Positions 1 through 31,383 of a stretch of 31,383 nt of DNA are shown in pieces (within the stretch, counting starts at the first letter, position 1; every line of letters starts with the position of its first letter). Source of the DNA: a virus. The notes under the pieces are model-generated. The model worked only from the letters and a program-made list of their open reading frames with translations. It made no database searches and was not told the origin of the DNA. Location of the stretch: IMG/VR virus record IMGVR_UViG_3300047480_000555, positions 1-31,383 of that record. One strand, 5' to 3'. Position numbers and translations under genes: made by a program.

Positions 1-122
1 CCACCATACCTACCCACCGATTGCCTCTATCGGTCAAGCCTACTTGTATCGTTTCATTTTGCCACGCTCCTAATTGACCGAAGCTCATGATAAGAGGATA
101 ATCAATTTGTAATGCTGGTCCA
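1..122. repeat. Terminal redundancy, left copy (circular assembly join)
   Basis: These 122 bases are identical to 31262-31383. Both copies read the same frame of the large tail gene without a break, so the simplest reading is a circular or circularly permuted genome of about 31,261 bp, with the overlap left by the assembler. A true short direct terminal repeat cannot be ruled out from sequence alone, but it would be odd for one to lie inside a structural gene. Confidence 0.93.
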
Positions 123-529
123 ATAGTATCTTTGAAATCTTTATCTCCAATCTTCTTTAGGAAGTCCAATACATCACCGAAGAAAATAATTTGATACTCT
201 ATATCTTGTCCCTGCTGTTTGTAGCTTGCTTTGAATTGCATGTGACCGGACATGATTGGAATGCTTTCCACAAGCACTTGTGCTCGTAGCTTTTTCTTTG
301 GATTAAAGCCGGATTCAACTACGTTTGACTCATGCATGTGACCGAACACTTCAGCATTTGTTTCTGTTGCAGGAATACGAAACTCCCTGCTCCAAGAACT
401 CTTTGTAGCAAAGTCCTTTATGTCCGTGAAAGAAAAGTTCAATGAAATGGGTTCAGCATCTTTGAGGTCAAGAATAAATTGCTTGCTCCCATCCTGCGAC
501 CACACTCTTATGTGAGTAATATACTTCAT
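1..529 (-). CDS. Large tail protein, N-terminal part (continues at 31261)
   Basis: This is the true start of the 1025-residue tail protein whose remainder lies at 28713-31383. The ATG at 529 opens a frame that runs off position 1 and is in phase with the internal Met at 88 (identical to 31349). The added 147 residues begin MKYITHIRVWSQDG and contain no stop. The start lies 9 nt after the stop of the upstream 642-residue gene, so the two are probably co-translated. Joining across the circle gives 3078 nt (1025 codons plus stop). A linear annotation would wrongly begin the protein at 31349 and lose its N-terminus. No catalytic motif is seen in this part. A virion (tail tip or baseplate) role is inferred from size and position. 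Confidence 0.9.
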   Translation of the reverse strand, partial: MKYITHIRVWSQDGSKQFILDLKDAEPISLNFSFTDIKDFATKSSWSREFRIPATETNAEVFGHMHESNVVESGFNPKKKLRAQVLVESIPIMSGHMQFKASYKQQGQDIEYQIIFFGDVLDFLKKIGDKDFKDTIGPALQIDYPLIMSFGQLGAWQNETIQVGLTDRGNRWVGMV

Positions 530-538
530 GCTTCAAAT

Positions 539-2467
539 TTAATATCCACCACAAGGACATTCTGGTATTACTTTCTTAATGTATAAATTCATCACACCAG
601 TCCATTTCTGCTTCGTAATAAAGTTTGGTAATTCTATTCGCACCCATGCGCCACCAAGTGAATTGTAACAAGAATTCCATCCGGTTGAAAGGGCTGGATT
701 TGTGCCACTCCAATACACATCAATAGCACTTGTTCCATTTCCAACACTTATCTTTCCTAAGTCAGCACTGTTCAATTCCTCTACCGGCATCACGCTATCC
801 CATGTAAGCATCACGCAATAGTATTCACCTATCTCCATTGAAGTACCATCATTAAATTCTATACGCAGTTCAATGTGGTGATGACCCACTACGTCTGTTG
901 CATGTATTGAAATTGGTGCTGTCATGTAATCTGGTACCAGCCCACTATTCCCAGAATGTGCAATAGCATACCCAGTCACTTGTTCGCAAGGGTCTGGAGC
1001 AGGAGCAAGATTCATCTTACTGAACTCTCCTTCACTACGTGTGTTGAATAAATCAAGATTGCGGTTGCTATAAGCCATCCTCACCTCAACAGTAGCATTG
1101 TATTTTTTATTGCTACGCTCTCTCTTGGAAGTGAAGGAAGTTGTTTCAACGAGCACCGGAAGAATTTTACCTCCATCGAAATTAGAATCCTCCATCCATA
1201 CGGAACGACTGCTTACCAAGTATTTCAATCTTCTGAATTCTTCTTCGTTTATCCAGCCAGTATTCAACGTCATTGTGTGGGTCTTTATTGGCTCCTTCTC
1301 CTTCATTGTTCTGCTTGTATATCCAATGTCAAAAGTTTCTGGAGTAGCGTTTGCGTAATTGCCTTCGATATTCATTACACGCTTCTTCTCTGTTGAAAGA
1401 GTACGCTCATTCCGCTTTACAAATCCCATAGACTCAAAGCCACCAAACCGGTTCAGCCATGTCAAACTTATTTCATTGTGCTTACATTCATCTTCAATGT
1501 AGTAACCGTATGGAGAAAAAATATTGTTTTCCCCTGCTTGGTCAAGAAAAAATATTACCCAGAATTTTACAAGGGTGGTATCCGTTATCCCGGCAGAAGC
1601 AAGCAGACCGCTTTCTTCCATGTTCTGGAGTCCGGTTGGAAGAACGAATAATGCTCCCGGAGAAATTTGAAATGGAACTTGCGCTATACTTCCAATCGGC
1701 ATGCTATTGTAATCGTAAAACCTTATTTGAAAATATCCTATCTGTCTGTACGGATAGTCATTGTGTAAGAAAGTTCCATCATCCGCAATAAAAACAAGAC
1801 TCCGGTAGTGGCTTGAATTGTGGAATTCCCAATCATGATAAGTGGGTGCTCCATTCCATCTCCTTCTTCTTGGTACCATGAACCAAGTAATATTCCCCTG
1901 CTCTCTTAACGTCAAACGTATGTCTTTGAAATCTTGATTGTACGTTCCTCTATTGAAGCCGGTTCTGTTTTCATTCTTCTCTACTTGCGCTCCTGCTATT
2001 GGATTGTCAAGTGTTCCAAGAGTAATGTAGCAGTCATCTCCTTCTCCATCAAGCACCATCAAGTCATACTGCTTAAATTCAGTATCCTCAGTAAACACAC
2101 CAGCAATGTCCCATCCAGCGAATACTTGTACTCGAATACGATTGGTAAAAATATTATCGTAAACAAATTCTTGTGTGGTAGTAATTACATCAAGGTTGGT
2201 AAAAGTTGGATGCGTGATACCTTCTTGTATGACATTCATCATTATTCCTTTCAAGTTGAAGGAAGCGCAGTTTGCTAAGTTCTGCTCTTGATAGAATTTA
2301 AGTGTCTGCCCGGTAGCGTAGTTATCAACTTTGAATATGTACTTGAAATTAGGCTCTGCGTAGTCGCTGGAGCTGGCTGTTATCACAACGTCATTGCGTG
2401 ACATTACCATCCCGGTGTATTCTGTGTTACCTACTCCAGTCAATCCGTATATCGTTGTCGTTATCAT
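539..2467 (-). CDS. Putative tail tip / baseplate structural protein
   Basis: A 642-residue protein rich in beta-forming, aromatic and Asn/Gly residues, with no signal peptide, membrane segment or enzymatic motif. It ends in a Cys-containing tail (PECPCGGY). It sits between the gp10-like tail completion gene (5 nt away) and the 1025-residue tail protein (9 nt away), inside an unbroken leftward structural run. Size and position suggest a distal tail or baseplate component. I do not recognise a named family, so the role is inferred from context. The ATG start at 2467 has an upstream neighbour ending at 2473, which supports it. It could also be a tail-associated receptor-binding component. Confidence 0.7.
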   Translation of the reverse strand: MITTTIYGLTGVGNTEYTGMVMSRNDVVITASSSDYAEPNFKYIFKVDNYATGQTLKFYQEQNLANCASFNLKGIMMNVIQEGITHPTFTNLDVITTTQEFVYDNIFTNRIRVQVFAGWDIAGVFTEDTEFKQYDLMVLDGEGDDCYITLGTLDNPIAGAQVEKNENRTGFNRGTYNQDFKDIRLTLREQGNITWFMVPRRRRWNGAPTYHDWEFHNSSHYRSLVFIADDGTFLHNDYPYRQIGYFQIRFYDYNSMPIGSIAQVPFQISPGALFVLPTGLQNMEESGLLASAGITDTTLVKFWVIFFLDQAGENNIFSPYGYYIEDECKHNEISLTWLNRFGGFESMGFVKRNERTLSTEKKRVMNIEGNYANATPETFDIGYTSRTMKEKEPIKTHTMTLNTGWINEEEFRRLKYLVSSRSVWMEDSNFDGGKILPVLVETTSFTSKRERSNKKYNATVEVRMAYSNRNLDLFNTRSEGEFSKMNLAPAPDPCEQVTGYAIAHSGNSGLVPDYMTAPISIHATDVVGHHHIELRIEFNDGTSMEIGEYYCVMLTWDSVMPVEELNSADLGKISVGNGTSAIDVYWSGTNPALSTGWNSCYNSLGGAWVRIELPNFITKQKWTGVMNLYIKKVIPECPCGGY

Positions 2468-2472
2468 TGCTT

Positions 2473-3051
2473 TTAGTTTGCGCTTTCTAAATTCTTTTTT
2501 ACGGTGTCATTTAAGTACACCTCAATATCTCTCCGAACTGCTTCCACAAATTTAGGTTGGAAGATATCCACTTGGTCATTGTAAGCATCCCTCCAGTAGA
2601 ACAGAGGGGTGATACCTCTGCTTGCTATGGAGCGTGATATTAAACGTGCTACATGTAACCGTTCTTCTTCTGTTGCTTTAATTATTTTCCCATTCATATC
2701 CCGGATTGGAATACGTTTCACAGCCATCCAGTCCAAGACAACTTGAATAGGAATACCGGGCTTATTGAATGAGTATGGAGAGCCATGTCCTTCGTTCCTT
2801 CCGTTTACTCCCTGCTCCACAAAGTCAGAATAATTCCCTGCTTCTCCCTTCGCATAGAACTCCAGCTTCCCGGTTCTCTTGCTGTAAGCATAGCTTAATG
2901 ACTTACGTAGGGTATCTGTTGCTACTGCTCTCCTTCTCTTTCCGTTTATTGTTCTATAAACACCCAGATTTCGCATAGCATTATCCACTACCTCTTGACC
3001 GAATTCTTCAATCAAAGCATGGAATTCTTTATACTTGCTTTCCTTTGCCAT
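2473..3051 (-). CDS. HK97 gp10-like tail completion protein
   Basis: A 192-residue protein that resembles the HK97-gp10/minor tail component family: an N-terminal helix, an Arg/Lys-rich stretch, and a central segment with the FVEQGVNGRNEG and FNKPG signatures around residues 77-98 seen in Bacteroidota relatives. Proteins of this family usually sit at the head-tail joint or complete the tail tube. The start at 3051 directly follows the stop of the 153-residue gene (3053), and the stop is followed 5 nt later by the next structural gene. The neighbours (putative tail terminator and tail chaperone) agree with a tail-completion role. Family assignment is from pattern recognition and not a search. 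Confidence 0.65.
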   Translation of the reverse strand: MAKESKYKEFHALIEEFGQEVVDNAMRNLGVYRTINGKRRRAVATDTLRKSLSYAYSKRTGKLEFYAKGEAGNYSDFVEQGVNGRNEGHGSPYSFNKPGIPIQVVLDWMAVKRIPIRDMNGKIIKATEEERLHVARLISRSIASRGITPLFYWRDAYNDQVDIFQPKFVEAVRRDIEVYLNDTVKKNLESAN

Positions 3052-3052
3052 G

Positions 3053-3514
3053 TTAGTCCAGAGGTACCAAGCAGAAGTCCAATGATAAGTCCGTAGTAAT
3101 TGACAAGCTCAACATCACTCCGGTGAGCACATCTGGGAATTCCGTTATCATTGGCTCTATGGTAGCAGGAAGTCCCACTAAAACATCATCCCCAAAAAAG
3201 TCATCATTCGCAATAGTGCTTACCAAGTCCGTAGCAATTTGAGTTGTATCACTTATTACCTCTTTAATGTAGTCATACGAGTGTTCTTTCTCCAGTGGTA
3301 AGTCATAAAAGAATACATCAAGATTGTAAGTGATGCTTCCCTTATCCACTTGAAAGGTCCTTGGTACTACATGCATGCTTACAAATTCCGTTTCCTTCAA
3401 CCTATCAAAAGAAGGAAGGTCACCATGTGAAAAACTTTTTATTTGAATATGGTAGTCCGCAAACTTTTTAAGTTGGGAGATAATTACATTGTACGTGTGA
3501 TTAAGTGTCGGCAT
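3053..3514 (-). CDS. Putative tail terminator / tail completion protein
   Basis: A 153-residue alpha/beta protein with the layout common to Bacteroidota phage tail terminator candidates: an N-terminal helix with HTYNVIISQLKKF, a GDL motif near residue 30, a beta strand ending in an FFYDLP segment near residue 70, then a helix followed by a C-terminal beta region. It lies between the chaperone frameshift product (stop at 3529) and the gp10-like gene, a position typical of tail completion genes. No membrane or enzymatic motif is present. The assignment is by position and general resemblance, and a head-tail connector role is the main alternative. Confidence 0.5.
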   Translation of the reverse strand: MPTLNHTYNVIISQLKKFADYHIQIKSFSHGDLPSFDRLKETEFVSMHVVPRTFQVDKGSITYNLDVFFYDLPLEKEHSYDYIKEVISDTTQIATDLVSTIANDDFFGDDVLVGLPATIEPMITEFPDVLTGVMLSLSITTDLSLDFCLVPLD

Positions 3515-3528
3515 ACTTGTATGTAGAA

Positions 3529-3810
3529 TTAAACGATTGGATTCTTATTTCCTTTTATCGCCTTGTAGTCCGTGCGATAGCTAATGTGTGCGAATACAGT
3601 TGAAGCTGGGGAGCTTAGAACCGATTTGAATTTAGTGATATCCCTTTCTGTTATTTCCTCCAGAACATGGAACCATCCGTACATCGAATTTAGTTCTGCA
3701 ACTTCTCCAGCTCCTCCTTCATCATCATCATTGCTGTTTCCATCTGCTCTATCGTTTGTTGCTCCGAAAGCTCTTGGAAATGAATCAGCAATCTTTTTTT
3801 GATAATCGAA
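3529..3810 (-). CDS. -1 frameshift extension of the tail assembly chaperone (GT-like part)
   Basis: An open frame in the -1 phase to the 202-residue gene, overlapping its last 40 codons and running on to a TAA at 3529. It has no ATG of its own; the only nearby start-like codon is a TTG at 3825. It joins the upstream frame at the slippery run at 3810-3816. A -1 slip there would give a 256-residue fusion (163 + 93) with an acidic Asp/Gly-rich linker (residues about 190-200) followed by a small domain. This matches the G/GT arrangement of lambda-like tail chaperones. As an independent gene it would lack a credible start. Confidence 0.6.
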   Translation of the reverse strand, partial: FDYQKKIADSFPRAFGATNDRADGNSNDDDEGGAGEVAELNSMYGWFHVLEEITERDITKFKSVLSSPASTVFAHISYRTDYKAIKGNKNPIV

Positions 3811-4298
3811 AAAAAAAGCATGCAAGCATTTGCGTGATGTAATGGCATAGAGCGAAATACCTTGCTCCTGCTGGGGATTACGGAAGCATCGTACTCCTCA
3901 ATTTCATACTTGTCATACAGCTCTGCTTTTATAGGACGATACAAGATAGCAAGCACCTTATCCAATGTACGAGGGAAGTCCTTCATCAAAGCATTAAGGT
4001 CAAGCCACTCCGCAAATGACAAGCCATCCAGAAAGGGATGAAAGCCGTATACCACGTTCTCATGCTTCCACTTTTGCTTGAAAGAAGCAACTGGATTTTG
4101 AATGACTGCTTCAAAGAAGTCAATCAAAGTTTGCATCTGTCCGGGAGATAGCTTAACAGCTTCCTCTCTTTTTAAGCCAGTAAGAGCCATCACTCTATTC
4201 AAGTCACTCCCACTGTTCGCCATGTAGTCAATATACTGACCTACATTGTATCTGGTGTAGTCACCGTACAATGAAATGTTGATATCCTTTGCTTTCAT
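3690..4298 (-). CDS. Tail assembly chaperone (G-like, frameshifted)
   Basis: A 202-residue, mostly helical protein. Residues 85-123 carry GFHPFLDGLSFAEWLDL followed by a VLAILYRPI segment, a pattern I associate with tail assembly chaperone genes of Bacteroidota phages. The gene holds a T9 run at codons 161-164 and overlaps a long -1 frame open reading frame, the standard genetic signature of this class. The chaperone would coat the tape measure protein before the tube polymerises. The start at 4298 overlaps the stop of the 74-residue gene by 4 nt. The tape measure gene is not adjacent, as it usually is, but lies beyond the large tail genes. The function is inferred from the frameshift architecture plus position. 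Confidence 0.62.
   Translation of the reverse strand: MKAKDINISLYGDYTRYNVGQYIDYMANSGSDLNRVMALTGLKREEAVKLSPGQMQTLIDFFEAVIQNPVASFKQKWKHENVVYGFHPFLDGLSFAEWLDLNALMKDFPRTLDKVLAILYRPIKAELYDKYEIEEYDASVIPSRSKVFRSMPLHHANACMLFFSIIKKRLLIHFQELSEQQTIEQMETAMMMMKEELEKLQN
3810..3816 (-). promoter_or_regulatory. Slippery heptamer for -1 programmed frameshift
   Basis: On the minus strand the 202-residue frame reads CTT TTT TTT TCG over a T9 run (3817-3809). T TTT TTT is a perfect X XXY YYZ slippery heptamer. A -1 slip moves reading into the open frame that ends at 3529. A second, poorer A-rich run (C AAA AAA) lies about 12 nt downstream. Confidence 0.6.
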
Positions 4299-4519
4299 AT
4301 CTTTGATAGGTTACGTTGTACTTCACGCATGAACTCAGCACTTCTGGACTCGTATGGATAAATTCCTTCAACATGCTTCATGACAATTAGCACTTGCTTC
4401 TTTATCATGTTAGAGTAATACTTGTCCAGCTCTGGCTTCTTATTACCCATGTACACTTTGAATTCCTTGAATACGTCTTGATGTACTTTTATAGCAAATT
4501 GTTCCGCTTCCGGTTTCAT
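4295..4519 (-). CDS. Small protein of unknown function
   Basis: A 74-residue, largely helical protein (MKPEAEQFAIKVHQDVF...) with several Lys/Tyr residues and no membrane segment. I do not recognise it. Its ATG overlaps the stop of the small terminase gene by 4 nt (ATGA), and its own stop overlaps the start of the chaperone gene by 4 nt. It is therefore translationally embedded between two morphogenesis genes, which argues that it is real and expressed with them. A small head or tail accessory role is possible. Confidence 0.75.
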   Translation of the reverse strand: MKPEAEQFAIKVHQDVFKEFKVYMGNKKPELDKYYSNMIKKQVLIVMKHVEGIYPYESRSAEFMREVQRNLSKI

Positions 4520-4908
4520 ATTTTTGGAGATATCTGAATTGTGATTGGGTCCTTAACTTCGAACTCCTGCTTCTCTACATATCCCCTTCCTTTACCTTGT
4601 GTCTTTAAGAAGAAGATAATTGCGCTCGTATCATTGTTCTTTATCTTCTGGTGGAGCTGGCTTTCCGCAAAGTCCAGAGCTACGTTCTTCAATTCCTCTA
4701 CCTTGCTTTTGTATTCCGGGTCCTCCTTCATCCAAGCGTAATGAGTAGTGCGGTCAATACCAACAGAGCGACATGCCATTGTAACTACACCAAGAGATTT
4801 CTCCAGAGCATCCACCATTGCTTTCTTTCGCAACTCGGTTCCAGTGCTGGAAGTTTCTTCAACTGGTTTCTTCTTTTTTATAGTGTTGGATTTTGTCGTC
4901 TTTGTCAT
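4516..4908 (-). CDS. Terminase small subunit-like protein
   Basis: A 130-residue protein. After a Lys/Thr-rich N-terminus comes a helix-turn-helix (residues about 28-60) with GVVTMACRSVGIDRTTHYAWM, then helices with ALDFAESQLHQKI and a K-rich RGY segment. This is the pattern of HTH-type small terminases in Bacteroidota phages, which recognise the packaging site and load the large subunit. It begins 9 nt after the PRTase-FolE stop and overlaps the next gene by 4 nt. Its partner, the large terminase, is on the opposite strand about 11 kb away (16115-17524), which is unusual. A different DNA-binding role cannot be excluded. Confidence 0.72.
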   Translation of the reverse strand: MTKTTKSNTIKKKKPVEETSSTGTELRKKAMVDALEKSLGVVTMACRSVGIDRTTHYAWMKEDPEYKSKVEELKNVALDFAESQLHQKIKNNDTSAIIFFLKTQGKGRGYVEKQEFEVKDPITIQISPKI

Positions 4909-4917
4909 GGTGCTTTG

Positions 4918-5769
4918 TTAGTGGATTAAACGTAGGAATTCATTTCTTGCTTTTTCATCCTCTTTGAATATCCCGGTCATCTTGCTTGTGGTAGTCCAAG
5001 TATCATGCTTCTTTACTCCTCTCATTGCCATGCATAAGTGCTGTGCTTTCAAAGAAACTGCTACTCCCTTTGGATTAAGTTCATGCATCAAGCGTTCTGC
5101 AATTTGTGTGGTGATACGTTCTTGATTCTGGAAGCGGTTAGCATAGAGGTCAACAGTTCTTGCCAACTTACTTAAGCCCACAATTTTCTTATCTGGTATG
5201 TAAGCCACAGTGGCTGTTCCAAAGAATGGAGCAGTGTGGTGCTCACAAAGGGAATAGAAAGGAATATTGCTCTGTACTATCATCTCGTCTGTTCCTTCCG
5301 AATCGAAAGCAGTGAAGTTGAAATCTTTTGGAGCAAGGAACTCTGTAAGGAATTTGATATACCGCTTTGGTGTTTCCTTCAGTCCTTCCCTTTCTGTATC
5401 CTCTCCAAAGTATTGAAGGATACGTTTGAAGTTATCTTCCACCGGTTCGTCTTTTACTTCCCATGGAAATACAATCCATCCCCAGTCCTCCATTCTGTTA
5501 GTGGGATTGACTATTGCTAAGAATGGCTTTCCGTATTCCTTTGTGTAACGGATAGCAGTACTACCGCTGTCAATAATATCATCCACAATTACATCGGCTT
5601 CTTCTGGGGTATTAACTGGATTGAGCATTGCTGAGATATAACACCCTCCACGTGGAACTCCATAGTACTTCAAATTGGTTCTTCCAAGAATTGTTTCCGC
5701 TTCTACTTTGAGATGATTTGTGAGAACTTTTACCCACTCCCAATCAAGATACACTTTCTGCTTATTCAT
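4918..5769 (-). CDS. folE: Gpt-like phosphoribosyltransferase fused to GTP cyclohydrolase I
   Basis: A 283-residue two-domain protein. Residues 1-105 look like a purine phosphoribosyltransferase: VPRGG at 38-42, the PRPP loop VIVDDIIDSGST at 60-71, and a W..FPWE segment near 95-104 that recalls the end of xanthine-guanine PRTase. Residues 112-283 are GTP cyclohydrolase I with the zinc ligands C175, H178 (in CEHH) and C246 (in HLCMAMRG). FolE converts GTP to 7,8-dihydroneopterin triphosphate, the first step to 7-deazaguanines. The start at 5769 is chosen because ATG overlaps the queE stop (ATGA); a longer frame to 5829 would overlap queE by 64 nt. The fused PRTase could return free guanine to GMP. 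That role is inference. Confidence 0.9.
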   Translation of the reverse strand: MNKQKVYLDWEWVKVLTNHLKVEAETILGRTNLKYYGVPRGGCYISAMLNPVNTPEEADVIVDDIIDSGSTAIRYTKEYGKPFLAIVNPTNRMEDWGWIVFPWEVKDEPVEDNFKRILQYFGEDTEREGLKETPKRYIKFLTEFLAPKDFNFTAFDSEGTDEMIVQSNIPFYSLCEHHTAPFFGTATVAYIPDKKIVGLSKLARTVDLYANRFQNQERITTQIAERLMHELNPKGVAVSLKAQHLCMAMRGVKKHDTWTTTSKMTGIFKEDEKARNEFLRLIH

Positions 5770-6365
5770 AATACGTTCCAGATTTTGTGTTGCTGTATGC
5801 TTAATCTCCAAGCCGGATTCTCCAAGCAAAGTTGAATACAGTGTTGAAGATTATCTCCATCCAGTTCCTTCCCATTGCTGTGAGGAGATAGCCAGAGGTG
5901 TTGAGCAGGAACTTGTGGCTGTGGGATATCTTGTCCTGCATGACGGACGTAACGCAATTCCGTTACACCATCCGGGAAGTTCTTCTTCACTACATGCTCC
6001 GCTACTTTGGGAGACACGCAAATGAAATCAATTCCCTTTGGAGCAGGATGCAAGCCACTTGTTTCCACTGCTTGGTAGTATCCACGATTGCTAAAGAAAG
6101 CAATAATTTCTTCCGTAAGCTGGTCAAGTGGTTCTCCACCGGTCCAAGTTATCTCTTTGCACTTTGGAGCAAACTTGTTCAGCCACTGGATAATGTCCTC
6201 CAATGAATACTCTTTACCGCTTTCAAATTCGGTGTCGCACTTAATACCCATTGAAAAGCATGCGTGCTTTGCTTTACAGCCCTGCAAACGTATAAAAACG
6301 GTTGCTACTCCAGCTCTGGCTCCCTCTCCTTGAAGGGAGTAAAATATTTCACTTACTTTAAGCAT
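5766..6365 (-). CDS. queE: 7-carboxy-7-deazaguanine synthase
   Basis: A 199-residue radical-SAM enzyme. It opens with the family signature EIFYSLQGEG (residues 6-15) and FIRLQGC (24-30), followed by the GGEP motif near residue 76. QueE turns 6-carboxy-tetrahydropterin into CDG. The cluster cysteines appear to be C30, C36 and C43, a C-x5-C-x6-C spacing unlike the common CX3CX2C or CX14CX2C of characterised QueE. The following CDTEFESG segment supports C43 as the last ligand. It overlaps queD by 8 nt upstream and folE by 4 nt downstream, so the three are translationally coupled. No queC is seen anywhere in the genome. Confidence 0.93.
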   Translation of the reverse strand: MLKVSEIFYSLQGEGARAGVATVFIRLQGCKAKHACFSMGIKCDTEFESGKEYSLEDIIQWLNKFAPKCKEITWTGGEPLDQLTEEIIAFFSNRGYYQAVETSGLHPAPKGIDFICVSPKVAEHVVKKNFPDGVTELRYVRHAGQDIPQPQVPAQHLWLSPHSNGKELDGDNLQHCIQLCLENPAWRLSIQQHKIWNVL

Positions 6366-6756
6366 TGTATACTACTGTTGATGATTCTGTTTCTTGCAAC
6401 TCAATCTGGAAGATTGGTAATTGCGTTTCATTTTTTATTCTTGTGAATAACCACACAGCAAGATTCTCTGCTGAGGTTTCAAAGGGGAGCTTCTTAATTG
6501 GTTCATTCGCCAGCTCCAGAATTTCCACAAGTGGGTCTTTCTCATAAATGAGGAACCAATGACAGTGCTCTTTGATAATGGGCTCAACCAACTTATCAAT
6601 GTCGCTGAATAAACAAGTCACTCCACTTTCGTTGATGGTAGTAAATTTGAATTTACAAACTACTCTGTAAGTATGTCCGTGAATACGACCACACTTAACA
6701 CCACCAGCGTGATTGCGGTGAGCACCATAAAAGTGATACTTCTTTTGTATTACCAT
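6358..6756 (-). CDS. queD: 6-carboxy-5,6,7,8-tetrahydropterin synthase
   Basis: A 132-residue T-fold enzyme. The zinc ligands H13, H26 and H28 (in GRIHGHTY) and the catalytic Cys C22 (in VKCG) are all present, as is a C-terminal ETESS segment that fits the conserved substrate-binding Glu. It converts dihydroneopterin triphosphate to 6-carboxy-tetrahydropterin for QueE. The ATG at 6756 is preferred over one at 6852 because the longer form would overlap dpdA by about 80 nt, while 6756 lies 16 nt after the dpdA stop behind an A-rich leader. It overlaps queE by 8 nt. Confidence 0.93.
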   Translation of the reverse strand: MVIQKKYHFYGAHRNHAGGVKCGRIHGHTYRVVCKFKFTTINESGVTCLFSDIDKLVEPIIKEHCHWFLIYEKDPLVEILELANEPIKKLPFETSAENLAVWLFTRIKNETQLPIFQIELQETESSTVVYNA

Positions 6757-6772
6757 TGCTTTGTATTTTTTT

Positions 6773-7681
6773 TTAATCTTGATTCCCAGCGTGAATTGTA
6801 TATTGCTTTTTAAGTAGCTCTCCAGCCAGAGCGTACTTGGAATAGTAATCAATCCGCTTCTCTGTTACCTCTCCCCACTTTGATACAATACGTTCTATGT
6901 CACGCAAGTATCTGGTTTTCAAAGCGTTGATATTGATATTGGAATTCTTTGCTGTATAAGTTTTATTTCCATCGTTGAACTTTAGAACACCGTACCGGTT
7001 TACTTGTTGCCAACTGGTACTGTCAGAGCTGGTACAGAAATTCAAGTTGTGGAGCAATTTAACTTCCGTACAGCCAAGCAAGTGGATATCAATGGAAGGC
7101 TTTTTATTCTTTATGTAGTGAGCAATTTTCTCCGTGTAGTTTTTTTGTCCCATGCTTCTGAGTTCTGGAACAGAGATAGCAATGTAGTCCGAGAATTCTA
7201 TCATACGGTCAAGTCCCTTCTGTCCGTCCTCTTTATGGAACACGTTTATCTGTCTGGTGTTGGGAAGGTCTTTCTTCATGCGCTCCCGGTACTCCCATGC
7301 TTTTTCCACTCCAAGTACTTTTTGACAATCCACCTCCACACAAGTTGATTTGATATCATGTTCCAGAACAAGTTCCACAAGAGCATTATACCAGATTTCA
7401 ATCTCCTTCTCTGTTCTTTGTCCTGCATGCGCTCCGAACATCAAAGTGAATAAGCCAGAGTCCATGATAGAATGATTGCTGGTATTATTCAAGTACTTGA
7501 TTGAATTGGGAGTACATGTTTTCATCTTCAATGCTTTTATGTTCAACTTATGAGCAAGAAAGTAGAATGATGAAAAAAGAGAATACTTAATACCACCACA
7601 AACATGAAGCACCTCTGCAAAGTCCTCATTTTCCAAGCCGGCAAAATGGACTTTGATATTGGATTGATTAGGTACTATCAT
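6773..7681 (-). CDS. dpdA: DNA guanine transglycosylase (7-deazaguanine insertion)
   Basis: A 302-residue TGT-like protein that matches phage DpdA. Features are an N-terminal FAGLEN..VLHVCGG segment (13-30), MDSGLFTLMFG at 73-83 with D74 equivalent to the TGT substrate-binding Asp, a VEVDCQ strand at 115-120, an INVFHKEDG strand at 145-153, an AISVPELR segment near 168-175, and SSDSTSW at 218-224 with D220 as the likely nucleophile. DpdA swaps guanine in DNA for a 7-deazaguanine base. The start overlaps the QueD-like gene by 4 nt. Which DpdA subfamily it belongs to cannot be told by eye, so it is not clear whether all guanines or only some contexts are exchanged. Confidence 0.87.
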   Translation of the reverse strand: MIVPNQSNIKVHFAGLENEDFAEVLHVCGGIKYSLFSSFYFLAHKLNIKALKMKTCTPNSIKYLNNTSNHSIMDSGLFTLMFGAHAGQRTEKEIEIWYNALVELVLEHDIKSTCVEVDCQKVLGVEKAWEYRERMKKDLPNTRQINVFHKEDGQKGLDRMIEFSDYIAISVPELRSMGQKNYTEKIAHYIKNKKPSIDIHLLGCTEVKLLHNLNFCTSSDSTSWQQVNRYGVLKFNDGNKTYTAKNSNININALKTRYLRDIERIVSKWGEVTEKRIDYYSKYALAGELLKKQYTIHAGNQD

Positions 7682-8028
7682 CTTTCAACTCTTGCACCTC
7701 CGGTTTTCTCCTCCCATACTTCACACCAGCGCATCTCTGGTCCTTGGTCCTGCATGATTGCTTTCGCTATCATTTCGCATGACATACCTCCAAAGTGCAA
7801 TACATCACCTACTGGAGTTATCTTTAAGTATTGCCCCTCTAAAAACGATTTCACGTAATGTCTTTCAACAAAGATTTCACGCTCTCTATCCAGTTCATCC
7901 ACCTCATATCCGCAACGGATAGTAAATGTATGCCGGTGCTCATGCTTTAAGAATTGAACTTCCTCTATTGCGTTCTCCCAGCAATGGAAGCCCTCTACAT
8001 CAAACTGGATAATGACTTGTGTCTTCAT
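7678..8028 (-). CDS. QueD-like T-fold protein lacking the catalytic cysteine (candidate CDG decarboxylase)
   Basis: A 116-residue protein with a QueD-like layout. H15 in GFHCWENA, H31 and H33 in KHEHRHTF match the three zinc histidines. SCEMIAKAI (about 83-91) matches the helix after the active site, and CEVWEEKTGGA near the end matches the conserved Glu segment. The residue at the QueD catalytic Cys position is L27, so normal QueD chemistry is unlikely. It overlaps dpdA by 4 nt and the ParB-like gene by 4 nt, so it belongs to the modification operon. As I recall, a phage CDG decarboxylase named DpdL has been predicted, and this protein is a candidate for that activity. The assignment is tentative. 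Confidence 0.7.
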   Translation of the reverse strand: MKTQVIIQFDVEGFHCWENAIEEVQFLKHEHRHTFTIRCGYEVDELDREREIFVERHYVKSFLEGQYLKITPVGDVLHFGGMSCEMIAKAIMQDQGPEMRWCEVWEEKTGGARVER

Positions 8029-8597
8029 TGTTCTGCTTTTATTTGTGTTGCTTTAATTAGCAAATTGAAAACAATATTCTCTCTGCTTCCTCCAATCTTT
8101 GCAAATGCTTCCACAACTTGATTGTACTCCTCCTCAGTATAGTCCAGAGTAATCTTGGTTCCTGCTTCCGCTTTCTCTTTTGCTTCCTCCTCAAAGAAGT
8201 CATCTAAGTTAATGTCATCAGCCTGCTTCCAGATATCCATTCCCCACGCTTCAAGCTGGGTACTGTCCCACTCGTTAGCAATCATTTCCCAATCCCACTC
8301 ACCGAATGACAAATTATCTTTAATAGTGAATTCTTTTTGTTGCTCCTCAGACCAACGTGCAATAATGATAGGAACTTCTTTCAAGCCAGCTTCTTTGCAG
8401 GCTTTCCAGCGCATGTTTCCTCCAAGAATAACGTAATCAGCATTTACAATAATAGGTCTCATTTCAAGCATGTCTGGTAATTCTTGAATTGACTTTACAA
8501 GAGCTTTGTACTTGCCGTCTTTTATTACACGAGGATTGTTTTCGTTTGGTTTGACTTTGTTGATGCCAACGTATTCAATTTTGGAAATTAGTTTCAT
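8025..8597 (-). CDS. ParB/Srx-like nuclease-domain protein
   Basis: A 190-residue protein. Residues 10-95 form a ParB N-terminal-like domain: NENNPRVIKDGKYKALVKSI, a MRPIIVN strand and the GGNMRWKA motif that corresponds to the ParB GERRwrA loop. The C-terminal half is acidic and helical. Phage proteins of this class often sit beside DNA-modifying enzymes. Here it is the first gene of the tightly overlapping run ParB - QueD-like - DpdA. It has no HTH partner like true chromosome ParB. A role in presenting or nicking DNA for modification is speculation. Confidence 0.75.
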   Translation of the reverse strand: MKLISKIEYVGINKVKPNENNPRVIKDGKYKALVKSIQELPDMLEMRPIIVNADYVILGGNMRWKACKEAGLKEVPIIIARWSEEQQKEFTIKDNLSFGEWDWEMIANEWDSTQLEAWGMDIWKQADDINLDDFFEEEAKEKAEAGTKITLDYTEEEYNQVVEAFAKIGGSRENIVFNLLIKATQIKAEQ

Positions 8598-8711
8598 ATT
8601 ACAAATGTATCTAATAATTATTATTCATGGAATAGATTGGGAGCTTTAAGGACTGAATGAGGATATCCCATGCTGGCTCGTCACCAGTGGTCATCCAATC
8701 CTATGCGCTTA

Positions 8712-8903
8712 TCATTCAAAGAATGAGTTGGTCGCCCTGCGGACTATTTGTATCACTCCAGTGTGTACAAACTTGGAACCTACTTTAAGCCGGTTATCTG
8801 GTCCGACTATACATCGTGCGACTCGTTCCTTTATGCCATCGCTGTGCTGTGTGTATATCCCCCGGTAGCACGTAAACTGTTTCGCCGGTGTCTTCTTCCC
8901 CAA
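8712..8903 (-). CDS. Doubtful small ORF, TTG start only
   Basis: A 63-codon frame (GKKTPAKQFTCYRGIYTQ...) that ends in TNSFFE. It contains no Met codon; the only start-like codon is a TTG at 8903, with an in-frame TAG seven codons upstream. The protein looks globular (RGIYT, VGPDNRLK, FVHTGVI) but uses CCG, GCG, CGG and GGG codons, unlike neighbouring genes. It could be a TTG-started gene, a decayed gene, or a chance frame inside a structured leader RNA. Confidence 0.3.
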   Translation of the reverse strand: MGKKTPAKQFTCYRGIYTQHSDGIKERVARCIVGPDNRLKVGSKFVHTGVIQIVRRATNSFFE

Positions 8904-8912
8904 AACAGAAAC

Positions 8913-8942
8913 CGAAAATACCTACGGTGCTCCTAAAGTCAA
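8913..8942 (-). promoter_or_regulatory. Candidate promoter for the modification operon
   Basis: On the minus strand TTG (8942-8940) is followed after 19 nt by TATTTTCG (8920-8913), one mismatch from the Bacteroidota -7 element TAnnTTTG. Transcription would start near 8908 and run into the gap leader and the ParB-like gene. A separate TACATTTG lies at 8609-8602, just before the ParB-like ATG. Confidence 0.35.
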
Positions 8943-8975
8943 AATTGAATTACCCACACCTATGAAAAGAAAACT

Positions 8976-9164
8976 TTACTCTTGTAATCTTTCTTTAATA
9001 TAATAGTAAGCAAGCATAAGAATAAACACTGGGAAGAACAAGGACATGAATACAATACCAGCGTACTCTCTGGGTGGTATTACATCCTTCCAGCTACTTA
9101 CAAAACTAATAAGTACAGCACTGATAATAACTACCAGAGCCATGTAAATGAGTAAGTATATCAT
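8976..9164 (-). CDS. Small membrane protein
   Basis: A 62-residue protein with two hydrophobic segments, about residues 2-24 (IYLLIYMALVVIISAVLI) and 37-54, separated by a short loop with KDVIPPREY. It would be an inner-membrane hairpin. Its ATG overlaps the stop of the Cys-rich gene by 4 nt, so the pair is coupled. It is far from the lysis genes and is expressed with the sigma factor, so a holin role is less likely than an early or middle membrane function such as host takeover or exclusion. The family is not recognised. Confidence 0.7.
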   Translation of the reverse strand: MIYLLIYMALVVIISAVLISFVSSWKDVIPPREYAGIVFMSLFFPVFILMLAYYYIKERLQE

Positions 9165-9694
9165 TGTGCTTTCTTTTTTGTTCTCGGTTTCTTCTTTGGC
9201 TTCTCTCCGGTTTCTTCAAACTTGATTTTCTGTTCGATAAGGTCTTGCAAAGTGATATCCTCAGATTGCTCTTTAAGTACATCAACGCTTTCAACAGCAT
9301 CTTTCATTTCCAGTTCTATGCTATCCAAGATATTTCGCACACACTGGGAGCATCCAACTGTGGTGATATCAACTTGTGTCCCCATTGCTGAATTGTAAAT
9401 GGCTTGCAAGTTCCTTCTGTCTTCAACACTTGCTGTTCCTTTCTGCTTTATGGTCTTTGCTATATTGAGCAAATCGTTTTTCAAAGAACGCTCTACTATT
9501 GGCTCCCACTTACCAGCAGGACAATCGAATAAAGTAAAGCGACTCTTTGTGGGCATGTGGCATCCACAAGGGCGAAACTCTTTTCCATCCAATACCACCG
9601 GGTCATTGAATACGTTGAGGAGCTTCTGTAAGATTGGCTTTCCACAACTGTTGAAAGTAGTGTTAAAGATTGGACATGCTCTGCACGTTTCCAT
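9161..9694 (-). CDS. Cys-rich putative zinc-binding protein (CPxxKW type)
   Basis: A 177-residue protein. The N-terminus has CRAC (C4, C7), C17, CGCH (C43, C45) and CPAGKW (C58), a pattern found in an uncharacterised family common in Bacteroidota phages. A CxxC (GCSQC) lies in the middle, and the C-terminus is acidic then very Lys-rich. It probably binds zinc and may contact nucleic acid. The start at 9694 is chosen because it lies 4 nt after the sigma stop and immediately precedes the cysteine motif; a frame from 9727 would overlap the sigma gene. Its function is unknown. Confidence 0.75.
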   Translation of the reverse strand: METCRACPIFNTTFNSCGKPILQKLLNVFNDPVVLDGKEFRPCGCHMPTKSRFTLFDCPAGKWEPIVERSLKNDLLNIAKTIKQKGTASVEDRRNLQAIYNSAMGTQVDITTVGCSQCVRNILDSIELEMKDAVESVDVLKEQSEDITLQDLIEQKIKFEETGEKPKKKPRTKKKAQ

Positions 9695-9698
9695 TCTC

Positions 9699-10208
9699 TT
9701 ATTGATAATGCTTTCGTATCTTATCATAATTTATTGAGGTATTAAGTTTTTCTTTTGCCCTTGCTACTGCTCTTTGGAGCACCTTCTTAGGTATCCCGGT
9801 TTCATCAGATAGCTTCTGGTAACTAAAGTCATTCAAAGCGTAAAGGTAAAATACTTCACGCTCAAATTCCGGTAAGCGTGAAATACAAAAATCAAGGTAT
9901 TCATTTAATACCCTGCTTGAATAATCTACATCAGCACTGGGCTCATGCTCATTCCTTAATTCTACAAATGTCCTACTCACCTTTGTGTACTTGTAGTGGT
10001 AATTGCTCCGGGCTGACTTCCAGCTCAAAGCAATGGAATGAGAAACGTAGTTTCTTACATTGTGTATTTCCTTATCACCAGCTCCGAATATTTGTAGCAG
10101 TACTTCATGCAGGAGGTCAGTCGCCTGCTCTCTGTTGTTCGTTAGAGCAAAGGCAATAGCATACCATTGAGTGTAATGCTTTTTTATTTCGTCACTGTAT
10201 TTTTCCAC
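9699..10208 (-). CDS. Sigma-70 family (ECF-like) RNA polymerase sigma factor
   Basis: A 169-residue protein with two sigma regions. Sigma-2-like residues 11-45 contain YAIAFALTNNREQATDLLHEV. Sigma-4-like residues 107-157 contain RLPEFEREVFYLYALNDFSYQKLSDETG and the recognition helix before RAVARAKEKL. It likely redirects host RNA polymerase to phage promoters, plausibly for the long leftward late unit it belongs to. It starts at GTG (10208) inside the end of the VRR-NUC gene (17-nt overlap); there is no in-frame ATG alternative. It is second in its transcription unit, so it could drive a feed-forward loop if its own unit carries its promoter. Confidence 0.8.
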   Translation of the reverse strand: MEKYSDEIKKHYTQWYAIAFALTNNREQATDLLHEVLLQIFGAGDKEIHNVRNYVSHSIALSWKSARSNYHYKYTKVSRTFVELRNEHEPSADVDYSSRVLNEYLDFCISRLPEFEREVFYLYALNDFSYQKLSDETGIPKKVLQRAVARAKEKLNTSINYDKIRKHYQ

Positions 10209-10554
10209 TCATGTAATTGTCAATGACCTCTTTTGCTTTTTCGAATCCATAGCAACAGCATGCGTAATACCCTCGCTCATTCAATTCCTTCAGCCACTGC
10301 TTCTGTTCCTTGCTTAGTATTCCTTTCTCCTTCTTTAATTCAATAAACAGCCCAGCGTACTTTCCTCTCTGCTCCAAGAACATCATGTCTGGAAATCCCT
10401 TTACGTATCCAGTGGCTTTCATTTTCACAGCCTGCTTGAAACCGGTTCTCATTCCTCCAGCACTGGCGCAATAAAGGACCTCCGGGTGAGCATATTTCAC
10501 GTACTTTATTACGTGGTATTGTATGAGGGCTTCCCCGGAAAGCATGGTTTTCAT
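10192..10554 (-). CDS. VRR-NUC domain nuclease
   Basis: A 120-residue single-domain protein. Residues 3-75 show the VRR-NUC/PD-(D/E)XK core: an N-terminal helix, GFPDMMF with the catalytic Asp (D56), and LFIELKKEKG with the E-x-K pair (E72, K74), followed by the SKEQKQWLKEL helix and a final YACCCYGFEKAKEVI strand-helix. Such phage enzymes act on branched DNA and may serve as Holliday-junction resolvases during replication or before packaging. It is the first gene of the leftward unit, and its ATG lies about 15 nt after a TACATTTG element. It overlaps the sigma gene by 17 nt. Confidence 0.85.
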   Translation of the reverse strand: MKTMLSGEALIQYHVIKYVKYAHPEVLYCASAGGMRTGFKQAVKMKATGYVKGFPDMMFLEQRGKYAGLFIELKKEKGILSKEQKQWLKELNERGYYACCCYGFEKAKEVIDNYMSGKIQ

Positions 10555-10567
10555 GTTTTATCTTATT

Positions 10568-10575
10568 CAAATGTA
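10568..10575 (-). promoter_or_regulatory. Possible -7 element for the leftward unit
   Basis: The minus strand reads TACATTTG, a full match to the Bacteroidota -7 pattern TAnnTTTG, 13 nt upstream of the VRR-NUC ATG. No clear TTG is seen at the expected -33 distance. The same octamer occurs before the ParB-like gene (8609-8602). Confidence 0.4.
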
Positions 10576-10597
10576 GAAAAAAGTTGCTTTTGGAACA

Positions 10598-10611
10598 CCA
10601 CTAAACAGTGG
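10598..10611. promoter_or_regulatory. Inverted repeat in the divergent promoter region
   Basis: CCACT-AAAC-AGTGG, a 5-bp perfect inverted repeat with a 4-base centre, lies between the two divergent promoter elements. It could be an operator for a regulator such as the small HTH protein at 13895. Being short, it may also be chance. Confidence 0.35.
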
Positions 10612-10648
10612 AAAAGTGAAAATAATTGAAAGAAAACGAAAAAAAAAC

Positions 10649-10679
10649 TTGTCTGGCGAAAAGAAAGGTTGTAGGTTTG
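10649..10679 (+). promoter_or_regulatory. Early rightward promoter (Bacteroidota type)
   Basis: TTG at 10649-10651 is followed after 20 nt by TAGGTTTG at 10672-10679, a full match to the Bacteroidota pattern (TTG near -33, TAnnTTTG near -7). It lies 27 nt upstream of the first rightward gene. The start of transcription would be near 10684. A host-type promoter fits expression immediately after infection. Confidence 0.65.
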
Positions 10680-10688
10680 CTTCATAAT

Positions 10689-10705
10689 TAAAAACACACA
10701 CACAA
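10689..10705 (+). promoter_or_regulatory. A/C-rich leader, copy 1 (TAAAAACACACACACAA)
   Basis: It sits immediately before the ATG at 10706. It is the first of five similar leaders made of T, A5-6 and a CACACAC run ending 0-5 nt before an ATG. No Shine-Dalgarno-like sequence is present, as expected for Bacteroidota translation. Confidence 0.55.
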
Positions 10706-10954
10706 ATGAAAACAAGACACAATCACGGTTTAAGAAAGGGATACAGAGTCCAGTATAAGAACAAAGCTGGAGAAGTAAAAAACGGTACCATCTTGAAAGT
10801 AAGTTCTTACAGCTTTACTACCAGAGGTATCAAGACTACCTACACAAGTTTTGTTTTCGGAGAAAATGGTCGTGTGCTTGTTTCTAAAGGAGAAAGCATT
10901 TCATGTGAGCAAGGTCAAGAAATGACTATCGTATTAGGTCCTGCAACAGCTTAA
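10706..10954 (+). CDS. Early small basic protein, unknown
   Basis: An 82-residue protein with a Lys/Arg-rich N-terminus (KTRHNHGLRKGYRVQYKNK) and a predicted all-beta body with KNGTILKVSS and a VFGENGRVLVSKG turn. The pattern suggests a small beta-barrel, possibly nucleic-acid binding. I do not recognise a family. It is the first gene behind the rightward promoter and so likely one of the first expressed. The ATG follows the A/C-rich leader directly. Confidence 0.75.
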   Translation: MKTRHNHGLRKGYRVQYKNKAGEVKNGTILKVSSYSFTTRGIKTTYTSFVFGENGRVLVSKGESISCEQGQEMTIVLGPATA

Positions 10955-10964
10955 AAAATAAACA

Positions 10965-10982
10965 TAAAAAACACACACGAAC
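10965..10982 (+). promoter_or_regulatory. A/C-rich leader, copy 2
   Basis: TAAAAAACACACACGAAC directly precedes the ATG at 10983. It has the same T-A(n)-CACACAC plan as the leaders at 10689, 11615, 14103 and 14573. Confidence 0.55.
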
Positions 10983-11339
10983 ATGAAAAAGAATAAATTG
11001 ACCCCAGCAGAAGTACAGAATTTATCCATGGCTTTAGCGTTACAATTCCAAGGTGAGCAAATTGCAATCGGAAGAAAGTGGAACTATAACGAGAATATGG
11101 TTTACTCTGGAAGGATGAAACACATAGTTGAGCGTAACAGCATGGCATTCTTACAAAAGAGCAATGTTGGGAATAGAGTTTTCGGAAAGTCATTAAAGAA
11201 TTCCGAGTGCTTGGACTACTTGAACTTTGGGTATTGCGAATTCTACAATATAGTTTCTATAAACGTATCAAAGGTATTGAGCTTTGATAATGGGAAAATA
11301 GTAATTGATACCGCTTTGACCTTGATGGGAACACACTAA
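10983..11339 (+). CDS. Early protein of unknown function
   Basis: A 118-residue protein, LTPAEVQNLSMALALQFQ at the start, then a mixed helical/beta body with MAFLQKS and an YLNFGYCEFYNIVS segment. It has no membrane segment or known motif. It is the second gene of the rightward unit with a 28-nt gap to the first, containing the A/C-rich leader. It is probably an accessory host-takeover protein, as is usual for small early genes. That is inferred from position only. Confidence 0.7.
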   Translation: MKKNKLTPAEVQNLSMALALQFQGEQIAIGRKWNYNENMVYSGRMKHIVERNSMAFLQKSNVGNRVFGKSLKNSECLDYLNFGYCEFYNIVSINVSKVLSFDNGKIVIDTALTLMGTH

Positions 11340-11363
11340 TAAAAACAAGTAAAAAATAAAAGC

Positions 11364-11576
11364 ATGAAAACAATTTTTTTCAGAACACAAGAAGCGTTCA
11401 TCCAGCAGATGGAAGACCACTTAGCAGATGGAGCAACAGTAATTGAAGGACCGGTACAAATTCCCGGAGGAGAAACCACCGGAGCCCATGTATTCATGAA
11501 TGGAGAATTAACTCACAAACTTATTCTTGATTCATTAGCCTACTGCAATGCTTCATTCCAAGAGCAGGGAGAGTAG
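11364..11576 (+). CDS. Early small protein of unknown function
   Basis: A 70-residue acidic protein (MKTIFFRTQEAFIQQMEDHL...) with a PGGETTGAHVFMNGELTHK centre. No motif is recognised. It is preceded by an A-rich leader without the CACACAC run, and lies in the early small-gene run between two unknown genes. The codon use looks like that of its neighbours. Confidence 0.7.
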   Translation: MKTIFFRTQEAFIQQMEDHLADGATVIEGPVQIPGGETTGAHVFMNGELTHKLILDSLAYCNASFQEQGE

Positions 11577-11614
11577 TTTTAAGCAGGTAAATTTCAAAGT
11601 AAAATAATAAACCA

Positions 11615-11629
11615 TAAAAACACACACAA
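11615..11629 (+). promoter_or_regulatory. A/C-rich leader, copy 3
   Basis: TAAAAACACACACAA directly precedes the ATG at 11630 and is nearly identical to copy 1 over its whole length. Confidence 0.55.
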
Positions 11630-11926
11630 ATGTCAAACAACTTAATTATTCACGGTCTAAATGGCTCAGTCGCTTTCTGTGAAGCGCAAGGTCTTTCAAA
11701 GTGTTTCCAAGCATACGCTGACGTCTGCTCCAGAGAGGAAATTCTTGAAGTAGGTTTCAACTGTAATTCTGGTTACACGTACATTGCTCTGGAGAGCACT
11801 TTATCAATCTGCTCCATGCTGGGAAGGGATGTTGAATTCTTGGTAACAGATTTCAATGACGGAGAAGAATACTTCTTTGACAGCTACGAGGAAGCGGAAG
11901 AATTTATGTCAAACCTTAATAACTAA
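11630..11926 (+). CDS. Early acidic protein of unknown function
   Basis: A 98-residue acidic protein with five Cys residues (C17, C25, C33, C45, C61) and a C-terminal FNDGEEYFFDSYEEAEEFM helix. No zinc motif spacing is evident. Small, acidic early proteins often inhibit host DNA-binding enzymes such as restriction systems, but nothing here proves that. The next gene begins 4 nt after its stop (ATG at 11931), so the pair is probably co-translated. Confidence 0.72.
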   Translation: MSNNLIIHGLNGSVAFCEAQGLSKCFQAYADVCSREEILEVGFNCNSGYTYIALESTLSICSMLGRDVEFLVTDFNDGEEYFFDSYEEAEEFMSNLNN

Positions 11927-11930
11927 AAAC

Positions 11931-12176
11931 ATGGGAGCACGTTACGAATCAAAACAGATACATGTAGCAGACGTTGTAGTTGATGTTGAGTACGAAGTTA
12001 CTTTTGAAGCTGGGTACTTACATGATGGGGATGGACATGGGCTCCCTCCTTCTCTGGAGGTGGAGATAATGGGAATCTTCATAGGTGATGTTGATGTCTA
12101 CGATTTGGTAACTTTCTACGCAAAGGACTTACACCAGCACTTGCTTGATTGTATTACTGAGGACCTACATTCTTGA
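11931..12176 (+). CDS. Early acidic protein of unknown function
   Basis: An 81-residue acidic protein (MGARYESKQIHVADVVVDVEYEV...) that looks like a small beta-sandwich, with HDGDGHGLPPSLEVEIMGIFIGDVDVYDL and a C-terminal helix. It resembles small phage proteins of unknown role that carry a Y-vPPSLEV segment. The start at 11931 is chosen because the frame from 11856 would overlap the previous gene and has no leader. It lies 4 nt after the previous stop. Confidence 0.7.
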   Translation: MGARYESKQIHVADVVVDVEYEVTFEAGYLHDGDGHGLPPSLEVEIMGIFIGDVDVYDLVTFYAKDLHQHLLDCITEDLHS

Positions 12177-12198
12177 AACAATTTAATACCTTAAAAAT

Positions 12199-12465
12199 AT
12201 GTCACACACACAAACTTACAAAAGCAAGGACGTTACGCTTTCCAGCTCTGGAGGAGATATCATCTGCAAGCCTTACACCTTGATGCTTTCAATCAATCAA
12301 TCTGTGAACTTGGAATTGCTCTTGGAAGCAATTTGCTCAAAAGAGTACCCGGACCTACTTTGGTATTTAGAGCACTGGAAGAAGTCCGGATTGATAACGG
12401 AATTAAACGAAGCAATGAAAACAGCAAAATACCACGTGCATGAAAACAAGACCCGAGAACTCTAA
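12199..12465 (+). CDS. Protein of unknown function
   Basis: An 88-residue protein. The Ser/Thr/Lys-rich N-terminus is followed by a helical half with VNLELLLEAICSKEYPDLLWYLEHWKK. The CACACACAC run here lies just inside the coding sequence (codons 2-4) instead of before the ATG. No family is recognised. The downstream gene probably begins at 12578, leaving about 110 nt that could also be coding (see next entry). Confidence 0.65.
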   Translation: MSHTQTYKSKDVTLSSSGGDIICKPYTLMLSINQSVNLELLLEAICSKEYPDLLWYLEHWKKSGLITELNEAMKTAKYHVHENKTREL

Positions 12466-12577
12466 ATTCATTTGTGTACAGTCATCCTGCTTAATAGATA
12501 AGGCGCAAAGCTGGGAGGAAGTAGCCAGACATATCCACTTCGAAAGTCAAAAAATAAAAAAAGAAAAAACACAATAC

Positions 12578-12811
12578 ATGGAAAGAACAGCAATCAACAG
12601 AGCCATGCAACTCGTCCGGGAGGAAATAGGGAAGCAGGACAAAGACCTCTCAGCACTATACGTAGAGCTGATTGAATTACTGGAAGTAGAACGTCAACAC
12701 TTGGAGCAGGCTTACCGCTGGGGCTTCACAGATGGTACCCGGTACACCAATGGAGTACCTACATTCTATGTCACAGCAAACCATTATTTCACAAAGAATC
12801 ATTTGCAATAA
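12578..12811 (+). CDS. Small helical protein of unknown function
   Basis: A 77-residue protein (MERTAINRAMQLVREE...) with a long helix ending in ELIELLEVERQHLEQAYRWGFTDGTRY and a C-terminal HYFTKNH. The same pattern occurs in small Bacteroidota phage proteins of unknown role. The start at 12578 sits behind a strong A-rich leader ending in ACACAATAC. An upstream ATG at 12440 in the same frame would add 46 residues, overlap the previous gene by 26 nt, and also looks protein-like, so the start is uncertain. Confidence 0.65.
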   Translation: MERTAINRAMQLVREEIGKQDKDLSALYVELIELLEVERQHLEQAYRWGFTDGTRYTNGVPTFYVTANHYFTKNHLQ

Positions 12812-12819
12812 AAAACAAT

Positions 12820-13314
12820 ATGAATACACAACCAATAACCTACAGTGATGTCATTGATATCACGAGCGGAGAGTTCAGCAAGAGCAGGCTTGAAGCATTA
12901 AGTAACACGTTCATCGAGAAGATGGAAGAAGGAATTGATGACCCCATGAGCATTCTTGCTCAACTGGAATTCCTTTCGCAAGTCATTGACAAGGTGAAAG
13001 TAAGAGCACGACAATTAACAGTGGATGAAATTGCTCGCTACGGTGATGAAGCAAAGCAGGGAGTAACGCTCTACGGAGTAACCATGAGATTGAAGGAAGC
13101 CGGAGTAAAGTATTACTTTGACCATACTGAGCTCTGGAACACTATTAAAGGAAAAGAGGATGCAATAGCACAGCAAAGGAAGGACCTTGAAGCAATACTG
13201 AAAACAATTTCAAAGCAGACCTCATTCATCAATCAAGAAACCGGAGAGATACATGAGCTGGCTCCGGCAAGAAAGTCCAGCACCACAACAGTAGAAGTAA
13301 CACTTAAAAAATAA
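12820..13314 (+). CDS. Phage recombination/replication-block protein, unknown role
   Basis: A 164-residue helical protein with a two-part layout: an N-terminal domain (residues 1-65) and a KYYFDHTELWNTIKGKEDAI coiled helix (96-125) preceded by VTLYGVTMRLKEAGV. Proteins with this RLKEAGVKY.FDHTE.W pattern occur beside SSB-like and recombination genes in many phages. It lies 5 nt upstream of the gene with the SSB-like tail. A role in DNA recombination or protection is inferred from this context. No catalytic residues are visible. Confidence 0.65.
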   Translation: MNTQPITYSDVIDITSGEFSKSRLEALSNTFIEKMEEGIDDPMSILAQLEFLSQVIDKVKVRARQLTVDEIARYGDEAKQGVTLYGVTMRLKEAGVKYYFDHTELWNTIKGKEDAIAQQRKDLEAILKTISKQTSFINQETGEIHELAPARKSSTTTVEVTLKK

Positions 13315-13319
13315 AAACA

Positions 13320-13883
13320 ATGAGCAAAGTATCAAAAGTAAAGTTCACGCAAGCGAATGGAACATTCAAGGACATGAAAATCACAGAAGTAGAATTTGAG
13401 AATGGAGATTGCGGTAACAATTACCACAAGTCCGAGAATACCAAATTCCAAGTAGGTAAAGAATACATTTACGAGATTGGAGGAACTGGAAAGAATCCAT
13501 CTATTAAATTCATTGGAGAACCAACAGAGGTAAGTGCTCCAGCTCCAGCTTCTTCTTCATCTTCTGCTCCTGCTCCAAAGTCTTTCGGCAAGTCCCCAGA
13601 GGAAAGCAATCGCATAGCACGAATGAACGCTCTTACCAATGCTATCAACCTATGTATAGCACAGCAGGGAGTGGATAAGACACAGAACTTCCTTACAATG
13701 GTAAATGTATTTTCAGTAGCACAAGAATTCGAAACATTCATTTGCTCTGGGGTGAACGCAACAGCAACAGCAATAGAAGTAAACAAGACCAATGCTGGGG
13801 TGAGAGAATCTGGAATCGTGAAGAACTTTCAAGAGGACATGATTACACAGATTACCAATGAGCAAGATGACCTACCATTCTAA
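13320..13883 (+). CDS. SSB-like protein with C-terminal DDLPF tail
   Basis: A 187-residue protein in three parts. Residues 1-65 look like a small beta-barrel (KVKFTQANGTF, KEYIYEI, SIKFIG), consistent with an OB-like fold. Residues 70-92 are an Ala/Pro/Ser linker. Residues 93-165 are helical. It ends NEQDDLPF, like the acidic tip of bacterial SSB (DDDLPF) that recruits replication and repair partners. It probably binds single-stranded DNA or borrows host SSB partners. The middle helical part is not a standard SSB feature. It stands next to the HTH and DnaA-like genes in the replication block. Confidence 0.7.
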   Translation: MSKVSKVKFTQANGTFKDMKITEVEFENGDCGNNYHKSENTKFQVGKEYIYEIGGTGKNPSIKFIGEPTEVSAPAPASSSSSAPAPKSFGKSPEESNRIARMNALTNAINLCIAQQGVDKTQNFLTMVNVFSVAQEFETFICSGVNATATAIEVNKTNAGVRESGIVKNFQEDMITQITNEQDDLPF

Positions 13884-13894
13884 ATTGAAGTGCT

Positions 13895-14149
13895 ATGAAC
13901 TTATTTCAAATTTATATCAAGAACAAGTTTAGTAGCACGAGAGAGTTTGCAAGGGGGATGAATATGTCATTCCCCACTGCTCTCCGCTACTTGCGTAATC
14001 CAAAAGAACTTTCTATCTCCCATGCAATCCAGCTTGCTGAACTTACTGGAGATACATTGAAGGATGTAGTGGAGTATATTACTTACGACAATGAACTAAT
14101 CTTAAAAAACATACACACACGCTATGGTAACAAAATCAGTGGTGAATAA
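13895..14149 (+). CDS. Small HTH DNA-binding protein
   Basis: An 84-residue protein. Residues 13-50 form a likely helix-turn-helix (STREFARGMNMSFPTALRYLRNP followed by ISHAIQLAELTG), as in Cro/XRE-like regulators. It may regulate the divergent promoters or help replication initiation. It overlaps the next gene (DnaA-like) by 26 nt. No lysogeny genes are present, so it is more likely a lytic-cycle regulator than a prophage repressor. Confidence 0.7.
   Translation: MNLFQIYIKNKFSSTREFARGMNMSFPTALRYLRNPKELSISHAIQLAELTGDTLKDVVEYITYDNELILKNIHTRYGNKISGE
14103..14123 (+). promoter_or_regulatory. A/C-rich leader, copy 4 (within coding sequence)
   Basis: T, A6, CATACACACACGCT precedes the ATG at 14124. 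It lies inside the end of the HTH gene, so the leader plan is kept even under coding constraint. Confidence 0.5.
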
Positions 14150-14675
14150 ACTTCTTGCATACTGCAGTACAAGGGAGTCACAAGAACTACTCAAAGAACT
14201 GGTCCTGCTTTCTATCATTGAACCGCAATTCATTATTGATACAATAGAGGAGCATCAAACTCTTGGAGATAAAGGGAAGGAAGGAAAGTACATAAGATTA
14301 GTTCTGGACTTCATCTGTGAGCATGCTGGAATAACTCATGATGAAATAATGAGCGAGTCAAGGAAGCGATACATCACGGACTCCAGACGAATGGCGATAC
14401 AGTTAATCTATTCCGGCACACACTTGAATAAAAGTGCTGTGGCTCGTTTCTTCAATAAGGACCATGCAACAGTGCTCCACAATTTGAAGGGACATGCTAA
14501 CTTCATGGAAGTGGATAAGAACTACCGGTACATGTATGAGATAATAACAGCACGTTTGAACTTTGCACAATATAACACACACGAAGATGGAAATGAAAAT
14601 ACAATACCTCTTGGAGCAGATGGACTTGCTCTTGGAGGAGATGAACAACTTGAAGCAGAGAGTCAGCCTGCTTGA
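14124..14675 (+). CDS. DnaA domain IV-like replication initiator
   Basis: A 183-residue protein. Residues 60-125 match DnaA domain IV: a helix with GITHDEIMSESRKRYITDSRRMAIQLI, then the signature KDHATVLH at 112-119 (compare DHSTVxH in DnaA). The N-terminal 55 residues are a separate helical segment, and the C-terminus is a loose acidic tail. It lacks the AAA+ ATPase domain, so it would bind DnaA-box-like DNA but not hydrolyse ATP. It may direct host initiation machinery to the phage origin. It overlaps the HTH gene by 26 nt and the following coiled-coil gene by 89 nt. Confidence 0.75.
   Translation: MVTKSVVNKLLAYCSTRESQELLKELVLLSIIEPQFIIDTIEEHQTLGDKGKEGKYIRLVLDFICEHAGITHDEIMSESRKRYITDSRRMAIQLIYSGTHLNKSAVARFFNKDHATVLHNLKGHANFMEVDKNYRYMYEIITARLNFAQYNTHEDGNENTIPLGADGLALGGDEQLEAESQPA
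14573..14586 (+). promoter_or_regulatory. A/C-rich leader, copy 5 (within coding sequence)
   Basis: TAACACACACGAAG precedes the ATG at 14587 and lies inside the DnaA-like gene. It has a shorter A-run than the other copies. Confidence 0.4.
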
Positions 14676-14979
14676 AGAAAAGAAAAGCACCGGGAAGAAG
14701 TTCCTTCCTCCTACTCTGGAAGAAGTAGCAGATTATTTTCTACAGAGAGAACAGTTAGCCAGCACGGACGATGCTTTGAACTTTGCTGAAAAGTTTATAG
14801 CACACTACGAGCAGACGGACTGGAGCTATGGTAAGCGGAAGATGAAAGATTGGAAGCGTGCTGTGGTGAGCGCATGGGATACAAAAAAGTATGTAAACAA
14901 AAAAACGACTGAACATGGAATTGAAAAAATGGGACGAATCGCAGTTAGCGAAATACACAACTTCTTTAACAGAGGGTGA
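14587..14979 (+). CDS. Coiled-coil replication-block protein
   Basis: A 130-residue protein. Residues 1-35 form a Leu-rich coiled coil (YLLEQMDLLLEEMNNLKQRVSLLEE). Residues 45-100 carry LPPTLEEVADYFLQRE and HYEQTDWSYGKRKMKDWKRAV, a small domain found in phage replication proteins, often at the C-terminus of HTH proteins. It probably forms oligomers that act with the DnaA-like protein. The ATG at 14587 is preferred to one at 14563 because of the leader. It overlaps the DnaA-like gene by 89 nt and the next gene by 65 nt, an unusually dense arrangement. Confidence 0.65.
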   Translation: MEMKIQYLLEQMDLLLEEMNNLKQRVSLLEEKKSTGKKFLPPTLEEVADYFLQREQLASTDDALNFAEKFIAHYEQTDWSYGKRKMKDWKRAVVSAWDTKKYVNKKTTEHGIEKMGRIAVSEIHNFFNRG

Positions 14980-15679
14980 GAAGAAGTTTCTTTCTGTAAT
15001 TAACTCCGGCAACAAAGTGAAGGATTGTCCTCTGCAGGAATTTAAGAAGATGATTGTCTTTGCTTCCGTTACTTATGGAGTCACACAGATGCCTTCTCCA
15101 GAGGAAGAAAAACTTTTATACCATGCTATTCATTCATCTTATCCACACAACACCATTGAAGAAGTGAATTACGCTTTGTTCTTGAATGCAACCGGGAAGC
15201 ACTGGGAGAGAGTTCAATGCTTTAATTTAATTTCAATTCCATTCATTTGCGATTGCATGAACAAGTACATTGAGTGGGCACGAAAGATGAATAATGATTT
15301 GAAAAAGAAGGAGCTTCCCAAACCGGTTCCAGCTACCTCAGATGAAGATACAAAAGCAGTGGATTGGATAGCATGGCTTGAAAGGGATAAGGCAAGCACG
15401 AACAAGGGCTTCGCAGTTGGACTGGCTCGTATTGTGATTACTAAGCTGTACAATTTGCAAGTGCTTTCGGATGATGATATCCCAGATAATGAATGGAAGA
15501 AGTTTGAAGTCCAGACTTTGAAGAATATAAAAGTCAAGCAAAGAAACTTTATTAAGGTAAGTATAAAAGCGGAATTCATGGCTTGCTTGTATGAGTACCT
15601 ACTTAAAGATGAAATGCTTTTTAACACCGTCATACAACGCTTAAAACAAAAGACCAATGAGCAAGAAACCAATCACTAA
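14915..15679 (+). CDS. Replication-block protein of unknown function
   Basis: A 254-residue protein with an N-terminal helical domain (FASVTYGVTQMPSPEEEKLLYHAIHS, 49-74), a NYALFLNATGKHWERVQCFNL segment near 84-104, a Pro-linker near 130 and a C-terminal helical domain. Similar proteins occur in the replication regions of Bacteroidota phages, but I know of no assigned role and see no nucleotide-binding motif. It carries a perfect DnaA box in its coding sequence at 15139. It overlaps the next gene by 23 nt. Confidence 0.65.
   Translation: MELKKWDESQLAKYTTSLTEGEKKFLSVINSGNKVKDCPLQEFKKMIVFASVTYGVTQMPSPEEEKLLYHAIHSSYPHNTIEEVNYALFLNATGKHWERVQCFNLISIPFICDCMNKYIEWARKMNNDLKKKELPKPVPATSDEDTKAVDWIAWLERDKASTNKGFAVGLARIVITKLYNLQVLSDDDIPDNEWKKFEVQTLKNIKVKQRNFIKVSIKAEFMACLYEYLLKDEMLFNTVIQRLKQKTNEQETNH
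15139..15147 (+). promoter_or_regulatory. DnaA-box-like sequence TTATCCACA
   Basis: A perfect match to the consensus DnaA box, about 460 nt downstream of the DnaA-like gene. One-mismatch forms (AGTGGATAA, complement TTATCCACT) lie at 13670-13678 and 14510-14518. One 9-mer can occur by chance, so an origin here is only a suggestion. Confidence 0.3.
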
Positions 15680-16118
15680 GAAACAACTGAAAAAAATGGT
15701 CATAAGGAAAGTTCCGAATGCTCGTTTCATTATTCATGACGAGAAGGACCAATCAAAAATAATTACTTACCACTGGGATGATGTAGTGGAGATTCGTTTC
15801 TGTATTGCTGGAGAGAGCAAAGAGAAGTTGATTGGAACTATTGATAAAGCAAAGAGGATTCTAAACATCAAGCGTATTCGCTCCCGGCACCTCTTCCAAA
15901 AAAATATGTCATACGGTTTCAATTACTACATACTAAAGAACGCAAAGTTATTCGATACCGTACACCTCAAAGATGATAAGGATGAATGGATGATACCAGT
16001 TCAATTCATATTGGATAAAGGTGATTTCAAGCATTTCAAAAACAGCGGTAACTTTGAACTCCAGAAGTTTGTTACATTGATTGACTTAACACCATACGAA
16101 TACACACCACAGATATGA
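15657..16118 (+). CDS. Protein of unknown function before terL
   Basis: A 153-residue basic protein (MSKKPITKKQLKKMVIRKV...) with an N-terminal Lys-rich helix and a mixed beta/helix body with YGFNYYILKNAKLF. No known motif is seen. It overlaps the upstream gene by 23 nt and the terL start by 4 nt (ATGA), so it is translationally coupled to the large terminase. Coupling and basic charge suggest a DNA-handling or packaging helper, but that is inference. Confidence 0.65.
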   Translation: MSKKPITKKQLKKMVIRKVPNARFIIHDEKDQSKIITYHWDDVVEIRFCIAGESKEKLIGTIDKAKRILNIKRIRSRHLFQKNMSYGFNYYILKNAKLFDTVHLKDDKDEWMIPVQFILDKGDFKHFKNSGNFELQKFVTLIDLTPYEYTPQI

Positions 16119-17524
16119 CTTACACAGATAAGCAGGAGGAAGCACTTGACTACTTATCACCTCGGTGTGATATAGAGCAACTGCTTTATGGAGGTAGTGC
16201 CGGTTCTGGAAAGACATTGCTCGGCTGTGATTGGCAAATCAAAAGACGTTTGAAGTATCCGGGTACAAGAGGATTGATTGGTCGTGCAGTATTAAAGAAG
16301 CTCCGCTTATCAACGATGAAGACGTTCTGGAAACTTATGGCTGAGTACGGACTCCAGCCGGAAGTTCATTACAAGTACCATGGAGGTGACCAAGTAATTA
16401 CTTTTTCCAATGGGAGCGAAATCATGCTCATGGACTTAGCGGATTCTCCGTCAGACCCAGAGTTCCAGAATTTAGGGTCGATTGAAATTACTGACTACTT
16501 TGTTGACGAAGCTGGGGAGATAAGTATGAGGTGCTTGGATATTCTTGATTCACGTACACGCTTCATGCTAACAGACTTTTGTAAAGCATGTTCGGGAGCA
16601 GGACTTAATACTGGAGCAGTTACCAAGAGGGATGAAAATAATAACGCACAAGAATGGAAATGTAAGCACTGTGGTGATTGCAACTCGGGACTAATTCCGA
16701 AAGGACTGCTTACATGCAATCCAAACAAAGGCTGGCTCTTTCATGAGTTCTATGACTCCCAGCGTAAAGGAACAATACGAAATGACAGATACTTCCTGCA
16801 AGCACTTCCGTCCGACAATCCACACTTACCACAAGCATACTTGGAGAAGCTGGGGAAACTTCCAGACATAGACAAAAGACGTTTGCTGTATGGTGATTGG
16901 GATTACGATGAATCAAAAGACCGCTTGTATGAATACGATGACTTGCTTAGGTGCTTCCGGGATGTATCCGAGCAGGAGGAAAAAGCAGGAGGAGAGTTTT
17001 TTATTACTTGTGATGTCGCCAGAGCAGGAAGGGACCGTACAGTGATTGTGCTCTGGAAAGGGCTTATGATGCAGGATATAAAAATACTCCACGTGAATAC
17101 AATCAATCAAGTAGTAAACGAAATACGAGAGTGGATATCAAAGCACAATGTCCGCTTGCACAATGTTCTTGTGGATGAAGATGGGGTCGGAGGAGGATGC
17201 AAAGATTATTTATCTTGCAAAGGATTTGTAAACGGAAGCAAAGCCGTCCGGGATAACTATCTTAATCTAAAAGCGGATTGCTATTTCAAGCTGGCTGAGT
17301 TGATAACAGAAAATAAATTGATACTAATGAGCAAAGATGCTTCGCTCAAAAACGATATTGTCAAAGAGCTGGAAATGATAAGGAGAACCAATATAGGAAC
17401 AGAGAAAAAACTTTCTGTGACTTCAAAGAAGAATCTTTCCTTCTCCCCAGACATTGCGGATGCTATCATGATGAGAGCGTTCTATGAATTGAAAAAGAAT
17501 TACGGAGTCTACAGCTATGCGTAA
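16115..17524 (+). CDS. terL: Terminase large subunit
   Basis: A 469-residue ATPase-nuclease that drives DNA packaging. Walker A is GGSAGSGKT at 26-34, and Walker B ends ITDYFVDEAGE with D131/E132. The RNase H-like nuclease shows D300 (ITCDVARAG), DEDGVGGG near 354-361 with its acidic residues, and SPDIADAIMMR near 449-459. A zinc-ribbon-like insert lies between ATPase and nuclease: C156-x2-C159 and C183-x2-C186 (plus C189). It overlaps the preceding gene by 4 nt. It is on the rightward strand with the replication genes, while the small subunit is in the leftward late unit. Confidence 0.95.
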   Translation: MTYTDKQEEALDYLSPRCDIEQLLYGGSAGSGKTLLGCDWQIKRRLKYPGTRGLIGRAVLKKLRLSTMKTFWKLMAEYGLQPEVHYKYHGGDQVITFSNGSEIMLMDLADSPSDPEFQNLGSIEITDYFVDEAGEISMRCLDILDSRTRFMLTDFCKACSGAGLNTGAVTKRDENNNAQEWKCKHCGDCNSGLIPKGLLTCNPNKGWLFHEFYDSQRKGTIRNDRYFLQALPSDNPHLPQAYLEKLGKLPDIDKRRLLYGDWDYDESKDRLYEYDDLLRCFRDVSEQEEKAGGEFFITCDVARAGRDRTVIVLWKGLMMQDIKILHVNTINQVVNEIREWISKHNVRLHNVLVDEDGVGGGCKDYLSCKGFVNGSKAVRDNYLNLKADCYFKLAELITENKLILMSKDASLKNDIVKELEMIRRTNIGTEKKLSVTSKKNLSFSPDIADAIMMRAFYELKKNYGVYSYA

Positions 17525-17556
17525 CAAACTAAATTGATAATCAAAAAACAGAAAAT

Positions 17557-17784
17557 ATGAGTAACAAAAAACAAAGTAGTATTGATTGGTTGGTTGAGAA
17601 TATGGAATTAAACATATTATGGACTGACAAAGCAAAAGAAGTATTTGAACAAGCCAAAGCAATGCATCAAAAGGAAATTGAAGATGCTTACATACAATCT
17701 ATGAAAGATAATATGATTGCTCCACTTGACTTTGAAGTTTACAAACCAGAAGCAGAAGAATACTACAACGAAACATTTCAGTAA
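17557..17784 (+). CDS. Small conserved phage protein of unknown function
   Basis: A 75-residue acidic helical protein (MSNKKQSSIDWLVENMELN...) with the SSIDWLVE motif and AKAMHQKEI helix typical of a small family widespread in Bacteroidota phages. The role is unknown. It is preceded by a 32-nt A-rich gap after terL and overlaps the possible start of the next gene in a TAATG. Confidence 0.75.
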   Translation: MSNKKQSSIDWLVENMELNILWTDKAKEVFEQAKAMHQKEIEDAYIQSMKDNMIAPLDFEVYKPEAEEYYNETFQ

Positions 17785-17843
17785 TGACTAACTTTGCAGG
17801 ACCACTACTTTGGTACATAGAAGAAAAACAAAAAAGAAAAAAT

Positions 17844-18062
17844 ATGTCAGTAAAAAATAAAGCAACACAACTTTACAATGAAGGACTTATCATTGCTAAA
17901 CATTACACATTTCCTCATGCAGAGCATGGACTTGCAAAGGAGATAGCTCTACATTCAATCAAAGTAGCAAAGGAGCATGCTGACAGCAATTTGAAAGGCT
18001 GGCTGGATGCTGATGTACTCGCTTTCTTAGAGTCCGTAGAGCAGGAAATCAAAAGCATGTAA
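17844..18062 (+). CDS. Small helical protein of unknown function
   Basis: A 72-residue helical protein (MSVKNKATQLYNEGLIIAKHY...) of unknown role. Two starts are possible. The ATG at 17844 follows a strong A-rich leader and is preferred. The ATG at 17784 overlaps the previous stop in TAATG and would add 20 residues (MTNFAGPLLWYIEEKQ...) that look less protein-like. It ends in a TAATG overlap with the glycosyltransferase gene, so the two are coupled. Confidence 0.65.
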   Translation: MSVKNKATQLYNEGLIIAKHYTFPHAEHGLAKEIALHSIKVAKEHADSNLKGWLDADVLAFLESVEQEIKSM

Positions 18063-19057
18063 TGACAATTTATCTCGTTCATTTATTTGACCGCTTTAGT
18101 GTTGGTGGTATTGCTTCCTTTACCAATCATCTGTACCTCCAACTTTTAGAATTGGGCTACTCTCCAGTTATTGTAAAGCGGAAAACAGTTGAGCAATTTC
18201 AAAGCAAAGAAGCGTTACCAACACAATACCTCAGCGATGGGGAGATAGTTGAAATTTGCAGGACCTCTCCTTGTTTAATTACGTTCTGCTCATGGGCTGA
18301 AAACCATGATTTGTGTAAGCTACTCATTCGTGGTGGTACTCCCATTGTCATTCATGACCCGGTAGAGTACTACGATGAAATGCTGGAGCTGGCTTTCAAG
18401 TATAGTGAAATCATTGTTATCCGGAGACAGAACTATTTGAATCTCTTGGAGCGTAATATTGTTCCTACCTTCATTCGACATCCATACGTTAGAGCAGGAA
18501 TTCAAACAAAGGAAAAAGCAGGAGCTGTATCTTGCACAAGAATAACTTACAATAAGTGTCCGGAATTGCTATTGAAAGCAAACAAACTCGGGACTAAGAT
18601 TGACATGTATGGGGAATTGAACAACGCTTTCTACTACTACAATCTTCGTGATAATAGTGATTGGAAAAAATACTACAAGGGGAAAATTGAAAATAAGATA
18701 CATGCTGTTCCAAAGGTGCTTTCAAAATACAAGTACGCTGTTGATATGAGCTTTATTGCTCTTGATGGAGGAGGAACGCAATACAGTTTTCTGGAAGCGT
18801 GGGATGCTGGCTGTATGCTTATCGTTCTTGATAAGTGGATAAAGCAAGATGATGACTTAGTGCCGGGAGTAAACTGCTTGACAGCCATGTGTGAGTACGA
18901 ACTCCGGGATGTAATAAATTTTGGAAGCAGTTACGACATTGCTATTCATAGCACCATGCTTGAAAAGCACAATACAGAAAACTCTGGAAGAAAGTTTCTG
19001 GAGCTCATTCTATTTCAACACGAAGTAAGAAAAAGCCGTCACACCGATGGTGATTGA
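18062..19057 (+). CDS. GT-B type glycosyltransferase
   Basis: A 331-residue protein like family-4 GT-B enzymes. An N-terminal Rossmann start with SVGGIASFTNHLYLQLLELGY (residues 13-33) is followed by the donor-binding half with LDGGGTQYSFLEAWDAGC at 234-251, where E245 fits the conserved Glu that holds the nucleotide sugar, then a MLIVLDKW strand. No membrane segment or signal peptide is seen, so it acts in the cytoplasm. The acceptor could be phage DNA, a virion protein or a host glycan. It is last in the rightward unit, and its end overlaps the convergent spanin-like gene by 48 bp. Confidence 0.72.
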   Translation: MTIYLVHLFDRFSVGGIASFTNHLYLQLLELGYSPVIVKRKTVEQFQSKEALPTQYLSDGEIVEICRTSPCLITFCSWAENHDLCKLLIRGGTPIVIHDPVEYYDEMLELAFKYSEIIVIRRQNYLNLLERNIVPTFIRHPYVRAGIQTKEKAGAVSCTRITYNKCPELLLKANKLGTKIDMYGELNNAFYYYNLRDNSDWKKYYKGKIENKIHAVPKVLSKYKYAVDMSFIALDGGGTQYSFLEAWDAGCMLIVLDKWIKQDDDLVPGVNCLTAMCEYELRDVINFGSSYDIAIHSTMLEKHNTENSGRKFLELILFQHEVRKSRHTDGD

Positions 19058-19393
19058 AGTAGAAGCAAGAGCCAGCTTTGTTCTCCTATGTACTTTTCTT
19101 TCCAGCTTATCACACTCCTCCTGCTTTTCTATGTAAGCACGTTTGCATGATGCTACTTCCTTCTCCATCTCATAGATGATAATGTCCTTTCCTTCAATTA
19201 CCTTTCTATTGGAAATTGCTATAGAGTGCCAATAGCTTAATGAAGTTGTAGCCAGTACCACAAGTCGCTGTTGCTCAATGTTCGAAAAAGAAGCCTGCTT
19301 TGTTAAGGCTGTCAAGGTATCCGATGGACTTTGTGTACTCCCTTGAAAGGTCAGCAGGAGTAAGAAGATAAATTGTATCAATATCTTTTTCAT
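19010..19393 (-). CDS. Putative spanin component (signal peptide, coiled coil, C-terminal TM)
   Basis: A 127-residue protein. Residues 1-21 are a signal peptide (KKILIQFIFLLLLTFQGSTQ). The middle is a helical, charged coiled-coil-like region (residues 60-105, EMEKEVASCKRAYIEKQEECDKLERK with two Cys). The end is a hydrophobic segment (about 109-126). It overlaps the previous gene by 119 nt in another frame. This is the nested arrangement of phage spanin pairs, which fuse the two membranes in the last step of lysis. No lipobox Cys follows the signal peptide, so it is not a classic Rz1. It overlaps the opposite-strand glycosyltransferase gene by 48 bp. Confidence 0.6.
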   Translation of the reverse strand: MKKILIQFIFLLLLTFQGSTQSPSDTLTALTKQASFSNIEQQRLVVLATTSLSYWHSIAISNRKVIEGKDIIIYEMEKEVASCKRAYIEKQEECDKLERKVHRRTKLALASTSITIGVTAFSYFVLK

Positions 19394-19589
19394 AGATTCT
19401 TTTTTCTTTTAGCTGGGTACGAATAAGAGTATCAATTCTTAGTTGTGTTCGATAGATGGTATCCGTTTGGAATACGGTTTCATTTTCGCATGCACATTTC
19501 TCATTTCTGAAACCAATTACCAAGAACATGAGAACAAATGCTCCAATGATAAACACAATGATTCTCCTATCCAGTTCTGCTTGTGTCAT
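19275..19589 (-). CDS. Rz-like i-spanin candidate
   Basis: A 104-residue protein with one N-terminal membrane segment (residues 10-27, IVFIIGAFVLMFLVIGF) and a periplasmic-type hydrophilic tail with a CAC pair just after the membrane and a long helical stretch. The topology fits an inner-membrane spanin. Its ATG overlaps the lysozyme stop by 4 nt, and the end carries the start of the next lysis gene inside it. The role is inferred from topology and position. Confidence 0.6.
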   Translation of the reverse strand: MTQAELDRRIIVFIIGAFVLMFLVIGFRNEKCACENETVFQTDTIYRTQLRIDTLIRTQLKEKRIYEKDIDTIYLLTPADLSREYTKSIGYLDSLNKAGFFFEH

Positions 19590-20035
19590 GCTGTAAAATA
19601 TAAATCACTTTCTTCAAGCCTGCGCTTTACCAATCCATTCAATACTTTTCCTCCTGCTTTATTCCATTTCAAGAATTCATCTCGTATAGTTTTGTCGCCG
19701 GGATTAGCATTGACTTTTTTAAGCAATGTTGATTTTGATAATGCTCCAATACCAAGATTGTAAGCGAAAGACACGACAGCGTTAAATTGGTTCTCTGAAA
19801 GTTTCTGCTTTAATAGTTTGGTGACCTTTAGAGCAAAGTCATCTACTACAAGAATCAACATTTGTGTCGCTTGTTCTTCAGATATTGGTTTATCAAGTAT
19901 AGAAACTTTCTTCCCATCTGGGTAAAAAGTACTACCGTAACCAATGGTAGCAACACCAGCAGGGCATAGGTAAGGTACTTTAGAAAAGCCTTCATACTTT
20001 TTTATTACTTCAATCCCCTTTCTCGTTATCTGCAT
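19586..20035 (-). CDS. Endolysin, GH24 lysozyme (muramidase)
   Basis: A 149-residue phage lysozyme. The catalytic pattern is E15-x8-C24-x5-T30 (KYEGF ... LCPAGVATIGYG), where Cys replaces the Asp of the T4-type Glu-Asp-Thr triad, as in many GH24 endolysins. Downstream motifs QFNAVVSFAYNLG and LVKRRLEE complete the family signature. There is no signal peptide, so release needs the holin. The start at 20035 is preferred to 20053 because it matches the usual N-terminus (MQITRKGIEVIKKYEG) and reduces overlap with the upstream gene. Confidence 0.9.
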   Translation of the reverse strand: MQITRKGIEVIKKYEGFSKVPYLCPAGVATIGYGSTFYPDGKKVSILDKPISEEQATQMLILVVDDFALKVTKLLKQKLSENQFNAVVSFAYNLGIGALSKSTLLKKVNANPGDKTIRDEFLKWNKAGGKVLNGLVKRRLEESDLYFTA

Positions 20036-20195
20036 ACTCTTTAATCTTATCATTACAGTCCTCTAATCTTTCAATCAATCTTTGCTTTTCTTTCTGGTCT
20101 TTCTTCCAGTAATTGTAAAGCATCCAGCCCATTGCAAGACATACAATACCAAGCACACCGTAGTCGGCAATAGTTTCAAATACTGTTGTTTCCAT
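20010..20195 (-). CDS. Holin-like membrane protein, one TM and charged tail
   Basis: A 61-residue protein. An N-terminal acidic segment, one membrane helix (about residues 11-29, YGVLGIVCLAMGWMLYNYW) and a charged helix (KKDQKEKQRLIERLEDCNDK) form a layout typical of small Bacteroidota phage lysis proteins. It overlaps the lysozyme start and the upstream two-TM gene (20 nt). It is likely a holin subunit or a partner of the 68-residue protein. Confidence 0.65.
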   Translation of the reverse strand: METTVFETIADYGVLGIVCLAMGWMLYNYWKKDQKEKQRLIERLEDCNDKIKEYADNEKGD

Positions 20196-20382
20196 CTTTC
20201 TTGTATTTTTTTATTTTGCTATACATAGCAACGATTGTGAAAGCTCCTGCTGTTATGGAGCACAGACCACTAAGAAGGCGAATTGCAAATTCTATTTCCT
20301 CATGGTACATTGGGATTGCAAGCGTTACAGAAGCAACTGTTCCTACAACTCCCTCTACTATCATGTTTGACTCGTGTCTCAT
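20176..20382 (-). CDS. Putative holin with two TM segments
   Basis: A 68-residue protein with hydrophobic segments at about 8-24 (MIVEGVVGTVASVTLAIP) and 33-54 (IRLLSGLCSITAGAFTIVAMY) and a Lys-rich C-terminus. Size and topology fit a class II holin. It overlaps the gene before it by 4 nt (ATGA) and the following membrane gene by 20 nt, directly upstream of the endolysin. Confidence 0.65.
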   Translation of the reverse strand: MRHESNMIVEGVVGTVASVTLAIPMYHEEIEFAIRLLSGLCSITAGAFTIVAMYSKIKKYKKDGNNSI

Positions 20383-20495
20383 TTTTTTGGTTCGTTAAGT
20401 TTTTTCTTTTCGAGATAGTCCTTCAACTTCTTCTCGTACACATCCTGCTTTACATAGATGCGTTTGGATTGTCCAGCATCTTTCTTATTGCCCAT
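20379..20495 (-). CDS. Very small basic protein in the lysis run (38 aa)
   Basis: A 38-residue Lys-rich peptide (MGNKKDAGQSKRIYVKQDVY...) too short for most gene finders. Its ATG lies 46 nt inside the end of the connector gene, and its stop overlaps the next ATG as ATGA. This coupling, together with the otherwise unexplained 68-nt gap, supports it. The role is unknown; it may set the translation level of the holin. Confidence 0.6.
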   Translation of the reverse strand: MGNKKDAGQSKRIYVKQDVYEKKLKDYLEKKKLNEPKK

Positions 20496-21034
20496 GGTGT
20501 TCTTGTATTACGATATCCGCTACTGAATACAACGGTTGTATCACCGTGTACGTTCATTGCTGGAGCAATGTCTGGAAAAGAATTAGTTGTGTATTCTGGG
20601 AATAAAGCACTGTTCATGCAAAGGTAATCAACCATACGAGAGGTATAGAAGATAGCATTTGCTCTTGCGTTATCCCGAAGTGCTTCTAATTCCAGTTTGG
20701 TAATTGCTCTTGCACTATCACTTTCCCTTGTTACTACGCTTCCATTGTTGAGCTTATAGAGCAACGAAGGATATAACTCAACCATCACCCACCAGAGTGT
20801 TGCTTTTCTTACATAGGTATCCATAAGATACTCGTAATCCCCTGCAAGAGTATTATTGATAATGTCATCCTTCAGTTTATTCATCAACTTTGTACCAAGC
20901 CAGTTCGTTATCTCTTTGTCTTGTGCAAGGTAGATGGATGGCTTGATAACAGAAGCCTCCACAGCATCATTGACATTTGTATACTTCTTAATGTATTCGT
21001 CTGTAATAAACAGAACTTCTTGTGGTAGTGCCAT
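20450..21034 (-). CDS. Head-tail connector / neck protein (DUF6712-like)
   Basis: A 194-residue helical protein with the start pattern common to Bacteroidota phage neck proteins: LFITDEYIKKYTNVNDAVEASVIKPSIYLAQDKEITNWLGTKL (residues 8-50). The C-terminal part has an RTPWAIRKML segment. Such proteins join the portal to the tail completion complex. It lies 12 nt downstream of the portal gene and just before the lysis genes. The assignment is by pattern and position. Confidence 0.65.
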   Translation of the reverse strand: MALPQEVLFITDEYIKKYTNVNDAVEASVIKPSIYLAQDKEITNWLGTKLMNKLKDDIINNTLAGDYEYLMDTYVRKATLWWVMVELYPSLLYKLNNGSVVTRESDSARAITKLELEALRDNARANAIFYTSRMVDYLCMNSALFPEYTTNSFPDIAPAMNVHGDTTVVFSSGYRNTRTPWAIRKMLDNPNASM

Positions 21035-21046
21035 GCTATTTTCTTT

Positions 21047-23371
21047 TTATTGTAAATCTATTGTCGGTGTGGATGCTTTTGACCATCCCATTTTCAAATC
21101 TTTGAAAGAAACTCCATCTTCAAGAGCTCTTACTGCTGAAATTATTTCATCATTATCAAGTCCGTCATTTGGAAGGAATCTTCCTTTGACTCTTTTGCGC
21201 TTGTATATCTCCCGGACCCAGCGATGATGACAGTTCTTTCCGCCTTTCCACAGCCAGATGGAGTAAGTGTCCTCTCCAGATTTTGCGAATTGATTATTCA
21301 CTCCCCACTCCGACATGTTGTTAATGTCCTCATACCGGTAGCGGAGCCCCTGCTTTGAAGCACTTACCATCTTCTGACAGAATTTTCTACTGTTGTCGCT
21401 TATGTTTTTTGAGTAAGCGTAACGAACTTTGAAAATACCGGAGTCCATTACAGACTTATCTTCTGGATTGGAGAAGGACTTTGTAAACATGGACTCTTTC
21501 TTTCTTAAAGCGCACAAGCGTTCTTCCTTAATTGGATTGATATCCTCCTCGTTTACTAATTCCCATTCACTTTCATCTATCAATTCCCCACAAGAAGCCA
21601 AGTGGTTGAGCCAATTTTCTTCATCCTGCTCCGTCATCTCTGGAATAGCAGATTGATTTTCTTTTTCTCTGTTTACAATTCGCTCTGCCCATCCGAAACC
21701 GGCATCACCTCCCCAGAGTTGCCATGCAATTCTTCCTGCAGTTGGGAAGCCTTCCTCCCCATTGTTCCAGCCGGTTGCTTGTTTATCAACTTCATGTCTG
21801 GAGAAGTAGGAATACATGCGCTTTACGGTATCAAAAGAAAGATTTTTTTTGTTGCTTATGTCCCTTGCTCTTGCTACTCCCACAGCGGTTCCACCTCTAC
21901 CGTATTCTCTGCGCCATTCAAGACCGAGCTCTGCTTCTTTGGACATTTCATCTGTGGGCTCATACCCATCTTCTAAGTTAGTTTTTTTTTTTTCAGCCCC
22001 TTGAAGAACTTGTTCTGGAGCTATCTCTACGCTGGAGAGATTATCAAAGATATCTCCTATCTGCTCCTCTGTTAAGAATGGGAATGATGCTCTGGTGATA
22101 GCTTTTGCACTTGGTATTGTCAATACATTAGCAGTGGTCTGAGTAATAATCTCCAACAAAGAACCAATTTGAGCACCGTTGAGAGCTTGTGTCGCTACTG
22201 CTTGCGGAGTGCTTGTGCTTGTATCTCCTGCTTTGCTGTCAATAGCAACTTCTTCTTCCCACAATGTTTTCTTCTTTATAGTGATATCACTTGGAAGTCC
22301 AAGAGCTTCCATGATAACTCCCATTGCTTCAACAATCATGTCTTGATAAGGCTTGATGACATAGGTATTGAAAATTGCAAGAGCACTTTTCATTTCATCT
22401 TTGTTGCTCCCGAGACCACCAGCTTCTCTAATTCCAAAAAGAAGCGGAGAAGTTACCCGGTGTCCAATCATGATTTGCTTTGTTGCTTCATCACTGAGGT
22501 ATTGGTACTGCTTATCCGCATCTGAAATTGGAAATGTATCAACTCTTGGAGCACGTGATTCATCTTCGTTGAAAGTCATGATAAACTTTCCAGCGTTCTG
22601 AACTCCACTTATCATCTCCTCCCAGTCCTCTTTTATTTTTGCTTTCGCTTCTGAGGATTGGTCACCATTCATAAAGTGTATCATGAACGAAGGGAAAAGT
22701 CCGTTCAAGATATTATTCACATGGTACTCGCTGATATGTCTTGTAAGCTCTACCCAATTCAAACACTGTATGTAGTCTGGCTTTGGATAGTAGCCGGCAC
22801 CACAATTTTCAATGTGGAAGAAAAGTATCTGCTTAGGTTCTTCTTGTGCTTTGTTAATGTCAAAGAAAGGAATGTACTCTGGAGCATTACGCTTCTTGCG
22901 AATATCCTTCCAGTCATTGGAGTACCAAACTCCATTCACTTCTTCATCTGCTGTTTTTGAAAGCCTGCAATTCTCATAAGGTAAATAATTTACCTCACTA
23001 ATTGTAGTTCTGTCAAAAGAGTATATCACTTCCAGATAGCATCCTCCTTGCATCTTCAAGTCGATTGCTATTGGGAACAATATCTTTTCCAGCTTCAATC
23101 TTTCAATGGCTTCTCCTACTGCTTGAATGGAAGTTTCCAAACCATTACCAGCAATCATGAAAGCAATGGAATTTACAAGAGCTCCATGCACCGGACTTTC
23201 CCGGTACAGCTCTATGATGTAATTTGGGTAAGCATTGTTCTCACCGTAATTCACCCAGCCTTTGCGGTCCTCTTTTTCAATAGGTAATACTTTCACGAAT
23301 TCGGAAAGTTTTACTTGAACAGCATTGGACTGTTTTGCTGTGGAGACCAATTTTGTATTTTGATTATCCAT
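21047..23371 (-). CDS. Portal protein with long C-terminal extension
   Basis: A 774-residue protein. The N-terminal half is portal-like (residues 20-370: KEDRKGWVNYGENNAYPNYI, the LLFGIREAGGLGSNKDEM segment near 315). An acidic linker follows (about 380-470), then a separate domain with GGTAVGVARARDISN and GRIAWQLWGGDAGFGWAE (about 495-570). The end (about 650-740) has VMDSGIFKVRYAYS, SRKFCQKMVSAS and DTYSIWLWKGGKNCHHRW. The C-terminal domains resemble conserved head-morphogenesis modules. The start at 23371 (ATG) is preferred to the TTG at 23380 and overlaps the upstream gene by 8 nt. Confidence 0.8.
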   Translation of the reverse strand: MDNQNTKLVSTAKQSNAVQVKLSEFVKVLPIEKEDRKGWVNYGENNAYPNYIIELYRESPVHGALVNSIAFMIAGNGLETSIQAVGEAIERLKLEKILFPIAIDLKMQGGCYLEVIYSFDRTTISEVNYLPYENCRLSKTADEEVNGVWYSNDWKDIRKKRNAPEYIPFFDINKAQEEPKQILFFHIENCGAGYYPKPDYIQCLNWVELTRHISEYHVNNILNGLFPSFMIHFMNGDQSSEAKAKIKEDWEEMISGVQNAGKFIMTFNEDESRAPRVDTFPISDADKQYQYLSDEATKQIMIGHRVTSPLLFGIREAGGLGSNKDEMKSALAIFNTYVIKPYQDMIVEAMGVIMEALGLPSDITIKKKTLWEEEVAIDSKAGDTSTSTPQAVATQALNGAQIGSLLEIITQTTANVLTIPSAKAITRASFPFLTEEQIGDIFDNLSSVEIAPEQVLQGAEKKKTNLEDGYEPTDEMSKEAELGLEWRREYGRGGTAVGVARARDISNKKNLSFDTVKRMYSYFSRHEVDKQATGWNNGEEGFPTAGRIAWQLWGGDAGFGWAERIVNREKENQSAIPEMTEQDEENWLNHLASCGELIDESEWELVNEEDINPIKEERLCALRKKESMFTKSFSNPEDKSVMDSGIFKVRYAYSKNISDNSRKFCQKMVSASKQGLRYRYEDINNMSEWGVNNQFAKSGEDTYSIWLWKGGKNCHHRWVREIYKRKRVKGRFLPNDGLDNDEIISAVRALEDGVSFKDLKMGWSKASTPTIDLQ

Positions 23372-23768
23372 TGTATTCAATATCTGTTGGAATTGGTAAA
23401 GCTGGGTCGGTATAGAACGACTCCTGCTTCACGATGTAAAGATAACCAATTTCATAAACTCCAAGAACGCTTGCATCTTCTGGGTCTAAGTTTGTTGCAC
23501 TGTTTTGTCCGTATACGGTATAGTGCCATCTTCCAGTAGTAAGCACTTCCAAAGAAGCATTGAGTGGGTCATCGAAATTTGTTCCAATTAGCAAATGAGA
23601 AATTCTATCTGTCTCTTCTACTATTAAAGGAATCACAAACAATTCTTTCAAGGTGCTCTGATTAGCAATCTTGATTAAGTAGTTTGAGCATTCACCAAAG
23701 ATAAGAGCCCCTTCCTTTAATGTAAGAAAGAGGCTCTGTACTGGTGTATTTGCTTGTAGGTAAATCAT
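23364..23768 (-). CDS. Bacteroidota phage structural protein (head/tail)
   Basis: A 134-residue beta-rich protein with KELFVIPLIVEETDRIS and an RWHYTVYGQNSATNLDPEDASVLGVYEIG segment. This pattern is common in Bacteroidota phages next to capsid, tail tube and portal genes. It is likely a small virion protein such as a decoration or joining protein. No enzymatic motif is visible. It overlaps the portal start by 8 nt and lies 14 nt after the tail tube candidate. Confidence 0.6.
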   Translation of the reverse strand: MIYLQANTPVQSLFLTLKEGALIFGECSNYLIKIANQSTLKELFVIPLIVEETDRISHLLIGTNFDDPLNASLEVLTTGRWHYTVYGQNSATNLDPEDASVLGVYEIGYLYIVKQESFYTDPALPIPTDIEYNG

Positions 23769-23782
23769 GCCCTACAAAGATA

Positions 23783-24319
23783 TTAAATTGTACCGCCTAC
23801 GATATCAACCTCAGTCAAGAAGGTTGGAAACAAAGGTGCTTTCGCTTTTTCTTCTCCAGTAAGAGTAAGAGTAAAGCCATTCAAGTCACCCTTAGCAGTA
23901 CCAGTAGCAGAAGTCAATGCTGTTACTTCCACAGCATCAATGATTCCACACACAAAGAAATTTCCATTGTTATCTTCAACAACTGCTAACAATCTTGACT
24001 TTGCCATCTCTTGTAACAAGAAAGCTCTCTCTTGTGAAAGTTTATGGAAAGTAGCATTGATAGTTTGCACGTAGTAGCCGGTACCATTGTTGATGTCATA
24101 GGTACCTACTTCTTCAAAGCTCCCGGTGTGCTTAGGTAATACAAATTCGTAAATTGGTCTTGTACCAATACTTGTACATACTCCATCATTACCGGGGTCA
24201 ATAACTACAGAAGGACCAAAGTCACTCCATAAGCCAAGAAAAAGCCTACGGATACCACCGATTCCATCCTTGCACTGCAAGGCAAATCCCAATTCGAAAC
24301 CACAATATACTGATGCCAT
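23783..24319 (-). CDS. Putative major tail tube protein
   Basis: A 178-residue beta-rich protein. The pattern FGPSVVIDPGN, QTINATFHKLSQERAFLLQEM, RLLAVVEDNNGNFFVCGIID and TGTAKGDLNGFTLTLTGEE is shared by tail tube candidates in Bacteroidota phages. Tube proteins stack as rings around the tape measure. It follows the major capsid gene after a hairpin and an A-rich leader suited to strong translation. The identification rests on pattern and position. Confidence 0.6.
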   Translation of the reverse strand: MASVYCGFELGFALQCKDGIGGIRRLFLGLWSDFGPSVVIDPGNDGVCTSIGTRPIYEFVLPKHTGSFEEVGTYDINNGTGYYVQTINATFHKLSQERAFLLQEMAKSRLLAVVEDNNGNFFVCGIIDAVEVTALTSATGTAKGDLNGFTLTLTGEEKAKAPLFPTFLTEVDIVGGTI

Positions 24320-24346
24320 TTTTTTATTTTTTTGGAATAATGGAAA

Positions 24347-24374
24347 AGCATGGTGCTATAAAAAACACCATGCT
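24347..24374 (-). terminator. Hairpin after the major capsid gene (attenuator-like)
   Basis: A perfect 9-bp stem (AGCATGGTG / CACCATGCT) with a 10-nt loop lies 12 nt after the capsid stop. On the minus strand it is followed by only TTT then CC, so it would be a weak terminator or a stabilising 3' hairpin that keeps capsid mRNA above the downstream genes. Confidence 0.55.
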
Positions 24375-24386
24375 CTTACCAGTGAA

Positions 24387-25283
24387 TTAAACGATGTAAG
24401 CAGAGATTTCGTTTCCGAAACCGAACTGAGCACCAGCGAAGAAGTTCGCTCCGTAGCGCACATTATTACTTCCATCCAACTTCTTCATGTCCAAAGTAAA
24501 CACTTCGTTCCATTGGCTCAAAGTGTTAGTTCCGAACCACAAGTTTGACTTCTGAGCCATTGTCATCATGCTGTCTGGCATACCGGGACACTCTACGATT
24601 TCGTAGGTACCAATCCAAGTCATGTTGATAGCTTGACCGCTTTGGAAGAAGTAACCGTTTCCAGCATCTGCTTGTGCTCTACGGTACATTTCCGCTACGT
24701 TTGAAGCAACGTAAATCTTTGGACGTTCTGTTGCTCTACGCACTTTCAAAGGACATGAATCAATCAACAATTCAATCTTTGACAATACGTTTGTTTTGGT
24801 GATTGCAACTGGAGTTGAAACCATGTTTACTCCAGAACCAACTGTCTCAAACAATGTAGCGTAACCATTGTATTCTGTAGTGCTTGAAACACCTTGCCAC
24901 AAAACAACTTCATTACGACCAGCGATTCCAGCCAACATATTTTGAATCAACGCTTCGTTGAAATCAATGTTCATGTCTCCGTCTTGAACTGGCTTAGGAC
25001 TCCAGTCATCCAAGAACTCTCTCTTACATACAGAGCGATTAACTTGGAACTCTTGCAATGTCAAAATTCTTTCGCTTGTAGCAACAGTACCGCTGTCGGT
25101 AAAGTTACATGTAGGAGCTTCGAAGGTAACGTCATCCACTAACTTGCGGACAACCTCTTTGTACTCCACGTTCTCACGCACTGTGACATGCTGTAATGAA
25201 TCGTTCGCTAAGAACGCTTGACGAATATAACCACCTGCAACCTTTCCGGTGTAAGTGGTAGCTTGTGTAAATGTAGTAGCCAT
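24387..25283 (-). CDS. Major capsid protein (HK97-like)
   Basis: A 298-residue protein with the layout of a HK97-like capsid: N-terminal helical arm, a central RNEVVLWQGV region (about 123-132), a PKIYVASNVAEMYRRAQ segment near 188-204, and the C-terminal AQFGFGNEIS. It lies just after the scaffold and protease genes. The leader is an unusual pure A/G run (AAAAAAGAAAAAGAAAAAAA type) before the ATG, typical of highly expressed Bacteroidota genes. A hairpin follows the gene. Confidence 0.82.
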   Translation of the reverse strand: MATTFTQATTYTGKVAGGYIRQAFLANDSLQHVTVRENVEYKEVVRKLVDDVTFEAPTCNFTDSGTVATSERILTLQEFQVNRSVCKREFLDDWSPKPVQDGDMNIDFNEALIQNMLAGIAGRNEVVLWQGVSSTTEYNGYATLFETVGSGVNMVSTPVAITKTNVLSKIELLIDSCPLKVRRATERPKIYVASNVAEMYRRAQADAGNGYFFQSGQAINMTWIGTYEIVECPGMPDSMMTMAQKSNLWFGTNTLSQWNEVFTLDMKKLDGSNNVRYGANFFAGAQFGFGNEISAYIV

Positions 25284-25301
25284 TTTTTTTCTTTTTCTTT
25301 T

Positions 25302-25871
25302 TTACTTTTCTGTTAATCCATTTTGAATTCTTTCAAGCAATGTCATGCGTGACCAATCTTTTGCTGGCTCGCTTGTTTCTTTTGCTTGTGTGCTTTGAGC
25401 AGTTTGCGCTCTTGCTGATTGAGTAGCAGGCTTCTTGGAAAGCTCTGTTACCTTAGCAGACAGCTCCTGCTTCTCTTTGGAAAGAGCATCAAACTTCTTT
25501 TCAAATGCTTCAATCAAAGAGCCGATAACAGCTTCAAATTCTTCCTTTGTTACCGCACTCATTTCATCTTCCTCTTTCTTTTTCATTTCAGTAACCTTAC
25601 CTCCTGCAATGATGATTGTAGTGCCATCTTCCAATAACATTTCACCATCCTTATCAATGGGTACTGGATTATTGTTTTCATCCATTACAAAAACTTCAGA
25701 GCCAACTTTCCACTCAGAGTCATTGGTGTAGATTTTTGTTCCATCTTGTAAAGATGCTTCGGACATCATTTCAATTTTAGTTGTCCCATCTTCTTTCGCC
25801 ATAACTACCAAGCCAGCTTTCTCAAACTGTGGAGCGTATTTTGAAAGTAACGTTTTCAAATTTGTTTTCAT
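25302..25871 (-). CDS. Putative scaffolding protein
   Basis: A 189-residue acidic protein. After a small N-terminal domain (KTLLSKYAPQFEKAG) and a beta segment with DGTKIYTNDSEWKVG come a coiled-coil (FEAVIGSLIEAFEKKFDALSKEK), a low-complexity Ala/Gln/Ser/Thr linker and a short C-terminal helix (LLERIQNGLTEK). This is the usual shape of a scaffold that guides capsid assembly and is removed by the protease. The start at 25871 is preferred because the frame from 25931 adds residues unlike the family. It sits between the XkdF protease and the capsid gene. Confidence 0.68.
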   Translation of the reverse strand: MKTNLKTLLSKYAPQFEKAGLVVMAKEDGTTKIEMMSEASLQDGTKIYTNDSEWKVGSEVFVMDENNNPVPIDKDGEMLLEDGTTIIIAGGKVTEMKKKEEDEMSAVTKEEFEAVIGSLIEAFEKKFDALSKEKQELSAKVTELSKKPATQSARAQTAQSTQAKETSEPAKDWSRMTLLERIQNGLTEK

Positions 25872-25960
25872 TTGCTCAAATAATTTTCTTGTGTATTGTA
25901 GAATCATGTTTATCTTTGGGACATGTTTCAAGCGTACTATATTAGGCGCATGGAACGTAG

Positions 25961-25993
25961 CCTCCAGCTGTGTGTGTCTGGAGGTTTTTTTTT
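25961..25993 (+). terminator. Strong intrinsic terminator pointing rightward
   Basis: CCTCCAG, a 10-nt loop, CTGGAGG, then nine T on the plus strand. All surrounding genes are on the minus strand, so it would end rightward (antisense) transcription. On the minus strand the same stem lies between the xkdF and scaffold genes, without a U-tract, and could act as a processing or stabilising hairpin. Confidence 0.6.
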
Positions 25994-26579
25994 ATCCGTT
26001 ATTCAATTCGTTTAAGAAGTCCTCTATTACTTGCTCCGCTTTGTTTGACTCAATTAAACTTTCAGAAAGGTTCATGAAGTATCCTTCAATGGAGAAGCCT
26101 TTGATATCTCCTGCTTTTGCTTTCTCCCAGATTGCATCATTGTAAACTTTCATTCCAATGAACCAACTTCCCTCCGGAAGATTGAAACCGAACTGCTGAC
26201 TTTTATCAACTTGTCCTACAAGCCAGCTCTCAACAATCGTAACTCCTGCAACAGATATCTCGTGCATGAAGGTAGCATTGTTCTGTCTGTTAAGGCGAAG
26301 GAACTCTTGTGATATTTTTTCAATGACATCCTTACCGTAGCGGATATAGAATGGAGTACCATCTTCTTCCTCCCGGTATATTAACTGGTCAGGAATTAAA
26401 GCAGGACCGTACAGCATGCGCTTCTCCCCATCTTGTACAGACTGGAAAACTTTTTTGTCTTGCTTTGATAGTGCTACGAAATCCATTTCGATTGCAGGCT
26501 TATCCACTACGGATACTGCGCTAACTCCGTACAAGCCGGTTTCATCAATGGTGTAGTCAATTACTTTTACTTTGCTCAT
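25992..26579 (-). CDS. xkdF: XkdF-like prohead protease
   Basis: A 195-residue protein with the XkdF signatures in order: VSAVSVVDKPAIEMDFVALS (18-37), MLYGPALIPDQLIYR (55-69), QNNATFMHE with the likely catalytic His (99-107), TIVESWLVG (114-122), GSWFIGMKVYND (136-147), and KGFSIEGYF with the likely catalytic Ser (159-167). It cleaves scaffold and capsid precursors. It lies directly upstream of the scaffold and capsid genes and 2 nt after the tape measure stop. Confidence 0.85.
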   Translation of the reverse strand: MSKVKVIDYTIDETGLYGVSAVSVVDKPAIEMDFVALSKQDKKVFQSVQDGEKRMLYGPALIPDQLIYREEEDGTPFYIRYGKDVIEKISQEFLRLNRQNNATFMHEISVAGVTIVESWLVGQVDKSQQFGFNLPEGSWFIGMKVYNDAIWEKAKAGDIKGFSIEGYFMNLSESLIESNKAEQVIEDFLNELNNG

Positions 26580-26580
26580 A

Positions 26581-28551
26581 TTACTTTATTCTAATTTGTT
26601 CGTTGATTTTGTTTTGTGCTTCCAAAGAACTTTCCACATGGGAGCTTACAACGTATGCTTGTAGTGGTTGTGGTTTGGTCTTGCTATTGTTTAAGAAACT
26701 GAGGTCAAGCATTGGAGCACCAGTACTTCCAGAAGCACTCATGCTTCCTCCTCCTGCTGATGATAAGCCACCACCTCCACCGGTTCCGCCACCTCCACCA
26801 CCTCCTTCTTTCTGGAACTTTGTTGCTTTAATCTTTGCAATGTTTGTAGCACCGGCAATGGCAATAGCACCAGCATTCACTCCTTTTAATATTGAGCCGA
26901 ATGGTTCTGGTATGGTGCTCTTTGCTGTTAAAGCATTCACAACTCCTTGTATCGTGCTTATGGTTGCTTCTGCTATTGCAAGTCCTTTCTGTACTTTGAA
27001 TCCTTTCTCCGCACTCATGATACCAGTCTGTACCAATAGCTCTCCTAAGTCCATCAATCCTTGTGTGGCAGTTTGAGCAATTTGGAATTTTGCATCTTGT
27101 AATGCTTGTTCATCTGCAAGTCTTTTTTCATCTTGCTCTTTATCCTTTGCTTCTTTTTCCTTACGAGCGTTTTCTTCAATCTTAGCAATGGCTTCCGCTT
27201 TATGCCTTTCCAATTCCTCTGTGTCGTAATTGTATTGCTTTGCTTGTTCTATAAGCTGGAAGTACTTATCCTGCACGTCAAGTATTTCTTGCTCTTTCTT
27301 AGATAATGTGCTCCGGTAATAGTCCTCATTCTCCTTCTCCAGAGCATCAAGGAACTCATTTTGATTTTGCTTTTTAGCATCATTTACTGCTTTCCACAAA
27401 TCGTATTCTTTCTTAGCCTGCTCCTCTTTTTCCTTCAACGCTTTATCATCCAATTCCTTCTGCTTCTTAGCATTCTCCTCTGCTGTCTTTTGCTTATCAT
27501 CCGCTGTCTTTTTATCCATTGCTTGTAATGAAAGTTGTAAGCCAGCGTAATCGTTTTCCATTGTCTGCAGTGCTTCTTGACTCTTTTGAATTTCATCATT
27601 AAGTTTCTTCTCCTGCTCCTCTGGGTCAATAATTAAGTCACCCACTACATCATTCATCTTCTCACGCAAGTTCCAATCTTGACCGAATGCTTTTCCAATC
27701 TGGTCAACAGTTCCTACCAGTACTTGTAATGGGAGAGTAATGAATTGAATAATACCGTCCAGAATTTCCCGGTTTCTCTTAGCGGTATCAACTTGTATTT
27801 TCGCTTGCTCCTGCTGGATTGTAAGCTGTGCTTTTCTATCTTGTATTGCTACTCCAAGTGCTTTGATTTTCATTTCAAGAATATCACGCTCACTCTTACC
27901 CTGCATCTTTAAGATATTGCTCTGCTTGTCAATGTTCTGATAAGCCTTCTGACTTGCATCTGCTCTATCCTTTGAAGCCTTTGCCATCTCTCTCTCCGCT
28001 TCTGTCAAGCCGGTTAGTCCCTTATCAAGAGAAGGAAAGAACTTTATTATCTTTTCAAAGTTCATTGCTATTAAAGCCAACGTACCAGCAATTAAGAAAA
28101 GAGGATTAGTAAGCAATGCTTTTCCAAGTTGCAGGAAAGCACCACCAACATTCTTCACACCCTCAGCCATGTCTTTCAACTTGACATCCTTCACTGCTCC
28201 TGCCATACCTTTGATACCGGTTACAGCTCCTCCAAAGTCAAGGTCCATCAACTTACCAGCAGTAAAACTCAAACTTGAATTCAATCTTTCAAGTGGCTCT
28301 CCAGAGAATTGCTTTACGCTTTCATTTGCATCATCAATCTTATCTTTTATTGTTGCTATTTTCTGGGAGAGCATTTCGTACTCCTTTGTTCCCTCTGGAA
28401 CTTTTTGCAATTCTTCTTTCAGCTTTCGCATCTCCGTTTTTAAGGAAACGACTTTTGTTGCTGTTTCCTCAGAAGCATCACCAACTTTTTCAATCGCTAC
28501 TTCCGCATCGCTTGTGTCTGCTTTGATAGTTATATTTGCTTGTATTCCCAT
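26581..28551 (-). CDS. Tape measure protein
   Basis: A 656-residue helical protein with long charged coiled coils (residues 25-75 and 310-480, very Lys/Glu-rich), hydrophobic segments near 138-165 and 265-282, a helical region with GLAIAEATISTIQGVVNAL near 530-550, and a Gly-rich linker (about 588-612). The layout fits a tape measure of a siphovirus tail of moderate length. It sets tail length and helps DNA entry. It lies between a small membrane protein and the XkdF gene, so it is separated from its chaperone by the large tail genes, contrary to the usual order. Confidence 0.8.
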   Translation of the reverse strand: MGIQANITIKADTSDAEVAIEKVGDASEETATKVVSLKTEMRKLKEELQKVPEGTKEYEMLSQKIATIKDKIDDANESVKQFSGEPLERLNSSLSFTAGKLMDLDFGGAVTGIKGMAGAVKDVKLKDMAEGVKNVGGAFLQLGKALLTNPLFLIAGTLALIAMNFEKIIKFFPSLDKGLTGLTEAEREMAKASKDRADASQKAYQNIDKQSNILKMQGKSERDILEMKIKALGVAIQDRKAQLTIQQEQAKIQVDTAKRNREILDGIIQFITLPLQVLVGTVDQIGKAFGQDWNLREKMNDVVGDLIIDPEEQEKKLNDEIQKSQEALQTMENDYAGLQLSLQAMDKKTADDKQKTAEENAKKQKELDDKALKEKEEQAKKEYDLWKAVNDAKKQNQNEFLDALEKENEDYYRSTLSKKEQEILDVQDKYFQLIEQAKQYNYDTEELERHKAEAIAKIEENARKEKEAKDKEQDEKRLADEQALQDAKFQIAQTATQGLMDLGELLVQTGIMSAEKGFKVQKGLAIAEATISTIQGVVNALTAKSTIPEPFGSILKGVNAGAIAIAGATNIAKIKATKFQKEGGGGGGGTGGGGGLSSAGGGSMSASGSTGAPMLDLSFLNNSKTKPQPLQAYVVSSHVESSLEAQNKINEQIRIK

Positions 28552-28552
28552 T

Positions 28553-28720
28553 TCAATTCAATAAGTAAATCAATAACAATAGTAATGTAGAAAGAACCAA
28601 TACATTGATAATTCTTACCACTGCTAAATTTATTTTTATACGATAGTCTGGGAGCCCTTTTTTTACTCCTGCTTTAAGCAGTTGTTCTATCTGCTTCATA
28701 TCTTCTTTTGCGTTATACAT
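28553..28720 (-). CDS. Small membrane protein (55 aa), C-terminal TM
   Basis: A 55-residue protein: a charged N-terminal helix (NAKEDMKQIEQLLKAGVKKG) and a C-terminal membrane segment (VRIINVLVLSTLLLLLIYLL). It is too short for usual cut-offs. The ATG overlaps the stop of the large tail gene by 8 nt, and the gene ends 1 nt before the tape measure ATG, so it is embedded in the tail operon. It could be a tail-tip membrane component used during DNA entry. No family is recognised. Confidence 0.75.
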   Translation of the reverse strand: MYNAKEDMKQIEQLLKAGVKKGLPDYRIKINLAVVRIINVLVLSTLLLLLIYLLN

Positions 28721-31383
28721 AAGAGTACTGGGTGTAATTTAGAGCACCAACGATAGCAACGTCAATAGGGTAAGCAGGAGCACCAGCAACAGCAAACCTC
28801 ATTGTCATTGTTCCCGGACTGGGACTGGAGTTTGAAAAGTTAATTGTCATTCCTGCAGAGGTAGTAATCTCGCTTAAAGTATTATTTCCAACTTCGCTAC
28901 ATGTTCCTCCTACGCTTTGCCAACTGAAAGCATACTCTCCAGATAATGTATCTGTAATACCTCCGCTTACAATGGCAACAGTAAGCTGTACACGAACACT
29001 CCATACGCAATCATCCGGCATCTTACAGCCTTCTATCCCATCAAGATACATTGCTATTGTAGCACCGCTTGAAGGAAGATTTCCTTTTGCAGTTAGTCCC
29101 ATTTTTCCATACTGGAATTCTCCACGGTAGTCGCCGGATACTCCAGTTGTAGTTCCGGGATTCTTTACCTCAGCACTATCTCCTGCAACTATTACAGCCC
29201 CATTATTCGCTTCAATAATATGATTGCTTCCGGTTACTATGGAACCGCTATTACTTGGCTCTATTACGCTGTTGCTTGCGTTTACTAAAAGATTATTATT
29301 ATTGCTCTTTATGTCATTGTTCGGAGTTATTACTCCCACTTGTTCTTTAGCATCTGGACCGCTTAATACTTGCACCATCTTAATCTGCTTTCCGCTTGTA
29401 TCTGGTTTTCCATTTCCTCCATCACGTATCACAGCATAGCATTTAGAATTGAGCCATGTGTATCCATATTGTGTACAGCACTCCTCTGTTGGTGCTGTTG
29501 GATTACCATCTGGGTCAACGAAAGGAACACTACCATCAACATTGATATACAGTCCGGGTCTGTTAAGGCATAACGGTTTGACATTTATTATTTTCATCAA
29601 CGTCACCTTCGTGCTTTCTGTTGTACCTATCTGGTAGTCGCTTATATCAAGTATTCTCCAGTACGCATCTTGAATGAAGATAATGTCGTTATACTTAAAA
29701 GCAAAAACATCAGAAAGGTCTAAGTCAAAATACGCTTCAAGTATTCTTGACTCTGGAGAGTAAAGCTGGAAGATATAATCGTTCCAATACCTACTGTAAA
29801 GCGTTTTGTATGGTGTGCTTGTGATAGCATGTAACGGAACTTCTTGTCCAAAGTTTAGGTCTCTGGAGTCCAATGTTGGTACCGGTTCCGTGTAATGTCC
29901 AAAGAGGTACAAAATGACTCCATTGAAAACTGTATTAGTAGTATCATCCAGCATGTGGATGCTTATCTGTCCATCCATCTGGTAAAGGATACGAGGAATA
30001 GGAACTACGTATTCACTTTTCTCATTCCAGAATTTAGGGATTGGAAAATCTGTTCCATCAATTAAAGCAAGTGGAGTAGGAGCAAAGTGTAATTCTGTTT
30101 TCGCATCATCTGTTGCAAAATCATTCTCCGGGTCAATGAGCTCCAATCTTCCGTATACTCTATTCCCTTGCACCTTGTATAAATTATTCAAGTAGTCATT
30201 GCTCTCTTTGTACGTCCATGTATTAGTGAGCTTTTGATAGTCTGCGATTGTTTTTATTACTACATCCTTCAATAAGTTTATCTTTCCGGTCCAATCTTTA
30301 TACTCTCCTAAATTGAGATACTCCATGATTGGAACGAATGATACTAAAGCTGGGTCATACTTATCCGGGATGACAAGCAAGTTGTAGCCAGCAATAAAAC
30401 TTTTCATGAAGTCCGTCAGCTTGAATTTTTCTGGAGCATTTGCTACCCAATCAATTTCAACATCGGGTCCGTAAGCCGGTTTCTCAACATACTCACAACG
30501 GAAGAAAGAACTGTTATCAAAAGTAAGTGTTCCTCCCCACGGTAACAGCGGAGGAACAGAATAGTAAACGTAATCGTAAATTGTAATCACTTCAATGGTG
30601 TCACCTCCATTCAATGACATAGTTCCTTCCCAGTTGTTCGGATTGGGTAAAGAAGAAAAAGCATCCAGATAATTATTCAAGATATAAGTTCCGGAAGCAT
30701 TATCAAAAAGCACTTGCTGTGATACATAAGGATTGGCAATAATTTCTGTCACCCCAGTAAGAGCATGATATATTTTGAAACCAATATAGAAGCCTACTAC
30801 CTCAGCTCCTACCATATCCACTTTCGAGCGAATCTTTGCTTGTATCTTATACACTCCATTGAAAGGAACCGTGTATACATTTCCGGTAGTATTACTTCCG
30901 GGGTCATACGCTGGAGTCATTAAAGGTAGAGAAGCGGTGTACACGTAAGCTCCAGAAGGGTCAGTGTAAAGAGAAAAGTCCGCACTTGTTAATGTGTTAC
31001 CACTTGGAAAACTTTGAAGAAGAAACTTTGCTGTCTCTGGATTACCTAATGACTGTATCGTATTTGCTTTACTTGTCCATGGAATGAATATTCTATCAAG
31101 CTCCTCCAATAATGTTGTGGAAGCCGGTACGTTTATTTTACAGCCTGCTAATTCCATTATCTTTCTGAATATGTATCCAGCGTTTACAAATGGAGTGAGG
31201 TCATTAAACTTAATGACGTCCTGCATGTCCCACGAATAGATGCTTCTTGTAGTAGCATCATCCACCATACCTACCCACCGATTGCCTCTATCGGTCAAGC
31301 CTACTTGTATCGTTTCATTTTGCCACGCTCCTAATTGACCGAAGCTCATGATAAGAGGATAATCAATTTGTAATGCTGGTCCA
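28713..31383 (-). CDS. Large tail protein, body and C-terminus (continues from 1-529)
   Basis: This carries residues 148-1025 of the gene that begins at 529, plus the duplicated bases 31262-31383. The body is beta-rich. Residues about 815-872 contain a run of short Asn/Ser/Val/Ile repeats (NNNNLLVNASNSV, SGSIVTGSNHII, NNGAVIVAGDSAEV) that resemble YadA-type left-handed beta-roll turns. The C-terminal 150 residues look like a separate beta domain with three Cys residues. I infer a tail fibre or receptor-binding part attached to a tail-tip body. In the window alone an apparent start at 31349 is an artefact of the join. It overlaps the 55-residue gene by 8 nt. Confidence 0.85.
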   Translation of the reverse strand, partial: GPALQIDYPLIMSFGQLGAWQNETIQVGLTDRGNRWVGMVDDATTRSIYSWDMQDVIKFNDLTPFVNAGYIFRKIMELAGCKINVPASTTLLEELDRIFIPWTSKANTIQSLGNPETAKFLLQSFPSGNTLTSADFSLYTDPSGAYVYTASLPLMTPAYDPGSNTTGNVYTVPFNGVYKIQAKIRSKVDMVGAEVVGFYIGFKIYHALTGVTEIIANPYVSQQVLFDNASGTYILNNYLDAFSSLPNPNNWEGTMSLNGGDTIEVITIYDYVYYSVPPLLPWGGTLTFDNSSFFRCEYVEKPAYGPDVEIDWVANAPEKFKLTDFMKSFIAGYNLLVIPDKYDPALVSFVPIMEYLNLGEYKDWTGKINLLKDVVIKTIADYQKLTNTWTYKESNDYLNNLYKVQGNRVYGRLELIDPENDFATDDAKTELHFAPTPLALIDGTDFPIPKFWNEKSEYVVPIPRILYQMDGQISIHMLDDTTNTVFNGVILYLFGHYTEPVPTLDSRDLNFGQEVPLHAITSTPYKTLYSRYWNDYIFQLYSPESRILEAYFDLDLSDVFAFKYNDIIFIQDAYWRILDISDYQIGTTESTKVTLMKIINVKPLCLNRPGLYINVDGSVPFVDPDGNPTAPTEECCTQYGYTWLNSKCYAVIRDGGNGKPDTSGKQIKMVQVLSGPDAKEQVGVITPNNDIKSNNNNLLVNASNSVIEPSNSGSIVTGSNHIIEANNGAVIVAGDSAEVKNPGTTTGVSGDYRGEFQYGKMGLTAKGNLPSSGATIAMYLDGIEGCKMPDDCVWSVRVQLTVAIVSGGITDTLSGEYAFSWQSVGGTCSEVGNNTLSEITTSAGMTINFSNSSPSPGTMTMRFAVAGAPAYPIDVAIVGALNYTQYSYV
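31262..31383. repeat. Terminal redundancy, right copy
   Basis: Identical to 1-122; see the left copy. Genes counted here are already counted at the left end. Confidence 0.93.

Follow-up and report, generated by a model that had tools for sequence, protein, structure and literature searches.

The stretch of DNA analysed, referred to here as the window, was the whole of the 31,383-base virus record IMGVR_UViG_3300047480_000555 of IMG/VR. An exact direct repeat of 122 bp was found at the ends of the record, from which the genome is concluded to be complete at about 31.26 kb. On its minus strand lies an operon transcribed in the order ParB_N protein, P116, DpdA, QueD, QueE and a FolE extended by a further domain at its N terminus, adjacent genes overlapping by 4-8 bp or almost abutting. 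The overlapping run is headed by the gene for the ParB_N-domain protein (8025-8597; PF02195, E 1.8e-11), which is a conserved neighbour of this kind of operon: it stands immediately upstream in most relatives with the same operon type and likewise in operons that contain QueC. It is followed by P116, a 116-residue protein with a predicted QueD-like (PTPS/T-fold) fold (7678-8028; phrog_17812, of unknown function), a DpdA-type guanine transglycosylase of 302 residues (6773-7681), the 6-carboxytetrahydropterin synthase QueD (6358-6756; PF01242, E 3.9e-20) and the radical SAM enzyme QueE, a synthase of 7-carboxy-7-deazaguanine (CDG) (5766-6365; phrog_2076, E 1.4e-23; TIGR04508, E 2.2e-34, a score below the curated cut-off of that family). 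The last gene encodes a domain resembling xanthine-guanine phosphoribosyltransferase (Gpt; 5455-5769), fused to the N terminus of the GTP cyclohydrolase I domain of FolE (4918-5454; PF01227, E 5.9e-65; TIGR00063, above the curated cut-off). For QueD, the ATG at 6756 fits the family better than the TTG at 6852 that starts the longest open reading frame, and for FolE the ATG at 5769 was likewise preferred over the longest frame.

Judged by these profile matches, the family assignments of FolE, QueD and QueE can be regarded as secure. The cysteine motif of QueE, C-x5-C-x6-C (GCKAKHACFSMGIKCDT), is common to its close relatives, and in alignment the phage QueD retains the canonical QueD Cys as well as the Asp/His region. 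By established chemistry the three enzymes together convert GTP to CDG, and they are encoded in one genome with a predicted DNA guanine transglycosylase. A sequence-only reading of the locus had described FolE, QueD, QueE and DpdA as one tight, overlapping run, which is borne out by the profile matches, the fold of DpdA and the overlaps of 4-8 bp; it had overlooked P116, although 7678-8028 lies inside the region that it covered, as well as the fusion of FolE to a phosphoribosyltransferase domain. Its observation that QueC is missing also holds, as a search of the complete genome, bounded by its 122-bp terminal repeat, with the PF06508 profile returned zero matches while the same profile was positive in 12 of 14 control genomes.

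DpdA matched phrog_887, annotated as queuine tRNA-ribosyltransferase (E 1.6e-20), and was modelled by AlphaFold (AF2) with a pLDDT of 92. When this model was compared with the PDB using VIA, the best 50 matches listed were all tRNA-guanine transglycosylases (TGTs), with a best Z of 17.7. A profile search of the PDB with DpdA found no relative, so that the kinship with TGT is visible from the fold alone. Residues D74, D118 and D220 are invariant across 26 relatives and were equated with D102, D156 and D280 of Zymomonas mobilis TGT by motif, not by superposition of residues. From the phage context and the phrog_887 match, the substrate would be DNA rather than tRNA. In the DpdA tree, the protein of the window falls in a clade of 32 DpdAs, 31 of which come from loci with P116; the exception is a DpdA of the window type that sits in a genome with QueC (L078). 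Placement among DpdA subfamilies, which had been suggested as a check on the base, was therefore less helpful than hoped: clade and operon type are mostly, not strictly, congruent, and because of L078 the clade was dropped as a predictor and does not fix the base.

P116 matched no Pfam or NCBIfam family, its only PHROG match being the unannotated phrog_17812. AlphaFold modelled it with high confidence (pLDDT 94.4), and the closest folds in the PDB are those of E. coli QueD (Foldseek, E 8e-6; VIA, Z 13.0, rmsd 2.2 over 106 residues). A profile of P116 searched against the PDB gave a lone match, weak (E 0.09) and spanning the full length, to the Pyrococcus horikoshii PTPS homologue PH0634. When P116 and the QueD of the same phage were compared directly, profile to profile, hhalign gave no significant match (E 0.019 over 21 columns, probability 2.5%), and the relation between the two is therefore taken from the fold. 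Across 34 relatives, H15, H31, R32, H33, R48, E51, S83, C84, E85, K89 and E106 are invariant. His15, His31 and His33 correspond to the three-His metal site of the PTPS family, and Glu106, near the C terminus, is what we take to be the Glu that binds and anchors the ring, these roles being assigned from established knowledge of PTPS and QueD. The catalytic Cys and the Asp-His pair of QueD have no counterpart in any of the 34 aligned proteins, the Cys being present in the phage's own QueD. P116 thus has the fold and the metal-ligand His pattern in common with E. coli QueD (PDB 4ntk), with about 19% of the structurally aligned residues identical, and differs from it in lacking the catalytic Cys and the Asp-His pair.

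Relatives of P116 were gathered from 44 viral-contig loci, named phages and 18 MAG contigs. They occur in about 60 viral records, almost always beside pathway genes, FolE, QueD or QueE being found in the flanks of 36 of 40 viral loci seeded with P116; L042 and L043 are among the few P116 records in which searches for pathway genes came back empty. A scan of 85k species genomes for P116 gave matches in MAG contigs only, mostly with a pathway gene nearby. Among named phages, P116 lies inside pathway clusters of Cellulophaga phage phiST, Chryseobacterium phage MA9V-3, Synechococcus phage BUCT-ZZ01 (in which a separate gene is annotated as xanthine-guanine phosphoribosyltransferase), Xanthomonas phage X1, Acidovorax phage ACP17, Rhizobium phage RHph_I1_18, Sinorhizobium phage Phosso and Aeromonas phage Ahp1, and beside FolE or QueE in Vibrio phages Bakedbeans and D479 and Pseudomonas phage Paride; in all of these it is annotated as a hypothetical protein.

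Having the QueD fold, P116 might be read as a second or substitute 6-carboxytetrahydropterin synthase. This is highly improbable and was rejected, since a true PTPS-family QueD is also encoded in 30 of the 34 P116 records tested, making P116 an addition to QueD and not its replacement, and since all 34 of the P116 proteins aligned lack a counterpart of the catalytic residues.

QueC has the opposite distribution. No full-length QueC was found among the 56 P116 records searched; a sub-threshold match in Xanthomonas phage X1 proved to be an NAD synthase, and a weak one in Vibrio phage D479 a partial PP-loop protein with a QueC-like C-terminal part, encoded far from the cluster. Seeding with QueE only, without reference to P116, yielded 59 loci; P116 was present in 9 of these, and 33 of the 50 records examined for QueC contained it. 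In the table drawn from this seed (53 loci), none had both P116 and QueC, 9 had P116 only, 33 QueC only and 11 neither, so that QueC is present in 0 of 9 loci with P116 vs 33 of 44 without (Fisher p 3.8e-5, a value that overstates independence as the loci are related). A profile search of the QueC records for a hidden P116 found none. The 11 loci with neither gene are mostly truncated fragments; in three intact ones (L082, L098 and L100) the slot after DpdA is occupied by a third type of gene, of roughly 190 codons and SAM-methyltransferase-like. P116 takes the place of QueC and occurs where QueC does not. As the pathway of close relatives contains QueC, P116 or a methyltransferase-like gene, the base may be predictable from genome sequence alone.

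These counts lend support to the core of the sequence-only reading, namely that a path without QueC ends at CDG and that DpdA inserts CDG or a derivative of it: no full QueC was found in the P116 records tested, and close relatives with the same QueE and FolE but without P116 mostly carry QueC. Its further statement, that CDG and not preQ0 is made when QueC is missing, does not hold strictly, as a host QueC could convert phage-made CDG to preQ0. The phage FolE, QueD and QueE might accordingly serve to boost CDG, from which host QueC would make preQ0 for DpdA to insert as such or as a derivative. There is precedent in Salmonella phage 7-11 and other phages that have DpdA without preQ0 genes and are thought to rely on a host precursor (PMC8306585). 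However, host supply does not predict a swap in which close relatives carry a QueC of their own in 33 of 44 loci without P116 and in 0 of 9 with it, and we consider this explanation distinctly unlikely.

Faecalibacterium phage Roos narrows the step at which P116 could act. In this phage P116 is followed directly by a DpdA 43.5% identical to that of the window, and searches for FolE, QueD, QueE and QueC found none of them. If functional, P116 and DpdA must therefore use a precursor made by the host in Roos, from which it follows that the step of P116 should be a late one, at CDG or beyond it, and the two proteins may constitute a minimal pair.

It was with moderate confidence that the operon was interpreted as making and inserting a base of the 7-deazaguanine type without a preQ0 intermediate, P116 decarboxylating CDG and DpdA inserting the product. 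Pathway logic, together with the residues kept and lost, indicates that CDG is most likely the substrate of P116 and that the reaction is probably a decarboxylation. In the proposed sequence of steps, FolE, QueD and QueE would convert GTP to CDG; P116 would bind CDG through the ring-binding Glu and the three-His metal site and remove its carboxyl group to give 7-deazaguanine; and DpdA would exchange guanine in phage DNA for 7-deazaguanine after replication. The DNA base would then most likely be plain 7-deazaguanine (dDG), perhaps with residual dCDG, the alternative being dCDG itself. Whether the base is carboxy- or plain deazaguanine had been left undecided in the sequence-only reading; P116, which it did not consider, points to a base derived from CDG, 7-deazaguanine being the simplest. 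No T-fold decarboxylase came to light that might serve as a template for this chemistry.

The position of P116 directly upstream of dpdA, with an overlap of 4 bp in the window, its pairing with DpdA alone in Roos and its lack of the QueD catalytic Cys would also suit a protein that carries or presents unchanged CDG to DpdA, or that stabilises DpdA, in which case the base inserted would be dCDG. Such a role is possible and, in our estimate, unlikely: even relatives of about 30% identity retain the three metal-ligand His together with a set of invariant Arg, Glu and Lys residues, a pattern suggestive of an active site, and in several relatives, including L021 and L024, P116 is encoded apart from dpdA or is fused to a P-loop kinase-like domain. 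An open reading frame at 18062-19057 that resembles a glycosyltransferase was considered separately as a tailoring enzyme and was dropped when 39 P116 or QueC records yielded no relative of it and the PDB no match.

The N-terminal domain of FolE was assigned from a profile of 27 relatives, which matched XGPRT structures of the E. coli type (E 4.5e-9), and contains the PRPP motif VDDIIDSGST. In the proposed pathway this Gpt-like domain would convert the guanine expelled by DpdA to GMP, from which GTP would in turn be made to feed FolE. The fusion is found in 44 of 46 loci showing both domains, in P116 and QueC types alike, and the Gpt domain is therefore not tied to the base made. At position 89 of the domain, Lys is present in 90% or more of relatives and is presumably the purine-contacting Lys, by analogy with K115 of E. 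coli Gpt; the window has Pro instead of this nearly invariant residue, so its copy is possibly impaired and salvage may be weak in this phage.

CDG and its decarboxylated product have both been linked to phage DNA before: dCDG and dDG are said to have been reported in phages by Cui et al. in 2023 (NAR), who reportedly also predicted a CDG decarboxylase, DpdL. P116 would fit the role of such a decarboxylase, and may be DpdL. Were this so, the window phage would be a new member and would provide stronger genomic support for the DpdL prediction; if not, P116 would represent a new family.

Phage modification with 7-deazaguanines through QueC-containing pathways is known from Escherichia phages 9g and CAjan (Hutinet et al. 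2019, PMC6884629), and such base changes protect phage DNA against bacterial restriction enzymes (PMC6884629). The window phage resembles these in that FolE, QueD and QueE would feed a DpdA transglycosylase for post-replicative base exchange in phage DNA, and differs in having a QueD-like protein instead of QueC or Gat-QueC, a FolE fused to a Gpt-like domain and a short DpdA (302 residues). A likeness is also seen in Cellulophaga phage phiST (NC_020842), which has QueD, QueE, FolE and a P116 homologue and no QueC; its P116 differs in being only about 34% identical over the first 92 residues and in having as neighbours a MazG gene and one of P-loop kinase-like type, and only a motif pointed to the candidate DpdA of this phage (phrog_20335).

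More broadly, and tentatively, with doubt prevailing, P116 could be an unnamed and essentially phage-specific enzyme family that has turned the QueD fold to a new chemistry on CDG, underlying a widespread QueC-free base exchange in phages from 31 kb to jumbo size, with P116 and DpdA as its minimal form (Roos) and a Gpt-FolE fusion recycling guanine. Which gene decides between DNA of the preQ0 type and of the CDG or DG type becomes a directly testable question, with P116 as a concrete candidate for CDG decarboxylation and P116 with DpdA as a minimal two-gene pair for reconstitution in E. coli. P116 is also an unannotated marker in such well-known phages as Paride, PA5oct, ACP17 and phiST.

The window QueE (5766-6365) carries an unusual C-x5-C-x6-C motif (GCKAKHACFSMGIKCDT). 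Very different QueE versions (CNLMCGG...WRCDT) were found in other loci encoding the window's type of P116, the 116-residue QueD-like protein, and of the transglycosylase DpdA, and on this comparison of sequences QueE is judged to have been exchanged while P116 and DpdA were retained. In two related loci, L021 (5995-6810) and L024 (6001-6885), P116 carries a fused P-loop domain (AAA_18, nucleoside-kinase-like) at its C-terminus. Cellulophaga phage phiST and Chryseobacterium phage MA9V-3 encode a similar protein as a separate gene (phrog_19196) directly following P116.

The related genome L078 encodes QueC and a DpdA of the window type and lacks P116, providing a natural test of whether the base is set by DpdA or by the upstream enzyme. 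Relatives that have neither QueC nor P116 carry, between DpdA and QueD, a SAM-methyltransferase-like gene of ~190 residues with a weak match to Methyltransf_23 (L100, 3332-3895; L098, 2268-2966; L082, 6003-6575), which possibly represents a third route, to a methylated base. Two related phage operons (L003, 1494-2000; L100, 3892-4398) contain genes of the Vut_1 family (PF02592), the YhhQ-type preQ0/queuine transporters, and this location within the operons suggests precursor uptake.

Elsewhere in the window, a 331-residue orphan ORF (18062-19057), glycosyltransferase-like by eye, matched nothing in Pfam, PHROGs, NCBIfam or the PDB and had no relatives among 39 related records. The portal protein (21047-23380) is extended at its C-terminus by a region that matches phrog_2859; the ParB_N protein encoded by the first gene of the operon (8025-8597) also matches this family, weakly.
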